Source: Chitinophagaceae bacterium (lineage in GTDB: Bacteria; Bacteroidota; Bacteroidia; Chitinophagales; Chitinophagaceae). Taken from it: a stretch of DNA of 64,000 bases. Below the pieces are notes generated by a model that worked only from the letters and a program-made list of their open reading frames with translations, did no database searches and had not been told where the DNA came from. This document shows, piece after piece, positions 1 through 64,000 of this stretch (the stretch's first letter is position 1; every line of letters begins with the position of its first letter). Location of the stretch: the NCBI GenBank assembly GCA_027486835.1, contig JAIXOJ010000007.1:1-64000 (forward strand). Reading direction: 5' to 3'. Both the position numbers and the translations under genes were made by a program.

Positions 1-92
1 CGCCAACGAAAATCGTACACGATTGGTGCTGGCGACCCGTCCGCCAACGAAAATCGTACACGATTGGTGCTGGCGACCCGTCCGCTAACGCA
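1..92. repeat. 41-bp tandem repeat of hairpin units
   Basis: Two full 41-bp copies (1-41 and 42-82) are identical, and a third diverges after about ten bases. Each unit is an imperfect inverted repeat running from CGCCA to TGGCG with the inner core AATCG-TACA-CGATT, followed by a 7-base spacer. The array continues off the left edge of the window, so its copy number is unknown. It is intergenic and lies downstream of the leftward gene hemJ. Function unknown. Confidence 0.85.
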
Positions 93-251
93 AAACGAAT
101 CAGTTTGTAGAGAAATCTATGCTCCACATTGCTACATCTTGAAAGCATGAAGCTTACTGGATGTAGAATTGCTAAGCGTTACCATTGAATTATTTTATCC
201 CTTAGAGTTGTAATTGTGTTTTTGCTCTAAAGACCCTTTGAATAAAGTTGA

Positions 252-797
252 TTATTTGTTTCTCAGCAACTTGTAAAGTCTAATTGCACCGAGCAATACC
301 CCAATTAATACCACCAAACCCACCAATCCCCAGACCAAGCTAATGCTTTGCTTTACCACGACTAACATTACAATAGCGATTAAAAAGATGGTGGCTACTT
401 CATTCCAAATACGTAGTTGTGTAGATGAATATTTAAACAAGCCTTTCAATTGCTGTAGCGCAATTACATGAAGCGAAAGATGGTAGGCGTATAGAAAAAC
501 AACAAACCCCAATTTGATTAATAACCATCTACCCCCTTCATCCAATAAATGTTCAATCCATTCGGTTTGATACATCACCGTAGTTCCTAGAATTAAGGTG
601 ATGATGGCAGAAGGCCAGGTGATGCCATACCACAATCTTTTTATCATGATACTAAATTGCCTTTGCAACACTTCTTTTGCTGGGCTGGCTTCATTGTTGG
701 CTTCCACATTGTAAATAAACAGGCGTGGCATATAAAAAAGGCCAGCAAACCAGGTAACTACAAAAATGATGTGGAGGGCTTTTAGGTATAAGTACAT
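252..797 (-). CDS. hemJ: Protoporphyrinogen IX oxidase HemJ (CopD-like membrane protein)
   Basis: A 181-residue integral membrane protein. The N-terminus reads YLKALHIIFVVTWFAGLFYM, which is the family signature and includes the conserved haem-ligand histidine in ALHIIFV; PRLFIY follows it. Four hydrophobic segments are visible, as expected for HemJ. Known role: oxidation of protoporphyrinogen IX to protoporphyrin IX at the inner membrane during haem synthesis. It reads leftward and is the last host gene before the prophage. Before insertion it would have lain directly downstream of ssrA, separated from it by the 941-973 hairpin. The family assignment is secure; activity is inferred. Confidence 0.88.
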   Translation of the reverse strand: MYLYLKALHIIFVVTWFAGLFYMPRLFIYNVEANNEASPAKEVLQRQFSIMIKRLWYGITWPSAIITLILGTTVMYQTEWIEHLLDEGGRWLLIKLGFVVFLYAYHLSLHVIALQQLKGLFKYSSTQLRIWNEVATIFLIAIVMLVVVKQSISLVWGLVGLVVLIGVLLGAIRLYKLLRNK

Positions 798-940
798 ACG
801 CAGGTGTTGAAGGAATTAATTTGTAAACTGAAGCAATGCAAAGATTAAAGCGAAATATGCTTTTATCAAGGTGTAGCATTTAATTGGTAAAACCATTACG
901 ACCAATTAATAGGAAAGAATCAGGGAGGACTATAGGGCAT

Positions 941-973
941 AAAAAAAGGGAATGTACTGGTGCATTCCCTTTT
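941..973 (-). terminator. Probable original ssrA terminator, displaced by the prophage
   Basis: A perfect 10-bp stem, AAAGGGAATG (945-954) with CATTCCCTTT (963-972), has an 8-base loop. Read leftward it ends in a run of seven T, a canonical intrinsic terminator. It lies just outside attL, where the end of ssrA would have been before integration, 44 kb from the present ssrA. Assigning it to ssrA is inference. Confidence 0.75.
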
Positions 974-983
974 ACAATAAATG

Positions 984-999
984 GTGGAGCTGAGGGGAG
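984..999. other. attL core
   Basis: The 16 bases starting GTGGAGC and ending GGGGAG are identical to 45396-45411. The right copy is the 3' end of the tmRNA gene; this left copy is the remnant created by integration. Sequences on either side differ, which sets the core limits. Confidence 0.88.
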
Positions 1000-1042
1000 A
1001 CTCATTAGGGATTGAGTATCAACCTACAAAAACACCTGTTTT

Positions 1043-1072
1043 ACTCTATGGACTAATATTTTTACTCTATGG
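1043..1072 (+). promoter_or_regulatory. Left-arm integrase-type sites, two ACTCTATGG boxes
   Basis: ACTCTATGG occurs at 1043-1051 and 1064-1072, each preceded by a T-rich stretch (TTTTACTCTATGGA). The same heptamer occurs three times in the right phage arm (45298-45306, 45324-45330, 45342-45348). Repeated short boxes flanking both att cores are the hallmark of arm-type binding sites of tyrosine integrases. No binding data exist, so this is inference. Confidence 0.55.
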
Positions 1073-1091
1073 AGCAATAATGTATATAAGA

Positions 1092-1532
1092 TTATACTAC
1101 TTTTGCTTTACTCCCTTTTGTAAGCGATGCGGAGACTACTTTACCTTTCTCTTTAAGCTTTTCTTGAGCCTTTTCTAAATCAGATTTTAGCTTACTATTT
1201 TCAAGGTTTAAGGCCATAATTTCTTTCTGTAACTCTATAATAGTTGTTTGGGATTCTAGCAGCTTATTTTGATAAAACTCTAGTTTTTCATTTGAAGTAA
1301 TCAATTTTTCAGAAACCCCAATTTCTTGAGCATTTAGCAATGATTTCTTCAACTCTTCTAGCATGTAAACCATTCTAGCTGTAGCCTTTTTTTTAGCCTT
1401 GGCTACTGAAATTGTGCCCTTCCCTATTCTAGCTTCAGCTTCTATTTTTTCGTAGGTATATCCCCTCCCAGCAAACCAGTTCAATAATTCGACTAATTCA
1501 TTATTATAGTCTTTTTCATCATTCCTTTTCAT
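1092..1532 (-). CDS. Putative phage regulator, HTH-like N-terminus with long coiled coil
   Basis: 146 residues. The first 55 residues (GYTYEKIEAEARIGKGTISV) resemble a helix-turn-helix segment. Residues about 60-130 are a heptad-rich coiled coil full of E, K and L, and the tail is lysine-rich. It is transcribed away from the small Cro-like gene at 1748 and separated from it by a 215-bp region packed with ACTGTA-type boxes, the usual arrangement of a lysogeny switch. It is therefore a candidate repressor or anti-repressor. No peptidase or C-terminal repressor domain is recognised. Start ATG at 1532. Confidence 0.5.
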   Translation of the reverse strand: MKRNDEKDYNNELVELLNWFAGRGYTYEKIEAEARIGKGTISVAKAKKKATARMVYMLEELKKSLLNAQEIGVSEKLITSNEKLEFYQNKLLESQTTIIELQKEIMALNLENSKLKSDLEKAQEKLKEKGKVVSASLTKGSKAKVV

Positions 1533-1641
1533 CTATCATGGTTTTTAATTAAAAGCCTCAAATTCTAACCTTTAAAAGTCAATTTTTCACCTTTTTTATT
1601 AACTATTAAGCAAGCTCAAAACTGTTAAAATTGTTAAATTG

Positions 1642-1747
1642 TACAGTAATTTTACAGCAATTTGCAGTTATAATACTGTAAAACACTAGTATTGCACTGT
1701 AATAATTTTGTAACAATGGTGTAGCGACACCGTAATAATACAGTAAA
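1642..1747. promoter_or_regulatory. Divergent immunity-region operators and rightward promoter
   Basis: Between the leftward regulator and the rightward Cro-like gene are repeated boxes: TACAGTAA (1642-1649), TTGCAGT-N6-ACTGTA (1662-1680), CACTGTAATAA (1695-1705) and TACAGTAAA just before the 1748 ATG. TAATTTTG at 1703-1710 matches the Bacteroidota -7 consensus exactly, although no convincing -33 element sits at the usual distance. One box overlaps that promoter, consistent with repression. A closely similar paired box recurs at 9692-9709. Confidence 0.6.
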
Positions 1748-1984
1748 ATGTCAGCAATCTCAAAAGAAAAAATAGCTTTTTGCAAGAAAAACCTTGTAAA
1801 GGGAGATTATAAGAACTTAAGCTCAAGGTTAGGGTTGAGCTTAAATGTTGTTACTAACGTGTTCACAGGACGAACATTAAAGAACTCAGATTTGGTACTT
1901 GATGAAGCTGTCAAATTAATTACAGAAAGGCAAAATAAAATTATTGAAGAAGACAAGCTATTTGCGAATCTTCAAAAAGCTTAG
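1748..1984 (+). CDS. Small Cro-like DNA-binding protein
   Basis: 78 residues. The central segment (YKNLSSRLGLSLNVVTNVFTGRT) reads as a helix-turn-helix in which the recognition helix follows SLNVV. It is the first gene of the rightward early operon, sits opposite the 1092-1532 regulator across an operator-rich region, and is followed directly by an intrinsic terminator. This placement suggests a Cro or early-regulator role. The fold call is by eye. Start is the only ATG, which lies inside the last operator box. Confidence 0.55.
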   Translation: MSAISKEKIAFCKKNLVKGDYKNLSSRLGLSLNVVTNVFTGRTLKNSDLVLDEAVKLITERQNKIIEEDKLFANLQKA

Positions 1985-2000
1985 GCAATCGTTAGTTGGG

Positions 2001-2035
2001 TTGCACCTCATTTCTATGGGGTGCAAATTTTTTTT
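2001..2035 (+). terminator. Intrinsic terminator after the Cro-like gene
   Basis: Stem TTGCACC (2001-2007) with GGTGCAA (2020-2026), followed by A and T8. It separates the immunity gene from the replication genes, which would need read-through or a separate promoter. Confidence 0.65.
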
Positions 2036-2057
2036 AAAGTCATTTTAATAATTAGTT

Positions 2058-2498
2058 ATGGAAAAGGAATTATACCATCTTAATGAAGATGGTAATTTTT
2101 ATCTCGTTATGCCAATTTTCCCAATATTGGCACTACAAGCTAGAGAAATAAAGGTGGGAACTAACTTAATCGTTGCTGTTAAAAGAGATTTTAACGGCAT
2201 AAATATTAATGAGCCTACAGGCGAAGCCGTAGTTATTTCTGGGAACATAATTAGGTGGAAAAGCATTTCCGATAATATCACCTACCTGCTATTTGGTAAA
2301 TCCCTAGTGGAGGGGAAAAAAATTATTGCCCGCAACGAAGGGTTTGATGCATCTAGAAATGATTTAGATGAAACCCCTTTCTTTTTTGGGATGGCAAAAT
2401 TTATTGATAAACAAACACTTTTGCATTATAGGCTCAGCGATAAGTCTTTAGCTATGAGCTTGAGAGAAAAGAAAATAAGTGAAGTACCTAAAATTTAA
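2058..2498 (+). CDS. Hypothetical early phage protein
   Basis: 146 residues, not recognised. It is soluble, mixed alpha/beta in character, with no membrane segment, cysteine cluster or nucleotide-binding motif. A central stretch (VISGNIIRWKSISDNITYLLFG) looks beta-rich. It begins the replication block, ten bases ahead of the 2509 gene and about 560 bp ahead of the primase, so a role in early phage functions is likely. Confidence 0.65.
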   Translation: MEKELYHLNEDGNFYLVMPIFPILALQAREIKVGTNLIVAVKRDFNGININEPTGEAVVISGNIIRWKSISDNITYLLFGKSLVEGKKIIARNEGFDASRNDLDETPFFFGMAKFIDKQTLLHYRLSDKSLAMSLREKKISEVPKI

Positions 2499-2508
2499 AT
2501 AAAGAACA

Positions 2509-2883
2509 ATGCCTACCGTTTATAAACTTTTACACCTTACAACAGGTGCCGAATTATTTATTGAGTATGAAGAAAAAGATTTCAGCTATCAATTATGTGA
2601 CTGGAATACCACTTCTTTAGTTGAAAAAAGCGTTCAATTTTGGTTTGGATATGAGAATTTACTTATAGACAGTGAAAATAACTATTTGCAATGTTTTTTG
2701 ACACTAATCATGAGAGAAATCATTCATTGCAACCCATCTAGAAATGCACTCAGCATTGATGAAATAATTGCTCTCTTTAGTAATAAAGAAGGTTTCCCTC
2801 CATTGGATGGCAGCTGTGGTATAAAAATAGTTGGTTACACAATTCCTGATTTTTCTGATCACTCTTCATACATTCTATCCTAA
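2509..2883 (+). CDS. Hypothetical early phage protein
   Basis: 124 residues, acidic, not recognised. Its stop codon overlaps the primase start (TAATG at 2881-2885), so it is translationally coupled to the primase. No catalytic motif is visible. Confidence 0.65.
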   Translation: MPTVYKLLHLTTGAELFIEYEEKDFSYQLCDWNTTSLVEKSVQFWFGYENLLIDSENNYLQCFLTLIMREIIHCNPSRNALSIDEIIALFSNKEGFPPLDGSCGIKIVGYTIPDFSDHSSYILS

Positions 2884-4022
2884 TGATTACAGCCGATTGC
2901 ATATCAAAAGTGAAAGATGCCTCTCTAATTGATGACGTAGTAGGCAGATTCACAACAATTACCAGGAAGGGTCAAAACTTTACAGGCTTATGCCCTTTTC
3001 ATAATGAAAAAACCCCCAGCTTTCATGTTAACATTGTAAAGCAATCTTATAAATGCTTTGGTTGTGGAAAGTCCGGAGACGCTATTAAATTCCTGATGGA
3101 ATTTAATAAGTACACCTATCCAGAAGCGATAAAATGGCTTGCTGAATTTTACAACATTGCTCTGGAGTATGAAAATGAAACTGAAGAAAGTAAAAACAAA
3201 CGAGAAAAACTTAAATCTGAAAAACAAAAGCAGTCGGAAGCAATTGCATTTGCTCACAATTTGTATAGCACAGCGCTACATAAACTAGATGATAAACATC
3301 CTGGTTGGCAATACCTTTTTAAAAGAGGCTTTACAAGAGAAAAAGCAATGGAGTGGCACTTAGGGATAGCCACACTAGATAATAAAGTAATCTCTAGCAA
3401 CGGAATCAATAGTGGCCATTACCAAGGACTGTTGGAAACTGGGGTTATAAAAACTACTGATGGCATTACAAAAGATTTCTTTTGTAATCGAATTATCATT
3501 CCAATTCACAACGCCAATGGTAAACTAATCTCTTTAGCTGGCCGGTCTATTCCATCCGGCAATAAAGCCCTGGACGAAAAGTTTGGCAGTACAAAGTATT
3601 TGAATCTATGCGATTCAATTATTTATCAAAAAAAGGAGGTCCTATTTGGTTTGTACCAAGCCATCACGGCTAAAGCTTTTAGCTATGAAAAAAACAGGAT
3701 AAACGTAGTTGAAGGCTACTTGGATGTAATAAGCTGCCAAGAAGCTGGCGCTCATGGAACTGTTGGGACTTGTGGTACCAGTATTACGGAAGAACAGATT
3801 AAGCTTATTGCGAAGTACTCTAAGTATGTTAATCTATGGCAGGATGGAAACAAAACTAGCACGGACGAAAATGGCACAAAAAAAGTCAATAGGTCTGGTG
3901 AAGATTCTATGATAAAATATCTGCCTGAATTTTTAAAGCACGACTTAACAGTTTACGTGATTGATACGCCTGGTCAAGACCCAGATGAATACGCTCAAGA
4001 ATTTATCAAATCTTTAAAATAA
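2883..4022 (+). CDS. DnaG-type DNA primase (CHC2 zinc finger plus TOPRIM)
   Basis: 379 residues. The N-terminal zinc-binding domain is complete: Cys37-Pro-Phe-His40 and Cys58-Phe-Gly-Cys61. The TOPRIM glutamate motif is VVEGYLD near residue 272. The second TOPRIM motif is unusual: at about residue 320 it reads WQDGN where DnaG has FDGD, and it is followed by about 15 extra residues before the serine-glycine that continues the motif. DPDEY is present near the C-terminus. The protein lacks the C-terminal DnaB-binding domain of cellular DnaG. Expected role: RNA primer synthesis for phage replication, working with the downstream 811-residue ATPase. Confidence 0.88.
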   Translation: MITADCISKVKDASLIDDVVGRFTTITRKGQNFTGLCPFHNEKTPSFHVNIVKQSYKCFGCGKSGDAIKFLMEFNKYTYPEAIKWLAEFYNIALEYENETEESKNKREKLKSEKQKQSEAIAFAHNLYSTALHKLDDKHPGWQYLFKRGFTREKAMEWHLGIATLDNKVISSNGINSGHYQGLLETGVIKTTDGITKDFFCNRIIIPIHNANGKLISLAGRSIPSGNKALDEKFGSTKYLNLCDSIIYQKKEVLFGLYQAITAKAFSYEKNRINVVEGYLDVISCQEAGAHGTVGTCGTSITEEQIKLIAKYSKYVNLWQDGNKTSTDENGTKKVNRSGEDSMIKYLPEFLKHDLTVYVIDTPGQDPDEYAQEFIKSLK

Positions 4023-4027
4023 TAACG

Positions 4028-4228
4028 ATGTTTTACATTCAAACTAAAATCGGCAAAAGAGATGCCTTTTGCAAAAAAGAAAATGCACTTAAAAATGGCA
4101 GAATCATAGTGCAGTATGTATTTGAGGTTGATCAAGCGACTAAATACGAAAAGTTTAAGGATGCTGAAACGGATTTAGGGAACATAAACAACCCATTTAT
4201 GAGGGTATTTACCATCGGCAAAATGTAA
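4028..4228 (+). CDS. Small hypothetical protein between primase and helicase
   Basis: 66 residues, basic, not recognised. It is spaced 5 bp from the primase stop and 6 bp from the helicase start, so it belongs to the replication operon. No motif is visible. Confidence 0.55.
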   Translation: MFYIQTKIGKRDAFCKKENALKNGRIIVQYVFEVDQATKYEKFKDAETDLGNINNPFMRVFTIGKM

Positions 4229-4234
4229 TTATTT

Positions 4235-6670
4235 GTGCAAAAGGAAATTAATAAGATTGCAGAACATGGCATAGTTTGGTATGCTAAAAAATTACTCGAA
4301 AGGGCTGAACATCCTACCGATATTAATGATGCTGTAAATAAAGTTGCTGGTCTCTTAATTGGCTTCAAGGATTCTCTAATTAGAGAATTCTATACCAATG
4401 AGATACTTGACAACACAAGCATAAAGAAAGCGAACTTAAAAAATGCCCTATCAAGGCTTGATAAGGAAAAAGAAACGATTGTTATTACCGAGGATACGAA
4501 TCTTCGCCTGCCTAAATGGGCTGATGCAGATAGGGTATATAACCACCGAATTGACTGGCGTGAAAATGCTGGATTACTAACAGGATATTGGAGTCACGAG
4601 AATAACCAATCATTTACACAAGTAACAAACTTCATTATAAAACCACTATATATCCTAAAAAGCATTAATGGTGAGACAAAAAGACTTGGATTGCTTCATG
4701 TGCATGGTAAAGAGGATCAATTAATAGAAATTCCGTCTAAAGCCTTTAATTCTGTTGAGTTTTTTCAAACGATGACAAAGGATAGGGGGTATTACAAAAC
4801 AGAAGATAGTTTTTCAAAAAGTTCATTAAACCGCATATTCTCAGCTATTGGCGATAAATTTTATGAGGCCGAAGAATTTTCTTACTTAGGGTTTCAACCA
4901 GAAGGCTTCTTTGCCTACTCAAATGCCGTATTTGTAAATAATCAATTGTCTTATTGCAATAAATATGGCATGGTTCAGGTCGGGAATAATCATTTTTTTT
5001 CGCCATCTTCTTCAGAAATTAATGATAATAAAAGGACAGATGAAGAAGGAAAAAGAATTAAGGATGGCAATATTTATTTCAATGACAAATCATTAACCTA
5101 TAGAGAAGCTCCTGTTAGCTTTGAAACCTATTGCCAGCATCTAGTTAAGATGCATAAAGATGCAGCCTTACCTTTAATATGCTTTGGATTAGCTACATTA
5201 TTTAAAGATTTTATCGTCCGGTACGAAAAGATGCCCTTGCTATATGGCTATGGTCAGGTTGAATCAGGAAAAAGTACCTGGGCGGAAGCATTATATTGGC
5301 TATTTTTTGACCACGACAGCAAAGCTTTCAATCTTAACCAAGGAACTGTGTATGCTTTCTGGAATAGGATGGGAAGATTCCAGAATTGCGTGCAATTATT
5401 CAATGAATTCGACGAAAATTCAAACAACCCTGAATTTGTTCGCGCATTCAAAGCCTACTATGACCAAGAAGGTAGAGACAGAGGAGCTGGTGTTAAAGGA
5501 AAGGTTGAAACCCAAGAAGTGCGTTGCGGCGCGATCATTATTGGTCAGGTATTATCTACCCAAGGTGATGGAGCTTTACCCACAAGAAGCATTGCTGTCG
5601 AATTCACCAACAAAGGAGGTCGGACGGCAAAAGACAAAGAGTTATTTGATACTTGGAATAAATGGATTATTAAAGGAATGGGCGGCTCTTTGATTGAACC
5701 TCTTAAGTATAGACGCTACTTTAAAGACAATTTTATTACGAAATTCAATGAAAATTTAAACAAGCTTAAACAAACAATGACAGACAATGGCGATTCCTTT
5801 AAGGAAAGGATTGCCAAAAACTACTGCATTCTTTTAACTGCAGGGAATATTATTGGCGATAAAATGAATCTTGGATTCTCCTATGAATCATTATTTACCT
5901 ACTGCCTTAATGGTATCATCAACCTGAGCAAGCTTATTGGCGAAGTTGACAACTTGGGTATTTTTTGGAAAACTATTGATTTTCTTTATGAAAAAGGGGA
6001 AATAGCAGAAGGTACCGATTTCAGAATAGAAACGGAAATGAAGGTCAAAAAAAACAGTGGAAAAGAACCACAGTTTATTGAATACAATCAACCAACCGAT
6101 ATACTTTATTTACGCCTTTCCAAGATCTATTCATTGTACGCACAATCTTATCGCCAAACCAGCGGTAACAAACCAATTAATCAAAAGACATTAGAGTCTT
6201 ACTTCCTTAGCTGTAGAGCTTATATCGGTGTAAATCCTAGCATGAGCTTTAAGGCTCCTGGTGGTGGTAGGCAAATAACAAGTTGCTTCATGTTTAAATA
6301 TTCCGAATTGAGTCTTAACCTTCAAAAGTCATTTGAACCGGAGGAAGAAACTAAAAAAGACTTTAACCAGAAATGCTTTATAACTAAGTCTGCAGAAGAA
6401 TGCGAATTGCACTCGGGAAAACACTTCTTAGCATTTACAGTAGGTTATTATAACGAAAATGCTTCGCTAGGTATTGATGCCTTACATGCAAAGTGTTTTA
6501 CAAACCAACTAGCACTGATTAATCGGCTAACAAGAGATAAAAACGTAAGAATAAAAGGGAAACTGCTTGAAAAAGTATCCGGCTCTTACACTACAAGAAC
6601 CATCGATTGCTCTTCCATCACAATCGTTAATGAAGATGGCATGGAAGAAATCCTAGACGTCGTTTTTTAA
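4235..6670 (+). CDS. Large P-loop ATPase, probable phage replicative helicase (DUF927-like)
   Basis: 811 residues with a GTG start at 4235. A Walker A motif (YGQVESGKST) lies near residues 337-347, with an acidic strand about 45 residues later (QLFNEFDEN) that fits Walker B. An arginine in LPTRSIAVEF could be the finger. The N-terminal third has no recognised motif, and the C-terminal 200 residues may bind DNA. Gene order primase, small ORF, P-loop ATPase matches phage replication modules. The core resembles DUF927-type helicases of phages and mobile elements; this is family resemblance by eye. Substrate polarity cannot be told. Confidence 0.7.
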   Translation: MQKEINKIAEHGIVWYAKKLLERAEHPTDINDAVNKVAGLLIGFKDSLIREFYTNEILDNTSIKKANLKNALSRLDKEKETIVITEDTNLRLPKWADADRVYNHRIDWRENAGLLTGYWSHENNQSFTQVTNFIIKPLYILKSINGETKRLGLLHVHGKEDQLIEIPSKAFNSVEFFQTMTKDRGYYKTEDSFSKSSLNRIFSAIGDKFYEAEEFSYLGFQPEGFFAYSNAVFVNNQLSYCNKYGMVQVGNNHFFSPSSSEINDNKRTDEEGKRIKDGNIYFNDKSLTYREAPVSFETYCQHLVKMHKDAALPLICFGLATLFKDFIVRYEKMPLLYGYGQVESGKSTWAEALYWLFFDHDSKAFNLNQGTVYAFWNRMGRFQNCVQLFNEFDENSNNPEFVRAFKAYYDQEGRDRGAGVKGKVETQEVRCGAIIIGQVLSTQGDGALPTRSIAVEFTNKGGRTAKDKELFDTWNKWIIKGMGGSLIEPLKYRRYFKDNFITKFNENLNKLKQTMTDNGDSFKERIAKNYCILLTAGNIIGDKMNLGFSYESLFTYCLNGIINLSKLIGEVDNLGIFWKTIDFLYEKGEIAEGTDFRIETEMKVKKNSGKEPQFIEYNQPTDILYLRLSKIYSLYAQSYRQTSGNKPINQKTLESYFLSCRAYIGVNPSMSFKAPGGGRQITSCFMFKYSELSLNLQKSFEPEEETKKDFNQKCFITKSAEECELHSGKHFLAFTVGYYNENASLGIDALHAKCFTNQLALINRLTRDKNVRIKGKLLEKVSGSYTTRTIDCSSITIVNEDGMEEILDVVF

Positions 6671-6688
6671 TTTTTAATCATAAATCAC

Positions 6689-7015
6689 ATGACTACAAAA
6701 ACGGGAATTAGAATCATTAATTTCAAAGAATCAGACAAATGGTATGTTAATGTTTGTGCATGCCTATTTTGGACAAACGACTTATCAATGACTATGACGC
6801 CGCTTATTAGTGAAACGATAAGTAATAAAGATAATGCTCTTAGAACAATTAAAGAGCTAAAAATGAAAATCTATAAAGAAAATAAAGACTGGATAGAATA
6901 TGGCTGCCCTGTTATTATTAAGGATTTAAACAATCAAAAAAAACGAGCCACAGCGTTTACGGATAGAACCATAGAAAAACTGATTGAAGATGAAAAAAAA
7001 ATAGTTATGCATTAA
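6689..7015 (+). CDS. Hypothetical early phage protein
   Basis: 108 residues, not recognised, lysine-rich toward the C-terminus. It follows the helicase by 18 bp in the same operon. No membrane segment or motif. Confidence 0.55.
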   Translation: MTTKTGIRIINFKESDKWYVNVCACLFWTNDLSMTMTPLISETISNKDNALRTIKELKMKIYKENKDWIEYGCPVIIKDLNNQKKRATAFTDRTIEKLIEDEKKIVMH

Positions 7016-7032
7016 AGCAGGATGAAAAAGAT

Positions 7033-7224
7033 TTGCTGAGATACGTAGCATCTGAATTAATCCCAATGCTAGAAACCAATAATGAATTAACGGCAGTAAA
7101 ACAAACCGCCTTTAATCATTATCATAAATCTGGAAAAGAAGAATTTCAAATTCAAGTGATTGTAACTCGATGTAAGTCAGATTTTTTGGAAGATTTTGTT
7201 ACGGAAGAAACAAAAAAATGCTAA
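7033..7224 (+). CDS. Possible small protein with TTG start
   Basis: 63 residues from a TTG at 7033; no in-frame ATG precedes the first conserved-looking residues. The reading frame stays open upstream into the previous gene. Composition is protein-like (mixed charged and hydrophobic), but the start is uncertain and the gene could be an untranslated gap. Confidence 0.3.
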   Translation: MLRYVASELIPMLETNNELTAVKQTAFNHYHKSGKEEFQIQVIVTRCKSDFLEDFVTEETKKC

Positions 7225-7265
7225 TTTTTTAAACCAGGGCAGACGCCCATTAATATTTATATACA

Positions 7266-7676
7266 ATGAAACTTCAAATTTTTAACGCAGAAAATAGTCT
7301 GCACATTAGAAAAAAAGAAACAAAAGCCATGGTCGGCATTAGCTTTAAAACAGGGCTAATAACTCTTAACCCTCCAGCAGTGAATGCTTTGAACTTAAAA
7401 AAGGGTGATTTAATCGCAATGGCTTATGATGAGGATTCCAACGACTGGCTTCTGTTCAAAGATGCAAAGGGCTTTGACTTGCGGTTTGCCAATGGCAAGA
7501 AAGACACAACATCCCTGGTGTTTAATTGCTCAAAAATAGCAAACTCCATTATGGAGCAATTGGAGAATCCTTCCATTCGATCAGGTAAAATGCAGCTAGC
7601 GATTGAACCAGTGCAAGTTGATGGCATCAATTACTACACCGTTATATTTTCAAGTTTTAAAGCTTCTAATAAATAA
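7266..7676 (+). CDS. Hypothetical early phage protein
   Basis: 136 residues, not recognised. The segment LITLNPPAVNALNLKKGDLIAMAYDE resembles the swapped-hairpin pattern of AbrB-like DNA-binding proteins (a beta strand, then a LKKGD turn), but the match is weak. It sits four bases upstream of the P-loop gene at 7680. Confidence 0.6.
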   Translation: MKLQIFNAENSLHIRKKETKAMVGISFKTGLITLNPPAVNALNLKKGDLIAMAYDEDSNDWLLFKDAKGFDLRFANGKKDTTSLVFNCSKIANSIMEQLENPSIRSGKMQLAIEPVQVDGINYYTVIFSSFKASNK

Positions 7677-7679
7677 CTT

Positions 7680-8171
7680 ATGAATAATAGACTTATTTTA
7701 GGTGCATTAGCATCAGGAAAAACAACATTATTACAAAAAACTTTTGAAAATTTTACGAAGGTCAATAACAAAGTAGTATGGGCAGAATTTAAGGGTATTG
7801 AATGCTCCATTTTTTTAGAGCCTTTACATTGGAGAGGAATTCCACAAGTTCTAAGCCCTTTAATTTTAAAAAATTACAATATCATATGCATTGATGAATG
7901 TGTTAGCATTGAGCAACTGAATTGGGTTGTAAAACAATATAAAAAAACAAAGTGTATTTTTTTTATTGCCGCACTCATTGATGAAGATATTATTCCTTCA
8001 AAAATTAAAAAGCACTTCAAAATAATTAATTTAGGTTCAGAATCTTACATCCATACAAAAGGAACAGTTCTTCAAGAATTCAATGAAGGTTTATTGAACT
8101 TAAAGGAAGGTTTATCGAACTTAAAGAAGGCTTATGATAAATATGGTGTAAACAGAAATAAAATATCATAG
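7680..8171 (+). CDS. Small P-loop NTPase
   Basis: 163 residues. Walker A at residues 8-16 reads GALASGKTT, and an aspartate-containing strand (NIICIDECVS) near residue 77 fits Walker B. The size and N-terminal P-loop suggest a minimal ATPase such as a phage DNA-handling or kinase-like protein. The C-terminus contains two nearly identical 7-residue units (EGLLNLK, EGLSNLK) produced by a 21-bp duplication (8085-8105 and 8106-8126). Function beyond nucleotide binding is unknown. Confidence 0.6.
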   Translation: MNNRLILGALASGKTTLLQKTFENFTKVNNKVVWAEFKGIECSIFLEPLHWRGIPQVLSPLILKNYNIICIDECVSIEQLNWVVKQYKKTKCIFFIAALIDEDIIPSKIKKHFKIINLGSESYIHTKGTVLQEFNEGLLNLKEGLSNLKKAYDKYGVNRNKIS

Positions 8172-8172
8172 A

Positions 8173-8484
8173 ATGAAAAAGTATTTAATTGTATTTAAAG
8201 GTGGAACTGCTCCAAAAACAAAGCTTGAAAAATGCGTAAGTTCATTTTTAAAAATTCATGATAGATTGAAGTATGCAGATGGAGAACAGTTTGAATTATT
8301 TAAATCAGTAATAATTAACAATATTGAAAAATTAAATACTGAAATCCCTTCAAATAAACCTTTGAGACTTGGTATGTGGTTTGATAACCTTGATTATATG
8401 ATCTATATTGATAGAGGTGAAAATTTCCATGTACATCTTACTTGTTACAATTTTATAGATTTAGATTCAAACATAGAAATATGA
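8173..8484 (+). CDS. Hypothetical early phage protein
   Basis: 103 residues, not recognised, basic N-terminus and acidic C-terminus. It starts immediately after the P-loop gene, and its stop overlaps the next start (ATGA at 8481-8484), so the three genes are coupled. Confidence 0.55.
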   Translation: MKKYLIVFKGGTAPKTKLEKCVSSFLKIHDRLKYADGEQFELFKSVIINNIEKLNTEIPSNKPLRLGMWFDNLDYMIYIDRGENFHVHLTCYNFIDLDSNIEI

Positions 8485-9254
8485 AACAAAATATTTTACC
8501 AATCTTATTTACAACAGAAAACGTACAAGCAATTTTGGAATATAGGAAACGTAAAACCAAGCGACTAATAAAACAAGCTATTGATTTTGATGAAAAATTT
8601 ATTGTTACAAAAGAAACGGATACTCATTTTACAATGAGGAATGGGACTAGTTACCATCTCCCTTTTTTCAAGCCAAGGTTTGAACCAGGTCAATATGTTT
8701 GGGTACGAGAAAAAGCTACAGTAGTAGGATATAAGGGAACCACTAGTTTTCATTATGCGGGCAATAAACCTGCTGGATTGAAGTCAGTAAATGAAATTAC
8801 TATTGAGTATGATGCAGATGGACATAGGTCAACGATACCTTATCCAGTCAGGCTTAGTACTAATATTGAAGGGGGGAAAAAACTACCTTATGGCATATTT
8901 AAAGAAGCTGCAAGAATCTTCTTAAAGATTAACGATGTTCTTCCAATGCGTATTCAATCAATTACTTCAGAAGATGCGATTCTTGAAGGAATAAAATGCA
9001 ATCATTTAAAAAATGGAGCATTTTATGATTATATCGAAAAGGATTATGGTTATATTAATCCAATTAACTCATTTGCTTCTCTATGGAATTCTATTAACGG
9101 TAAAGATGCCTGGATCAAAAACAATTGGGTATGGGATTATGATTTTACAATGGTTTACAAGTCATTAGACCCAGAATTGAAAAGAGCGTTTTTCCAAAAT
9201 CCTGATGATGATGAACTTTATTTAAGCTTAAAGCAATTTTACGAACACACTTAG
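8481..9254 (+). CDS. ASCH-domain-like phage protein
   Basis: 257 residues from the ATG at 8481, chosen over the upstream in-frame start because it forms an ATGA overlap with the preceding gene. The N-terminus (ILPILFTTENVQAILEYRKRKTKRLI), the WVREKA motif near residue 73, ITSEDAILEGI, and a C-terminus with SLWNSINGK and WVWDYDF together match the ASCH-like protein common in phages, sometimes annotated as morphogenetic protein. ASCH/PUA-like folds bind RNA or modified nucleotides; the role in phages is unproven. It is the last gene of the early operon, followed by a terminator. Confidence 0.75.
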   Translation: MKQNILPILFTTENVQAILEYRKRKTKRLIKQAIDFDEKFIVTKETDTHFTMRNGTSYHLPFFKPRFEPGQYVWVREKATVVGYKGTTSFHYAGNKPAGLKSVNEITIEYDADGHRSTIPYPVRLSTNIEGGKKLPYGIFKEAARIFLKINDVLPMRIQSITSEDAILEGIKCNHLKNGAFYDYIEKDYGYINPINSFASLWNSINGKDAWIKNNWVWDYDFTMVYKSLDPELKRAFFQNPDDDELYLSLKQFYEHT

Positions 9255-9272
9255 AACGAATAAAATTCTATC

Positions 9273-9302
9273 AATAGCCCCAAATTGGGGCTATTTTTTT
9301 TT
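9273..9302 (+). terminator. Terminator of the early/replication operon
   Basis: AATAGCCCC (9273-9281) pairs with GGGGCTATT (9287-9295) around AAATT and is followed by a long T run. Confidence 0.88.
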
Positions 9303-9308
9303 GCATAT

Positions 9309-9648
9309 GGGGTGTCAAACCTACATCGACCTACCAGAACCTACAATTTAGGCCATTTTGTAGGTTCTGGTAGTGGCTAAAACATACAATTATGATCCTG
9401 ATTTTAGCCAAAAAAGAGGCTTTAAAGCAAAATATACCTTTAACAGCAAAAAACTAAAAAAAGCCGTCCTACACGTCCTACACGTCCTACAATCAAAAGC
9501 AGAAAGCACAAAAGCGTTGATTATCAATATAGTTTTAAAGAAAAAAAATTAAAAGTTCTCTAAAAAAGATGTAGGTCGATGTAGGTCGGTGTAGGTTTCA
9601 CATCCCCTATTTTGTTTTTTTTGATGGTGTTGTAGGACGTGTAGGACG
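9309..9648. repeat. Iteron-like array of CCTACA/TGTAGG repeats, candidate origin or partition site
   Basis: This non-coding 340 bp holds four clusters. A+ (9320-9345) has CCTAC(A/C) three times at exact 10-bp spacing. B+ (9465-9491) is three exact copies of CGTCCTACA. A- (9570-9599) is three 10-bp units starting TGTAGG. B- (9631-9648) is two exact copies of TGTAGGACG. A- is the inverted form of A+ including flanks (GGGG..TGAAACCTAC), and B- the inverted form of B+. Inside A+, a perfect 16-bp inverted repeat (9331-9346 with 9358-9373, 11-base loop) adds a hairpin. Iteron clusters between replication and late genes suggest an origin, partition or regulator site. Confidence 0.75.
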
Positions 9649-9691
9649 AGATTTTTAAAAAACACACTGCCTACAGGAAAAAATTACACAA

Positions 9692-9709
9692 TTGCAGTAA
9701 ATCACTGTA
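9692..9709. promoter_or_regulatory. Operator matching the immunity region
   Basis: TTGCAGT-N5-ACTGTA here closely matches TTGCAGT-N6-ACTGTA at 1662-1680 in the immunity region. It lies 24 bp before the start of the 9733 gene, so the same regulator could control that gene. Confidence 0.45.
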
Positions 9710-9732
9710 CTTTTATTGCAAATTGTTAAAGG

Positions 9733-10248
9733 ATGGGAAAGAGTGGAACTCGTGTTTTTTCTGTAAAAATTCCTACGGAGGTGCATCTCAAAAAGTTTGC
9801 TGTTGCCCAGCTGGGCGCGCCAATTAAATTGAGCAATAAAAATCTATTCGGTACTGTTATTTTGAGCTTGCTTCAAAAGCCTAAAATGACTGTTGGCATC
9901 AACAAACAAAAAACAGGTAGTATTCAAAACAAGCTGAAAAACGAAATAATATGCGTTGCTCCATTTTCTATAATGAAGGATGTTGGTACTGATTTGACAA
10001 GTAATCAGGTGATTCAAATCAATAGGTTACTAGATCACTTGTTTATAGAGACACTCAGTCTCTATGTTGCCAAAAACACAGTGGCTACCAAGAGGCAAAA
10101 GGGCATTCAAGATGCCATCATTAGTTTTTGCGAGCTATACCAAATCGTTCTGGATGTGGATATTAATTACGAAGCCTTAAAAAAAGCCGAGTACCGGCTA
10201 CGCACTGGGAAGAAAAATAACTCTTTCGTTTGTCCTTTTCTCAATTAG
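9733..10248 (+). CDS. Hypothetical protein, possible late regulator or repeat-array binder
   Basis: 171 residues, basic (many K and R), not recognised. It is the first gene after the repeat array and has a lysogeny-type operator box just upstream. Basic character and position suggest a DNA-binding role, for instance at the array or in late gene control, but no helix-turn-helix can be assigned with confidence. The next gene starts 7 bp after its stop. Confidence 0.55.
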   Translation: MGKSGTRVFSVKIPTEVHLKKFAVAQLGAPIKLSNKNLFGTVILSLLQKPKMTVGINKQKTGSIQNKLKNEIICVAPFSIMKDVGTDLTSNQVIQINRLLDHLFIETLSLYVAKNTVATKRQKGIQDAIISFCELYQIVLDVDINYEALKKAEYRLRTGKKNNSFVCPFLN

Positions 10249-10255
10249 CTATATT

Positions 10256-10768
10256 ATGAACTTTACAAACTATATAAGCCCGCTGGCTTTTTCAAAAAAA
10301 ACGAACCAACTTATTGGCGGTATCTTTCAATGGTGGTACTGCCCCATCGAATGGCTTAACGGCTTTCCATTCCTGAATGCCTCACAGCAATTGCCACAGC
10401 CCTCTTTAAAATCCGGTAGAAACTGGCTTACCTCTGGTGAGCTACCTCTATATAGTAGCGGATATGAGCAATCCGCTACTACTACCGATGCTGGTACCTT
10501 ATTTAAACGGAAGGTGAGCGCCTTTGAACCAGGGCTGGACTTTTCCAGCTTTATCAATGTCGCCAATTTGGTCGCAAACCAATTTTGTTTTGTTGGATTG
10601 GTTACAGCTGGGCAGTGCTATATAATTATTGGCAATAACAAGGCTGGACTAAAAATAGACCCTAATACCTCTACTGGTGTGGGTCCTATTGGGATGCCTG
10701 GTACCAAGCTAGGTTTGGCAGATGAAAGCAGTACACCTGCACTTGTTCTTACATCTTTTAACCCATAA
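10256..10768 (+). CDS. Hypothetical protein, possibly virion-associated
   Basis: 170 residues, rich in G, S, T, N and aromatic residues, with few charges, as is common in fibre or decoration proteins. The C-terminal part (GNNKAGLKIDPNTSTGVGPIG) is loop-rich. It lies five bases before the fibre-like exported protein, so the two may act together. Not recognised. Confidence 0.5.
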   Translation: MNFTNYISPLAFSKKTNQLIGGIFQWWYCPIEWLNGFPFLNASQQLPQPSLKSGRNWLTSGELPLYSSGYEQSATTTDAGTLFKRKVSAFEPGLDFSSFINVANLVANQFCFVGLVTAGQCYIIIGNNKAGLKIDPNTSTGVGPIGMPGTKLGLADESSTPALVLTSFNP

Positions 10769-10773
10769 AATTT

Positions 10774-12405
10774 ATGATGAAAAAAATCTTCTTGTTTCTG
10801 TCGTTTTATTCGGCCTTGGTTGCGTGCATGGCGCAAAAGGTCATCGACCTGCCAACGCTTACTACTGGCTTTTCAAACGTGACGTACGCACCCGTCACAA
10901 AAAATGGTGTGACATACAAGGCAGCCCTTGATGCTTTTGCCTTAAAAAGTGGTAGCAATGCTACTGGTGTATGGGATATTGATATAACCGGTTTTGCTGA
11001 GTATGCTAGGTATGACGAAAATGGAATCTTAATCGCTAATCAGGATTGGGTAAATGATCAGGGCTATTCTTCTTACCAGCCTTCATTTAATGACAATGGG
11101 ACTTCAGACTTAATCGGGCATGATAATGTTTGGCGATTGTTTTCTGATGGATCAGCTTATTTAGGCAATAATAACTTTATTGTTTATGCTCCTAGCAATG
11201 ATGACATGATTGAAGCATATGCCAACCTCTACATGCTTGACAATAGTAATATAAGCCTGTCAAATGGTAGTAGGGTAGTAATAGGGAATACGTCAGCTGG
11301 TTTTGGAAGGGGTGATTTTGATAATGGAACTGGCGGGAATAATGGCGTTTCCATGTACTGTGCTGCTGGCTATCAATTTAATTGGCAAGGAGGAAAGCTT
11401 TCAGCGAGCCAAGAAGCAAGTAACGGAAACTTAATCCCACTGGAGATTCAATCAAATGTAGTAGCTCCTAACTATTACACAGCCTATTCTGGAAGCTATA
11501 GGACGGAAATTGCACCTGGCGAAATTTCACTTGTTGACGACAATAGTGAATTTGCTAGTGGTCATGATTTTAGTAAAGTTTTTTTCGCTAATAATACCAA
11601 CTATTATTATGCTGAGTATGGAACACAAATGATGACGATTCAAAGTACAGACACTTGGGACTATGCTCAAATAAGCAATACAAATTTAAGTATTAGCAAT
11701 AATTATTCGCCAGGAGATGGTCAAACTACTATTACAAAATCTTATATTAAGACTGAATTTCCAAACGAATCATCATCTGCTTACATCAATTCAAATGGTA
11801 AAGTATATGCTACGCATGAGATTAATGTTGGTGAAATGTCAAATTCGGGCATATTTAGCCAAGGCAACGAAACTAAAATAGGTGACTTTGGAGGGAATAA
11901 CTCTGGAACTAAGTTAATAATAAATAGTGATGATAACTATGTAGATGTTCAAGCTGGATATTTTGGGAATATTATAGATAACTATTGGGGCATTAACAAT
12001 ATAGGATTTGCAAGTTTTAAAGAAGGTATTGAGGCTGGGCAATTTCAACGAAGCGGCATTCAAACTGACGGATATATGACTTACATCGGAGATTGGACTG
12101 GTAATGGTGAAAGTACAACAATTGTCATAGATGATTATAACGAAAGAATTTCAGTAAATAAAGATTTAATAAACGATAACGACTCCTGGTCTCTTGGCGA
12201 TGATGGGACTTTATCTTGTGCTAACAATCTAGCTATTATAGACGCATCAGGTAATGGGCATTTCAACAGCCTTAATACCGATGGCGTTCAATGGCAATTA
12301 GGTTCTGTTAGCTCGCCAACATTAATTAATCCAATAGCTCCAAATAGATTGATTTCTGTAACCATCGATGGCATAGGTTACAAGATTTCAGCACAGCAAG
12401 ATTAA
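10774..12405 (+). CDS. Exported fibre-like protein with lipoprotein-type signal
   Basis: 543 residues. The first 20 residues (KKIFLFLSFYSALVACMAQK) form a signal peptide with a lipobox-like LVAC. The body is rich in N, G, S, D and T with repeating strand-turn patterns. The C-terminus (DGVQWQLGSVSSPTLINPIAPNRLISVTIDGIGYKI) resembles the terminal module of fibre-like proteins seen in Bacteroidota prophages. A secreted lipoprotein signal on a fibre-like protein in a phage is odd: it may be a lysogenic-conversion surface protein rather than a virion part. The next gene (12433) also has a signal peptide. Confidence 0.55.
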   Translation: MMKKIFLFLSFYSALVACMAQKVIDLPTLTTGFSNVTYAPVTKNGVTYKAALDAFALKSGSNATGVWDIDITGFAEYARYDENGILIANQDWVNDQGYSSYQPSFNDNGTSDLIGHDNVWRLFSDGSAYLGNNNFIVYAPSNDDMIEAYANLYMLDNSNISLSNGSRVVIGNTSAGFGRGDFDNGTGGNNGVSMYCAAGYQFNWQGGKLSASQEASNGNLIPLEIQSNVVAPNYYTAYSGSYRTEIAPGEISLVDDNSEFASGHDFSKVFFANNTNYYYAEYGTQMMTIQSTDTWDYAQISNTNLSISNNYSPGDGQTTITKSYIKTEFPNESSSAYINSNGKVYATHEINVGEMSNSGIFSQGNETKIGDFGGNNSGTKLIINSDDNYVDVQAGYFGNIIDNYWGINNIGFASFKEGIEAGQFQRSGIQTDGYMTYIGDWTGNGESTTIVIDDYNERISVNKDLINDNDSWSLGDDGTLSCANNLAIIDASGNGHFNSLNTDGVQWQLGSVSSPTLINPIAPNRLISVTIDGIGYKISAQQD

Positions 12406-12432
12406 CTAGTTTTTAAACCCCACTTATATAAA

Positions 12433-12792
12433 ATGAAACATTTAAAGTTTATTTTTTGTTTTTCCCTATTGTTAGGCGTGTTTTTTGGCGCAAAAGCGCA
12501 ACCCAGTACTGCATCTAGAAAGGATACTTCATTCAGTATTCAACCCAAAGCTGTGTTTGATCAGACAGCTAACGCTGTGGTAATCAATAGCGTTCAAACT
12601 GACATCGTTACGAACGAAACAACTATTTCTGTCAGATTCGTAAATCAGTCTACAGTGAATGGCAATGTGCTTAGAAAAACGGTGTATCCATCGGCATTTA
12701 AGCTAAAAACTAGTGATGAATTCCCATCTGGCATTACATGGCCGTTGGTAAAAACCAAAATTGCGAGTAAGTACTCAGTAACGTTTCAATAG
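12433..12792 (+). CDS. Small secreted prophage protein
   Basis: 119 residues with a clear signal peptide (KHLKFIFCFSLLLGVFFGAKAQ) and likely cleavage after AKA. The mature part is beta-rich (TISVRFVNQSTVNGNVLRKT) and not recognised. It follows the lipoprotein-like gene by 27 bp and precedes a strong terminator, so the two exported proteins form the end of a transcription unit upstream of the head genes. Confidence 0.6.
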   Translation: MKHLKFIFCFSLLLGVFFGAKAQPSTASRKDTSFSIQPKAVFDQTANAVVINSVQTDIVTNETTISVRFVNQSTVNGNVLRKTVYPSAFKLKTSDEFPSGITWPLVKTKIASKYSVTFQ

Positions 12793-12814
12793 AATTATTT
12801 TTAAAAAATGTAGT

Positions 12815-12848
12815 AAAGGGCATAATGTGATTATGCCCTTTTTTTTGT
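12815..12848 (+). terminator. Strong terminator directly before the head gene block
   Basis: AAAGGGCATAAT (12815-12826) pairs perfectly with ATTATGCCCTTT (12830-12841), followed by more T. The T run ends only a few bases before the ATG at 12850, leaving no room for a separate promoter downstream of it. Confidence 0.88.
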
Positions 12849-12849
12849 T

Positions 12850-13446
12850 ATGGCAAAGTATAAGACAATCACCAGGGCGGATGCTGGTAATACCAAACCG
12901 GGCTACTGGAAGGCTTGGTTTTCATTGCTACCTGATTTTGTGGAGCTAAAAACGCCTATCAGTACGGCAAATATTGGCGATAAATTTATTATCGCTGACT
13001 CGCACGAATGGGTCACAGGCTCTGAGCCTATCGAATGCTATATATCAATGCACTCTCTCGAAGCTGATGGCGATTCTATCGCTGATCCTGAGTGTCAACG
13101 CATGCTCTGGAAGCCTAAAGTTGTTTTTATCGGTGATTTTGCCGCTCAACTAGAAATGCAAGAAAGCTTGCTCAATGAAAGAATCATCCTATTTATGATG
13201 GATGATGAATCACCAGGGAATTACATCCAGTTTGGCAATGCTATAGCTACTTGTATTTTACCCAAAACATCTTTCAAGTCTGGCAACTTAAAATCCGGTG
13301 GTAAATATTATGCTACTGAAATGGAATGCTTTTGCCGATACTTCTACCAGGGCGTGATACCTGCTGATTCTGCCATCACATCGCAGTTACTTAACGATAA
13401 TGGCTCGGTATTACTCAACGATGATGGCACTCCATTGAGTTGGTGA
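12850..13446 (+). CDS. Tail-tube-like protein, paralog of the 16275 protein
   Basis: 198 residues. It aligns along its length with the 16275-16808 product: both start with YKTIT, have PGYWKAW/PGYFKAW, DGDSI/DGDSL, and the shared FKSGNLKSGGK near the C-terminus. One of the two is likely the major tail-tube subunit, the other a minor form or tube terminator. This copy has a 25-residue C-terminal extension containing a short internal repeat (LLNDNGS, LLNDDGT). Tail-tube assignment is inferred from position before the tape measure and size, not from a recognised motif. Confidence 0.55.
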   Translation: MAKYKTITRADAGNTKPGYWKAWFSLLPDFVELKTPISTANIGDKFIIADSHEWVTGSEPIECYISMHSLEADGDSIADPECQRMLWKPKVVFIGDFAAQLEMQESLLNERIILFMMDDESPGNYIQFGNAIATCILPKTSFKSGNLKSGGKYYATEMECFCRYFYQGVIPADSAITSQLLNDNGSVLLNDDGTPLSW

Positions 13447-13486
13447 TGTCCTTTCATGACATTTTATATGTAGTGAAATTTGGGGT

Positions 13487-14767
13487 ATGAATTTTTTTGC
13501 TGCTTCAACAATATTAAGACAACCTTGGCTAATTGAGGAACAATTCGCCACTGCTTATCTTGATCATTACATGTTGAATGGCAAATTTGAAGCTCAAGAA
13601 GAAACCTATGTAAACAAAACAGATTTTTCACTGGCATCTTTTCCTGAAAATGTAATCGTTGCGCCTACCAATAAGTACGTTGATTTCAACGGCTTTGATG
13701 GCGCTACTGTAGCTGCCATTAAAATAGTAGGTCCATTGATGAAATCAGATTTCTGTGGTTCATACGGAACTGCATCTACCTTGGGCTTATTTCAATTGGC
13801 TCAAAAAACAGAATCTGTTAAAGAAATTTTATTTATCAGCGATAGCCCTGGTGGATCAGTAGATGGAACTAAAATTTTTGCTGATGAAATTAAAAATTCA
13901 TCGAAGCCTGTTACTGTTTATATAGATGGCATGTGCTGCAGTGCGGCCTATTGGATTGCCTCTGGTGCTAATGCTGTTTATGCTAGCTCATCAACCGATA
14001 TGATTGGATCAATCGGCACCATGTTTCAGATTTACGACAACAGCAAAGCAAACGAGAATAGGGGTTATATCCTAAGAAGCTATACTGCTACAGCGTCTAG
14101 CATGAAAAACAAAGCCTTCCAGCAAGCTGCATCTGGGGATGGCAAACTTCTAATCAAAACACTTTTAGACCCTTTAAATGATCAATTCATTGGCGCAATT
14201 AAAGCCAATAGAAAAGATGTTAATGCCTCGGCTCTTGATGGGTCTGTATTTGTAGGAAATGATGCTATTAAAATGGGATTAATTGACGGTATTATGCCAT
14301 TATCTGAATTACTCGCATCATTTAAAAATAAGTATTTATCTAAAAATAATAATAAATTTAACATGGCGTTTCCCAAAACATTAAAAGCCGCTTTGGCTAC
14401 TGAATTTAAAGTTGTTGATGGTGGCTTTCTTGTGAATGAAGCTAACCTAACTAATCTTGAAGCTGTCTTGACTGATCAAGAAACAAAAGCAACTGCAGCA
14501 GCTGCAAAAATTCAAGAACAGCAAACTGCCTTAAATGCTAAAATTGAATCGTTGGCAAAAGCAAACGAGGAGCTGATCAAATCTCAAGCTTCTGTTATCG
14601 ACTTACAAACTAAGCTATCCGCTTATGGTAGATTACCTGGTGCAAATATTTCAGTGCCTCCTGGTGCTGAAGGAAAAAACGATGGTAACCCAGAAGCCAA
14701 TTTAGACGAACAATTTTTGACATCTTACGATTTAGAGATGCGGAAAAAACAAGCAGCATCTAAATAA
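13487..14767 (+). CDS. S49-family prohead protease fused to scaffold domain
   Basis: 426 residues. Residues about 75-230 are an S49/SppA-type serine protease: ISDSPGGSVDG at 117-127 (oxyanion region), catalytic Ser152 in MCCSAAYWIAS, and DMIGSIGT. The catalytic lysine is probably in the following 50 residues (SSMKNKAF). From about residue 293 the protein turns into a coiled-coil, K/E/Q/A-rich scaffold-like segment ending in a disordered acidic tail. Fusion of protease with scaffold is common in tailed phages. It precedes the capsid gene, as expected. Confidence 0.85.
   Translation: MNFFAASTILRQPWLIEEQFATAYLDHYMLNGKFEAQEETYVNKTDFSLASFPENVIVAPTNKYVDFNGFDGATVAAIKIVGPLMKSDFCGSYGTASTLGLFQLAQKTESVKEILFISDSPGGSVDGTKIFADEIKNSSKPVTVYIDGMCCSAAYWIASGANAVYASSSTDMIGSIGTMFQIYDNSKANENRGYILRSYTATASSMKNKAFQQAASGDGKLLIKTLLDPLNDQFIGAIKANRKDVNASALDGSVFVGNDAIKMGLIDGIMPLSELLASFKNKYLSKNNNKFNMAFPKTLKAALATEFKVVDGGFLVNEANLTNLEAVLTDQETKATAAAAKIQEQQTALNAKIESLAKANEELIKSQASVIDLQTKLSAYGRLPGANISVPPGAEGKNDGNPEANLDEQFLTSYDLEMRKKQAASK
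14363..14767 (+). CDS. Possible nested scaffold protein from internal start
   Basis: In frame inside the protease gene, an ATG at 14363 follows a very A/T-rich stretch (TAATAATAAATTTAAC), which is how many Bacteroidota starts look. The product would be 134 residues beginning MAFPKTLKAAL, the coiled-coil scaffold domain alone. Lambda Nu3 within gene C is the classic precedent. Separate expression is inference only. Confidence 0.3.
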   Translation: MAFPKTLKAALATEFKVVDGGFLVNEANLTNLEAVLTDQETKATAAAAKIQEQQTALNAKIESLAKANEELIKSQASVIDLQTKLSAYGRLPGANISVPPGAEGKNDGNPEANLDEQFLTSYDLEMRKKQAASK

Positions 14768-14793
14768 TTTAACTAAGAAAAAATATTTAAAAA

Positions 14794-15879
14794 ATGAATG
14801 GAGTAGACCTCTCAAAAATTAGCGGTTATGCTAATGCTTATTCCTCTACAATTTCAGGAATTCTTTACAAGGAATTGAAATTAGCTGCTGAAGGCATTAA
14901 TGTCATTGAAAATCTTCAGGATGAAATGCTAATGCCTAAATTAAGTGTGAAAAAAGCATCTCGTCCATACGATGGCGTCTTTGCTCCTGATCCAAATCAA
15001 TTTGAGTTTTCCGACAGAAAGCTTAGGGTTGACCTTGCTCAAAGAGACCTTTATCTCACTACAACAGAATTCAGAACCACATACTTAGCTAAATGGGCTG
15101 CTTCTTATGGCTCCAATAGTGATAAGGAAAAACAAATTCCATTACCAGCATTTTTCTGGGGTGAGTATATGAAGAATATCGCTTCCGAAGTAGTTGGAAT
15201 GGTTTATAACGGTTTAGGCGTTGATAAATTCGCAACTTTTGCTAGTGGTACTTCTTACAGTGTGGGCGCTTTAGTCAAGATTACAACTACTAATACTGGT
15301 AAAAGCAGATTGGATTATTTCAAATGCATAACTGCAACTACAGCCGGCCAATCTCCAATCACGCATCCTGCTAAATGGGAAAATGTAAATGATCTTGCCA
15401 TAACAGAAGGGTTTGAACAAAAGTTTTTAAAGGCCATAGCCGATGAAGGTTTTGACAGTATCGTCTCAACTGGCGATATTACAGTTGATGATGCATTAGA
15501 CCAATTTAAAGCAATTTTCCGTGGACTTTCAGAGGTACAGCGAAATAAAGGAGCTGTAATTTATACCTCATTATCCGACAAAGACACTTTAGTTGATTGT
15601 ATAGATAATAAATACAAAGGATTCCAAAGAAACGACAATGTGTTTTTGCTGCCTGGCACTGATGGAAAATGCAAAGTTCTAGCCGTTGACTGGTTAGCAG
15701 GTAAAAAAAGAAAGATTTGTTCACTGCCTAACAATTTGACTGTTGGGACAAACAAACTTTCCGACATGAACAAATTATTTTCAAAAGTTGAGCATTATGG
15801 TATCGAAACCTCTTTGACATACCTATTTGGAACTGAAATCTGTGATTTGGAATCAGTCGTAATTAACGATCAACCATAA
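14794..15879 (+). CDS. Major capsid protein with inserted carbohydrate-binding-like domain
   Basis: 361 residues, directly downstream of the protease/scaffold. Overall pattern (N-terminal helices, YDGVFAPDPN, long central beta segments) and position mark it as the major capsid protein. Residues about 148-198 look inserted: YSVGALVKI...DYFKCITATTAGQSP...PAKWENV follows the short aromatic pattern of CBM5/12-like modules (xxVGxxVxxxxxxYxCxxxtxxxxP.....WxxV). Such a domain on a capsid surface could help adherence to polysaccharide. The insertion reading is inference. Confidence 0.75.
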   Translation: MNGVDLSKISGYANAYSSTISGILYKELKLAAEGINVIENLQDEMLMPKLSVKKASRPYDGVFAPDPNQFEFSDRKLRVDLAQRDLYLTTTEFRTTYLAKWAASYGSNSDKEKQIPLPAFFWGEYMKNIASEVVGMVYNGLGVDKFATFASGTSYSVGALVKITTTNTGKSRLDYFKCITATTAGQSPITHPAKWENVNDLAITEGFEQKFLKAIADEGFDSIVSTGDITVDDALDQFKAIFRGLSEVQRNKGAVIYTSLSDKDTLVDCIDNKYKGFQRNDNVFLLPGTDGKCKVLAVDWLAGKKRKICSLPNNLTVGTNKLSDMNKLFSKVEHYGIETSLTYLFGTEICDLESVVINDQP

Positions 15880-15909
15880 CATTTTTTACCTTCTATACCT
15901 AATACTACC

Positions 15910-16257
15910 ATGGATTTAAATCAGATTAATCAGCTAATAGCTGAAAAAAAAGAAGCGGAAATTGCTGGCTACATCGAAAAATTGCAAGCCGCATTGGAGT
16001 CGCAAAGTGATCAACTAAAAAAGCAAGGTGAAGTAATTGCGCTTAATGAAAAAACTTTGTCTGAACTGGTAACGTCAAAAGCAAGTTCACCTAATGAACC
16101 GCCAACGGTTAAGGTTGATAAAAAAACTTATGCTATTGTACTTCCTTCAATGTTGTTTGAGGGCAGACGCATCACAGCTAAGGATGTTCAAGAAAACAAG
16201 GAGCTTGCTGCCGCTTTAGTAAAAAGAAACAGCGGAATGCTTCAATTAAAAGACTAA
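15910..16257 (+). CDS. Hypothetical head-associated protein
   Basis: 115 residues. The first 65 are a coiled coil (QLIAEKKEAEIAGYIEKLQAALESQSDQLKKQG), and the last 45 form a small basic domain (KKTYAIVLPSMLFEGRRITAKDV). It lies between the capsid and tail-tube-like genes, so head completion or an adaptor is plausible. Not recognised. Confidence 0.55.
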   Translation: MDLNQINQLIAEKKEAEIAGYIEKLQAALESQSDQLKKQGEVIALNEKTLSELVTSKASSPNEPPTVKVDKKTYAIVLPSMLFEGRRITAKDVQENKELAAALVKRNSGMLQLKD

Positions 16258-16274
16258 AATAATTTTCATTTATT

Positions 16275-16808
16275 ATGGCAGGTTTATATAAAACGATTAC
16301 CAGCACAGATGTCGATAAGTCAGCGCAACCTGGTTATTTCAAAGCTTGGTATAGCCCTTTGGGGGATTTTACCACCTTACAAGTGCCTTCCCTTAGCACT
16401 CCACCAGCAATTGGGGAAAAATATACAATTGCTACCAGTCACGTATGGGCTAATGGTAAAAGCCCTATCGGCTTGTATATAGCTGATTCTACTGCTGAAA
16501 ATGATGGGGATTCCCTCGGTGATATAGAATGCGGGCGTTTTCACTGGAAATTTAAAGTAATGCTATTGGGGGATACTCCTGAAATACAGGAGATCATGGA
16601 AAACATGCTAAATGACCGTGGCGTTTTTTTCTTGCAGCCTAATATGGTTGCAGATACATTTATCCAGCTTGGAAATGTAATTAGCCCTGGGATTCTTGAT
16701 AAAGGTGGTTTTAAATCCGGAAACCTTAAAAGTGGCGGTAAAAAATGGGAGATAAATGCGCAAACTTTTGCGCGAAATTTCTATACAGGTACTGTTCCTA
16801 CTCGCTAA
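16275..16808 (+). CDS. Tail-tube-like protein, paralog of the 12850 protein
   Basis: 177 residues, a full-length paralog of the 12850-13446 product with shared PGYFKAW, DGDSL, and FKSGNLKSGGK segments. It lacks the paralog's C-terminal extension. Position just before the tape measure module and a dedicated downstream terminator suggest a highly expressed structural protein; it is the better candidate for the major tail-tube subunit. No database comparison was possible. Confidence 0.6.
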   Translation: MAGLYKTITSTDVDKSAQPGYFKAWYSPLGDFTTLQVPSLSTPPAIGEKYTIATSHVWANGKSPIGLYIADSTAENDGDSLGDIECGRFHWKFKVMLLGDTPEIQEIMENMLNDRGVFFLQPNMVADTFIQLGNVISPGILDKGGFKSGNLKSGGKKWEINAQTFARNFYTGTVPTR

Positions 16809-16833
16809 CCTCGTAATAATCATGTGTGTTTGT

Positions 16834-16865
16834 GCCACTCTCTAGTCTTAGAGAGGGCTTTTTTT
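16834..16865 (+). terminator. Terminator after the tail-tube-like gene
   Basis: CTCTCTA (16838-16844) pairs with TAGAGAG (16849-16855), extended by GCC/GGC with one bulged A, then a run of T. Confidence 0.75.
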
Positions 16866-16885
16866 AACCTATTAATTTGTTTTTT

Positions 16886-17083
16886 ATGACGTTCAAAAAT
16901 TCGGCTGTTGAAGAAAAATACACAGCCACTGTTGAGAAAGATGTTGAGATTTCTGGACATTCTTATTCTGGTTTATTATCGAATATTTCTTTAAGTGTGG
17001 CTGATGATGCCTTTAAAAATGGTTCTCAGTTCTTAAAGCTAAAGGACCCATCAACGGCTGTTCCCGCGTCAGGGAAAAAATAG
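16886..17083 (+). CDS. Small hypothetical tail-region protein
   Basis: 65 residues from the ATG at 16886 (an upstream TTG in frame is less likely). Beta-rich, no motif. It sits where tail-assembly chaperones are often encoded, but it is too short and no frameshift signal was seen. Confidence 0.5.
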   Translation: MTFKNSAVEEKYTATVEKDVEISGHSYSGLLSNISLSVADDAFKNGSQFLKLKDPSTAVPASGKK

Positions 17084-17084
17084 G

Positions 17085-17213
17085 ATGCCTCGCAGGTATT
17101 CCAGCCCGCATTATACAACCCCAGAGAAGATAGGAGCGACCCTACGCATTGAGCTCGAAGGTGTTGAGCTAGCCGCTACGGCACAGTGTGGACAAAGCAA
17201 AAAAGCCGGGTAA
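17085..17213 (+). CDS. Candidate 42-residue protein
   Basis: ATG at 17085, one base after the preceding stop, opens a 42-codon frame beginning MPRRYSSPHYTTPEKIGATL. Codon use is ordinary. Its TAA (17211-17213) lies in the loop of the following terminator hairpin. Tight spacing on both sides supports a real gene; function unknown. Confidence 0.42.
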   Translation: MPRRYSSPHYTTPEKIGATLRIELEGVELAATAQCGQSKKAG

Positions 17214-17226
17214 TACCGGCTTTTTT
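17201..17226 (+). terminator. Terminator before the tail-completion gene
   Basis: AAAAGCCGG pairs with CCGGCTTTT around a loop containing the 17085 ORF stop codon, followed by T. It ends 12 bp before the next ATG. Confidence 0.8.
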
Positions 17227-17238
17227 AATTTTTAGATT

Positions 17239-17613
17239 ATGGCACTAAGGAAAGGATTTGACGATTTAAATAGTGAAATTACTGAATGGAGTAAAGAGAC
17301 TAAAGAATATTTAGTTGATGAAATGGATGCTTTGGGAATTCAGCATTCGAAAAACTCCACGAGTAGATTACCATTAAGAAAAGCCTTGAAAGTCACTGTG
17401 CGCAAACGCTTTGGGAATATTGATCGTATTAGTTTCTCAGTGCCTAGGCATTCTATTTTTCTTGCTAAAGGTGTTAGTCGTGGGCATGGAATCGACAATC
17501 CAAGACAGGCAAAAGATTGGTATAATCCAGTTATAAAAAATCGCCTTCCTGGGCTGGAAGATATTGTTGTGGAGCAAACAGGTAATGCATTAATCAATAA
17601 TTGGTCAATCTGA
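17239..17613 (+). CDS. Hypothetical tail-completion-type protein
   Basis: 124 residues, basic, not clearly recognised. Its stop overlaps the tape measure start (TGATG at 17611-17615). Size, basicity and place just upstream of the tape measure fit a tail-completion or neck protein, but this is positional inference. Confidence 0.5.
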   Translation: MALRKGFDDLNSEITEWSKETKEYLVDEMDALGIQHSKNSTSRLPLRKALKVTVRKRFGNIDRISFSVPRHSIFLAKGVSRGHGIDNPRQAKDWYNPVIKNRLPGLEDIVVEQTGNALINNWSI

Positions 17614-20600
17614 TGGCAGACGTAAGCAATAAAAAGATTTCGATTTATATTGACCAGGGAGCGGCTGAATTGGCCTTGGCTAACCTACAAGCAAGGGCTG
17701 AAAGACTCAATAAAGCAATTGCAGATGGTCAGAATGGCGCTAAAGACATGACTTCTGAAATTAAGAAGTTAGGCGATACGCAAAGTTCGATGGCAGCCTT
17801 ACAGGAAAAGGCGGATAAGCTGACAATCCTTATCGATGCGGGTAAGAATGCCGGAAGGGATATGACCAAAGAAATTGAGAAACTTGCAAAAACTCAATAC
17901 GCCTGGATCGTTCTAAAGGAAAAAGCAGAAAAGCTTACAAAAGCAATTGAAGCGGGGCAACATGCAACAAAAGACATGAGTGCTGAAATCAAGAAACTTG
18001 CTGAAACGCAAGCCGCGATTCAAAAAGTGGAAGCTCAAATTAGCGGGGGGTTGCGCCCATCAATGGCTCAAGTAGAGGCACAAGTCACTAAACTTCGCAA
18101 TGAGCTGCGTCTAATGAGTGAAGATGCCCCAGAATATGCTGCGAAGTTCGAATCCTTTAAAACAGCTAGTCTTGAGCTTAATAAGCTTCGTGAATCAATG
18201 AGTAGCGTTCAAAAAGCTGAAAAAAGTTGGTTTAATGAGGCTAAAGCTGTTGCTTTTGGTGTCGTAATTGGAAATACCGTTCAAGGTGTTATTGAATCTT
18301 TGACTGGCTATGTCACAGGAATGATTGACGGCAACGCTAAGTTAAGCGATAGCCTTAGCGATATAGAAAAAAGTGCCAATCTTTCTGCATCCGCAGTTGC
18401 GGAACTGAATAGTCGGCTTAAAAGCATCGACACAAGAACATCGTCTGCTGATCTAAGAGAAATGGCTGTTGGATTAGGTCAAGTTGGTGTGGAAGCCAAT
18501 AAGATCAATATCCAGGCAATGGATAAAATCGTTGTTTCCTTAGGAGATGAATTTGCAGGCGGTGCAAAAGAGATTACGGAAAGCCTCTCTGTATTGAGAA
18601 ACAACTTAGAAGATTTAAAAAGTGGAAACTATGCGGATGATGTAACGCATATTGGTAATGCATTGAATGTGCTAGGCTCCGAAGGTTTGGCGTCTGCTCC
18701 TGTTGTTACAGATATTGCAAATCGCATTGCTGGTATATCGGGAACATTTAAAGTTACCAGTGGGGAAATATTGGGCTTAGCTGCTACATTCCAAGAGTTA
18801 GGAATAGAAAGTGAGCGTGGCTCTACTGCGATCACCAAAATGTTCCAAAAGATTGGGGCAGAACCTGAAAAGTTTGCCAAAGTAGCAGGAGGTGCTTTCG
18901 CTGAAGGCGCAAAAGGGATAAAGGCATTTAAAGAACTTATTAACACCGACATGCTCAGTGCATTTAACGCTGTAGCTGCTGGTGCAAAAAAAGCTGGGGG
19001 TAGTAATATTGTTTTCTCTCAGGTACTTAAAGAGCTAGACGCTGACGGATCAGGAGCCGGTGAGGTAATTAGCAAACTTGGTGCTCAGCATGAAATGTTA
19101 GCTAATAAAGTCGTTACTGCTACCAATGCCTTGAAAAATGACAGTAGTATAACAGAAGAATTTAACAAAAAAAATAATAACCTTGCTGCTAATCTTGAAA
19201 AACTAAGTAAAAACATCTCTGGTTGGTTTGCAAATAGTACCTTATCTAATTTTTTCAATGGCATGATTAGTGGGATGGTTCAGCTAACTAAACATACGCA
19301 GACGGCTACTGAAAAATTTGATGACCAAGTAGCTAGTTTAGTCGGATTAAAGACAAACATTGAACCGCTTCTTCCACGCTATGATGAATTGAAAAACAAA
19401 ACAAAACTTACCGTTCCCGAACAAGCGGAAATGAAAAAAATCATTGAACAAGTTACTAATGTAATGCCAGGAGCGATTACGGCTTTTGATAAGTATGGCA
19501 ATGCCATCGGCATTAGTACTGATCGTGTGAAAGAATTTATCGGCGCAGAAAAAGCGAGGTTAAAAGTTACAAATGCAGATGCAATTGAGGAAAATGCAAA
19601 AGCTCTTGACAGAATCAAGAAACAACTTGAAGCCAAGAAAAAGGACATTGAACAGATTGCTAAAACAGGAACATTCACCGTTTTTGAAGAAAGTTTATCC
19701 TATGGCATGGGGATGGGCGGTGGCGTTCCGCATACAAGAAAAGCTAATCAAAAAGAAATTGCCGAGGCTGAATTGAAGTATAAAGAATTAATTGAAAAGC
19801 GTACTGGTTATGAAGCAGAAATAGAACGGCTAAACGGGGATGCTTTGCAAAAACAATTGGATGCAAAAGCAAAAGCTGAGGCTGAGGCAAAAAAAAGGCA
19901 AGAAGATTTTAAAAAAACTGATCCAAATGCTAAAAGCCCTTTTGGAGAAACAAAATCGGCTGAACAAAAAGAACGCGATTCTTTGCTTGAGAAACTGAAA
20001 AATTTTCAATTTGAGTTACAGCAAGTTGGAAAGGATCATGATGAAAGCGAAGTTGAGCGCATTAAAAAGAAATATAACGAGCTTATGAAAGAAGCTACTC
20101 AACATGGAGTAGCTTTAATAAACCTTGAAAAAGATAAGAATCGGGCTATTGCCTATCTCATTGAAAAGGATGCACTTGAACGCAAAGCCGCGCAAGAAAA
20201 ACTATTCAAAGAGCAAGCTGAAGCTGACTATCAGAACCAGCTTAAGACTAGTGCTGAATTCTTTGAACTCAAAAAGCAGGAACAATCCAAGTTATATTCA
20301 GATGGCATCATTGATAGGACGCAGTATGAAATCAACCTCAATGCTATTGATGTTGAAGCTAGAAGGCAGGATATCGCCACAGCCCAGGACTATGCAGCCA
20401 ATTCAAAAAAAGCAGCTGAAGATGTATTGGTTTTTAAGAAAAAGCTGACTGCGGAAGAAATTCAGGATGCCATCAAGAAGCGTGAACAGCTAGTTGAGAA
20501 TGAAAAGTTGTTGGCAGAACTTAAGGCCAAAGCTGCTATTACCAGCCTTGAAAACAAGGTCAATAACGCTCAACCTGGTTCAGCTGCTCGTTTCAATGCT

Positions 20601-21683
20601 GAGAAAAATTTGAGAGACGAACAAAAAAGGCAGGAGTTGGCGGCAATTGAAAAGCAAGAAACAGACTATCGCTTACGTGGCATTGCTTTTACTGATGAAT
20701 TCGAAACGCTCAAACAAAGTATTCGCGATAAATACAGGCAGGCTGACGCTAAAGCGGAAATTGATTTTTATGCCAATAAGATAAACAATGTATTGGGTTA
20801 TGTTTCCAATGCCTTGAATATTGTTGACCAGTTCAACAAAGCCCGTGATAATCGGGAAAAGGAAGCATTAGACCGAGAGCTGAAGGGGAATGAGGCCAAA
20901 AGGAAGGGTATTGACTCCTTGCTTAAAAATAAAGTTATCAGTGAGATTGAAGCCAAAAGGCGATTGAAGGAAATTGATAATGACGATGAACGGAAAAAAG
21001 ATGAATTAGAAAAAAAGCAAGCCGCCCGAAATAAGAAAATAGCCATCGCACAGGCAATTGTCAATGGAGCATTGGCCGTTACCAGTATTCTGGCTCAATA
21101 TCCAAAATTCGACTTTGGTATTGCCGCCGCTATCGCCATCGGTGCGGCTGTGGCTACCACGGCCGCTCAAGTTGCTGTTATTTCCTCCACCAAGTATGCA
21201 AAGGGTGGTAAGCTCACAGGACATTCCCATAGTGAGGGTGGTATGCCCGTGATCAACAGGAAAACCGGAAAGATTGAAGCTGAAATGGAAGGCGGTGAAT
21301 ACATTCTTAGTCGTAGCACTGTAGCCAATAATCGGCGGTTGGCGGACTTGTTGCTACACTCCAGCATGAATGAAGGTGGTAGGCAGATTTCTTTACCTGA
21401 ATGGCAAACCAGACAGTATGTACCAATAAATTACGAGGGCATCACTGCCAATATCCAAAAGGTTCGATTTGCTGAGGGTGGTATTTTCAATGCGGGCAAT
21501 AATACAGTAGCAGCTTCTCCTGGTACTGGTGCCGCTGGTGTTGATAATACTATATTGCTAGAAGCGATATTAAATAACTTGAAAAATCCAACGCCTCCGG
21601 TGGTAAGAACCTCAGTCAGTTTAAAACAGATTGATGATGCCTATGCGGATCAAACAACCATCTTGCAAGAAGCTGGTGGATAG
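17613..21683 (+). CDS. Tail tape measure protein
   Basis: 1356 residues from the ATG at 17613, chosen over an in-frame start 12 bp upstream because of the TGATG overlap. The N-terminus carries three tandem units of about 39 residues (LNKAIADGQNGAKDMTSEIK and two similar units with RDMTKEIEKL and KDMSAEIKKL). The middle has the alpha-helical tape-measure core with GVVIGNTVQGVI and LADLL/LGLAATF hydrophobic patches and many coiled coils. Near the C-terminus, GYAI-like small-residue helices (FGIAAAIAIGAAVATTAAQV) are followed by GGKLTGHSHSEGGMPVI, a frequent ending in Bacteroidota phages. It sets tail length. Confidence 0.9.
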   Translation: MADVSNKKISIYIDQGAAELALANLQARAERLNKAIADGQNGAKDMTSEIKKLGDTQSSMAALQEKADKLTILIDAGKNAGRDMTKEIEKLAKTQYAWIVLKEKAEKLTKAIEAGQHATKDMSAEIKKLAETQAAIQKVEAQISGGLRPSMAQVEAQVTKLRNELRLMSEDAPEYAAKFESFKTASLELNKLRESMSSVQKAEKSWFNEAKAVAFGVVIGNTVQGVIESLTGYVTGMIDGNAKLSDSLSDIEKSANLSASAVAELNSRLKSIDTRTSSADLREMAVGLGQVGVEANKINIQAMDKIVVSLGDEFAGGAKEITESLSVLRNNLEDLKSGNYADDVTHIGNALNVLGSEGLASAPVVTDIANRIAGISGTFKVTSGEILGLAATFQELGIESERGSTAITKMFQKIGAEPEKFAKVAGGAFAEGAKGIKAFKELINTDMLSAFNAVAAGAKKAGGSNIVFSQVLKELDADGSGAGEVISKLGAQHEMLANKVVTATNALKNDSSITEEFNKKNNNLAANLEKLSKNISGWFANSTLSNFFNGMISGMVQLTKHTQTATEKFDDQVASLVGLKTNIEPLLPRYDELKNKTKLTVPEQAEMKKIIEQVTNVMPGAITAFDKYGNAIGISTDRVKEFIGAEKARLKVTNADAIEENAKALDRIKKQLEAKKKDIEQIAKTGTFTVFEESLSYGMGMGGGVPHTRKANQKEIAEAELKYKELIEKRTGYEAEIERLNGDALQKQLDAKAKAEAEAKKRQEDFKKTDPNAKSPFGETKSAEQKERDSLLEKLKNFQFELQQVGKDHDESEVERIKKKYNELMKEATQHGVALINLEKDKNRAIAYLIEKDALERKAAQEKLFKEQAEADYQNQLKTSAEFFELKKQEQSKLYSDGIIDRTQYEINLNAIDVEARRQDIATAQDYAANSKKAAEDVLVFKKKLTAEEIQDAIKKREQLVENEKLLAELKAKAAITSLENKVNNAQPGSAARFNAEKNLRDEQKRQELAAIEKQETDYRLRGIAFTDEFETLKQSIRDKYRQADAKAEIDFYANKINNVLGYVSNALNIVDQFNKARDNREKEALDRELKGNEAKRKGIDSLLKNKVISEIEAKRRLKEIDNDDERKKDELEKKQAARNKKIAIAQAIVNGALAVTSILAQYPKFDFGIAAAIAIGAAVATTAAQVAVISSTKYAKGGKLTGHSHSEGGMPVINRKTGKIEAEMEGGEYILSRSTVANNRRLADLLLHSSMNEGGRQISLPEWQTRQYVPINYEGITANIQKVRFAEGGIFNAGNNTVAASPGTGAAGVDNTILLEAILNNLKNPTPPVVRTSVSLKQIDDAYADQTTILQEAGG

Positions 21684-21772
21684 GCAGTTAACGCTATTTT
21701 TATGAGTATTTACCGATGCTTGTTTTCTTTTGTTCGCCTATTGGCTTACTTTTAAGCAAAATAAAAAAGCTC

Positions 21773-22123
21773 ATGATTTTTGAAAACTATGTTTTACCAG
21801 AGTTCGCCTTCCTAGATGCAAATAACCATCTAGGAAACCCTCTTAAAAATAGAGATATTTTAATTCATACACCAACAAACACTTTGTTGGAAATCATTGC
21901 TTTGGATAACGTATTGGCTCATGATTTTACTGCTCCAAAACATGAGTTTACCTACATCAATCTTAATGGCGATATTGAGTTGCATTGTTTTGTAATTCAT
22001 TTTACAACAGTTTTTGACTATGATCACCCTGAAATTTTTAAAAAGTGTGAAGAATTTTACACCAAATATTTAGATTGGCAAGACAGAAACATAATGAACG
22101 AATCTAAATCCGTTTCTAACTAA
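21773..22123 (+). CDS. Hypothetical tail-region protein
   Basis: 116 residues from the ATG at 21773; an upstream in-frame start would add a hydrophobic 19-residue leader that looks spurious. Not recognised. The stop overlaps the next ATG (TAATG at 22121-22125). Confidence 0.55.
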   Translation: MIFENYVLPEFAFLDANNHLGNPLKNRDILIHTPTNTLLEIIALDNVLAHDFTAPKHEFTYINLNGDIELHCFVIHFTTVFDYDHPEIFKKCEEFYTKYLDWQDRNIMNESKSVSN

Positions 22124-22302
22124 TGGATAAACATTCGTTTACTAAACAGGAGGGGAAAGCCAAGGTTAAAAGGCTGGTGGTACCAAGGTTTGAGGCCAAT
22201 TACTATGAGCGAACCCACACGCTAGATGGGATTGTGTGGATTGACCCTAAACCTCAAACTCAAATTGAAGTTACCAGGCTAATGACTAGAGCATTGGCCT
22301 AA
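22123..22302 (+). CDS. 59-residue hypothetical protein
   Basis: Starts by TAATG overlap with the previous gene and ends at a TAA formed at the start of a 17-base A run. The sequence (KVKRLVVPRFEANYYERTHT) is basic and not recognised. Overlapping arrangement makes it likely real despite its size. Confidence 0.55.
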   Translation: MDKHSFTKQEGKAKVKRLVVPRFEANYYERTHTLDGIVWIDPKPQTQIEVTRLMTRALA

Positions 22303-22316
22303 AAAAAAAAAAAAAA

Positions 22317-22520
22317 ATGAATTTAGACGATGCTTTTATGGAGATGCTCACAACGAAGGGCATGGCAAAACAGTTGGATATTAAGCGCGGAACGTTTAGC
22401 ACGATGCAGTATGACGTGAAAACAAAGCGAAAAGAAATTAGTATGGAGCGTAAAATTTCCTTGCTGCAGCAAGCCGGATATACGGTTACCATTGAGGTAA
22501 CCAAGAATGAAGCCCCTTAG
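22317..22520 (+). CDS. Small protein with helix-turn-helix-like region
   Basis: 67 residues. The A17 homopolymer (22301-22317) ends in the A of its ATG, so the leader is pure A, consistent with A-rich Bacteroidota starts. TKGMAKQLDIKRGTFSTMQYDV reads as a plausible helix-turn-helix. Its stop codon lies inside the following terminator hairpin. Confidence 0.5.
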   Translation: MNLDDAFMEMLTTKGMAKQLDIKRGTFSTMQYDVKTKRKEISMERKISLLQQAGYTVTIEVTKNEAP

Positions 22521-22535
22521 TTGGGGCTTTTTTTT
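22511..22535 (+). terminator. Terminator after the 22317 gene
   Basis: AGCCCC (22511-22516) with GGGGCT (22523-22528), then eight T. Confidence 0.85.
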
Positions 22536-22586
22536 GTCCTATAACTACCCAATGGAGAAGCAGAAATTTGGGCTAAATAAAAGCCC

Positions 22587-22910
22587 ATGGACATTTTTGA
22601 CACCATTTCCCTTAAAGAAGCAATAGCCGTAATGGATGGCGCAAACGAGTTCTCTATCGGTTTTCGTACCTACAACGATCGTCAGCAAACTGGTGGTGAA
22701 TTCATTGAAATTAAACGCGCTGCAAAACATTTAAGCTTTAAAATGCCCTCTAACGGTAGTGAGCCAGCAGCTAGCAATCATCCTGGTTCAAAAAAAAATC
22801 CAAACCATTTTGAAAATGCTACAAGAAACATTAAGAATATCCAGACTGGCGATATTCTTAAACTGCACCTTGATTTAATTGTATTTTTCAACAATAAACA
22901 AGTAATATAA
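22587..22910 (+). CDS. Hypothetical protein upstream of the portal
   Basis: 107 residues, not recognised. It shares its end with the portal start (the portal ATG begins one base after the stop). The second half is polar and basic (SKKNPNHFENATRNIKN). Likely head-tail connector or accessory by position. Confidence 0.5.
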   Translation: MDIFDTISLKEAIAVMDGANEFSIGFRTYNDRQQTGGEFIEIKRAAKHLSFKMPSNGSEPAASNHPGSKKNPNHFENATRNIKNIQTGDILKLHLDLIVFFNNKQVI

Positions 22911-24245
22911 ATGCAACAATACTTTGAAGATGGAATATCCTTGTTTGTCAATGAGGCTTCTGTTATGTATGCAAGTGATAAAAAAATCACTGCTTTGCCA
23001 GAAACCACAACATCCGGAACTACTCCCTGGGCTTTATGGGGAGATGACAACTTGTTTTGCAATAGGCTTATAGACGATCTTAAGAATACGCCTGTCTTAT
23101 CAGGAGCTACGCACATGAAAGTGCGAATGGCTATTGGGAAAGGATTTGAACCGTATCTAAGAACTGCCTACGATCCAGCGTCTGGAAAAGAAACGCTGGA
23201 ACCCGTATTGGATAATGAGGTTCTTGATTGGTTTGAATTTAACCAGACGCATCAATACTCCTACGCTAACATTTACAATATGTTAGGTCTTGGCTTGTCA
23301 GCTACTCAGTTTGTAATAACCAATGATCGTTCAAAAATTGCCAAAATTCATAGTCCGGATATTTCAATGGTTAGAATTGGACGAAAGAATAAACAAGGTA
23401 TTAATGAAGATATTTACTTGTGCGCTGATTGGGAATCAAAAGGTGGTGCATCATTTAATCCTGATTATCAGGTAAAAATTCCATTACTAAGTGTTGGCAA
23501 TGAATACTTCGATTTAAAATCAAGAACCAGCGGATTTGAATTTGCTGTTTTACATCGCTTGTTGCTAAATGGCGCAAATGAATATCCATGGCCACTGTGG
23601 TATGCTGCTCATCATTGGGTAGATATTTCTCGTTCTATACCGATTATAAAAAAGGCTTTCCATAAAAATCAAATGGCAATTAAGTATGTGATTTACGTAC
23701 ATAATAGCTACTGGGAAAAGCTGGAAGCTTTCAAAAATGCCAAGGATGATAAAACCAGGATTGAGATTAAAAAAGCTAAACACAAAGAAATTAATGATTG
23801 GTTGACAGGGAATGAAAATGCAGGCAAAACCATTGTTTCTGGATGCTACTACGATCAGGTCACCAAACAAATGATTAAAGAAATTGAAATCATTGTTTTG
23901 GATGATAAATTTAAAGAGGGAAAAATGTTGCCCGATAACGCAGTTGCGGACAAACAAATCCTTTTCTCCATTTTGTTCAATCCGGCAATACTTGGAAGCA
24001 ACTTATTGGGTGATGGCGCTAGCGGCGGCGGGGGTAGTGGCTCTGACATTAGAGAGGCTTTTCTTGTACTGCTAATGCAGATGGAAAGTGAACGGCAAAT
24101 GAATGCTCAGACACTTAACCTGGTTAAACGCTACAATGGATGGAATCGGCTTGAATCGGATAGTAAAAGGCTGGTTTTCCGCTATGATACTTCTATTTTA
24201 ACAACGCTTAATACTGGCGGCAGCCTTCAAAATGCAAAAGCTTAA
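22911..24245 (+). CDS. Portal protein
   Basis: 444 residues. Pattern typical of portals: N-terminal WALWGDDNLF, a long alpha-helical stem segment, IKYVIYVHNSYWEKLEAF, and near the C-terminus a glycine-rich loop (GDGASGGGGSGSDIREAF) before a helix (LLMQMESERQMNAQ). Portals of Bacteroidota phages look like this. It forms the dodecameric packaging vertex. Its place, after the tape measure instead of beside terminase and capsid, is unusual. It overlaps the following adaptor gene by one base. Confidence 0.75.
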   Translation: MQQYFEDGISLFVNEASVMYASDKKITALPETTTSGTTPWALWGDDNLFCNRLIDDLKNTPVLSGATHMKVRMAIGKGFEPYLRTAYDPASGKETLEPVLDNEVLDWFEFNQTHQYSYANIYNMLGLGLSATQFVITNDRSKIAKIHSPDISMVRIGRKNKQGINEDIYLCADWESKGGASFNPDYQVKIPLLSVGNEYFDLKSRTSGFEFAVLHRLLLNGANEYPWPLWYAAHHWVDISRSIPIIKKAFHKNQMAIKYVIYVHNSYWEKLEAFKNAKDDKTRIEIKKAKHKEINDWLTGNENAGKTIVSGCYYDQVTKQMIKEIEIIVLDDKFKEGKMLPDNAVADKQILFSILFNPAILGSNLLGDGASGGGGSGSDIREAFLVLLMQMESERQMNAQTLNLVKRYNGWNRLESDSKRLVFRYDTSILTTLNTGGSLQNAKA

Positions 24246-25195
24246 TGAAAAGTTTTATCACCAACATTGTTACGCTAAGAAAATATGTAAGGGTTTCTCA
24301 TTCAGCCACTAATGTATCGATGCCTGACTTTAAAAATGTGCAACGAAAGTACCTGGTACCACTGCTCGGAGAAACGTTGTACCAGACAATAGAAAATGAG
24401 GCCATCACCAATCCTTCAGAACCGTCAGAGTTGCTAGAGCTATGCCTAATGGCGGTCACTTCCCTAGCTTATTACCATGATCTAGCTATTGGTGCCGTTT
24501 CAATTACCGACTTGGGACTTGCTAATATGGCAGCTGGGGACAATGGTACCATACCAAGATGGCTTTATAAAGAGTTAGAAAAATCCTTTGCGCAAAAAAG
24601 TGAATCTGCTCTGGAAGATTTATACACTTTTTTGCTTAAAACAAAGCCGGAAGGGTGGGAAATGCCTGACGCGCTTAATACCTGCATTACCTCTGGATTA
24701 GAATTCAATAGCATCTACAAAATAGATCAACCACATCGAACATTTCAGGCTTTGCGACCTATCATAAAAGAAGTGGAGGAAATGACTATTAGTCCGGTTA
24801 TTAGTGAAGCATTTCTAGAAGTGCTAAAAGAAATGTCTCCTGATGATGATATTAAGCGAAAAGCAATTCAGCTTTTAAAAAAGACTGCTGTATATCTAGC
24901 CATTTCAGAATCCTGCAGTATGCTACCAGTGCGTGTCAGCGCGGATGGGTTCACCGTGTCTTTGGCCTCCAATATTGATTTGCCCAACCAAGGCCAACAG
25001 CAAGCCTCGGACACTGATTTGATGCGGATGATGTCCTCCACAAAAGCAAAGGGTGATAGTTATTTAGCCAAGTTGAAAGAATGGTTGGATAGCAATGCGG
25101 ATTACGAGGGCTTCTCTACTTATTTCAATAGCATTGCCCCTATGCCTTCACCAAGCACAGGTTTTGATAATTCAAATCAAAGTTTTTTCTTTTAA
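24245..25195 (+). CDS. Head-tail adaptor-like protein
   Basis: 316 residues, alpha-helical, overlapping the portal stop. The N-terminal YVRVSHSATNVSMPDFKNVQRKYLVPLLG resembles a Bacteroidota phage family that accompanies the portal (DUF6712-like). Adaptor or completion role is inferred from coupling to the portal. Confidence 0.55.
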   Translation: MKSFITNIVTLRKYVRVSHSATNVSMPDFKNVQRKYLVPLLGETLYQTIENEAITNPSEPSELLELCLMAVTSLAYYHDLAIGAVSITDLGLANMAAGDNGTIPRWLYKELEKSFAQKSESALEDLYTFLLKTKPEGWEMPDALNTCITSGLEFNSIYKIDQPHRTFQALRPIIKEVEEMTISPVISEAFLEVLKEMSPDDDIKRKAIQLLKKTAVYLAISESCSMLPVRVSADGFTVSLASNIDLPNQGQQQASDTDLMRMMSSTKAKGDSYLAKLKEWLDSNADYEGFSTYFNSIAPMPSPSTGFDNSNQSFFF

Positions 25196-25197
25196 TT

Positions 25198-25377
25198 ATG
25201 GAACATCAACCAATTTCTGCAGGCCAAAGATGGCCTTTGATTTTATTCTTTATCACCTTTTGCTTGAAAACAATTAGGGATTTTACCCTAAGTGATTGGG
25301 CTTCTTATGCCACAATAGGTGCAGGTATTAGCACGATGATTATAAACCTTTATTCATTTTATCGTAAACGTAAATAA
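25198..25377 (+). CDS. 59-residue membrane protein, possible holin
   Basis: Starts three bases after the adaptor stop. Two hydrophobic segments (LILFFITFCLKTI and SYATIGAGISTMIINLYSF) and a basic RKRK tail resemble a small class II holin. It directly precedes the endolysin-like gene. Confidence 0.5.
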   Translation: MEHQPISAGQRWPLILFFITFCLKTIRDFTLSDWASYATIGAGISTMIINLYSFYRKRK

Positions 25378-25378
25378 C

Positions 25379-25813
25379 ATGGAAGTTATTGTCAAAAACC
25401 CAGTTAAGACAAATAGCACTACTATTAGTAGATGCTATATCGAAGGTGTTCAGCAGTGCTTTATCTTGGAAGATAAAGACAGAGGGCTAACCCAGACAAT
25501 GCCTTTATGGCGAATTAAGCTGATCAAGATTTTTGGCAAAACGGCCATTCCTGCAGGGAGGTATCAGGTCATTGTCAATTATTCCCAACGCTTTAAAAAG
25601 GATATGCCATTACTGGTGAATGTTCCAGGCTATGAAGGTGTTCGAATTCATCCTGGTAACTCTGAATTCCAAACAGAAGGTTGCTTACTGCCTGGCACAA
25701 GTACCAGCACTGATTGGATTAATGAATCAGTAAAAGCTTTTGAACCATTGTTCAAAAAAATTAAGGATGCTATCGCGTCTGGACAAAAAGTATTCATCAC
25801 TTTAGAAAGATAA
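25379..25813 (+). CDS. DUF5675-type lysis enzyme
   Basis: 144 residues. The conserved core is GKTAIPAGRYQV, then RIHPGN with His91 and EGCLLPG with Cys102, the family's paired histidine and cysteine. The pairing recalls L,D-transpeptidase-type cysteine chemistry, and the family is common beside phage holins, so a peptidoglycan-degrading endolysin is likely. Flanked by two small membrane proteins, it forms the centre of the lysis cassette. Confidence 0.75.
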   Translation: MEVIVKNPVKTNSTTISRCYIEGVQQCFILEDKDRGLTQTMPLWRIKLIKIFGKTAIPAGRYQVIVNYSQRFKKDMPLLVNVPGYEGVRIHPGNSEFQTEGCLLPGTSTSTDWINESVKAFEPLFKKIKDAIASGQKVFITLER

Positions 25814-25816
25814 ACA

Positions 25817-26128
25817 ATGGAATTGATTAATTACATGCAGTGGGATAAACTGCATTTAGATGGGGTTATTGTTTTGCTTGTCATCTGCGCAGGGTTCTGG
25901 CAGAAAAAGTATTTAGCTTCTATCAAGTTGCTTGATGCTTGGAAAACGTTACTTGTCAGCTTTGTTTTTTCCCTCGTTTATGTGTTGCTTTTGGTGGCTT
26001 CGAAAAAGTTTAAGGTAGAAAAGTTGGTTGACTATTTCATCAGCTTTGGCGTTAGCACGAGCCTCTATGACTTATTGCTCAAGCCGCTAATCAAAAAATT
26101 CTTTCCAAACGAAAACAACTTGGTATGA
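25817..26128 (+). CDS. Holin-like membrane protein
   Basis: 103 residues with two or three transmembrane segments (GVIVLLVICAGFW, TLLVSFVFSLVYVLLLVA) and a basic C-terminus. It follows the endolysin-like gene by 3 bp and overlaps the spanin-like gene by 4 bp. Holin or accessory lysis role by position. Confidence 0.6.
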   Translation: MELINYMQWDKLHLDGVIVLLVICAGFWQKKYLASIKLLDAWKTLLVSFVFSLVYVLLLVASKKFKVEKLVDYFISFGVSTSLYDLLLKPLIKKFFPNENNLV

Positions 26129-26799
26129 GAAAAGAAAAGTTTTGGAGTGACTGGATTTATCAATGGCTTTTTTTCTATTTTCTTCTTTCTACAATTATGA
26201 TTTGTCGCAACTGTTCTAGTAATAGCAAGCTAAAAAAAGAAAAAGGCGATACCCTCATCTTGCAAAAGCCCACCAACTGGACAGACGACAGCGGACGAAT
26301 TCATGGCAAAGTTGAAGTGGCCAAAACCATTGATTATCAACGGATAGTGGACAGTATTGCAAAGACAATCAAAGTAAAACCTAACCAGGTGAAGGCAGTG
26401 GTTGTGGCCGCTACTCAGACTGCAGGAACATTTAGTCCTACCATTACTCCAGACACCTCAAAGGAAGTTTTTGACTTTGGAAATTCAAAGGTCAATTACC
26501 AGGATAAATGGCTAACCATCAATGGTACCATAGGAGATAGCATTTGGCATTACCAAGTAAAAGACTCACTGTCTTTTGTTATTCATGAGAAAAAGAAAGG
26601 ATGGTTTAAAAAGCAGCTTTACCTAGATGCCATAAGCTTCAACCCGCATACAAGCTTTTCCGGTTTGGCATCCGTTCAAATACCTACACCACCACCCAAA
26701 AAATGGAGCATTGGCTTTTGTGCCGCCTATGGACTTGGGAATAATGGACTCACTCCGTTTATTGGTGTGGGTATTCAACGCTCACTAATAAGATTCTGA
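26125..26799 (+). CDS. Spanin-like envelope protein (DUF6808-like)
   Basis: 224 residues with one N-terminal transmembrane segment (WLFFYFLLSTIMIC), then a periplasmic domain. The C-terminal KKWSIGFCAAYGLGNNGLTPFIGVGIQRSL is a beta-hairpin ending typical of a Bacteroidota phage family placed after endolysins. Likely links inner and outer membrane during lysis. It overlaps the 26799 gene by one base. Confidence 0.55.
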   Translation: MRKEKFWSDWIYQWLFFYFLLSTIMICRNCSSNSKLKKEKGDTLILQKPTNWTDDSGRIHGKVEVAKTIDYQRIVDSIAKTIKVKPNQVKAVVVAATQTAGTFSPTITPDTSKEVFDFGNSKVNYQDKWLTINGTIGDSIWHYQVKDSLSFVIHEKKKGWFKKQLYLDAISFNPHTSFSGLASVQIPTPPPKKWSIGFCAAYGLGNNGLTPFIGVGIQRSLIRF

Positions 26800-27587
26800 T
26801 GTACGAAATCAACTACTCAGTAGGTAAAAAGCTGCTTTCCTTCGACATGCCGGAAAACTGGAACGAGCTGACTCAAAAGCAAATGAGTCGGCTCGCCTTG
26901 TTAATTCATCAAGGGCATCCAGAAGAATTGGCCATACAACGAACTGTGCAGATCCTTTCCGGAAAAGATCTTTATGCCTACTTACGACTGCCTCAAGATG
27001 TGCGGAAAAGTTGTGAGCAATATGCCCAATGGGTTTGGGAAGCAAACACGCTTACAAAGAATTATTTCCCAAGGGTGGGAAAATTCTTTGGTCCGGCTGA
27101 CAGCCTCGACAATACTACCATGGTCGAATTCCATTTTGCTGAATTGGCCTACTTAGCATTGGTATCCACCAAAGAGGAAAAATATCTGGAGGAACTAATC
27201 GCTGTTTTCTTTCGCCCTGGTAAAGAAAACTATAACCATCAAATCGACCCCGACAGTGATAGGCGCGCACCATTTTCTATGGGCTTGCACCAGTACATGG
27301 TCAAAAGAGTCCATCAATGGTCTGATGATTTGAAGCTTTCTGTTCTGTTATGGTACGATGGATGTCGCCAGCAATTGGCTAAAGACTATGCTGCTTTGTA
27401 TCCAGAAAACAAAAAAAGCGATAACATGAACGAGGGGCTTTTCCGTTTGATGCGTTCCATAGCTGGTGACAAATACGGTTCATTTGACCAGGTTGAAAAA
27501 ATGAACGTCCACACCTGCCATCTTGAAATGATTTGCTTGCAAGAAGAAGCAGAAAAATTGGAGGAAGAATTAAATAAGTATAAATGA
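26799..27587 (+). CDS. Hypothetical phage protein
   Basis: 262 residues, alpha-helical, not recognised, rich in W and Y. It overlaps its neighbours by 1 and 4 bp. The place between lysis and distal tail genes gives no strong clue; similar proteins are regularly seen in Bacteroidota phages. Confidence 0.55.
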   Translation: MYEINYSVGKKLLSFDMPENWNELTQKQMSRLALLIHQGHPEELAIQRTVQILSGKDLYAYLRLPQDVRKSCEQYAQWVWEANTLTKNYFPRVGKFFGPADSLDNTTMVEFHFAELAYLALVSTKEEKYLEELIAVFFRPGKENYNHQIDPDSDRRAPFSMGLHQYMVKRVHQWSDDLKLSVLLWYDGCRQQLAKDYAALYPENKKSDNMNEGLFRLMRSIAGDKYGSFDQVEKMNVHTCHLEMICLQEEAEKLEEELNKYK

Positions 27588-28126
27588 GTTTAAAAAGTCG
27601 TTCTGATTATTTCAAAAAGATTGCCCAATACAATAAGCTGATTGGCCATGGCTCAACCCGTGGTGGTGAGGTAGTGAATGCTTTTCACCGCATCAACAAT
27701 GAAGAAGAATTGAATGCAGCTTGCATAAACTGGGGGCATTTCCCATGCTTGGTCCATATTGGCCACAGCCTTCGTTATAAGGATGAGCAAGTTGATTCGC
27801 CTACTAAAACCGTTAGCAATGAATTGTATATTCTATCCCAAATTGATACTAATATCAATAGAGCCGATGCCATCGAATTGGCTTACCAGCAAAGTGAGCT
27901 AGTGATGAACCAGTTCCTATCATTCATGCGGGAAGATTATAAGGCTAAAGGCAAATGGGGGATATTCTTTGACTTTTCTCTCAACAATGCCAATGCCGAA
28001 CAAATAGGGCCAATCAATCTAACCCTATATGGTTGGCACTTGCAATTCTTCGACAGCAATAGAGCTATTGAGACTGAGTACAATTCCAACGATTGGAATT
28101 TTGATGTTAATGATAACCCGCTATAA
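27584..28126 (+). CDS. Hypothetical tail-region protein
   Basis: 180 residues, not recognised. It overlaps the preceding gene by 4 bp. Mixed alpha/beta character with no membrane segment. Likely part of the tail tip assembly block. Confidence 0.5.
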   Translation: MSLKSRSDYFKKIAQYNKLIGHGSTRGGEVVNAFHRINNEEELNAACINWGHFPCLVHIGHSLRYKDEQVDSPTKTVSNELYILSQIDTNINRADAIELAYQQSELVMNQFLSFMREDYKAKGKWGIFFDFSLNNANAEQIGPINLTLYGWHLQFFDSNRAIETEYNSNDWNFDVNDNPL

Positions 28127-28129
28127 TTT

Positions 28130-29662
28130 ATGCCTGCAAATATTATTGAGCGACCACCTGCCATCTGCATGAGCAAAAACGAATTGCGCTATGTGGTGCA
28201 ATTTGGTGTCGTAAATCCTGAGTCTTATCTTTTGGTGTACATATGGTACCATGCCGCTAATGCTACCACAGCAACGGCTGACCCATTCACGATGAAGCTA
28301 AAGCCTAATAGTGATGGTAAGGTGTATATTTATGTTCACCAGTATATCGATTCAATATTGAATTACGATATACCCACGGGCAATACACCTGTTACTCATG
28401 CAGAAAATCAAACCTGTAAGTTTTGGATTACCACCAAGGAAATTGAGCCAAATGTTATCTCACTAGAAAATACGATTGAAGAATCACATAAGCGGTTGGC
28501 CATTAAAATGGGCGTAGAGAAAAATCGTTACTCTCGAGATAATTTAGTCGCTTCGCTATTGGCCAACAAACAATTCTTTACTTACCAGGTACCTAATAGG
28601 TTAGTGTTTATTGACCAACCCCTTTTCCTTTCTTTCCTAGCAAGCGATGGCGATACCAGTAACATTGTCATTCGTTCTGAATTGGTGAAAACTAGCGGTG
28701 TATTCTACACCCTCAATACCAATTTCCCTAGCCTACCCGGCTATTTTTTCCATCTCAACGTTTCCCCATCAGCGTTGGGGTACAGCGTTTCTATGGATGA
28801 TGTTTTATACTGGGAGGTTAAAGTTTTTCGTACTGGCTCTAACTTTATCATTGCGGATGACTTCCGATTTTATAAAGATTACAAGCCGCTCTACTATTAT
28901 CGTGACCTGGTCTATACCAATAGTCTTTCGGGTATTGATACTATTCGGGTAGCTGGTGCCGTAATGCGTTCCCTTGGGCGATCCTTTCAGGAGTCAGATG
29001 GCGGTATGAGCTTAACCAATAGTGCTGACTTGGTTAAGGTGGGCGAGCGTTCACAGCAATCTATTTTGTTGACCAAAAAATTCAAGGGCGACATCGGCTA
29101 TCGCGAATCGCCGGAAGATGCAGCCTCGCTGGTAGAGCTATTGGCCGCAGCTAAGAAGTACATGCTCTACAGTGATCGCCTGGTACCTGTTTTGGTTACG
29201 GAAACTAGTAAAGATTTGTTCAAATCCAATGATACCAAATGGAGCTTTCCCATTGACATTGAGCTGGCTGATCAGAACGAGGTATTTACTCCGGATGATG
29301 TTAACTTACAGGTAGCTACTGACAATGAGACCTACGTACTTAGGAAGGCAAAGTATATCATCAATAATACCAATGCTATTAGTGTGCTGGTCGTGCAATC
29401 AGGTTCTATCCTGATTAACACAGGTACAGTAGCGCAAGGTCAAATGAGTACAAAGTTCATTGCCAATACCTTCAATGCCAATACAATCCTGATATACTTC
29501 CAAGTACTTACTACCGACTATTTTACCATCAACATATTCAAGAATACCACCCTTATTGAAACGGTTAGAATGAGTTATTCAATTGGCTATGGCACTAAAT
29601 ACTGCCTGATCAATACTTTGATTACTGATGCTGACGAATTAACCATAGGAATAGAGATATGA
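28130..29662 (+). CDS. Probable distal tail protein
   Basis: 510 residues, beta-rich, aromatic and asparagine-rich. It overlaps the 758-residue protein by 4 bp. Size and pairing suggest a tail tip or baseplate-like component. No specific family was recognised. Confidence 0.5.
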   Translation: MPANIIERPPAICMSKNELRYVVQFGVVNPESYLLVYIWYHAANATTATADPFTMKLKPNSDGKVYIYVHQYIDSILNYDIPTGNTPVTHAENQTCKFWITTKEIEPNVISLENTIEESHKRLAIKMGVEKNRYSRDNLVASLLANKQFFTYQVPNRLVFIDQPLFLSFLASDGDTSNIVIRSELVKTSGVFYTLNTNFPSLPGYFFHLNVSPSALGYSVSMDDVLYWEVKVFRTGSNFIIADDFRFYKDYKPLYYYRDLVYTNSLSGIDTIRVAGAVMRSLGRSFQESDGGMSLTNSADLVKVGERSQQSILLTKKFKGDIGYRESPEDAASLVELLAAAKKYMLYSDRLVPVLVTETSKDLFKSNDTKWSFPIDIELADQNEVFTPDDVNLQVATDNETYVLRKAKYIINNTNAISVLVVQSGSILINTGTVAQGQMSTKFIANTFNANTILIYFQVLTTDYFTINIFKNTTLIETVRMSYSIGYGTKYCLINTLITDADELTIGIEI

Positions 29663-31935
29663 TTCAACTAAAATACAACGGCGAGTTCATTGACCTTGCA
29701 AGTGGCCAATCATTTGAGTTTCAGCGGGAAAACCCGCTTTTTTTAATTGAAGATTTGTTCAAGGAGTTCTCTACTCCAATTACCATACCCTATTCGGAAA
29801 ACAACGCCAAGAGTTTAGGCGATAAATTTTTCTTTCAGCCCATCAAACACCAGGTTAAACTAGATGTGGAACTATGGCAAGAAGGGGGATTTTATATGTT
29901 GGCAGTTTTAGTGATCAATAAATCCATTGCATCTACTAACAGCAAAGCCAGCTCCCTTTCAGGATTCTTATTAAGTGGCCTCAGCATTGTGCTCAATAAG
30001 CTAAAGGATAGAAAGGTTTGCACGATGGAAATTGGCGGTACCATAACAATGCCTTTCACTACCATCAATATAGCGGACGGCTCAAACGGATACCTGCAGC
30101 AATTTTATAGAACCAGAAATAACAACGATAACTACATCGTTGCACCAGTGCGCAACGATGGATGGACAGAAGAGGAAAGCAAATTCCCTTATAGACATTT
30201 TGGCACATTAAAAGATGTACTTTACTATAATGGCATTGTCAATAATTTCTTTTCTCCAGATGCTCCGTCAGACCCTGGCCAACATTTAAGAAGTATCTTT
30301 TTTTTCGCAAGTCTTTTCCCTAGATTAAAGTATGTGCTTGTTGAGATTTTCAGAGAATCCGGATTTATATTGGATACCACCGACTTAGATGGCTCTGGAT
30401 GGGAAAACATCTTTTTGTACAGCGGGAAAATTGTAGAACTAGGAACAATAATTTGGGACGTTTACATTGGCTTTCAGTATGTACCTAGCATTAAATTTAG
30501 ACTTGCTCAGTTTATTTCACCAGAAGTAACCTGCAAGCAAATGATACTAGAGCATTGCAAGCGTTATGGCTGGTCGGTAATCCAGATTAATGAGACGACC
30601 TTTAAGCTGATTGCCCTGAAAAACTACAATAGTTGGACAGTCAAAGACTTTACCAGGTACTGTGGTGCTACCATTGATCAAGACTTTTCCATGTATGGTA
30701 GGCAGATGGCTTTTAAAACAAATTTTCCTGAATCGGAAGAATACAACACAAAGGATAGCTCTAATACTACTTACGTCCTAGAGCCATCAGTAATCAGCAG
30801 ATCACAGCTCCCTACACCTTCTGCCGTTTTTGATAGTAGCAAAATATTTTGCTACAACGATAATGTGTACTACAAAATAGGGTTGGACAGTTCCAACAAC
30901 AGGGTGTGGGAAAAAGCTGAAGACAACATTTATAATTACGAGCCTAAAGATTTTACTGAAAGTGTTGAGAGTGAGGTAAGTACCATGGCCGTTAACGAAA
31001 GCCAGTTCATGCTGAGAGAATACTATGACGGCATTCTTGAGAGCAATTATCCAGACTTACCACTTACAGGGTATTTCCCAACTTGCAAGATTGGCAAAAA
31101 CAAAAATTGGGGTATCCGTAATCTCCTATTCGTAGGGCTATGGAATGTTACAGGTGGGAGGTTAGGACCTCGTAGCTATCCTTTGCTTTCTTGCACGCGC
31201 AACCTGCCGGATGGTACAGATGTTCGGACATGGAGCAATGTGTTTTCGCACGTAAAAAATGGGATTGATTACGGGATTATCCCTTATTGGTTTAAAACCT
31301 GGTTGAACGCTACCAGCTTGCAAAATGTGGAGGAATTTAAACTTGATCTACCCTTTCATGAACTTAAACAATTGAAATGGATTGATAAAATTTCCATTCA
31401 AAACATTGAGTTTGTTATTAAGAGTATTATAGAGCCGGTACCTTATAAAGGGTTTGTGAAAGCTAAGGCGTTGCGCTTATTGCTTGACCCATCAGACGCT
31501 ACGCCATTGGAAAAAACAACTTTCTACCTTACAGCAGAATGGCAAGAACCTGTGAATGCTCCCAATGAGATAGAACCGCCTTATAGTATTTTGCTGACTA
31601 ATATCGTTAGGGCAAACCCTGTTGTTAAGGTGTTTGCTAATGCCGAAAAAACGAAGTCCGCAATAGTGGACAATTTGCTTGTCACAATAAGAATAAGGAC
31701 GTTGCGAGATAACAACGACGGCACATTTACTATTATCTCTATGAATGATTACCAATTTTTGCTAACCGGCAGCGAAAAGAATCTAGCTACATCTGCATTG
31801 GACGCGGTTAATTCTTCTGTTCCATCCATTGCGGCAACCAGTGATGGAAAATATGCTCAAAAATGGCGGCGAATTGGCGAAGACTATACCACCTATCTTA
31901 TCCTACTCCCTAGTACCGATTACGTGGTACTATAA
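29659..31935 (+). CDS. Probable tail tip / receptor-interaction protein
   Basis: 758 residues, beta-rich. The N-terminus (LFKEFSTPITIPYSENNAKS) resembles a module found at the start of tail proteins in Bacteroidota phages. The C-terminal 180 residues (from about AEWQEPVNAPNEIEPPYS) look like a distinct immunoglobulin-like module. It ends the rightward late block. Function inferred from size and position. Confidence 0.55.
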   Translation: MIQLKYNGEFIDLASGQSFEFQRENPLFLIEDLFKEFSTPITIPYSENNAKSLGDKFFFQPIKHQVKLDVELWQEGGFYMLAVLVINKSIASTNSKASSLSGFLLSGLSIVLNKLKDRKVCTMEIGGTITMPFTTINIADGSNGYLQQFYRTRNNNDNYIVAPVRNDGWTEEESKFPYRHFGTLKDVLYYNGIVNNFFSPDAPSDPGQHLRSIFFFASLFPRLKYVLVEIFRESGFILDTTDLDGSGWENIFLYSGKIVELGTIIWDVYIGFQYVPSIKFRLAQFISPEVTCKQMILEHCKRYGWSVIQINETTFKLIALKNYNSWTVKDFTRYCGATIDQDFSMYGRQMAFKTNFPESEEYNTKDSSNTTYVLEPSVISRSQLPTPSAVFDSSKIFCYNDNVYYKIGLDSSNNRVWEKAEDNIYNYEPKDFTESVESEVSTMAVNESQFMLREYYDGILESNYPDLPLTGYFPTCKIGKNKNWGIRNLLFVGLWNVTGGRLGPRSYPLLSCTRNLPDGTDVRTWSNVFSHVKNGIDYGIIPYWFKTWLNATSLQNVEEFKLDLPFHELKQLKWIDKISIQNIEFVIKSIIEPVPYKGFVKAKALRLLLDPSDATPLEKTTFYLTAEWQEPVNAPNEIEPPYSILLTNIVRANPVVKVFANAEKTKSAIVDNLLVTIRIRTLRDNNDGTFTIISMNDYQFLLTGSEKNLATSALDAVNSSVPSIAATSDGKYAQKWRRIGEDYTTYLILLPSTDYVVL

Positions 31936-31963
31936 AAAAGGCCGTCCAACTGGACGGCCTTGG
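31936..31963 (-). terminator. Terminator for the leftward pair
   Basis: AAGGCCGTCCA (31938-31948) pairs with TGGACGGCCTT (31951-31961). The A6 stretch at 31934-31939 gives a U run only for leftward transcription, so it terminates the 32824-31968 unit. Confidence 0.75.
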
Positions 31964-31967
31964 TAAC

Positions 31968-32204
31968 TTATAATCTGAAAAGCCACTTGTACTCACCTTC
32001 TATAAGGTGGTAGGTGTATTTCATCTCAGTCATCAGCTGGAAGCATTCTGATTCCGAAAACACCGTTCCGCAAAGCCTGCTCACCAACCCTATTATTTCC
32101 TGTGTAGTGTAGCAATCGGTATAAGTATTTTCATCTGCAGGGCTAAACGCTGATACGAATGAAGTGAGAATCTCAAAGTTCTTTTCTGGTTCTTTTTCTG
32201 CCAT
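31968..32204 (-). CDS. Hypothetical protein of the leftward pair
   Basis: 78 residues, acidic, not recognised. It starts 11 bp after the RadC-like gene, runs leftward against the late genes, and ends at a terminator. Possibly a partner of the RadC-like protein. Confidence 0.5.
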   Translation of the reverse strand: MAEKEPEKNFEILTSFVSAFSPADENTYTDCYTTQEIIGLVSRLCGTVFSESECFQLMTEMKYTYHLIEGEYKWLFRL

Positions 32205-32215
32205 AACGTGTGGGC

Positions 32216-32824
32216 TTACAATTTACCATTATCTAGATACTGTCGCATGTTCAACGTTTCTTGACGGTCGAAAGTGATCAATAGCTCAAAGTGGTTGAAT
32301 AGCAACGCCTTACACGCTTCAGTCATTAGTTTGAAAAATTCGATGTAGGGCTTTTCTGGGTCTACATACTTTTTTTTATCCTGTGCCTTATCCTTGCACA
32401 TGATGCCCATCCAAATTTTGTCAGCACCACACAAGAGCGCCGCTCTCATTACTAGCTGGACATTAACACATTCTTCCGCATCAAAAGGAAGGAACTCAAA
32501 TTCACACCATCCCTGAACTTCATCGAGTAGGTTTAAATACACGACACAAATGGTTTCCGGCGATACATGATCTACGTACTTGCCGAATAGCTCGTACATG
32601 TACATTTCTACATCTTCCTCTCTTGATAGGTAGATGCCATCACGAACGGGGTTGTGCTCAATCTTCACATGCTGATTCTGAATGGCAGTTGCAATCTGCA
32701 TAGCGGTTGCACCGTGGCACATCTCGGTTAACCTTCTTTGCCTCCACAATGAAGACATTAATTCACGCTGAACTGGTGAGCCGCCATTTGGCGCGCTTTC
32801 TTGACTGTTTGTTGGCTGTAACAT
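32216..32824 (-). CDS. Degenerate RadC/JAB-like protein
   Basis: 202 residues from the ATG at 32824 (a TTG two codons upstream lies in the U run and is less likely). Residues about 95-195 follow the RadC MPN pattern: ICVVYLNLLDEVQ, MRAALLCGADKIWMG, FFKLMTEACKALLFNHFELLIT. But where RadC has HNHPSG the protein reads CKDKAQ, so the metal-binding histidines are lost. It would be a non-catalytic binding protein. It runs against the neighbouring blocks, from its own promoter, through a highly structured leader. Confidence 0.5.
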   Translation of the reverse strand: MLQPTNSQESAPNGGSPVQRELMSSLWRQRRLTEMCHGATAMQIATAIQNQHVKIEHNPVRDGIYLSREEDVEMYMYELFGKYVDHVSPETICVVYLNLLDEVQGWCEFEFLPFDAEECVNVQLVMRAALLCGADKIWMGIMCKDKAQDKKKYVDPEKPYIEFFKLMTEACKALLFNHFELLITFDRQETLNMRQYLDNGKL

Positions 32825-32828
32825 AAAC

Positions 32829-32921
32829 AAAAAAATAGAGCAGCACTCCGGGCGCCAACAAACAGATTCTTTGGAGAATTTGAAGCGACGGATTGACTAC
32901 CGTCTCCCGGAGCGTTGCTCT
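32829..32921 (-). ncRNA. Structured leader, three-way junction plus U run (attenuator-like)
   Basis: Read leftward, a 16-bp arm (32921-32906) pairs with 32852-32837: 14 Watson-Crick pairs, one wobble and one mismatch. It encloses two hairpins, GACGG/CCGTC (32904-32900 with 32891-32887) and ATTCT/AGAAT (32879-32875 with 32870-32866, 4-base loop), forming a three-way junction. The last stem is followed by A and then seven U, then the ATG at 32824. This is the architecture of a transcription attenuator or ligand-sensing leader. The start codon lies 13 bases after the stem. No known riboswitch class was recognised. Confidence 0.55.
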
Positions 32922-32970
32922 TATAAAAGTTTAAAAAAATAATCATTGTAAAATCAGTTCGTTGGCGGTT

Positions 32971-33004
32971 CAAATGTATAGGCGTATTAACCAATCCACC
33001 AAAA
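32971..33004 (-). promoter_or_regulatory. Leftward promoter for the RadC-like pair
   Basis: On the minus strand, TACATTTG (32978-32971) matches the Bacteroidota -7 consensus, and TTTTG (33004-33000) sits 21 bp upstream as -33. Predicted start near 32965 leaves about 140 bp of leader containing the three-way junction. Confidence 0.6.
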
Positions 33005-33104
33005 TATCAAAATAAATTGATTCTTGCAAAATCTTACAGCCTGATAAGATTTTCTTGTAAAATGCTGCTTTTTGGTTGTTTTCGTCTTGTATTTTGTCGG
33101 TGAG

Positions 33105-33133
33105 TTGTGCGTGGGGTTCGGTAGATATTTTTG
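33105..33133 (+). promoter_or_regulatory. Rightward promoter for the packaging operon
   Basis: TATTTTTG (33126-33133) matches TAnnTTTG, with TTG at 33105-33107 and an 18-bp spacer. Downstream a perfect hairpin, GCGGACA with TGTCCGC (33169-33186, 4-base loop), ends 11 bp before the ATG at 33198. Confidence 0.55.
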
Positions 33134-33197
33134 GAAGTATTATAAAGGGTTGTGGTTTGTCCTTTCACGCGGACAGTTGTGTCCGCAGCTTTGGGAT

Positions 33198-33863
33198 ATG
33201 GGATTAATAAAGAATTGGCTTGACGGACAACGTAATTTTCTGATAGGCAGGAACATCTTAAAAGTCTATGGTGACAACCCCGCCATCCTTGATCTATTAG
33301 ACGGAAATGAAACACCCTTCAGGCTGGAGCTGCTGACGTCTGAATTGCAAAGGCTTTACAACGAATCTATTGCGCCTGGTACTATTACCATGGTGGTACC
33401 AGGGCTCAAGCAGGAAAAGCCGGAGGAAGAAAAGCCTCATGTAATTTCGGTGGATGATCCAGTACTGATAAGCCTTCAAAAACAAGTTGAGCCCCTTTAT
33501 AATAAGCTGAAATTCTTCCACAATCAGTTGGCTAAATACGGAGCAAGGAATGATACCTCTACCATTCAAGCTTGTTTCCCTATTTGCCGCGACATCGTTA
33601 AACTGCGGAAAGAATGCCAAGAAATATGGTCGCAGCGGGACTATTATAAGCTTCATGGAACGCTACCTGAAACCAAATTGGTTGAAGTAGGTATTCCAAC
33701 CGACCCGCTTGAATTAGCTAGATTTATTGATGCTAAGGGCAAAGCAATTCGCCGATACAAAAACAAAAATAATCCAGAAGCTGCCCTTAAATTATTAGAA
33801 AATCAAAGGCTTTATAAACTAGCCACAGGTAAAGATTATGTGTTTGCAAAACAGAAAAATTGA
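33198..33863 (+). CDS. Hypothetical protein, first gene of the packaging operon
   Basis: 221 residues from the ATG at 33198; an upstream open stretch from 33072 crosses the promoter and leader hairpin and was rejected. Helical, basic C-terminus, not recognised. A charged central stretch (KQEKPEEEKPH) separates two helical parts. It overlaps the PLD-like gene. Confidence 0.6.
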   Translation: MGLIKNWLDGQRNFLIGRNILKVYGDNPAILDLLDGNETPFRLELLTSELQRLYNESIAPGTITMVVPGLKQEKPEEEKPHVISVDDPVLISLQKQVEPLYNKLKFFHNQLAKYGARNDTSTIQACFPICRDIVKLRKECQEIWSQRDYYKLHGTLPETKLVEVGIPTDPLELARFIDAKGKAIRRYKNKNNPEAALKLLENQRLYKLATGKDYVFAKQKN

Positions 33864-34416
33864 TTTTGACGCGTACAAAGAAGAAAAGCCAAAGCCGCCA
33901 GATACTGGGCTGCTAATTCGTGATGTACAAAATCTAATGCCTAATTCCTTCCAATTATCCAGCATTCTCGCGCTGATCAGCAAGCAAAGCACCCTTTATT
34001 GGGTAAATAATGGCGAATGGAACATGCACGATATGTTGGTCGGACTACTTTCTATCACGGGTCCTGGTGAAGTGAGCATGTGTACCTATGCCACTTCCGA
34101 AACCGCCGCTCGCACTTTGGCGAGACTAAAAGCTTCAGGGATGATTACTAAGTTAAACATACTGATAGATCACCGTGTGGAAGTGCGGTCGGCTAATTCC
34201 CTTCAGCTCTTGACAGCTACAGCTGATCAGCTCATGCTCAAACCCGCTCATGCAAAAGTTACCATTATCCAAAATGCCAATTGGGATTTGGTGGTGATTG
34301 GTAGTGCGAACTATACCGAAAACAAGCGGTATGAAGTAGGTATAATATCTACCCACCTCGATGCTGTGGCTTTTAACCTCAATTGGTTCAACAATTCAAT
34401 TAAAGATGATCTATAA
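33838..34416 (+). CDS. Phospholipase D-like domain protein
   Basis: 192 residues. The C-terminal part has one HKD-type motif: HAKVTIIQNANWDLVVIGSANYTEN, with His, Lys, Asp/Asn spacing and the downstream GSANYT of the PLD superfamily. A single motif means a dimer or a half-domain, as in Nuc-type nucleases. It overlaps the 33198 gene by 26 bp and precedes the terminase genes. A nuclease linked to packaging is a reasonable guess, but the family covers many activities. Confidence 0.6.
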   Translation: MCLQNRKIDFDAYKEEKPKPPDTGLLIRDVQNLMPNSFQLSSILALISKQSTLYWVNNGEWNMHDMLVGLLSITGPGEVSMCTYATSETAARTLARLKASGMITKLNILIDHRVEVRSANSLQLLTATADQLMLKPAHAKVTIIQNANWDLVVIGSANYTENKRYEVGIISTHLDAVAFNLNWFNNSIKDDL

Positions 34417-34711
34417 CCAGGAAACGTTAGACAGCATCAAACGACTTGCTGCAGCTGCTTATACACCAAGTCAGGTGCGATTTGCCTTAGGGCTAGAAAA
34501 GGAAGCGTTTGAGGCCGCTATGAATGATGAAAATCACCCTGTTTGCATTGCTTACTTTAAAGGATTCCTCAGTTCCGAATTATCCATACGAGAAGCTGCT
34601 TTTAAATTAGCCCGTATGGGTAGCAATCCGGCGATTGTACAAGCATTGAAAGACTTTGAATATACCAGAAACCAAATCAAAAAAGATGGATTTACCTGCC
34701 AAGAGATATAA
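34406..34711 (+). CDS. Hypothetical protein upstream of terminase
   Basis: 101 residues from the ATG at 34406, which overlaps the preceding gene's end. Helical: YTPSQVRFALGLEKEAFEAAM looks like a helix-turn-helix of the type found in small terminase or DNA-recognition proteins. It could be part of a two-protein small-terminase system with the next gene. Confidence 0.5.
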   Translation: MIYNQETLDSIKRLAAAAYTPSQVRFALGLEKEAFEAAMNDENHPVCIAYFKGFLSSELSIREAAFKLARMGSNPAIVQALKDFEYTRNQIKKDGFTCQEI

Positions 34712-35222
34712 GCAAGACCATATCGATGCTATTGTTAGACATATTGAATCAGATGGCGAATATGAACTAACTGAATTCCAAAAAGAATTGATGTTTAGGG
34801 CTCAATTTGCGGATGAAAAATGTAGAGACCCGAAAAATAGCAAGGAACAAATTGCCAACTTTATCAAAAACAGATTTGAAGTATCAAGGGATACCGCATT
34901 TAGGATTATTGGCTATGCTGAAGCTATTTACTCTACCTCCAGACCGCTGCATAAGTTATATGAAATTCAAAATAGAATTGAATACCTAAAAAAGAAGATA
35001 CATGAATGCTATGTAGATAAACTTTTTTATGAAGCAGCTCAACTGGAAAAGGTACTGTTTAACTATTACAAAATATACCCAGAAGTAAAGGAAAGGCGGT
35101 CACCGAAGAATATCACCTACAACATCCAAATGAATTTCCAAGAACCTGAAATTTCCGTTAATGAGGCTTTGGATAATGCTGATGAAATCATTAAAAGTAT
35201 TGAGGATAAAGAACAATGGTAG
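34686..35222 (+). CDS. Terminase small-subunit-like protein
   Basis: 178 residues from the ATG at 34686 (a TTG 30 bp upstream is possible). Helical, with a DNA-binding-like N-terminal half (VSRDTAFRIIGYAEAIY) and a coiled region near ELQNRIEYLKKKI. It overlaps the large terminase start by 7 bp. Small terminase is inferred from position and size. Confidence 0.6.
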   Translation: MDLPAKRYKQDHIDAIVRHIESDGEYELTEFQKELMFRAQFADEKCRDPKNSKEQIANFIKNRFEVSRDTAFRIIGYAEAIYSTSRPLHKLYEIQNRIEYLKKKIHECYVDKLFYEAAQLEKVLFNYYKIYPEVKERRSPKNITYNIQMNFQEPEISVNEALDNADEIIKSIEDKEQW

Positions 35223-36805
35223 CACTCGATACAATTGAAGTAAACCTCCATGATTCTCAAGCATTAATTCAGATAGTTAATGCCAATATCACTATTGCAG
35301 CTTGGCAAAGGGCGGGTGGTAAAACAGGTGGTGGTATTGGACCACGATTAGTGCATTTGTCGGAGGTGATGCCACGTAGCCAAATCTTACTGTTTTCGGA
35401 TACCTACGAAAGGCTGATGGACAGAATTGTACCCAACATCACCGAATTCCTCACTAATAAACTAGGGCTGATTGAGGGTGAAGATTATGTCAAGTACAAG
35501 AAGCCTCCAGACAACTGGGATAAACCAAATGTTCCATTGGATAAGTACGATAAAGTAATCTCTTTTGCTACTGGGATGGCATTGTGCCTAGTGAGCTTGA
35601 GAGTGGAAGGGTCGGCCAATGCCTTCAATGCTCAGGCCGCAATAGGTGATGAGGTTAAATACTGTGATGAAACCAAAATAAATACAGAGGTATTGCCTGC
35701 ACTGCGTGGTGCGATTGAGAAGTTCGGACATTTACCAGAGTATATGTCCGTCTGGATGTTTACGGACAAATTTGGTCCAAAAATAAAGTGGGTTTTAAAG
35801 AAGAAAAAACTCATGAACCAGCGTGCAATTGACGCGATTATCCATCTACAGTTGATTGCTTTTAGATTGGAAAAAGAAATGCTCACGTTAAAGGAAAGAA
35901 ATAATCCTAAAGCTTATTACGAAACCAAAATAGAGCATGATCGTGTAGTTTCAAAAGCTAATGAAATACGCAAAATAGTTTTGTACTATAGCGACATGAA
36001 GCCCTACGAAAACAAAAAAACAGTAGGTGAGCGGTATTTCAGGACTCAAAGGCGCAACTGTAAGTCTCAGTTCGAATACAACGTGTCTATTCTTAATCAT
36101 GACCCCGATAAAGCTGAATTCTGTTATTATCCTAGCCTTACGAGTAGAAGAAAGTATCAGGTGCAGGATAGAGCAGACTATAACCCTACATTACCCTTCT
36201 TTGTAGCGGCTGATTATAACTTCAAAATATTCCCACTACCAGTAGCGCAACATGATTACTTGCCTAATAGCATGAATAAAACCTTCAACATGGTTGATTC
36301 CATCTTTACGCTATACCCTGATGGTATGGAAGATGGCATTGCATTGTTATGCGAGAAGTACAAGGATCATCAAAAGAAGGTAGTTCATTACATTTATGAT
36401 CACACAGCCATTGCCAGGAATCCACTTAAGACAACCTACTTTAGTGAGTTCATTAGAATGTTTGAAGTGCGCGGATGGCATGTAATACCTCACTATATTG
36501 GGTCAGCACCAGACCATGATATTAAGTTTGAAATAATCAAGCGTATACTAGAAACAGAAGGAGATAACGCAGTCATGTTCAACGAGATAGAAGCAGCTCA
36601 ACTACTGGTAAGCATGGAGAACACCCCTGCCAAGCTATCTAAAGGCAAGACAGAAAAAGACAAGTCATCTGAAACAAACCCAGATTGGCCACCCGAGGAC
36701 AGCACTCACTTTGGCGATGCATTCGATATGCTAGTCTATGGTGTATATGAATTAGACCTACTCAACTATAATAGCAGCAACGACACAGGCATCATGATAC
36801 AATAG
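35216..36805 (+). CDS. Terminase large subunit
   Basis: 529 residues. N-terminal ATPase: an atypical Walker A (WQRAGGKTGG) near residues 31-40 and Walker B AAIGDE at about residue 143. C-terminal nuclease part: FFVAADYNF near residue 333 carries the first metal-binding aspartate, and HFGDAFDM near the end a later one. These are the signatures of the packaging motor that cuts and translocates DNA. The usual deviating Walker A of large terminases supports the call. Confidence 0.85.
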   Translation: MVALDTIEVNLHDSQALIQIVNANITIAAWQRAGGKTGGGIGPRLVHLSEVMPRSQILLFSDTYERLMDRIVPNITEFLTNKLGLIEGEDYVKYKKPPDNWDKPNVPLDKYDKVISFATGMALCLVSLRVEGSANAFNAQAAIGDEVKYCDETKINTEVLPALRGAIEKFGHLPEYMSVWMFTDKFGPKIKWVLKKKKLMNQRAIDAIIHLQLIAFRLEKEMLTLKERNNPKAYYETKIEHDRVVSKANEIRKIVLYYSDMKPYENKKTVGERYFRTQRRNCKSQFEYNVSILNHDPDKAEFCYYPSLTSRRKYQVQDRADYNPTLPFFVAADYNFKIFPLPVAQHDYLPNSMNKTFNMVDSIFTLYPDGMEDGIALLCEKYKDHQKKVVHYIYDHTAIARNPLKTTYFSEFIRMFEVRGWHVIPHYIGSAPDHDIKFEIIKRILETEGDNAVMFNEIEAAQLLVSMENTPAKLSKGKTEKDKSSETNPDWPPEDSTHFGDAFDMLVYGVYELDLLNYNSSNDTGIMIQ

Positions 36806-36875
36806 CTAGGGTGTTGGCTTTGCCCCGTGCTTTACGCTCATACACGGTATCCGCTTCAATCACTAACACATCAAT

Positions 36876-36981
36876 GGTATCTCTAGTAAGGGGTGTCCGC
36901 GCAGCTCACGGGTATGTCCAGTAAGGGCGGACGCTGTGCGGACAGTTTTACGGGTATGTCCAGTAAGGGCGGCAGCCGCCG
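36876..36981. repeat. GC-rich direct and inverted repeats after terminase
   Basis: The 23-bp sequence ACGGGTATGTCCAGTAAGGG plus CGG is present exactly at 36908-36930 and 36950-36972, with a diverged third copy starting near 36876. GTCCGCGCAGC (36895-36905) pairs with GCTGTGCGGAC (36933-36943), and GGCGGC-A-GCCGCC (36969-36981) is a perfect palindrome. Composition is far richer in G and C than the surroundings. A packaging (pac/cos) or replication site is possible. Confidence 0.6.
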
Positions 36982-37027
36982 CACCTCATAACCACGATTT
37001 TATACATATTACCCCCGAATTGCCCTA

Positions 37028-37245
37028 ATGTTAACGTTTTAACATATCTATGTGGGTCGGGTGTCCGCTCAATTTTGGGATAGGTCACGCCGTGCTGTCT
37101 GGCAGACAATCAGACAATTTTTGCCAAAAAATTGCCTGAAAGCCTTGACAGATAAGGGTTTTAGGTTCAAAATATCAGACTTACGACTATTTTATATTTT
37201 TTAACAAATTTATGTTAGCCATTTGGCTAACTTTTCGTATCTTTA
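37028..37245. promoter_or_regulatory. Operator-like palindromes and promoter before the accessory block
   Basis: Perfect palindromes ATGTTAA-CGTT-TTAACAT (37028-37045) and GTTAGCC-ATTT-GGCTAAC (37214-37231) lie in a 490-bp non-coding stretch. TATCTTTA (37238-37245), one base off the Bacteroidota -7 box, directly follows the second palindrome, placing the palindrome where a repressor would block the promoter of the 37297 gene. Confidence 0.5.
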
Positions 37246-37296
37246 TGAGGTAATAAAAACGGTGAGACACACCGCCCAAAAACTGTTTTTACAATT

Positions 37297-37692
37297 ATGG
37301 CTACGCCAAAACCCACTAGTGATGCAAAGGCATCAGAAAACAAAGACAACCAGGCAGCAGCACCAGTACCAGCCCCCAAAATGGAGGTGGTGAAACCTCA
37401 ACCAGTTTCAGACCAGTTGCCTTTAGACGAGCGATTGCATAAGCTCAATATGTTGTACTCCCTGCACTCGAAGTATAACAAGTTGCAAGAAAGCAAACTG
37501 AAACTTTCAGAGTTCGAAACAGAGAAGGGCGACACCCCGCTAACGTTGAACATCTTCGATAACAACAGCCGCCACACGGTCAACTTTCAAACCTCTAACG
37601 TGGAGGTGATTAAAGAAGTTATTGAATGCGTGAAAAAATCCATTGATAACAGGTTGCTAGCCCTAGCGCCGCAAATCGATTGGAAACAATGA
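37297..37692 (+). CDS. Hypothetical protein with proline/alanine-rich N-terminus
   Basis: 131 residues. The first 45 are disordered, rich in P, A, K; the rest is helical with a basic, charged core (NMLYSLHSKYNKLQESKLKLSEFE). Not recognised. It opens the accessory operon behind a palindrome-controlled promoter and overlaps the next gene by 13 bp. Confidence 0.6.
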   Translation: MATPKPTSDAKASENKDNQAAAPVPAPKMEVVKPQPVSDQLPLDERLHKLNMLYSLHSKYNKLQESKLKLSEFETEKGDTPLTLNIFDNNSRHTVNFQTSNVEVIKEVIECVKKSIDNRLLALAPQIDWKQ

Positions 37693-37898
37693 GTAATAGG
37701 GCAAAATGTATAGGGCATTGCATGGACTTCTTAAAGTCCATGCAATTAGAAAACATTTTTAACGAAAAGGATTTTAACTATGTGTACAGGAAAGCGGGAG
37801 GCGCTTACTTAAATCCCTACACGCTAGGGCTAGACATAGCCGACTACATCATTTTTAACTTTAGAAAATCAAACAATGAATCAAGAATTATTAAATAG
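37680..37898 (+). CDS. Small hypothetical protein
   Basis: 72 residues, not recognised, overlapping both neighbours (13 and 23 bp). Helical, cysteine near the N-terminus, no motif. Confidence 0.5.
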   Translation: METMSNRAKCIGHCMDFLKSMQLENIFNEKDFNYVYRKAGGAYLNPYTLGLDIADYIIFNFRKSNNESRIIK

Positions 37899-38199
37899 AC
37901 GTGAGGAATTGCGCAGCCTTTCTACAGGCTTCGCAATTGGAGTAAGAGAAGGTATTTTGTCAAGTGTAAACCAAGGCTTAGTAAACTACTACAGGGAGCA
38001 AGGCCACCATGAACTAAAGCCTTTCAACCGCTGGAAGGAAGAAGGGTTTAAAATTAAGAAGGGCAGTAAAGCCCTGCTATTGTGGGGAGAGCCTAAGAAG
38101 AAGAAAACCGAAGCGGAAAAGGAACAGGAGGAAGAAGCAGGAAAATTTTTTCCAGTAGCTTATGTATTTTCAAACCTGCAAGTTGAACCGATGCAATAG
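37876..38199 (+). CDS. ArdC-like N-terminal domain protein
   Basis: 107 residues. FNRWKEEGFKIKKGSKALLLW follows the ssDNA-binding N-terminal pattern of ArdC antirestriction proteins (RWKEEGYxVKKGEKA), followed by PVAYVFSNLQ. The usual C-terminal metallopeptidase domain is absent, so this is a stand-alone ssDNA-binding half. Role in protecting entering phage DNA is inferred. Confidence 0.6.
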   Translation: MNQELLNRREELRSLSTGFAIGVREGILSSVNQGLVNYYREQGHHELKPFNRWKEEGFKIKKGSKALLLWGEPKKKKTEAEKEQEEEAGKFFPVAYVFSNLQVEPMQ

Positions 38200-38211
38200 G
38201 ATAAGCCAGCA

Positions 38212-38410
38212 AATAAAAGGGGTTCGCAATGCGCGAGCCTCTTTTATTAGTTTTAATCTAATGTGCTTTTGCGCAAAAATTTTCTTGCCTCCGGCAATTA
38301 AATAGGTATCTGCTTATCCTAAATATTGCTTAGTAGTGGCAATATTTAGGGCAGATGGTTAAGCGTTATTAACTAAAGAACTCCTGAATAATGGGAGTTC
38401 TTTAGTTAAT
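38212..38410 (+). terminator. Cluster of three strong hairpins
   Basis: AATAAAAG...CTTTTATT (38212-38248) forms an imperfect terminator-like hairpin after the ArdC-like gene. Then a perfect 12-bp stem, CCTAAATATTGC with GCAATATTTAGG (38318-38350, 9-base loop), and a perfect 17-bp stem starting ATTAACTAAAG (38368-38410, 9-base loop). The last lies about 70 bp before the next promoter and may also insulate or regulate it. Confidence 0.6.
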
Positions 38411-38476
38411 AAAAAGCGGAATTGTTAAATTTTGTGAATACCCAAAAAAAAGCTTTCTCTGTACACAATAATAATG

Positions 38477-38484
38477 TACATTTG
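38477..38484 (+). promoter_or_regulatory. -7 promoter element
   Basis: TACATTTG matches the Bacteroidota -7 consensus. A start near 38490 would exclude a GTG at 38487 and favours the ATG at 38523. The -33 region is weak (TTTC near 38455). Confidence 0.55.
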
Positions 38485-38522
38485 CAGTGTCAAATAATTA
38501 CTCACCAAATCAATTAAATACC

Positions 38523-39218
38523 ATGTTATTAAAAAAAATGAGATTAGCAGTAGAGAATGGAACTGCAAAACCATTAACTCTTGAAGTTGCTAAAATGTTA
38601 AAAGGTCAAAGAATACAAGTAATCCATTTTGGTTATAGAGGTCAAGATGAAGCGACCGATTTTGTAGTTGGTGAAATTGTAAGTCAATGGGATTTAGCAG
38701 CATTAGAGAAAGATGAGAAACTGTTCCCAAATGGGAGCAGACAAACTTACTGGTCAACATTTGGCGAAGAAAAAATCAATGAATTCAAAAACAAATTGGT
38801 TCTTTTAGATGAAGATGGGAAAAACAACTTTATCTATTGTCACTCAAAATCAAGAGAATTCGACGAACCTACATTCACACGCTCCGATGTAAACAGAGCA
38901 GTCTTTTTTATCATTATTGAACCAGTAGAGTGCTTGGAAATAAAATCAATTATTCCAGGTACTAACAGGGTTAACACTGTTTTATTTGCAGTTTCTCTAG
39001 GATTAATTTCGGAAAAACTGCCATTCCTAGCTGAAAGGAAAGTGATCTCAATAGAATTTAAAAAAATAACACTTCAAGCAAATGAATACATAGATAACTC
39101 AGACCTATGCATTAAAGAGATTGACCAAGTCAAACCTACTGATGATGAAGCGAGATTGTGGCGAGAGTTTTATCAGAAAACGACAACAAACGCTTTGCCC
39201 AAAGGAGGTGTACTATGA
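38523..39218 (+). CDS. Hypothetical accessory protein
   Basis: 231 residues from the ATG at 38523, chosen because the promoter element excludes the GTG at 38487. Mixed alpha/beta, not recognised. It has its own promoter and starts the accessory block after the hairpins. It overlaps the next gene (ATGA at 39215-39218). Confidence 0.6.
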   Translation: MLLKKMRLAVENGTAKPLTLEVAKMLKGQRIQVIHFGYRGQDEATDFVVGEIVSQWDLAALEKDEKLFPNGSRQTYWSTFGEEKINEFKNKLVLLDEDGKNNFIYCHSKSREFDEPTFTRSDVNRAVFFIIIEPVECLEIKSIIPGTNRVNTVLFAVSLGLISEKLPFLAERKVISIEFKKITLQANEYIDNSDLCIKEIDQVKPTDDEARLWREFYQKTTTNALPKGGVL

Positions 39219-39550
39219 AAACCAAAGTTTATTCGGTGAGGTTAAAAAGCCTCACCGAGATTTCACCCAAATGTTTGAAAGCAATTGCTTTCGATGGTTC
39301 TGAAGCTTTTATTCCCAAGTCTGTTTTCTTTGGCAATGATTATGATGTGCAGAAATCAAATGCTTACTGGATTGCAGCTTGGTTTCTTGATAAGCCAGAA
39401 AATAAATTGCAGTACAGCGATAAAAAAGAAGGTTGGTTTAATCCTGATAAAAGAACGGTAGAACCTAGCTACTATTTCAAAATTGAACACCATAAACCAG
39501 ATAGGATAGAGCCTATTCAAAATAATTTTATTCAAGAATTAAAAAAGTAA
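39215..39550 (+). CDS. Hypothetical accessory protein with strong Shine-Dalgarno
   Basis: 111 residues. AAAGGAGG at 39201-39208, six bases before the ATG, is a near-perfect Shine-Dalgarno, rare among genes of this window. The protein is basic and not recognised (WFNPDKRTVEPSYYFKIEHH). The strong ribosome site suggests high expression. Confidence 0.6.
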   Translation: MKTKVYSVRLKSLTEISPKCLKAIAFDGSEAFIPKSVFFGNDYDVQKSNAYWIAAWFLDKPENKLQYSDKKEGWFNPDKRTVEPSYYFKIEHHKPDRIEPIQNNFIQELKK

Positions 39551-39552
39551 TT

Positions 39553-39831
39553 ATGAAAAAGAGCTTACTTACATTTGATAACATTAGTATAGAAACAAAG
39601 AATTTCCTATTTACCGCAGAAGGCCATAGCGGTTATAGAGGCTTTTTAGCGTGCTTTTTTATGATGGATCATGCAATGGAATTTGCCAAGCATTATGAAG
39701 ATTGGTGTTCTGATGAATGCCTCAAAGCCATAGAAGGCGGAGAAGTTGAATTTGCTAAATATGTAGAAAAGTATGGCAAAGTAGTATTTGCTGATTATAG
39801 CGGAATGAAGTACTGTGTAGAATTGATTTAG
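39553..39831 (+). CDS. Hypothetical accessory protein
   Basis: 92 residues, acidic, aromatic-rich, not recognised. It starts two bases after the previous stop, so it is part of the same operon. Confidence 0.55.
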   Translation: MKKSLLTFDNISIETKNFLFTAEGHSGYRGFLACFFMMDHAMEFAKHYEDWCSDECLKAIEGGEVEFAKYVEKYGKVVFADYSGMKYCVELI

Positions 39832-39911
39832 TGCTACAACTTTTCTATATCATAAAACTGCAATTGAATCTACATGGCAAAACATTGTATTATCTAACTA
39901 ATCATTAATTT

Positions 39912-40259
39912 ATGAAAGTAATTGTTGAAACACAAAAAGAAGAGTTAATTAAAAAACTAAAGCCAATTATTCATGCAGCAAAAAATTACCAAGGCCATTT
40001 TAACGCAACAACACTGCATAGTAATGCTGACTTTGTTGTTATGGATAACATTCATAAAAAAGCGTGTCTTACAATTTTAGCTACAGTAAATAAAGAATTT
40101 ATCATAGGTTCTGGTAGTGGTCATATCTGGGTTGCTCAGCATACTGCAACACAAATTACTTATTCTTTTAGTCAGAATAAATTACAGGTAGTACCAGGAG
40201 AGCAAATAGCAATTAATGGCATTCATGATCGTTTACTTTTAATAACTGACGAAAAATAA
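39912..40259 (+). CDS. Small protein, first gene of the helicase-IbrAB cassette
   Basis: 115 residues, beta-rich, not recognised. Its stop overlaps the helicase ATG (TAATG at 40257-40261). In the coupled cassette it could be a regulatory or DNA-binding partner. It is separated from the upstream gene by 80 bp, so the cassette may have its own promoter. Confidence 0.55.
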   Translation: MKVIVETQKEELIKKLKPIIHAAKNYQGHFNATTLHSNADFVVMDNIHKKACLTILATVNKEFIIGSGSGHIWVAQHTATQITYSFSQNKLQVVPGEQIAINGIHDRLLLITDEK

Positions 40260-41485
40260 TGGAATTCTTAACCCATCAACAAACGGCTAAAACAAAGCTT
40301 CTACCAAACAAGGTAGGCGCTTTGTTTATGAAAATGGGAGCGGGCAAAACCCGTGTGGCTATTGCGCTCGTAAATGCAGTTGATGCAGTTGATTTGGTTG
40401 TTTGGATTTCGCCATTGCGCACAATTAAACCAATTGACCCATCAATTAAACCCATCAGTGAAGAAATAAAAAAGTGGGGTGGGTTCAATTGTCAAATAGT
40501 AATTTATATTGGTATTGAAACAATACAATCCAGCGATAAACAGTATTTGGAATTGCTCAATAAAGTTAAAGATGCTAATCGTTGCTTTATTGTTATTGAT
40601 GAAAGCATTACCATCAAAAATGTAACTGCAAAAAGGACCAATAGAGTACTTGAATTAGCAAAAATGGTAGAGTATAAATTAATTCTAAACGGTGAACCAA
40701 TCGTTAAGGACTTGTTGGATATCTATACTCAGATGCATTTTCTTAGCCCGTTAATACTAAATATGTCTTTTGCTGAGTTTAAGAATACTTATTGCTGCTA
40801 TACTAAGATTACTCAGCGATTTGGAAACTCTTATAAGACATACACTAAAGAATTTATAACAGGCTATGAAAACATTGATCACTTGTATTCGCTTATTGGA
40901 AACTATGTATTTGAATGTGATCTTGATTTGAATCTTACCAGGTACTATTCTGAATTGAATTATTGCCTAGATGATGAAGCAAGAGAAGAATACTACAGAC
41001 TCAAAGAAAAGTACCTTGACAATGAAAAACTAATGATGATGAACAATAATTTTTTCTTGGAACTAACCCAAAAAATGCAGCATATCTATTGCTGCACAGA
41101 AAGCAAGTTCGAAGCATTATCAGATTGGTTTCAAACGCACGATGAAGCTGGTACCATCATTTACTGTAAGTACGTTGCTAGTGTTAATGAGTGCAAAAAA
41201 AGATACCCGAAAGCGACTGTACTTAATTACCAGAGTGGCTGTTATTCCTATAACCTGCAGCATTTGCCCAATATGGTCAGGTTTGATAAAACATTTGATT
41301 GGGGGAAAGTCGTACAAGGGCTAGCTAGGAATTTTAGAATAGGCAGTCAAGGCGATTATCGTGTTCTTGACCTTACCGGAGATGTTGGGTTAGAGGAACT
41401 CATAAAAAAGAATAATCAAAAGAAGATTTCAACTTCTGAATATTTAAAAACAATTTCACTTAAAAAATTAAAGGAAGATTTATGA
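40259..41485 (+). CDS. SF2 (SNF2/DEAD-type) helicase
   Basis: 408 residues. Motif I MGAGKT (residues 26-31), motif II VIDES near residue 112, and a downstream RecA2-like half with QGLARNFRIGSQGDYRVLDL that fits motif VI (normally QRxxRxG). Compact size suggests a phage-type helicase. It overlaps the IbrA-like gene by 4 bp (ATGA). ATP-driven DNA or RNA remodelling is expected; partners are inferred from coupling. Confidence 0.7.
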   Translation: MEFLTHQQTAKTKLLPNKVGALFMKMGAGKTRVAIALVNAVDAVDLVVWISPLRTIKPIDPSIKPISEEIKKWGGFNCQIVIYIGIETIQSSDKQYLELLNKVKDANRCFIVIDESITIKNVTAKRTNRVLELAKMVEYKLILNGEPIVKDLLDIYTQMHFLSPLILNMSFAEFKNTYCCYTKITQRFGNSYKTYTKEFITGYENIDHLYSLIGNYVFECDLDLNLTRYYSELNYCLDDEAREEYYRLKEKYLDNEKLMMMNNNFFLELTQKMQHIYCCTESKFEALSDWFQTHDEAGTIIYCKYVASVNECKKRYPKATVLNYQSGCYSYNLQHLPNMVRFDKTFDWGKVVQGLARNFRIGSQGDYRVLDLTGDVGLEELIKKNNQKKISTSEYLKTISLKKLKEDL

Positions 41486-42759
41486 ATGTTTACGAATCTG
41501 CAATGAACAGACTTTCTTTCTTGTTTCAAGAATTTGAGCAAATTATTATATCCTTTTCAGGAGGTAAAGACAGTGGTGTAATGCTCAATTTAGCTATTGA
41601 TTATGCCACAAAAACAAATCAACTACATAAACTAGCTGTTTATCATATTGATTATGAAGCTCAATATGAAATGACTACTGATTATGTAACCAGGATATTT
41701 AACTCCCTTCCAAAATCTGTAAAAAAATATTGGATTTGCCTGCCAATAAAAGCTCAATGTTCCACTTCTATGTTTCAAAGCTTCTGGCAACCATGGCTTA
41801 TAAAAGATAAAGACAAATGGTGTAGGCAATTGCCTGAAAATTCAATTAATGAGACTAATTTTAAAGAGTTTGATTATGAGGTTAGTGATTATGATTTTAA
41901 TTTAAAATTCGCTTCATGGATTTCAAAAAACATTAAGACTTGCTTTTTAATTGGGATTAGAACACAAGAAAGTTTACACAGATATAAGGCAATTAATAAA
42001 TTTTCTGATAAAAACGAGTACAAGTCAAAGAAATACACAACAAAAGTCTGTAACAACTGCTATAATGCTTACCCAATTTACGATTGGCAGGTTGAAGATA
42101 TTTGGATAGCTAATGCAAAATTCAATTTTGATTATAACAAAATATATGATTTGATGTATCAAGCTGGAGTTCCAATAAACTCTATGCGAGTTGCCAGCCC
42201 ATTTAATGATGCCGCAACTGAAAGCCTAAAACTATATAAGGCTATCGACCCAACCAATTGGGGCAAATTAATTGGCCGTGTGAATGGTGTAAATTTTACT
42301 GGATTGTATGGAGGTACAACTGCAATGGGATGGAATTCCATAACAAAACCAAATCATTTTACTTGGAAAGAGTACATGTATTTTTTACTAAACACATTGC
42401 CAGAAGAAACAAGAGAAATATACTTAAAGAAATTAAAGGTATCTTTTGCTTATTGGCTTGAAAAAGGAGGAGGTTTGCCAGTTGACATAGTTAATGAATT
42501 ACCAAAAAACTTAGAATTTGAAAATCTAGGTAAACCAACAAGCAATCGAAATTATACAGGCGATTATAGAGTAATCAAATTCAAAGAATACTTAGATGAA
42601 ATCGACATTAAAAACCCCAATTTGTTACCTACATATAAACGAATGTGTATTGCAATCATGAAAAATGATACAAGTTGCAAGACACTTGGATTTGGTCAAA
42701 CAAAAGATGAGTTAAATAGAAGAAAAAATATTATTGATAAATACAAATCACTATTATGA
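41482..42759 (+). CDS. IbrA-like PP-loop (PAPS reductase family, DUF3440)
   Basis: 425 residues. PP-loop SGGKDS at residues 26-31 binds ATP/AMP. Further family marks: IRTQESLHRY, a Cys-x2-Cys (VCNNCY), YPIYDWQVEDIW, and MYQAGVPINSMRV, which closely match IbrA-type DUF3440 proteins. Members transfer or adenylate sulfur-related substrates; the IbrA substrate is unknown. It is coupled to the IbrB-like gene by a 4-bp overlap, as in the E. coli prophage pair. Confidence 0.8.
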   Translation: MNVYESAMNRLSFLFQEFEQIIISFSGGKDSGVMLNLAIDYATKTNQLHKLAVYHIDYEAQYEMTTDYVTRIFNSLPKSVKKYWICLPIKAQCSTSMFQSFWQPWLIKDKDKWCRQLPENSINETNFKEFDYEVSDYDFNLKFASWISKNIKTCFLIGIRTQESLHRYKAINKFSDKNEYKSKKYTTKVCNNCYNAYPIYDWQVEDIWIANAKFNFDYNKIYDLMYQAGVPINSMRVASPFNDAATESLKLYKAIDPTNWGKLIGRVNGVNFTGLYGGTTAMGWNSITKPNHFTWKEYMYFLLNTLPEETREIYLKKLKVSFAYWLEKGGGLPVDIVNELPKNLEFENLGKPTSNRNYTGDYRVIKFKEYLDEIDIKNPNLLPTYKRMCIAIMKNDTSCKTLGFGQTKDELNRRKNIIDKYKSLL

Positions 42760-43268
42760 GCCCAGTTTACAATGTTATTCCCGTGCCGATTGAAAAGATT
42801 AGAGCTAATAGCTATAATCCCAATGCCGTTGCACCACCAGAAATGAAACTTTTAGAGTTGTCAGTATGGGAGGACGGCTATACAATGCCAACTGTCTGCT
42901 ATTATAATCAAAATGAAGGCTATTTTGATATAGTTGATGGATACCATAGATATAGCTTAATGAACCCAAAATCAAAATATTTCAGCAAACGGATTTTTGA
43001 TAGGGAAAATGGCTGTTTACCCGTAACAGAAATAAAAAAAGATATAAACAATAGGATGGCTTCTACAATAAGGCATAATAGAGCTAGAGGAAGTCATAGC
43101 ATTGAGTTGATGGTAAATATTGTTGCTGAGTTAAAACAATCCGGCATGAGTGATGCCTGGATCATGAGACATATTGGTATGGATGCAGATGAGCTACTCC
43201 GATTACAACAAATAAGTGGTTTAGCAAGTCTATTTTTAAACAAAGAATTTTCAACATCAAAAGATTAG
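42756..43268 (+). CDS. IbrB-like ParB-domain protein
   Basis: 170 residues. The N-terminal IEKIRANSYNPNAVAPPEM and the later VDGYHRYSLM are ParB/sulfiredoxin-type motifs (xxxRxxGxxR-type nucleotide binding in the form DGYHRY). It matches IbrB proteins, which always pair with IbrA-type PP-loop enzymes. The E. coli pair was described as regulators of immunoglobulin-binding genes, yet the biochemistry is open. The basic helical C-terminus may bind DNA. Confidence 0.75.
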   Translation: MSPVYNVIPVPIEKIRANSYNPNAVAPPEMKLLELSVWEDGYTMPTVCYYNQNEGYFDIVDGYHRYSLMNPKSKYFSKRIFDRENGCLPVTEIKKDINNRMASTIRHNRARGSHSIELMVNIVAELKQSGMSDAWIMRHIGMDADELLRLQQISGLASLFLNKEFSTSKD

Positions 43269-43275
43269 TTTATTA

Positions 43276-43491
43276 ATGAATGATACAGAACTTACAATTG
43301 GGAAACAAATAGCGTTGATTAGGAAAGAGAATAAACTTACACAACAAAGTTTAGCTGATTCAACCGGACTGAATAGGCGATCACTGGCAAATATTGAGCA
43401 AGGACAAAGTGAGCCATCAATTACTGTCTTAAAAAAGATAGCTGAAGCTTTAAATTGTGAGTTAGTTTTGAAAATTGTACCAAATAAATAA
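43276..43491 (+). CDS. XRE-family HTH regulator
   Basis: 71 residues, one HTH: IGKQIALIRKENKLTQQSLADSTGLNRRSLANIEQG, the Cro/C1-type pattern. It starts 7 bp after the IbrB-like gene and likely regulates the accessory operon, in the manner of a HipB or antitoxin-like protein. No toxin partner is recognised beside it. Confidence 0.8.
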   Translation: MNDTELTIGKQIALIRKENKLTQQSLADSTGLNRRSLANIEQGQSEPSITVLKKIAEALNCELVLKIVPNK

Positions 43492-43497
43492 AAAATC

Positions 43498-43809
43498 ATG
43501 AAAGAAAATAATGAAAATAAGTTTACAACTACAAATGATAACATGGAAAAGGGTTATGTTCTTTCAGACCTTGATAAACTAGATAGCCTTTTTTATCTCG
43601 ATTTACATAATGAGGCTATTAATAAACAAGTTTTTACAAGTCACTTACAAATTAATGACGATAGAACTGTCGAAGGCTCTGACATAGAAGAATTCAAGAC
43701 TTTATTTAGTAATCTTAGTAATTTACCATCGGCACATTATATTGATGGAATGGGCTATAGTCTTGCATTTTGGATTGCTTTACATAATGAGGCTAGTAAA
43801 AAATTTTAA
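43498..43809 (+). CDS. Hypothetical accessory protein
   Basis: 103 residues, acidic, not recognised. Two similar phrases (LHNEAINKQ and LHNEASKKF) suggest an internal repeat. It follows the HTH gene by 6 bp. Confidence 0.55.
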   Translation: MKENNENKFTTTNDNMEKGYVLSDLDKLDSLFYLDLHNEAINKQVFTSHLQINDDRTVEGSDIEEFKTLFSNLSNLPSAHYIDGMGYSLAFWIALHNEASKKF

Positions 43810-43812
43810 AAA

Positions 43813-44058
43813 ATGAGTTCAAAAATTTTAAGGTATAAAACTTATACAACCATAAATAAGGATATACCTATTACGGAAATTGTATTCCCAATAAAGTCTA
43901 ATGGACTTTATCTTTTTTTTACGATGGTATCGGGAGATTTAATTAGTAATTTGAAAGTTATTAAAACAGAATTTGCTTGGTTTATTTACATAGAGAACTA
44001 CTACAACATCGATAAAGTCATAGAACATTTAAAACTTTTTTTGATAGAAGAAAAGTAA
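43813..44058 (+). CDS. Hypothetical accessory protein
   Basis: 81 residues, not recognised, beta-rich with a basic N-terminus. Last gene of the rightward accessory operon, ended by a strong bidirectional terminator. Confidence 0.5.
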   Translation: MSSKILRYKTYTTINKDIPITEIVFPIKSNGLYLFFTMVSGDLISNLKVIKTEFAWFIYIENYYNIDKVIEHLKLFLIEEK

Positions 44059-44060
44059 TA

Positions 44061-44092
44061 AAAAAGCCCCGCAATTATTGCGGGGCTTTTTT
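44061..44092. terminator. Bidirectional terminator between accessory genes and integrase
   Basis: AAAAAGCCCCGCAAT (44061-44075) pairs with ATTGCGGGGCTTTTT (44077-44091), with T on both outer sides. It serves the convergent genes 43813 and integrase. Confidence 0.92.
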
Positions 44093-44108
44093 ATTGATAG
44101 TAATTGCC

Positions 44109-45245
44109 TTAGCTAGAAACACCGATGTCTGGGTAATTAATATTTACATCGTTCATTACGTCATCAATTCCTAAGCTTTTGAAATACCCATCAGTAATAG
44201 AATAATCGGAATGCCCCATCAACATACTGATAAATTTCATTCTGACCCCATTGAAATACATCATTACTGCCCCTGTATTTTTCCAACTATACAAGCTGTA
44301 ACCTTTTGGCAAATCCAACGCTTCCATATATACCTTATGGTTATTGTATAACTTATTTTTTGAAATAATCTTATTGCTTGGATGCCCTTCATTAGAAAAC
44401 AAGTAATAATGATCTGGATAGCCATCAATGTGAGCTGCTAATCTCTTTTGCAATACTGCTGGAATTGGCACAAACCTAAATTTACCAGTCTTGGCACTTT
44501 CTGCCCTAACCTTAAATTTCCATTGCTTCTTATTCTCTCCCCTATTGCCAATGTCTGCAATAGTGAGGTTCGCCATTTCGTCACCAGGGCGAATGAAACA
44601 GTAAAATTGAATTTCACAGCAAAGCCATAACTGTGGATCAACTGGCTCAATCATTTCCTGAAGCTTTTGCTGTAGCTCAGTGCTAAACCATGATTTTGTA
44701 CTTACAGACTCTCGGAGCTTGTTGGTATTATCAAAAGGATTGAAAGGGAACTTCTCATTTTTTACTAACTCAGCAAAGAAACTCTTAAGGTGCCTACGAT
44801 AGCCATTGATGGTAGTGTTAGACAAGCGGCCACCCTTGGATACGTAGCGAAGGAAACGCACTCCAGTATCTTTTTTCAAGGTACTTTTTTCTACTTCTCT
44901 AAACCAAAAACAAAATGTCTGCAGCTTAGACTTGTAGCCAGTGACGGTTTTGTACTTCTTGCCCTGCATTCGATCTTCTACAACCTCGCTGAGCATACTC
45001 ACTACTTCCGTGACATTATTGCTCTTAGGGCAATATTGCTCACACTCTCGACATAGGTCTAACCCTGCCTTAATCCGTTCATCCTTATCCTGAATTGAAT
45101 TCAGGTTGGGACTTCCATACTTCTTTAATGGCTTACCGCCATTCACGTTGGGATACTCAACGTACCAAGTCTTACTCATATCCCCATCGGTAGGATATAA
45201 CCTTGGTTTACTCATGTCTCTAGCAGACTCTTTTTTCATCATCAT
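44109..45245 (-). CDS. int: Tyrosine-type site-specific integrase
   Basis: 378 residues. N-terminal SAM-like arm/core-binding domain, then a catalytic domain: CFIRPGDE with the first Arg, SAKTGKF with Lys, YSWKNTGAV in place of the usual HxxR box (a Lys-type variant seen in Bacteroidota integrases), LMGHS, and nucleophile Tyr in DGYFKSLG. It lies beside attR, the standard place, and acts on the ssrA 3' end. Arm sites flank both cores. Excision would need a partner; no clear excisionase was identified. Confidence 0.92.
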   Translation of the reverse strand: MMMKKESARDMSKPRLYPTDGDMSKTWYVEYPNVNGGKPLKKYGSPNLNSIQDKDERIKAGLDLCRECEQYCPKSNNVTEVVSMLSEVVEDRMQGKKYKTVTGYKSKLQTFCFWFREVEKSTLKKDTGVRFLRYVSKGGRLSNTTINGYRRHLKSFFAELVKNEKFPFNPFDNTNKLRESVSTKSWFSTELQQKLQEMIEPVDPQLWLCCEIQFYCFIRPGDEMANLTIADIGNRGENKKQWKFKVRAESAKTGKFRFVPIPAVLQKRLAAHIDGYPDHYYLFSNEGHPSNKIISKNKLYNNHKVYMEALDLPKGYSLYSWKNTGAVMMYFNGVRMKFISMLMGHSDYSITDGYFKSLGIDDVMNDVNINYPDIGVSS

Positions 45246-45297
45246 GGTATGTGTATTTAAAATTTTAAAATTGTTTAGGCAATCTTAAATACTACTC

Positions 45298-45350
45298 CCA
45301 TAGAGTGAATTTTAGTCGGGTCAACTCTATAATTTGAGCTTATAGAGTTG
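45298..45350. promoter_or_regulatory. Right-arm integrase-type sites, three ACTCTAT boxes
   Basis: Three copies of the ACTCTAT box: ATAGAGT at 45300-45306 (part of CCATAGAGT at 45298-45306), ACTCTAT at 45324-45330 and ATAGAGT at 45342-45348. The last two form a perfect 11-bp inverted repeat (CAACTCTATAA with TTATAGAGTTG, 45322-45350). They lie between integrase and attR and mirror the left-arm copies. Confidence 0.55.
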
Positions 45351-45386
45351 GGTAAAAAGCTGAAACCCTTACTGGCAAAGGGTTTC
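45350..45386 (-). terminator. Phage-supplied substitute terminator for ssrA
   Basis: GAAACCCTT (45362-45370) pairs perfectly with AAGGGTTTC (45378-45386). Reading leftward from ssrA, the stem is followed by GCTTTTTACC, a short U run. It stands in for the original ssrA terminator displaced to 941-973. Confidence 0.6.
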
Positions 45387-45395
45387 AGGTATTTT

Positions 45396-45411
45396 GTGGA
45401 GCTGAGGGGAG
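45396..45411. other. attR core in the ssrA acceptor end
   Basis: The same 16 bases as 984-999. Here they form the discriminator, acceptor 3' strand and start of the T stem of tmRNA, so the site reforms a complete ssrA after integration. Confidence 0.9.
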
Positions 45412-45766
45412 TCGAACCCCTGTCCAAACAAATCCGCCATAAGCCTTCTACATGCTTAGTTTATTATTAATTGTAGGGCAAATACAGGAAATAAACAAAC
45501 CGATATTCACCTTAGCTGGATAGTCTTTTGCAGCAAGCACAGCCTATTGCTACAGCAGCCCGTATTTATTTTGAGTCGGCGGGAGAACTTGGTAACAGGC
45601 CAACCTGTTCTGCGGCCCTAATGACTGGCTAATCTCTGATTAGGCAGCCATGGCATACGTAGTATTGCCATTTGAGATTTGAATATTCAGATTTAAGTGC
45701 TAATTATCCAACGCACTGCATGCTTATACCTACAAAGAACTTTGCTGTCGAAACCAGTACAGCCCC
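45397..45766 (-). ncRNA. ssrA: tmRNA (ssrA)
   Basis: A 370-nt gene reading leftward. The 5' end GGGGCTGTACTGGTTTCGACAGC is the standard tmRNA start, and its GGGGCT pairs with AGCTCC at the 3' end; the T-arm GGTTCGACTCC is present. CCA is not encoded (the sequence continues CAA), so it is added later. The tag frame at 45669-45640 reads GGC AAT ACT ACG TAT GCC ATG GCT GCC TAA, giving (A)GNTTYAMAA. It rescues stalled ribosomes with SmpB and marks the peptide for proteolysis. It is the prophage integration site and remains intact. Confidence 0.95.
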
Positions 45767-45912
45767 ATTTCAACTGGCGGCTAAAATACAGAAGAATCAC
45801 CCTACAAGGCAATATTAATTCCAGTTTCAGCTTTTACTCCAACACCCCATGGGTTATTTTTAGCAAAATAACTACCTGCTCTCGCTAATATTGTCCGTTT
45901 AAAAACCCATTT

Positions 45913-46350
45913 ATGTACGAGAGTTTATTGTCACTAGTGAGAGAACATGCAGGAAATGCCATTATTCACAATCCAGCCATACCAAACCAACAAAACGAAG
46001 CGGCCATTGCCACAACGGCCAGTTCAATTTTTGATAGTTTGCAAAGTATTATGGGCAATGGTGGGGTTAGTAGTATTGCTGGTATGTTTATCAACGGCAA
46101 TAACAGTTTTGGAAATATTGTTCACCAAGTGGCCAATGAGGCGGTACCACAACTGGTAAGCCAATTGGGTATCGCCCCTCAAACTGCCGCACAAGTATCG
46201 GGTAATTTGATTCCTCAAGTGATGAGTAGTTTGGTTAATCGAGCGAATGATGTAAACGACAGTTCCTTTAATGTTCAAGATATTATCAGCAGCTTGATTG
46301 GTGGTGGTAATGAGGGCTTTTCTTTAGATAGTTTGCTTAATCAGTGGTAA
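45913..46350 (+). CDS. DUF937-like hypothetical protein
   Basis: 145 residues of helices rich in Q, N, S, I and V, with repeated AAxV and NxIIPQVM phrases (PQTAAQVSGNLIPQVMSSL). The pattern recalls DUF937-type proteins; function is unknown. Host gene, promoter not identified. Confidence 0.6.
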   Translation: MYESLLSLVREHAGNAIIHNPAIPNQQNEAAIATTASSIFDSLQSIMGNGGVSSIAGMFINGNNSFGNIVHQVANEAVPQLVSQLGIAPQTAAQVSGNLIPQVMSSLVNRANDVNDSSFNVQDIISSLIGGGNEGFSLDSLLNQW

Positions 46351-46500
46351 GGTTTGGTAATAGGCAATATTCTATTATAGGTTCAAGAAATGAAATCAAT
46401 ATTTATCGATTTTCAAAGTGCTTCATCCTTTTAATTAATTAATAACTTTTCACCATTTCCATAAACCCCTTTCTCCCTCTTTTAAAAATAATTTGAATGT

Positions 46501-47871
46501 ATGAGCACTAAAGTGAAGACCGCTTTTTTCTGTAGCAAATGCGGCTACGAAAGCATAAAATGGTTGGGTAAATGTCCTTCTTGCAACGAATGGAACACTT
46601 TTGTGGAAGAGGTGCTAGACAAGGGGGGCAAACAACAAAATTGGACGGATGGAAAATCTGGGAAAAAAGCGGCGAAAGCGGTCGTGCTTCAGCAAGTGAA
46701 AGCCTTAGAAGAAGTTCGTTTTGTTACTAAAGACCCAGAACTAAACCGTGTATTGGGTGGTGGCATTGTGCCAGGTAGTTTGGTATTGGTGGGCGGGGAA
46801 CCGGGCATTGGAAAAAGTACTTTATTTCTCCAGCATGGCTTAATGATGACCGAAACAATCGTTTTGTACGTAAGTGGCGAGGAAAGTGAGCAGCAGGTGA
46901 AAATGCGCGCAGACCGACTAAAAATAAGCAACGAGCGGTTTTATATACTTACCGAAACATCCATTCAAGCCATTTTTGAAGAAATAAAAAAACTACAGCC
47001 TCAATTGGTTATTGTAGATTCTATCCAAACCATCCAATCGAACCTGATTGATTCTGCGGCAGGAAGTATTAGCCAAATAAGGGAATGTGCGGCTGAATTT
47101 CAGCGGTTTGCCAAAGAAACCAATACCCCAGTTTTTCTTATTGGGCATATTACCAAAGATGGCAGCATTGCTGGTCCTAAAATTTTGGAACACATGGTAG
47201 ATACGGTTTTGCAATTTGAGGGCGATCGTCATTATGCTTACCGATTACTTCGCACCCTAAAAAACCGCTTTGGTAGTACATCTGAATTGGGTATCTACGA
47301 AATGACGGGCGATGGTATGCGCATGGTATCTAACCCCTCCGAAATTCTCATTACCCAGCGGGAAGAGCAACTCAGCGGCAGTGCTATTGCAGCGTCTTTA
47401 GAGGGAATGCGACCACTGTTAATTGAAGTGCAGGCATTGGTAACACAGAGTGTTTATGGTACGCCTCAGCGCACCGTTAGCGGCTATGATTTAAGGCGGT
47501 TACAATTATTATTGGCTGTTTTAGAAAAAAGAGGCGGCTTTGTATTTGGCACTAAAGATGTGTTTGTAAACATTGCAGGGGGATTGAAGGTGGAAGATCC
47601 ATCTATTGACTTGGCAATTATTTGTGCCTTATTAAGTAGCTACGAAGATGTAGCCTTACCCCACCACATTTGCTTTGCGGGCGAAGTGGGCTTGAATGGC
47701 GAAATAAGGGCTGTAAATAGAATAGAACAGCGCATTGCCGAAGCAGAGAAGCTTGGATTTGAGAAAATAATTGTGAGTAAGTACAATAAAAAAAGCTTCG
47801 ACCCTTCGGCTTTTAAAATTCAGGTTGTTGCAGCAGCACAGGTTCATGAAGTGTATCAATTGTTGTTTTAG
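46501..47871 (+). CDS. radA: DNA repair protein RadA/Sms
   Basis: 456 residues. N-terminal zinc finger (CSKCGYESIKWLGKCPSC), Walker A GGEPGIGKST, the RadA-specific KNRFG (LKNRFGSTSELG) and a C-terminal Lon-protease-like region (ALLSSYED, GEVGLNGEIRAVNRI). RadA helps process recombination intermediates by branch migration. Length is typical. Host gene unrelated to the prophage. Confidence 0.95.
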   Translation: MSTKVKTAFFCSKCGYESIKWLGKCPSCNEWNTFVEEVLDKGGKQQNWTDGKSGKKAAKAVVLQQVKALEEVRFVTKDPELNRVLGGGIVPGSLVLVGGEPGIGKSTLFLQHGLMMTETIVLYVSGEESEQQVKMRADRLKISNERFYILTETSIQAIFEEIKKLQPQLVIVDSIQTIQSNLIDSAAGSISQIRECAAEFQRFAKETNTPVFLIGHITKDGSIAGPKILEHMVDTVLQFEGDRHYAYRLLRTLKNRFGSTSELGIYEMTGDGMRMVSNPSEILITQREEQLSGSAIAASLEGMRPLLIEVQALVTQSVYGTPQRTVSGYDLRRLQLLLAVLEKRGGFVFGTKDVFVNIAGGLKVEDPSIDLAIICALLSSYEDVALPHHICFAGEVGLNGEIRAVNRIEQRIAEAEKLGFEKIIVSKYNKKSFDPSAFKIQVVAAAQVHEVYQLLF

Positions 47872-47931
47872 ATTTTCCGCTGGCAATAAAGCATTGGTTT
47901 AAGATTGATTCTTACTCAAGTGGCTATAAAA

Positions 47932-47982
47932 GCGTACATAAACCTCCCGAAAGCACTAAGCGCTCGGGAGGTTTATGTACGC
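47932..47982. repeat. 19-bp perfect inverted repeat
   Basis: GCGTACATAAACCTCCCGA (47932-47950) and its exact complement (47964-47982) flank a 13-base loop. It is GC-richer than its surroundings and has no trailing T run, so it is not an ordinary terminator for radA. It may be a REP-like element or an RNA stabiliser. Confidence 0.75.
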
Positions 47983-48096
47983 ATGATTCCCATAGCATTT
48001 GCTCGATCTATTAGTATTATAAACATTGGGTCGTTTAATTACAGATTAATAACTAACAATTAAACCACTAACCCTATTCCCTCTATTTTTACACCC

Positions 48097-50316
48097 ATGG
48101 GACGTATAAAAACTTTATTGGTAATTGGAGTGATTTTGCTTTGGATCAATGGATGGGCGCAAACTCAAATTTCTGGTGTGGTAAAAGATCATCGTGGCAA
48201 ACCTTTAGCTGGGGTTAGTATTGCTATCAAAGACAGTTACGATGGCGCTGTTAGCGATTCGACAGGAAAATTTTCTTTCAAATGTTTTGAAAAGCAAACC
48301 CAATTATTGGTAGCTTCTACCATGGGCTATAAATCAGTACAACAAACTGTGGTGCTGCAAGGCCAACCACTAACCTTAAGTTTAATGCTGAAAGAGGAAA
48401 TTTCTGAACTAAAAGCAGTTACGGTTACAGCAGGTAGTTTTGAAGCTGGTGATAAAAAAAAGGCGGCTACGGTGTTGAGTTCCTTAGACATTGTTACAAC
48501 CGGTGGTGCCAATGCCGATATTACTAATGCGGTAAAAACCTTGCCTGGGGCGCAACAAGTGGGTGAACAGGAAGGTCTATTTGTGCGCGGAGGAGCGGGC
48601 TACGAAACCAAACAATTTATCGACGGCACAATGGTTAACAATCCCTATGCGGCCAGCGTTCCAGACATAGCAAGCCGTGGCAGATTTTCCCCATTTCTCT
48701 TTAAAGGCACTGTGTTTAGCACGGGTGGTTATTCTGCATTGTATGGTCAGGCATTGAGCAGTGCGCTGATTTTAGAAAGTATCGATTTGCCTGACAAATC
48801 TCAGATTTCCGCTTCTTTATCGGGGGTGTTTCAGGGGGTGGGAATGCAGCAATTGGCAAAAAACAAAAAGTCTTCTTGGGGTATCAACTATGGTTACACC
48901 AATTTGGCGGCCTATTTTGCCATTGTACCGCAAAGACCCGACTATTTCCATATTCCGGAATTTCATTCAGTAGAAGCCAATTACAGATTTAAAACAAAAG
49001 GGGGGATGATTAAATTTTATTCCTCTTATGGTGCCAGCAATATTGGCATTAGACGTGTCAACATAGAAAGCGATAGTCTCAAAGATGCTTTTGGCATCAT
49101 CAACCATAATTGGTACAACAATCTTAGCTGGCGCGAATTTTTGGGTAAAGGTTGGCGCATGAACCTCGGAGCGGGCTACAGTACCAATGTAGATGATATA
49201 TTTCAACAAGTGCAGAACCAGCAAAATCAACCAGCCAACACAGGTTTTGCATACATCGATAGCAATAACAGAACCATTGTTAGTACCCAGAATCTTTCCC
49301 AACTACGCCTTGTTTTGGAGAAAAAACTTAGTGGTATCAGTGCCATTCGCTTTGGTGGCGAACATTGGTATGCATTAAACCGAATGAAAATTAATGGTAA
49401 AACATGGGGTTTAGAAGACCATTTAACAGCCTTATTCAGCGAAGCAGACATTTACTTAACAAACGATTTGGCAGCGAAGGTTGGCCTACGAGGCGAATAT
49501 GCCTCTTGTATTGACAAGCTAAACCTTGCCCCAAGACTTTCTATTGCTTACAAAACAGGGGCGCATGCACAAATGAGTGCCGTGTATGGTGAGTTTTACC
49601 AAAAACCCGAAAACAATTATTTATTTTATGGCAATCGCGGGCTAGATTATCTCAAGGCTACCCACTATTTGCTCAATTACATCAGCACAACTCCTACCCA
49701 AACTTTTAGGGTAGAGGCATTTTATAAAAAATACCAACAATTGATAGAAACCCCTCCCACTTATGTTTATACAAACGAAGGCAAGGGTTATGCGGAAGGA
49801 ATAGAACTTTTTTGGCGGGATAAAAAAACGCTTAAAGGAATTGATTATTGGTTAAGCTATTCATTCCTAGACACTAAAAGAGCTTTTGACAAATACCCAA
49901 GTGAATTGATTCCCTCTTTTGCTGCCATGCATACGGCCTCTTTGGTGGTGAAAAAGTTTTTTCCTAAAATAAGTACTGGAATTAATGGCACCTACAGTTT
50001 TGCTACTGCTAGGCCATACTATTATTTCAAACCAGCCGGATCGAAATACGCCATTGGAGATGAAGGCAGAACCGATGGGTTTAACAATTTTGGGATAAGC
50101 GTCAATTACCTAACAAAAGTGAAAAATGCATTTGCCGTGGTAGTGGCAAGTGTAACCAATGTGTTTAATAGCGAAAATGTGTATGGATATAACTATAACC
50201 ATGATGGTAGCATCAAAAAAGCCATTATTCCACCAGCACCTCGTTTCTTTTTCATAGGTGTTTTTCTTAGTTGGGGTACCGATAGGCGAGAGGATGCTGT
50301 TAATAATAACCTTTAA
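48097..50316 (+). CDS. TonB-dependent outer-membrane receptor
   Basis: 739 residues. Signal peptide ends near NGWAQ. A carboxypeptidase-like regulatory domain (ISGVVKDHRGKPLAGVSIAIK) at residues 25-110 leads into a plug (GEQEGLFVRGGAGYETKQF) and a 22-strand barrel ending in an aromatic segment. The domain order is characteristic of Bacteroidota receptors. Imported substrate unknown. It stands alone without a SusD partner nearby. Confidence 0.88.
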   Translation: MGRIKTLLVIGVILLWINGWAQTQISGVVKDHRGKPLAGVSIAIKDSYDGAVSDSTGKFSFKCFEKQTQLLVASTMGYKSVQQTVVLQGQPLTLSLMLKEEISELKAVTVTAGSFEAGDKKKAATVLSSLDIVTTGGANADITNAVKTLPGAQQVGEQEGLFVRGGAGYETKQFIDGTMVNNPYAASVPDIASRGRFSPFLFKGTVFSTGGYSALYGQALSSALILESIDLPDKSQISASLSGVFQGVGMQQLAKNKKSSWGINYGYTNLAAYFAIVPQRPDYFHIPEFHSVEANYRFKTKGGMIKFYSSYGASNIGIRRVNIESDSLKDAFGIINHNWYNNLSWREFLGKGWRMNLGAGYSTNVDDIFQQVQNQQNQPANTGFAYIDSNNRTIVSTQNLSQLRLVLEKKLSGISAIRFGGEHWYALNRMKINGKTWGLEDHLTALFSEADIYLTNDLAAKVGLRGEYASCIDKLNLAPRLSIAYKTGAHAQMSAVYGEFYQKPENNYLFYGNRGLDYLKATHYLLNYISTTPTQTFRVEAFYKKYQQLIETPPTYVYTNEGKGYAEGIELFWRDKKTLKGIDYWLSYSFLDTKRAFDKYPSELIPSFAAMHTASLVVKKFFPKISTGINGTYSFATARPYYYFKPAGSKYAIGDEGRTDGFNNFGISVNYLTKVKNAFAVVVASVTNVFNSENVYGYNYNHDGSIKKAIIPPAPRFFFIGVFLSWGTDRREDAVNNNL

Positions 50317-50353
50317 AAAGGGAGGGGGTAATAAGAAAAGAGGATAGGTATTA

Positions 50354-50397
50354 AAAAAGGCTCGAAAAGATTTCAAGAGGGTTATTTGAGCCTTTTT
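50354..50397 (+). terminator. Terminator of the TonB receptor gene
   Basis: AAAAAGGCTC (50354-50363) pairs with GAGCCTTTTT (50388-50397) across a 24-base loop. Confidence 0.65.
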
Positions 50398-50595
50398 GGG
50401 GTTCATTTAATGCGTTTAAAACCCTTTCTATTGTACTTCATCTAGCTTTGGCTAACATTGCCGTATTGAACTGTAGATTACACACTTCAGCCGATTAACA
50501 AGCATTCAAGCCTTTGTTTTCGGCTCACTTTATCATATTTCAGCCACATCTCCAAACCAATTCGGTAGCGGTAAAATAAAGCTGAACGCATTAAT

Positions 50596-51285
50596 TTAAA
50601 ATTTGTTGACAAATTTTTGGAGATTGTTTACCGTAAATGTACCGCCATGTCCTACATAAACTTTTGAAGGATTTAGTTGGATGATTTTATTTATGCTCTC
50701 AATGCATGTTTTTGTGTCATTGTGGAAAGTTGGCCAGGTACCAACATTGTTTTTTAGGATTCCCCCCAACAAAATACCCCCAGACAATACATCACCAGCA
50801 ATGATTTCATTGTTTGACAATACTATGGAAATCGAGCCGTCGGTATGACCAGGGGTGTGAATTAGCTTTGCTTCAATACCAAATTCTTCCAAGTTTTCCG
50901 AACCATCTAACTTTATATCCACAAAACATTTTTCTAATTTGGCTTGCATTGGTGGGGATTTTTTGAATATCTCACTTAGCTTGTTTTTAGGAGAAAGCGG
51001 CAGCATTTCCCCAGTTTCTATAACGGCAGCCTCTGATTTGTGTATAGCCACTGGAACATTAAATAATTTTTTTAGTGCTGCAACACTCCCTGAATGGTCA
51101 ATATGCGAATGAGTTAGTAATATCATAGATACGTCACGCTCTTGGACATTGTTTTTTTTCAAGCAACTAATTATTTTATTTTGGCTATCTGGAACACCAG
51201 TATCAACAATTATAGTTTTGTGTCCTACTATAATGTATGATTGCAAAATTTTCATTGGCAAAATCGGAACAGTTATTACTTCCAT
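50596..51285 (-). CDS. Metallo-beta-lactamase-fold hydrolase
   Basis: 229 residues. The metal motif THSHIDHSG (HxHxDH) near residue 60, LIHTPGHTDGS and VYVGHGG are complete. Family members cleave varied esters or thioesters; the substrate is not predictable. It is divergent from an HxlR regulator with an operator between them, so that regulator probably controls it. Confidence 0.88.
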   Translation of the reverse strand: MEVITVPILPMKILQSYIIVGHKTIIVDTGVPDSQNKIISCLKKNNVQERDVSMILLTHSHIDHSGSVAALKKLFNVPVAIHKSEAAVIETGEMLPLSPKNKLSEIFKKSPPMQAKLEKCFVDIKLDGSENLEEFGIEAKLIHTPGHTDGSISIVLSNNEIIAGDVLSGGILLGGILKNNVGTWPTFHNDTKTCIESINKIIQLNPSKVYVGHGGTFTVNNLQKFVNKF

Positions 51286-51337
51286 TTGAATTTATTATTT
51301 TATGCAAATGAAAAAGGAAATTTAGTTTCAATAATGA

Positions 51338-51374
51338 AATCTACTAAAAGGTAGATTAGTAACGAAAAGGTAGA
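51338..51374. promoter_or_regulatory. Operator in the MBL/HxlR divergent region
   Basis: AATCTAC (51338-51344) and GTAGATT (51351-51357) form a perfect inverted repeat, and AAAAGGTAGA occurs twice in direct order (51346-51355 and 51365-51374). The second copy overlaps the region just before the HxlR start. Confidence 0.5.
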
Positions 51375-51376
51375 AA

Positions 51377-51688
51377 ATGGAAATAAAGAAATACAATGAG
51401 TGTAAAACAGTAATAGTTTTAAAGGCAATCAGTGGAAAGTGGAAACCTTATATCATTTATTTGCTTTATCATCAAGATAGGAGATACATAGACATTTGGC
51501 GAGAGATACCACGTATTTCTAAAAAAATCCTCTCTGAAAATTTAAATGAGTTAGAAACATTTGGCTTGGTTTCAAAAGAGACTTTCAATGAAGCACCCCC
51601 AAGGGTTATTTACTCATTAACAGACAAAGGAAAATCTTTAGCTACTATTTTTAGACTTGTTGAAGAGTGGAGCGAAGTTCACTTATAA
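51377..51688 (+). CDS. HxlR-family transcriptional regulator
   Basis: 103 residues: winged helix with ISGKWKPYIIYLLYHQDRRYIDI, ISKKILSENLNELETFGLV and PPRVIYSLTDKGKSL, which are diagnostic. Such regulators bind redox or aromatic effectors. It divergently faces the MBL hydrolase and likely represses it and itself. Confidence 0.88.
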   Translation: MEIKKYNECKTVIVLKAISGKWKPYIIYLLYHQDRRYIDIWREIPRISKKILSENLNELETFGLVSKETFNEAPPRVIYSLTDKGKSLATIFRLVEEWSEVHL

Positions 51689-51803
51689 AAAGCACTACTG
51701 CTACAGCATTAACAACAATAACCCAAAGCAACACTAGTCTATTTAGTAGCTGCTCCATAACTCAGAAAAAGCAGATTATTAATATAATTAAATAAGACTT
51801 ACA

Positions 51804-52622
51804 ATGAAAAATAATTCGTACTTAACACATTATGTCTTTGTGCTAATCTACAGTTTATTGATAGCCATACCTAGTTTCTCCCAAAAGCGAAATCCTCCGG
51901 GTACTATCCAATTAAACGATAGCTTATATATTGATGCAACGCCAAAGTGTAATCTAAACTACCGCGAGTATCTATGGTTTTTAAGAAATAAGCTCAATTA
52001 TAATTTAACTGCTTTTGAGCAAAAAGTATCAACGCTTCCTTACTATCATGCTAATCCTTATAAAGTATATAATCCAGCAAACTATCCGGTAAATAGCGAC
52101 AGTTTAACACTGCTTATATCCGAAACGAAAGGGGTGTTTTGGAATCAATGGACAAACTTCACTTCTTACTTGAATGGGAAGCTTTACTTTTATTTCCCCA
52201 TTGTAAACATCCCATATACAGTAGCCTCCAATTTTTGTAGGTGGCGAACACAAGCACTAAGGGTAAATTATGCTGCCTCAAAAAATCAAAAGGAAAGAGA
52301 TAAATACTTTAAAGAAGTAACTTATCGACTACCAACTATGGGTGAATTGGCTTTAGCAAAGTCTAAGTTTATGAATGAGAAGGCATTCAAGTTCCACGAG
52401 CAACTTCCTCATGATTCATTGCCCATATTTCCAGATTTTTTTTTGCTTGACACATCTCGCAAATTCGTTGTAACGAAGCTTCACGAAATAGCAACAGAAA
52501 ATCATTTGGTTAAACAAATAAGTTGGGATACAACAAGTGAAGGATCAATCATTAGTACAGATTTACCCAAAGAAGCATTCTATGAAAATTTGACTTTTAG
52601 GTGCGTTTGTGAAGTAAAGTGA
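51804..52622 (+). CDS. Secreted FGE-like (SUMF1/GldK-type) protein
   Basis: 272 residues. Signal peptide (HYVFVLIYSLLIAIPSFSQ). The body has NLNYREYLWFL, ASNFCRWR and TYRLPTMGELALA, typical of formylglycine-generating-enzyme-like folds; in Bacteroidota such proteins include gliding/secretion factors. Active-site cysteines of true FGE are not evident, so an enzymatic role is doubtful. Confidence 0.6.
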   Translation: MKNNSYLTHYVFVLIYSLLIAIPSFSQKRNPPGTIQLNDSLYIDATPKCNLNYREYLWFLRNKLNYNLTAFEQKVSTLPYYHANPYKVYNPANYPVNSDSLTLLISETKGVFWNQWTNFTSYLNGKLYFYFPIVNIPYTVASNFCRWRTQALRVNYAASKNQKERDKYFKEVTYRLPTMGELALAKSKFMNEKAFKFHEQLPHDSLPIFPDFFLLDTSRKFVVTKLHEIATENHLVKQISWDTTSEGSIISTDLPKEAFYENLTFRCVCEVK

Positions 52623-52807
52623 GCAGGTTATTCTTTGTATGAGATAAATAAAATGAACGCTGAATACCCTAGCAGTTAAACTTTCGTGGATTTTAAGCAA
52701 AAAAGCATCTATTGCAATTGGGAATCAACTACTAATTTGCTACTCAACTGTGTACCTATTTTTAGCTCAATAAATCTTGTAGTTTCGCCATCAAGAAAAT
52801 AATCATC

Positions 52808-53041
52808 ATGTTATATCATCAAGTAAGTATTGATCCAGAAATAATGAGTGGAACACCCGTTTTTGCAGGTACTCGTGTGCCTGTTCAAAATCTATTTGAT
52901 TACATAAAAGGCGGTGAAACGCTACTTGAATTCCTAGATGATTTTCCTTCAGTTTCTAAAGCGGCTGCGATTGCTGTTTTAGAAATGGCAAAACACACAT
53001 TAATAACAGAAAAGTTGCTAAATGAAAATTTTGCTAGATGA
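52808..53041 (+). CDS. DUF433 antitoxin
   Basis: 77 residues. MSGTPVFAGTRVPVQNLFDYI is the DUF433 signature (a helix-turn-helix antitoxin family). It overlaps the DUF5615 gene by 20 bp, the common layout of this toxin-antitoxin pair. It likely autoregulates the operon. Confidence 0.85.
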   Translation: MLYHQVSIDPEIMSGTPVFAGTRVPVQNLFDYIKGGETLLEFLDDFPSVSKAAAIAVLEMAKHTLITEKLLNENFAR

Positions 53042-53480
53042 AAGTTTGCCAAGAAAGCTAAAGGCAGATTTTGGAACGGAACATGAAGTATGGTCGGTAC
53101 GCGACAAAGGCTGGTTAGGTATGAAGAATGGCGCATTACTCCAATTAATGGTCGCTGCTAATTTTGACCTTTTTGTAACCATTGATCGTAATCTACCCTA
53201 TCAACAAAACACGGCTCAGCTTCCCATAACCGTTATTGTTTTATGTGCCACAGACAACAGAAGGGAAACACTTTCCTCACTTGTACCAAAAATTTTTGAA
53301 CGTCTTGCAAGTGGAAATTTCCAAAAAATGCTTGAGATAGACGAAGAGTGTAGGCAACCTGTTTTTATAATTCTTGAAATACGAAAAAATCTTGAATCAA
53401 CTTCCCAAAAGTTTAATTTAGAGTCATCACATTCGCCCCCTCTAAAAAAATTTTCAAACATTCAGCCCATTAATTATTAG
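53022..53480 (+). CDS. DUF5615 PIN-like toxin
   Basis: 152 residues. MKILLDESLPRKLKADF, EVWSVRDKGW, NGALLQLMVAANFDLFVTIDRNL are the family marks of PIN-like DUF5615 ribonuclease toxins. The C-terminal 45 residues after KIFERL are an unusual extension. Pairs with the upstream DUF433 antitoxin. Confidence 0.82.
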   Translation: MKILLDESLPRKLKADFGTEHEVWSVRDKGWLGMKNGALLQLMVAANFDLFVTIDRNLPYQQNTAQLPITVIVLCATDNRRETLSSLVPKIFERLASGNFQKMLEIDEECRQPVFIILEIRKNLESTSQKFNLESSHSPPLKKFSNIQPINY

Positions 53481-53563
53481 CATTTCGCAATTTCCAGTAA
53501 TTAAGCTCAATACAAACCAAGCAATCATAAACATTCACTATCAAGCATATGTACCGAGCCCCC

Positions 53564-53845
53564 TTAGTAGCTGTGCGTTACATCAAGAGAGGTTTTTTCA
53601 AACGAAACTGAATATTTTCTCCCAAAAACATCGGTCGCTGTATTTCCATCGGTCGCTGTATTTCCATCGTCCGCTGGCTTATTCCTGTCGTCCGCTGGCT
53701 TATTCCTGTCGTCCGCTGGCTTATTCCTATCGTCCGCTGGCTTATTCCTATCGTCCGCTGGCTTATTCCTATCGTCCGCTGGCTTATTCCTGTCGCCCGC
53801 TGGCTTATTCCAACTGTTCGATAGTTGAATACAGCATAATTCCAT
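53564..53845 (-). CDS. Doubtful ORF across a minisatellite
   Basis: 93 codons dominated by the unit NKPADDR, seven times, plus two NTATDG-type units. The frame stays open because the repeat is 21 bp. No signal peptide or domain. Expression is unlikely; it may still be a disordered repeat protein. Confidence 0.2.
   Translation of the reverse strand: MELCCIQLSNSWNKPAGDRNKPADDRNKPADDRNKPADDRNKPADDRNKPADDRNKPADDGNTATDGNTATDVFGRKYSVSFEKTSLDVTHSY
53630..53812. repeat. 21-bp minisatellite
   Basis: About 8.7 units of 21 bp (type GTCCGCTGGCTTATTCCTGTC), with two divergent units at the left. Copies differ by single bases, so the array is likely to vary in copy number between strains. It lies between the toxin gene and the MutS-family gene. 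Confidence 0.92.
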
Positions 53846-53974
53846 TATTAAAACAACCTATTACATGCGGTAATCTTCCTCCCAAAAACCTAAAATGAAC
53901 GTTTTAAAGCTCCTTGCCTAACAAGCTACCCATATTCGCCGCACTTTTGACACCATCATTGCATACATTTATTT

Positions 53975-55774
53975 ATGGTCCTTCACCAGCCCTCTTCCGT
54001 TTACACCAAAAACTACCAGCATTACCAAACCCTTTTAGCACAATTGCACCAACGGAAACGATGGTTGGGATGGGGAAGGCTCTTGGTGGTGGTAGGTACT
54101 GGTTTATTGGTCTATCAGTTGTATCCCATGCTTTCACTACAAGTAATAGCAGTAGGTTTATTAGGAATTGGTGTTTTTCTCGCATTAGTGGCCTATGATG
54201 TAAAAAACAACCAGCGTATTGATGCCAACAAACGCTTACTCCATATTAATGAGGAAGAACTAAAAATTCTGGGACACCAGTTCCATCATCGACCAGATGG
54301 TCGCGCTTTTGCCCCTACTCAGCACCATTATGCCAATGATTTGGATTTGTTTGGTACTGCATCGTTGTATCAATTCATCAATCGCTGTCATACCGAACAG
54401 GGCTGTCAATTATTGGCCGATAATTTATTAGCCGCCATCCCCACCACTCATATCCTCGACAGACAAGCAGCCATTGCCGAATTGTCCATGGCTACAGATT
54501 GGCAACAAAGATTTCAAATGTTGGCACAGCAATCCACCATCACTGTAGCGACTCAAAAACGAATTACTGCTTGGATTACAGATACCTCCCAACCATTCGA
54601 ATCTGGTTATTGGCAATGGGTTTTGTGGGTGTATGCGGCATTCACTTTAGGTGTCGTTGGCCTGAACCTTGCTGATGTATTATCTACCGCTTTGTTGAGT
54701 ATAATATTAGCTTGTTGCCTCCTTTTTTCCTTTTATCAAAGTAAAAAAGTACAAGAAATTTACCAGCATTTATCAAAAATGGCAACTGAAATATCAGTAC
54801 TTGAAAAACTGTTGAAGCATATAGAAACGGCCTCTTTTACCGCTGCTCCATTGAAGGCATGGCAACAAGTACTCTCGCAAAATGGCCAAGCTTCCATACA
54901 AATAAATACCTTAAAAAAAATACTCCAACGGTTTGATGCCCGTCTCAACGTATATCTCTTTCTATTATTAAACACCCTTTTTTTGTGGGATGTGTGGCAA
55001 ACTAGGGCACTAAACAAATGGAAACAAAGCAATAGCCACCAATTGAATGCATGGTTTGCGCTATTGGCTGAAGCTGAGGTAACCAACACCCTTTCGATTC
55101 TTGCATTTAACCAACCAAGCTGGTGCTTGCCCTCCATCAGCTCCGAATATTTCCACTTTCAAGCCACGGCTTTGGGGCATCCGCTCATCCACCCCGACAA
55201 ACGCATCGATAATTCTTTTACGTTAGATGGTACAGGACAAGTAGTGCTTATCACGGGTAGTAATATGGCAGGCAAAAGCACTTTTCTACGCAGTCTGGGC
55301 GTTAATATGGTGCTGGCATTAATGGGCAGTAAAGTATGTGCCACTGCATTTACTGTGTGCAATAGTCAGCTATTGAGCAGTATGCGTGTAGCCGATAATT
55401 TGGCAGAAAGCACCTCAACATTTTATGCGGAACTGAAAAAACTGAAAAGTATCATCCAATTAGTAAAGGAGCGGAAGCAAGTATTTATATTGCTAGATGA
55501 AATTTTGCGAGGTACAAATTCCTTGGAGAGGCACACAGGCTCTCGTGCACTCATCAAACAATTAATTGCGCAGCAATCTGTTGCCATCTTAGCTACACAC
55601 GATGTGGCACTCGCAGAAGAAGCAGCTCATCATACTGGACATATTGCCAATTACCATTTTGATGCACAAGTGCAAAATGAAGAGCTATTTTTTGATTATC
55701 AAATCAAACATGGGGTTTGTACCAACTTAAATGCCACCATTCTTATGCGTAAAATAGGGCTGGAAATAGACTAA
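53975..55774 (+). CDS. Membrane-associated MutS-family ATPase
   Basis: 599 residues. Residues about 35-70 and 205-250 hold hydrophobic segments (LLVVVGTGLLVYQLY, WVLWVYAAFTLGVVGL), then a MutS-core region, and a C-terminal ATPase with Walker A GSNMAGKST and Walker B VFILLDEILRGTNS. It lacks the mismatch-recognition domain I, as in MutS-related proteins of Bacteroidota. Its role is not mismatch repair in the classic sense and is unproven. Confidence 0.8.
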   Translation: MVLHQPSSVYTKNYQHYQTLLAQLHQRKRWLGWGRLLVVVGTGLLVYQLYPMLSLQVIAVGLLGIGVFLALVAYDVKNNQRIDANKRLLHINEEELKILGHQFHHRPDGRAFAPTQHHYANDLDLFGTASLYQFINRCHTEQGCQLLADNLLAAIPTTHILDRQAAIAELSMATDWQQRFQMLAQQSTITVATQKRITAWITDTSQPFESGYWQWVLWVYAAFTLGVVGLNLADVLSTALLSIILACCLLFSFYQSKKVQEIYQHLSKMATEISVLEKLLKHIETASFTAAPLKAWQQVLSQNGQASIQINTLKKILQRFDARLNVYLFLLLNTLFLWDVWQTRALNKWKQSNSHQLNAWFALLAEAEVTNTLSILAFNQPSWCLPSISSEYFHFQATALGHPLIHPDKRIDNSFTLDGTGQVVLITGSNMAGKSTFLRSLGVNMVLALMGSKVCATAFTVCNSQLLSSMRVADNLAESTSTFYAELKKLKSIIQLVKERKQVFILLDEILRGTNSLERHTGSRALIKQLIAQQSVAILATHDVALAEEAAHHTGHIANYHFDAQVQNEELFFDYQIKHGVCTNLNATILMRKIGLEID

Positions 55775-55886
55775 ATAAGTTGTAAGTATTAAGTACTTGG
55801 TTTAGGTTCTAGGTATTTAAGTAGGAAATTCAACTTAATCTAAATATTAAATGCTGAATAAATTGTACTAAGGTTACAAAGTAAAA

Positions 55887-56009
55887 ATGGTAGTTTATAA
55901 ATGCTATGCCGGATTCGTTTTGGGTTGCTTAGCCTTGATGGTTTGTTTGCTACTACAAAGCAAACCTGTCAGCAACATTGACCATCGACTAAGACCATTG
56001 GTTAAATAG
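55887..56009 (+). CDS. Possible 40-residue membrane peptide
   Basis: A short frame with one hydrophobic segment (GFVLGCLALMVCLLL) and a basic tail. It is between two host genes and lacks supporting signals. Confidence 0.25.
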   Translation: MVVYKCYAGFVLGCLALMVCLLLQSKPVSNIDHRLRPLVK

Positions 56010-56040
56010 CATATAAGTGCAGAACAGACATCGATTCCCT

Positions 56041-56048
56041 TACATTTG
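56041..56048 (+). promoter_or_regulatory. Promoter -7 element of the L25 gene
   Basis: TACATTTG matches the -7 consensus 22 bp before the ATG at 56070, giving a short leader. The preceding -33 sequence is not clear. Confidence 0.6.
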
Positions 56049-56069
56049 CGCCCTAAAAATTTTATTAAG

Positions 56070-56648
56070 ATGAAAACAGTTACAATCGAAGGACAATTGA
56101 GGACCGAAGTTGGCAAAAAAGCAGCCCGTCAACTACGCTCTCAAGAGTTAGTGCCTGGTGTAATTTATGGTGGGCCAACCGAAGTTACTTTCGCCGCTCC
56201 GGCAAAAGCGTTTAAACCATTGGTATATACAGGCGAGTTTCAATTTGCCAATGTTACTGTGGATGGTAAAAGTTACACTTGCATTCTAAAGGATTTGCAG
56301 TTTGATACTGTGACCGATGTATTAATCCATGTGGATTTACTAGAACTTGTAGATGACAAAAAAGTGATTGCAGATTTGCCTTTGAAATACACTGGAACAT
56401 CAAAAGGTGTAAAAGAAGGTGGTAAATTGGTCATCAAAATCAAGAGTGTAAAAGTGAAAACTTTACCAAAATTCTTGAAAGAGTTTATTGAGGTAGATAT
56501 TACCAATTTGGATTTGAATGGCAACATTCGTGTTTCAGATATTGCTAGCCAAGAATTTGAAATTCTTAACTCTCCAAGAATTCCGCTTGCATCAGTTGTA
56601 ATGACTCGTCAGTTAAAGCAAGTAGAAGCAGCCGAAAAGAAGAAATAA
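56070..56648 (+). CDS. rplY: Ribosomal protein L25/Ctc
   Basis: 192 residues from ATG 56070; the upstream in-frame ATG-like start overlaps the promoter. KTVTIEGQLRTEVGKKAARQLRSQELVPGVIYGG is the L25 N-terminal domain, and the C-terminal beta domain (PLKYTGTSKGVKEGGKL) marks the longer Ctc form. It binds 5S rRNA in the large subunit. Confidence 0.93.
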   Translation: MKTVTIEGQLRTEVGKKAARQLRSQELVPGVIYGGPTEVTFAAPAKAFKPLVYTGEFQFANVTVDGKSYTCILKDLQFDTVTDVLIHVDLLELVDDKKVIADLPLKYTGTSKGVKEGGKLVIKIKSVKVKTLPKFLKEFIEVDITNLDLNGNIRVSDIASQEFEILNSPRIPLASVVMTRQLKQVEAAEKKK

Positions 56649-56679
56649 GCTACCTAGTTTTAGGATTTTTTTCCAAAAG

Positions 56680-56706
56680 AACCTCTCCATTCGAGAGGTT
56701 TTTTTT
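56680..56706 (+). terminator. Terminator of the L25 gene
   Basis: AACCTCTC (56680-56687) pairs with GAGAGGTT (56693-56700), followed by T. Confidence 0.9.
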
Positions 56707-56773
56707 ATGGTTAGATGTTCACACTTGTTTCGCCTAGGAATGTTTAGCTAAGAAAGCTTGTGACTATAATATA

Positions 56774-57244
56774 ATGTCATCAAAACATAAAAAAATGATT
56801 CAAATTACTTGGGTTTGCAAACATTTTAACGAGCTAACCAACAGCGAGCTTTATGCGCTTTTACGCTTGAGAAGTGAAGTTTTTGTGGTAGAGCAGTCCT
56901 GTGTTTTTCTCGATTTAGATAATCATGACCAAAATGTGTTTCACTTGCTTGGATACTGTCAACATGAACTGGCCGCTTATGCTAGACTAATTCAACCGGG
57001 CATCACGTACGAAGAAATGAGTATTGGCAGGGTGGTTACTTCGCCAAAATTTAGGCGTAATGGAATGGGTAAAGCATTGATGACCACTGCCGTGGAAAAA
57101 TGTGGCGAATTGTTCGGAAAAGGCTCCATCAAAATTGGTGCGCAACTATACCTCCGAAAATTCTACCAAAGTTTTGGTTTCAACCAAATTAGCGAAGTGT
57201 ATATAGAAGACGATATTCCACACATAAAAATGCTGCGCCCATAA
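56774..57244 (+). CDS. elaA: GNAT N-acetyltransferase ElaA
   Basis: 156 residues. CKHFNELTNSELYALLRLRSEVFVVEQ and VVTSPKFRRNGMGKALM (acetyl-CoA loop) mark the ElaA subfamily. A second in-frame ATG at 56795 is an alternative start. Substrate unknown. Confidence 0.85.
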   Translation: MSSKHKKMIQITWVCKHFNELTNSELYALLRLRSEVFVVEQSCVFLDLDNHDQNVFHLLGYCQHELAAYARLIQPGITYEEMSIGRVVTSPKFRRNGMGKALMTTAVEKCGELFGKGSIKIGAQLYLRKFYQSFGFNQISEVYIEDDIPHIKMLRP

Positions 57245-57445
57245 ATTAGAATCCACCTTTCATTTCAATCATACTCAAAAGAATCGCTAGTAAAGTGGTG
57301 CTTTTATGCTTACTTCACTGGCTCAAAGTATTTCCTTTAATTCTTTACTGCACCTGAGATATCCAATCTAATGTTGGGAGAAATAATTACATCGAATTAG
57401 AATGAAGTAAATAAAAGTTAGGGGACATAAATAAAAAGAACCATC

Positions 57446-57577
57446 ATGACAAAAGAAGCCTTTTTTAAATCGAATTATTTTAAAGTGTTTGCACCAGTAT
57501 TCATAGTAGCAATGGCTATAGAATTATGGCAAAATGGATATGTTTTTGGGCAATGGCTGTATAAAGTATTCCATTAG
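57446..57577 (+). CDS. 43-residue membrane protein
   Basis: A small frame (TKEAFFKSNYFKVFAPVFIVAM) with one membrane segment and an aromatic C-terminus, in the gap after elaA. Compact and plausible; function unknown. Confidence 0.4.
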   Translation: MTKEAFFKSNYFKVFAPVFIVAMAIELWQNGYVFGQWLYKVFH

Positions 57578-57731
57578 CATTTGATTTAAATGAGCGAGTA
57601 AGATTGAAACAGTGTACGCTTTGCGAGGTATTTTCATTTGGTTTACTACCTCCAAATAATGGTAGGATGAATCTGTAATGGTTAAAAATTCACAGGAGGC
57701 TCAATGGCCTTTTGTGCAATCTCTCTACAAT

Positions 57732-57768
57732 AAAAAAAGTGCAGCCTATAATGGACTGCACTTTTTTT
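57732..57768. terminator. Bidirectional terminator
   Basis: AAAAAAAGTGCAG (57732-57744) pairs with CTGCACTTTTTTT (57756-57768). It ends the leftward YHYH gene and the rightward small gene. Confidence 0.92.
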
Positions 57769-57814
57769 ATGTACGTATACTAAGATTTATGACCTACAAC
57801 CTAGTACGTAAAAC

Positions 57815-59446
57815 CTACTTATTAATTACCAACGGATAGGTTTTAACTACCCCAAACTTATTGGTTACTGTAATAAAATATTTACCAGAATAAATAGTGG
57901 CGGTTTCTAAAGTGCAAAGTGTACTGCCCTGTGGAAATAATTTGGTCAACAACACCCTTCCTTTTGCATCGTTTAATTTCACTGTGCAATCAGTGGTTAA
58001 CATGTCTTCTGTTTGAATCAACACATAATCACTTGCGGGATTCGGGAAAATCTTTACACCAAGTGATTGTTGCCTATTCACAACCGTAATGATGTTAGAA
58101 TATTGGAAGGCATTATTAGCGTCCCAATTCTTTAATCGGTAAAAGTTAGTGCCATTTGCAGGGGAACGGTCATTAAACAAATAAGTAGGCTCTTTTTTAT
58201 CTGTAACTGCTTTTACCGAGCCTATTTTTTCAAAATGAGTACCATCTACACTTCTTTCTACATCAAAGCGAGTACTGGATTTGTCTGCTACGGTTTGCCA
58301 TTTCAAGTAAGCAATATGCTCGTCAATCACTCCATCGAAAGAAAGTAAGCGGAGGGGCAATGTGGTACCACTATATTGTGTAACCGACTCTGTAATGGAT
58401 GTAACCTTTGATGCTGCTACAACACCATAAAATGTAGGACCCACCACATATGGATACGCTGAATTCCAATTCGCATCTACGGTGGCAAAGTAGCAATAGA
58501 TACCCCCTGGATATTCAGGTGTTACACAAAAACGACCGTTGTGGTCATCCAAATAATCAGGAGTGGCTGCCGAAGTGGTGTTGTATTGATAATCCTCTCT
58601 AAAATATCCAAGAGGGTAAGTCGTACTCACTGCTGGCCCGGCTGTTACGCTTGCTCCAGTGCTGTTTGTGGTTCTGGTGGTAATATTTCTGAGTGTGTAA
58701 CTTGATTTCATCCGAACAATTCCACCAGTACCATTCACATTCTTGTAAGCATATGCGCCATAAATGGGGAATCCGTCATAAGTAAAACCAATCAATGGAG
58801 AATGCTTGGTACTATCTATTACATAAAGTCCATCGGCATCATATAAGTTACAAACGGTGGAGATAACGTTTAAGTCTAGTTTAAAAGCACTTGGATTTTG
58901 GTGATGGTGATAATTACCCATAGCAGGATGTCCTTTAGCACAGTCAAACCCTAAGCGTTCACCAACAATAGCATCCCTATTCCAAACACCATCGCCCATG
59001 CCGCCAGATGGGCCACCAGCCAAAGCACCTGTGGAGTTTTTCCAAGAAACCCCATCTCTATAATCAAACAAAGCCACGCCATTGATGAAAAGACCAATAT
59101 TGCCGCCTGTAGTAGCAGTTGTTGTACCAGTTTTCTTTACTGGATTAAGCGGTATTTTAAAGGTTGCATTTTGGGTAGTTGCTTGGGATGGGTTTCCATC
59201 AAAATACGGTCCAGTAACGTAAGTAGGGATTCCATTTGCTCGGATATAAGCGTAGTTGGCTGAATAATACACCGTTTTCACATTCGCAGAATCATTATCG
59301 TTGATGGGGGTATAATTGTTCTTAACATAGTGCCTTCCTTTGATGCCAGAGGTGTTTCGAAGCCAAGCGGTAATGGCAGGATTGGTTTGGGCTTGAACTG
59401 TACAAAATGCGCACAGCAATAGTAATGATGTACTCGTTTTCCTCAT
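57815..59446 (-). CDS. Secreted YHYH-domain protein with T9SS sorting domain
   Basis: 543 residues. Signal peptide (TSTSLLLLCAFCTVQA). The central domain has the YHYH-type pattern (GNYHHHQNPSAF) and YDGFPIYGAY. The C-terminus (VKIFPNPASDYVLIQTED...) is a T9SS-type sorting domain, so the protein is exported and possibly surface-anchored. Function of YHYH domains is unknown. Confidence 0.85.
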   Translation of the reverse strand: MRKTSTSLLLLCAFCTVQAQTNPAITAWLRNTSGIKGRHYVKNNYTPINDNDSANVKTVYYSANYAYIRANGIPTYVTGPYFDGNPSQATTQNATFKIPLNPVKKTGTTTATTGGNIGLFINGVALFDYRDGVSWKNSTGALAGGPSGGMGDGVWNRDAIVGERLGFDCAKGHPAMGNYHHHQNPSAFKLDLNVISTVCNLYDADGLYVIDSTKHSPLIGFTYDGFPIYGAYAYKNVNGTGGIVRMKSSYTLRNITTRTTNSTGASVTAGPAVSTTYPLGYFREDYQYNTTSAATPDYLDDHNGRFCVTPEYPGGIYCYFATVDANWNSAYPYVVGPTFYGVVAASKVTSITESVTQYSGTTLPLRLLSFDGVIDEHIAYLKWQTVADKSSTRFDVERSVDGTHFEKIGSVKAVTDKKEPTYLFNDRSPANGTNFYRLKNWDANNAFQYSNIITVVNRQQSLGVKIFPNPASDYVLIQTEDMLTTDCTVKLNDAKGRVLLTKLFPQGSTLCTLETATIYSGKYFITVTNKFGVVKTYPLVINK

Positions 59447-59599
59447 AATCTTTAAGGGTGGGTTAATGATGAATAAAATAAGTGTAAGTAATGCGTATGG
59501 CTCTTTATAGGTTCAGCTTAAATCAGGCTAATTCTCTAAAAGCAACAGATAATTCTTAACAACAAACTGTTCTGACGATGTTTCAAGTCATTCACTTCG

Positions 59600-60625
59600 C
59601 TATGGTTGGAAAAAACTTTTTGGATAGCCATAGTCTGGGTTAAAAAGAAACTGTTTATCTGTAAGCGTCAACAAAAACGCAATGATGTCCACACGGTCAT
59701 TTGCGCTTAGGTTCATGGGTTGCTGAAGTTTTGGCGAAAGTGTTGCACTATGTTGAATGCCATTTGAATAATGTCGCAATACTTCTGAAAGGCTATTCAT
59801 TCTACCATCGTGCATGTAGGGATAACTGAAAGCAATATTGCGGAGGGTAGGCACCTTAAAGCGTAATGAATCTGCGGGGTTATGTGTTATGCCCATCCTT
59901 CCATAATCTTGCAAATCTGCGTTTACGGGTAATCCATTATTTTCAAACTGCTGGTTGGTAAACAAGGGTTCTTTATGGCAAGAAGCGCATTTACTTTGAA
60001 ACAACAAATACCCTTTTTGTTCTTGATGGGTAAACTTCGCCTGTTTTCTCACAACACTGTCGTATTTGGCATTTGCACTCACCAAAGTGAGCATAAACTG
60101 TGATAAAGATTTAAGCACATTTACTCCGGTGATTACACTATCCCCAAAAGCTTTGTAAAATCGGGTTGGATAAATACTAGTGTGTTGGAGTTTTGCTACC
60201 ACGTTGCCAATATTTTCATCCATTTCTATCGGATTGTTCATTGGTGCTAGTGCCTGCATATCCAAATGGTGTATGGATCCATCCCACATCAATTGTTTAC
60301 TCCAAGCCAAGTTCATCAATGCTGGCGAATTGCGTATGCCTATTTTATTGTCAATTCCGTGACTAAGCGCATGGTCAACATGTGTAAATGCGGCATATTG
60401 AGAATGGCACGATGTACAAGAGATGGTGCTATCTCTGGAGAGTATGGGGTCGTAAAACAAAGCCCTGCCAATGGCTATTTTCTCCCTATCAAGCACATTC
60501 TCCTTGAAATCATATACCATGAGAGGAAAGTGGCTTGGGCGTAAATGAAAAATTGGTTGCTCGCTGATGAATGCCAAGGCTAGCATACTACCCAAAATAG
60601 AAAAAGCAAAACTTTTCATCTTCAT
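59600..60625 (-). CDS. Di-haem cytochrome c peroxidase (MauG family)
   Basis: 341 residues. Signal-like N-terminus, two CxxCH haem sites (CTSCH near residue 72, CASCH near residue 212), and the family segments GRALFYDPILSRD, NSPALMNLAW and PTLRNIAFSYPYMHDGRM. It is periplasmic and reduces peroxide or oxidises other substrates. It lies next to the YHYH gene on the same strand. Confidence 0.92.
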   Translation of the reverse strand: MKMKSFAFSILGSMLALAFISEQPIFHLRPSHFPLMVYDFKENVLDREKIAIGRALFYDPILSRDSTISCTSCHSQYAAFTHVDHALSHGIDNKIGIRNSPALMNLAWSKQLMWDGSIHHLDMQALAPMNNPIEMDENIGNVVAKLQHTSIYPTRFYKAFGDSVITGVNVLKSLSQFMLTLVSANAKYDSVVRKQAKFTHQEQKGYLLFQSKCASCHKEPLFTNQQFENNGLPVNADLQDYGRMGITHNPADSLRFKVPTLRNIAFSYPYMHDGRMNSLSEVLRHYSNGIQHSATLSPKLQQPMNLSANDRVDIIAFLLTLTDKQFLFNPDYGYPKSFFQP

Positions 60626-60994
60626 AATACTATGGAAGCTTTAATGGTAAAAAGCCTTTGCACGCCTAATGCAATAAGCCGCATAGGCAAGAGTCAAATC
60701 GGTACGAATTACCGCTAGTAAGGCGGAAAAATTACCGCTTTCACCGAATAAAACCCAATTATAAAAAGGCAAACAAAAAAAAGTAAGAATTATTGCCACA
60801 AGACTATCACTTTAGCAATATACACTACTATATTTGCTAACCTTACAACGATTGCGCTTTAAATGTTTTGCCTAGAATATGCTACTTGCCCATTGATTAT
60901 CAACAATTAATTTATATCTACCTCTTTCTGCTTCAAGTTTATACAGGGCTTTGAGCGGATTTTTTTCATCATTTTTTAATCAAACAATTTTTTT
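60626..60994. other. Non-coding gap with no clear feature
   Basis: 369 bp between the divergent peroxidase and T9SS-protein genes. ATTACCGCT occurs twice about 25 bp apart, and CCGC/GCGG forms a weak hairpin, but no promoter with both boxes was convincing. Confidence 0.4.
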
Positions 60995-63679
60995 ATGAAC
61001 AAAATTTACTCTTCCAGAGTTGCCGGATTCTTGGCCGGTAAAATTTCAGGTAAAGCTTTGGCAAAGAAGCTTGGTCTTTTTGTAGTTGCAAGTGTATTAT
61101 TTGGTGGGGCGGTTTCTAGCCAAACTAACTATTACTTGAGAACCGATTCACTTAATCCTACAACAGGCGCATTGGTAAGACCAAATGTTACGAACGTAAG
61201 GGCTTGGACAACAGATCCATTGGGAAAAAGTGGTTCCCCTATCCCAAAAAATTTCACCGCCGATAACCAAATTTTCCACGTTCAGACAAATGGTTATACC
61301 AACAATAATAATTTAACCATCACAGGTGTTGGTTCAAAGTTGGTAGTTGGTAACCCTGACTCTACTATCTTATTTACTAGCGGTGGTAATTCTAACTTAA
61401 CTGCTACAGTTGATGTGCTAGATAAAGCTACATTGAATTTGCAATTGGCAAAAACAAGTGGTATCACTTTTGGCAATTTAGCTACCGGTAGTACGGTACG
61501 TTTTTCTGGCAATAACGTAGGTACTTCTCAAATGGTAATTGCAGCTAACTACTACAACCTTAGCTTACAAACAGGCGGTAATGCTTACTTACCAGTAACC
61601 TTACCTGCTGCAACTATTGGTGTTGCTGGTACTTTAACAACTAGGGTAAGTAATATTTTGGGTTCTACCATCAATTTTAATGGTACAGGTGGACAAGTAA
61701 TCCCCGCAGGTACTTATTATAACCTGTTAGTTTCTGGAAATAAAACCATTGCTGACACGGTAAAAGGTACTATCAATATCGTTAATACTTTCACTTGGGC
61801 TGCAACTGGTACTCAACCTGCGCCTTTTGTAAGTACCATTAACTATGTAGGAAAAACTCCACAGTCAATTAATAATGGTGCTTTTTGGAATCTAGGTTTC
61901 ACCAATGGACGTGCTTACAATATTGGGGCTTTCAGCAACGCTAACAAAACCATTACCCTTTATACCAAAGATGATTTATCAGTAGGTGATAAAGTAAGTC
62001 CTTCTCCTTTAAACAATCCAATTGTATTAGATACCAATACGGTTATTACTTCTATTACTAATGATACCATTATTGGCTTAAGTAGCGCACCTGTATTCAG
62101 AGTATTTGTAAATAAACCAGGACATGCTACTGGCGCTAGCCCAGATACTATTTATGTAACTGAATTTAGTGCAATTGATAAATCTATCACACTTGCTGCC
62201 GGTTCATCAGTTGCTGTTGGTGATACGCTAAACGCACAGTTTATCCCTACAAGAACTTTAGTAACTGCTGTTGCAGGTAGTGTAGCTACTTTATCAGTTG
62301 CTTTAGTAAATATTTATAATCTTGGTGTAGCTTTCTTTGGTTCTCCAAATGGTAAACCAACTGACAAAACAATTACTGGTACTGTTGCCATCCTTGGTGC
62401 TTTCAACGCTGGTACTGGTGTGGTAAACACTACTGGATCTAGTATCTATTATAGTGGTATAAGACAAAATGTTGCTGGCATTACTTATGATAACTTGATT
62501 ATTAATCAGGATCAAGGTACTACTGCTAACTTGAGTGCTTCTGCTTTAGTAAAAGGAAATTTTGCTTTACAAAGTGGTAAACTAAATACTGCCAATAATA
62601 GATTATTAACCTTGGATTTTAGTGCTAATTTCTTACCACCTAGCAATGATACCTTTATAGTAACTGGACCTTTAGCTAAAAACTTTAATTCTACCAATTC
62701 ATTTAACTATTACATAGGTGCAATTAAAAACAATATTGCCTATGCTAGAACTGCAAGTGTAAAACCAACTACTGCTGATGCAAAAACCATCGCCATTTCT
62801 TGGGCATTTGCTAAAACACCTAACCCTGCAAACTTTGATTCAGTTAATTTATTGGAAATAGATACTGCTTCATACTTCACTACAGCAGTTAGAAATTATG
62901 CAACTGGTGCTGATACAAGTGCATTATTTACATTCCAATATCGCTTTGATTCTGTAATTACTGCAAATAATTTAGGATTAGCTCATTACGTAGCTAATAA
63001 ATATAGTATTAGAGGTACTAAGGCAATAGCTGGTTCTGGTCCTACTGTAACCTTTGGTACCATCACAACCGATGCGCCTGTTTCTACTTATGGCCGTTAT
63101 GTATTTGCTTTTGCTAAACCAGGTGTTTTACCAGTTAAGTATAGCAGTGTTGCTGCAAAAGTGTTAGAAAACAAAACAGTAACTGTATCTTGGAATGTTG
63201 CTACAGAAGATAACGTAGCTAAATACATTGTGGAAAGTGCAGCTTCATTAGCCTCTGAGTTTAAGGCTAAAGGTTCAGTAGAGGTTTCTGGTACAAAATC
63301 TTATTCTTTTGTGGATGTTGCTCCTGTAGATGGTATTAACTATTACAGAATTAAAGCTTTAGACAGAGACGGTAAAGTTTCTTATAGCACTGTGGTTTCT
63401 GTTAATATCAACAAAACTAAAACTGAGTTATTGAGTGTTTATCCAAACCCAGTAGTTGGTAAGAAACTAAACATTGCTATCAACAGCAACAGCTTAGTAG
63501 CTTATACCCTTCAAGTAACCAATGCTTTGGGTAAAACAATTGTAGCTAAAACTATCAGCCACACTGGCGGTTCTGCTGCTTACAGTTTGGAACTTCCTGC
63601 AAGTGCTACAGCAGGTACCTACTTTGTAAAATTGTCTAACGGCAACGAACAAGTAGTGAAAACTATAACTGTGAAATAA
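60995..63679 (+). CDS. Large secreted T9SS-sorted protein
   Basis: 894 residues. The N-terminal signal region (AKKLGLFVVASVLFGGAVSSQ) is preceded by a basic stretch. The body has many glycine/threonine/asparagine-rich strand repeats, like an extended adhesin or hemagglutinin. The last 80 residues (LLSVYPNPVVGKKLNI...) are the T9SS type-A sorting domain. Codon use is strongly biased toward a few codons, hinting at high expression. Surface protein of unknown function. Confidence 0.85.
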   Translation: MNKIYSSRVAGFLAGKISGKALAKKLGLFVVASVLFGGAVSSQTNYYLRTDSLNPTTGALVRPNVTNVRAWTTDPLGKSGSPIPKNFTADNQIFHVQTNGYTNNNNLTITGVGSKLVVGNPDSTILFTSGGNSNLTATVDVLDKATLNLQLAKTSGITFGNLATGSTVRFSGNNVGTSQMVIAANYYNLSLQTGGNAYLPVTLPAATIGVAGTLTTRVSNILGSTINFNGTGGQVIPAGTYYNLLVSGNKTIADTVKGTINIVNTFTWAATGTQPAPFVSTINYVGKTPQSINNGAFWNLGFTNGRAYNIGAFSNANKTITLYTKDDLSVGDKVSPSPLNNPIVLDTNTVITSITNDTIIGLSSAPVFRVFVNKPGHATGASPDTIYVTEFSAIDKSITLAAGSSVAVGDTLNAQFIPTRTLVTAVAGSVATLSVALVNIYNLGVAFFGSPNGKPTDKTITGTVAILGAFNAGTGVVNTTGSSIYYSGIRQNVAGITYDNLIINQDQGTTANLSASALVKGNFALQSGKLNTANNRLLTLDFSANFLPPSNDTFIVTGPLAKNFNSTNSFNYYIGAIKNNIAYARTASVKPTTADAKTIAISWAFAKTPNPANFDSVNLLEIDTASYFTTAVRNYATGADTSALFTFQYRFDSVITANNLGLAHYVANKYSIRGTKAIAGSGPTVTFGTITTDAPVSTYGRYVFAFAKPGVLPVKYSSVAAKVLENKTVTVSWNVATEDNVAKYIVESAASLASEFKAKGSVEVSGTKSYSFVDVAPVDGINYYRIKALDRDGKVSYSTVVSVNINKTKTELLSVYPNPVVGKKLNIAINSNSLVAYTLQVTNALGKTIVAKTISHTGGSAAYSLELPASATAGTYFVKLSNGNEQVVKTITVK

Positions 63680-63709
63680 TATTTAGCATTTTCATTTTTT
63701 TGATTCCCT

Positions 63710-63744
63710 AAAAAGGCTGCATCGTTTTCGATGCAGCCTTTTTT
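63710..63744 (+). terminator. Terminator of the T9SS-sorted protein gene
   Basis: AAAAAGGCTGCATCG (63710-63724) pairs with CGATGCAGCCTTTTT (63729-63743). Confidence 0.92.
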
Positions 63745-63812
63745 ATTGGTATGCTATTACAAATGGTTTTATCATTGCGCTATATTTATTCAACTAAAAA
63801 AATAAAAGTATT

Positions 63813-64000
63813 ATGAAAAAGTTTTCCTGTTTTTTCTTATTTGCCACTCTTTTTTTGGCATTAACTATTGATTGTAACGCACAAGAGGGCGGAAAACCCA
63901 AAATTGTGGGTGGTGATAAAGATAAACACGGTTGTATTGCATCGGCGGGCTATACCTATTCCCAAATTAAAGCTACATGCATTAGATTGTTTGAGGAATC
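63813..64000 (+). CDS. Exported protein, truncated by the window edge
   Basis: The first 62 codons are visible. Signal peptide (KKFSCFFLFATLFLALTIDCNAQ), followed by GCIASAGYTYSQIKATCIR, a small cysteine-containing motif found in short secreted proteins. It continues past the window. Confidence 0.7.
   Translation, partial: MKKFSCFFLFATLFLALTIDCNAQEGGKPKIVGGDKDKHGCIASAGYTYSQIKATCIRLFEE

Follow-up and report, generated by a model that had tools for sequence, protein, structure and literature searches.

What is the strongly folded RNA encoded immediately ahead of a small gene cassette in a Chitinophagaceae prophage, and do related phages keep it as a control element? The window (the whole 64,000-nt stretch of DNA analysed) comes from a 6.4-Mb genome in 219 contigs and consists in large part of phage genes, including one for a minor tail protein and one for a large terminase to which 48 of 50,697 phage records are similar, every one at less than 60% identity. 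An integrase-like gene lies next to a tmRNA gene (44109–45766), and the prophage may sit integrated at ssrA. Elsewhere in the window (9424–9659), CGTCCTACA repeats on both strands, able to form long stems, surfaced in our pseudoknot scan. The folded RNA belongs to a cassette of ~1.05 kb on the minus strand, opposite to the late-gene direction, in the order promoter, leader, a 202-aa orphan ORF, a 78-aa ORF (m78) and a terminator-like site (Table 1); a terminator scan of 31850–33150 gave two sites versus 1.1 expected.

Table 1. Positions in the window of the cassette elements and of the phage and host genes mentioned in the text.
Feature	Position	Strand	Remarks
Bacteroidota-type promoter	32971–33004	−	−33 TTTTG (33004–33000), 21-nt spacer, −7 TACATTTG (32978–32971)
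S1a, 5' strand of stem 1	32950–32967	−	CGCCAACGAACTGATTTT; start coincides with predicted transcription start
X, 5' strand of stem 2 (the 16-bp stem)	32906–32921	−	Fold and repeat search
Internal hairpin	32887–32904	−	GACGG-TAGTCAAT-CCGTC; present in MFE folds
S1b, 3' strand of stem 1	32853–32870	−	AGAATCTGTTTGTTGGCG; also complementary to C element
X', 3' strand of stem 2	32837–32852	−	Abuts S1b, 0-nt gap
A-U7 run after X', terminator-like	32829–32836	−	From the sequence
Start codon ATG of first cassette ORF	32824–32822	−	From the sequence
C element	32805–32816	−	GCCAACAAACAG; just inside the ORF; 12/12 complement of part of S1b
First cassette ORF, orphan	32216–32824	−	202 aa; no family match
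m78, winged-helix-like protein	31968–32204	−	78 aa; AlphaFold pLDDT 82.9; homologues behind the leader in ten relatives
Intrinsic-terminator-like site at cassette end	31938–31961	−	10-pair stem, 7 G-C, T-rich tail
Large terminase	35216–36802		Phage gene
Integrase-like gene	44109–45245		Adjoins tmRNA
tmRNA	45394–45766		Rfam scan of the window

The initial annotation had described minus-strand positions 32921–32829 as a three-way-junction leader with a 16-bp closing stem and two internal hairpins, followed by A-U7 and a start codon. The segment indeed folds far better than expected by chance, with a minimum free energy (MFE) of −38.9 kcal/mol, whereas 200 dinucleotide shuffles gave −22.8 (sd 2.95) and none did as well (z = −5.47); the two 16-nt arms are 88% complementary in a repeat search, both hairpins are present in the MFE fold, the second being less regular than GACGG/CCGTC, and the A-U7 run and ATG lie where described. 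What changes is the role of the stem. Judged from the pairing potential of the sequence, the 16-bp stem (X:X') is better read as stem 2 of a more extensive H-type pseudoknot, S1a–X–S1b/X', in which S1a pairs with S1b with one mismatch plus G-U pairs (repeat search) and the leader starts ~45 nt earlier than first described, at the predicted +1. Within the 180 nt ahead of the ATG, the highest-scoring pseudoknot reached 70, versus 34.2 (sd 3.9) in shuffles (0/200 as high).

The X:X' stem (−27.7 kcal/mol in the window) followed by A-U7 has the GC-rich stem and U run of an intrinsic terminator, an activity that we predict. Our terminator scan permits loops of 3–8 nt and did not pick X:X' because its loop is far longer; the match that it returned there (32857–32841) uses the A-U7 tail with a different, 6-pair hairpin. 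S1b has a second potential partner in the C element, whose complementarity has P = 0.001 against 1000 shuffles, and the 16-nt core of S1b forms duplexes of −19.5 kcal/mol with S1a and −20.2 with C. Such a second partner is significant in four of 13 leaders (the window, L025, L023b and L031; L numbers denote the loci compared below), and third copies across all scan matches numbered 11 versus 5.0 by chance, a small excess.

The promoter that had been proposed upstream, with −33 and −7 boxes, fits what is known of the phylum. Passages of PMC6847099 give TTTG/TAnnTTTG as the consensus of the Bacteroidota primary sigma factor, place the −7 box of F. johnsoniae at −12 to −5 and describe the −33 motif as much less evident. 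The window boxes agree with this consensus, predicting a +1 at ~32966, and the −7 box ends 3 nt before stem 1. A TAnnTTTG box 3–4 nt ahead of S1a occurs in 10 of 14 leaders, versus a background frequency of 0.00037 per position in leader-holding loci, a count that includes L033 and L036, whose selection already took the box into account, L073 and L074, found via a model including the box, and the window, whose box was named beforehand. Five relatives (L017, L018, L021, L024 and L025) came to light before either a promoter or a pseudoknot filter was applied, and four of them have the box at this spacing. In the eight relatives with 4 nt between box and S1a, S1a starts at the predicted +1; with 3 nt, as in the window and one L023 leader, it begins one base earlier. 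A −33 TTG at 19–21 nt is present only in the window, L024 and L036 among the ten leaders with a box. The view that a structured, terminator-like leader precedes a phage gene is supported, and its transcription is probable.

The gene behind the leader had been labelled RadC-like, a label that profile searches did not support: the first ORF has no Pfam or NCBIfam match up to E 10, the RadC/JAB profile included. Nor did it match PHROG at E 0.01 or PADLOC at E 1; PDB sequences gave one meaningless match (E 1.4), a single-sequence AlphaFold model was unusable (pLDDT 38), and searches of viral contigs, 393 other family genomes and phage records found no homologue, leaving its own genome only. The second ORF, m78, is more informative. 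Its AlphaFold model, built with five sequences, shows a helix-strand-helix-helix-hairpin arrangement (pLDDT 82.9). Winged helices (Oskar and Marf1 LOTUS, arginine repressor, Fur-type) make up most of its best PDB fold matches, whose E values lie between 0.045 and 0.1 and never reach 0.001. Pfam gave weak matches only, the commonest being HTH_33 (four of 11 members, best E 0.0071), a PDB profile search gave nothing below E 0.2, and PADLOC none at E 1. Because of the winged-helix fold matches and the weak HTH_33 matches, a nucleic-acid-binding role of the modelled m78 protein is likely. Homologues were found in 10 of 394 family genomes, the two weak and broken ones (G081 and G178) carrying stops and no recognisable leader, and the L017 and L033 copies had no match in phage records; the L017 and L018 homologues are ~30% identical to the window m78.

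A large-terminase search found matches in 11 of 394 family genomes (own genome included, some just fragments), and a terminase-alignment search gave 35 viral loci (some distant) and four named genome loci. In the related phages, whose terminases are 29–58% identical to that of the window, the elements are ordered promoter box, S1a, X, S1b, X' and start codon. This order is found between the preceding late gene and an m78 homologue in L017 and L018, and before m78 also in L021, L024, L025, L033, L036 and L041; two such structures in L023 and one in L031 lie ahead of ORFs other than m78. With L073 and L074 added to these eight, m78 is the first ORF behind the leader in ten relatives, and the linkage extends to the window, where m78 is the second ORF of the cassette. 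L022 has m78 without a leader (82/200 shuffles reach its score). The start of S1a lies 120–143 nt from the ATG in 11/11 leaders, the pseudoknot is 100–144 nt long, and the X:X' energy in the ten leaders other than that of the window ranges from −14.7 to −20.6 kcal/mol. At least five T follow X' in 9/11 leaders, the window included; the U run is absent in L018, short in L024 and missing or short in L023b, and X' overlaps the AUG in L018. The core relatives share a short conserved AAU-type motif after X, and a MAFFT alignment of seven leaders has TAnnTTTG, GCC.AC, a AAUCCGUC-like stretch and GT.GGC in common.

Several loci show peculiarities of their own. L023 contains two scored pseudoknots (8020–8142 and 9317–9478) and a third structure recognised by eye (~10110–10240) in one late region, ahead of ORFs unlike m78. 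L073 and L074, at two places in genome G058, are leader-plus-m78 copies whose 3' leader halves are near-identical and whose 5' halves have diverged; one S1 pair differs on both sides between them (C-G to T-A), and the L074 m78 copy has an in-frame stop. The contig L061 (CAIOXK010000028.1), titled Candidatus Nomurabacteria, encodes a terminase with 59% identity to this phage group of Bacteroidota, which may reflect a binning error. Searches for further copies added none: L033 leader DNA had no match in phage records, the only close relative of L033 m78 in viral contigs was itself, and three DNA pattern searches of viral contigs returned, respectively, four stretches (two known leaders and two chance matches within an open reading frame), three (two known leaders and one chance match) and nine (three known leaders and six stretches with pseudoknot scores ≤39, no model match and no convincing leader). 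Stop-codon readthrough of the upstream gene was also considered and rejected on inspection of the sequences, as the distance to the upstream stop varies and the window has no late gene upstream on that strand.

Could the pseudoknot nevertheless be a coincidence? We scanned 46 sources (scan 1; 1,213,612 bases, both strands counted) for a pseudoknot with TAnnTTTG near S1a. At a score ≥52 there were 11 matches versus none in one shuffled set, or seven places, window included, without four duplicate contigs, and at ≥44 there were 13 versus 4 in the shuffled set. With a start codon required as well (scan 2; 31 sources), a score of 52 and a perfect box gave seven matches versus a mean of 0 in three shuffles. 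Looser criteria do not discriminate, because with one box mismatch a score of 44 gave 25 matches versus 16.3 shuffled and a score of 40 gave 55 versus 55.3. Considering only the 180 nt before the ATG, 9/13 regions beat 200/200 shuffles (those of the window first ORF, L017, L018, L021, L024, L025, L033, L036 and L041), of which L033, L036 and L041 had been selected by the pseudoknot scan. Among the six relatives picked by gene order alone (L017, L018, L021, L022, L024 and L025), five beat all 200 shuffles and L022 did not. The weaker regions of L073 and L074 were reached by 7/200 and 3/200 shuffles respectively.

The pairing itself has been kept while the letters changed. In 11 leaders anchored at the junction, pairs occupy 82 of 88 cells in S1 and 77 of 77 in X, versus partner-permutation means of 60.2 and 45.3, and the observed values were reached in 0/5000 permutations, counts to be read with the bias that X is located through its pairing and that L033, L036 and L041 were found via a pairing filter; each X pair shows at least two standard pair types. 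For the six leaders found without the pairing scan (the window, L017, L018, L021, L024 and L025), 11/5000 permutations reached the observed value for each stem, and with the model set's eight core leaders this happened 8 (S1) and 5 (X) times in 5000; the 180-nt shuffles allow for the freedom of locating pairs, which the partner permutations do not. The compensatory changes expected by the initial annotation in Bacteroidota prophages are thus present in relatives of the same architecture, and the part of that expectation concerning close homologues of the window leader was not borne out, none having been found. We conclude that the knotted leader, kept in related phages by matching mutations, probably does act as an RNA control element, one whose kind is absent from Rfam.

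Whether the window leader belongs with the others is a separate matter, examined with R1, a sequence-plus-stem-1 covariance model of six relatives with the window left out, which pairs S1 only and scores X and X' as letters. None of the four R1 matches at E up to 10 was the window leader. Over 23 other loci it gave three matches, the best (E 0.82) at the L031 leader and the other two (in L023 and in L037, its duplicate; both E 3.1) away from any leader. Because it also missed the leaders of L023, L025 and L041 there, R1 covers the core group alone. In large runs with stricter filters it matched 1/395 phylum genomes, a training source, and 5/394 family genomes. Four of the five had served as training sources; the fifth, G058, was new and held two copies (E 3.7e-13 and 1e-12), both followed by an m78 ORF. 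The X and X' letters of these copies are identical to those of L033 and were scored by R1, so they add m78 linkage and no new evidence for X:X'.

Since R1 misses the window, the window leader is grouped with the others by its architecture, its linkage and the statistics of its own sequence. We also weighed the reading that the window holds just a strong terminator-like hairpin of the usual sort, which finds a pseudoknot partner by coincidence and has nothing to do with the relatives' leader. It would account for the failure of R1, for the position of the window X, which lies upstream of the conserved AAUCC/AAUCCGUC-like stretch and not directly before it, and for the pseudoknot-free energy minimum of the whole leader (−41.1 kcal/mol, from a tool that handles nested folds only), which holds X:X' and omits S1. 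We consider it quite unlikely given the pseudoknot score that none of 200 shuffles attained, the promoter box at nearly the same spacing as in the relatives and the m78 linkage. With the order S1a–X–S1b–X', a gap of 0 between S1b and X' and a position before the start codon, the window leader is, as far as its sequence allows it to be placed, similar to the others in architecture and in its partner gene, and not a member by sequence model.

The interleaved repeats might alternatively be sites acting at the DNA level, such as operators by the promoter or recombination sites, rather than RNA. An S1a-like sequence does recur at the promoter, inverted inside the leader and near the ATG in some leaders, and the cassette is inverted: because the m78 homologues of L017 and L018 are on the same strand as the terminase, and the window m78 on the opposite one, the window segment (31968–32824: leader, orphan ORF and m78) is inverted relative to its relatives. 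No long inverted repeats flanking this segment were found when looked for, and the two interleaved stems, with their G-U pairs, their changes on both sides and a junction of 0–2 nt, fit RNA pairing, so that we regard DNA sites as highly improbable. In L033 and L041 leader and m78 lie downstream of the terminase, and so the pair changes place. In the window, the minus strand between the two ORFs (32225–32202, TAAATTGTAAGCCCACACGTTATG) resembles a remnant of the −7 box and stem-1 start of the canonical leader preceding m78; the stretch ahead of the window's own m78 is at chance level in the pseudoknot test (115/200).

Computation shows the order of the elements, their statistical significance, the pairing conserved among relatives, the promoter position and the m78 linkage; transcription, termination or repression, and action in cis are what we infer. 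With moderate confidence, we take the RNA for a 5' leader that acts in cis, in the manner of an attenuator, on a phage cassette complete in itself, running from promoter and leader through the orphan and winged-helix ORFs to a terminator. Host RNA polymerase would probably read this cassette in the lysogen. With S1a at the start of the RNA, the 5' end would be tied into stem S1, and X could pair with X', the strand that immediately follows S1b and lies a little ahead of the start codon, completing the pseudoknot. X:X' would be the OFF state, acting via termination at the U run or, in the case of L018, by masking the AUG. In the window, the C element would compete with S1a for S1b, and as C and S1a are about equally stable partners of S1b, the read-through mRNA could mask its own start region. 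The m78 protein is our first candidate for moving the switch, and autoregulation is a guess.

A free-standing small RNA acting in trans in the lysogen, with S1 at +1 and its end at X:X' and the U run before the ATG, would leave the ORF dependent on read-through. This is unlikely, even if the predicted +1 falls on or within one base of the start of S1 in 10/14 leaders, the U run reaches right up to the ATG in several and the length varies as little as 100–144 nt, because L018, L024 and L023b have a short U run or none and because 11/14 leaders, a biased count as several were found through m78, are in m78 transcripts at 120–143 nt from the ATG, a position unneeded in trans. The cis-acting leader is preferred mainly because U run in most leaders and AUG covering in L018 fit a shared core with two outputs. 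Ribosome-mediated attenuation, in which translation of a short upstream ORF decides whether X:X' forms, could draw on the at least one upstream ATG in 11/11 leaders and on the 62-codon uORF that in the window runs from +22 through the leader. It is very unlikely, given that neither the position nor the length, frame or peptide of the uORF is conserved in these 11 leaders, a few close relatives excepted. On the same comparison a conserved leader peptide was rejected.

As to an ON state of the cis-acting leader, when the nascent RNA is folded, a hairpin further upstream takes up much of X in most relatives. This anti-X hairpin has a combined P of 0.0035 versus shuffles over nine leaders, is significant on its own (P < 0.05) in L021 and L036, and is not so in the window (P = 0.82), which is only suggestive of a general ON state. 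The wider proposal of a new phage RNA-switch class, with a pseudoknot starting at the first base, a second stem that is mostly a terminator and in others an AUG lock, and a lysogen-expressed cassette controlled by its own winged-helix protein, is tentative, and we hold it to be rather doubtful. The window would then carry a variant with the start region (C) and the RNA 5' end as rivals for one strand.

The initial annotation had recognised no known class at the leader, and this stands. An Rfam 15 scan of the window at the gathering threshold found the tmRNA only and nothing at the leader, and a scan of L017, L018, L021 and L024 at E up to 1 gave two weak matches, neither at a leader (L017 2273–2347, plus strand, and 4795–4886, minus strand). 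The literature covered, namely titles and abstracts with passages of the surveys PMC2864571 and PMC8040213, does not describe the element. The leader's particular architecture and partner gene are new to the sources searched. The leader can be tested directly in a cultured host, since predicted promoter, start site and protein partner are in hand, no Rfam family matches and the relatives covary; Limnovirga soli KCS-6 carries copy L017. PMC6847099 describes Bacteroidota mRNAs as having no Shine–Dalgarno sequences. If both outputs are real, one RNA core would drive different outputs, a terminator or a covered start codon, in phages of a phylum of this kind.

Among described RNAs of the phylum, HMP_4078 is a 109-bp candidate motif from Bacteroidetes near phage integrase genes in the passages of PMC8040213, set beside our leader by description only. 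Flavo-1 (RF01705), which according to passages of PMC9723704 coincides with several 5' transcribed regions, is likewise a structured RNA of Bacteroidota, but it has no window match at the gathering threshold, and its one weak match (L017 2273–2347) is far from the leader. The STAXI motif, in the passages of PMC2864571, is mainly a pseudoknot RNA repeated at least twice near genes for DNA-handling proteins, a likeness in structure and neighbourhood; here, in contrast, there is one pseudoknot per leader. The Rfam scans gave no STAXI match.

Type III toxin–antitoxin systems (ToxIN) have the order promoter, pseudoknot RNA, terminator-like site and small ORF, with a short pseudoknot unit in tandem repeats. 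The window has the same order, but its leader has no tandem repeats (a direct-repeat search of 32600–33100 gave two two-copy families, neither tandem), a pseudoknot of 100–144 nt instead of a short unit and no toxin-family match. A type III antitoxin RNA or known anti-phage system was rejected on the lack of tandem repeats and of a Pfam (E 10) or PADLOC (E 1) match for the first ORF. Phage T4 gene 32 has an autoregulatory leader pseudoknot and a nucleic-acid-binding product. Ours is likewise a leader pseudoknot in a phage mRNA with the gene for a nucleic-acid-binding protein, here a predicted one, whereas phage group, fold size and protein differ and autoregulation is guessed. Promoter-proximal RNA switches are a well-known general kind, among them intrinsic-terminator attenuators and riboswitch platforms, whose promoter-proximal leaders hold competing pairings with a terminator as output. 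The present leader differs from these in having no known aptamer (no Rfam match) and in an OFF stem that would be half of a pseudoknot, its other stem starting from +1; it resembles them in its promoter-proximal position and competing pairings, here with a predicted U-run terminator in most leaders and a covered start codon in L018.
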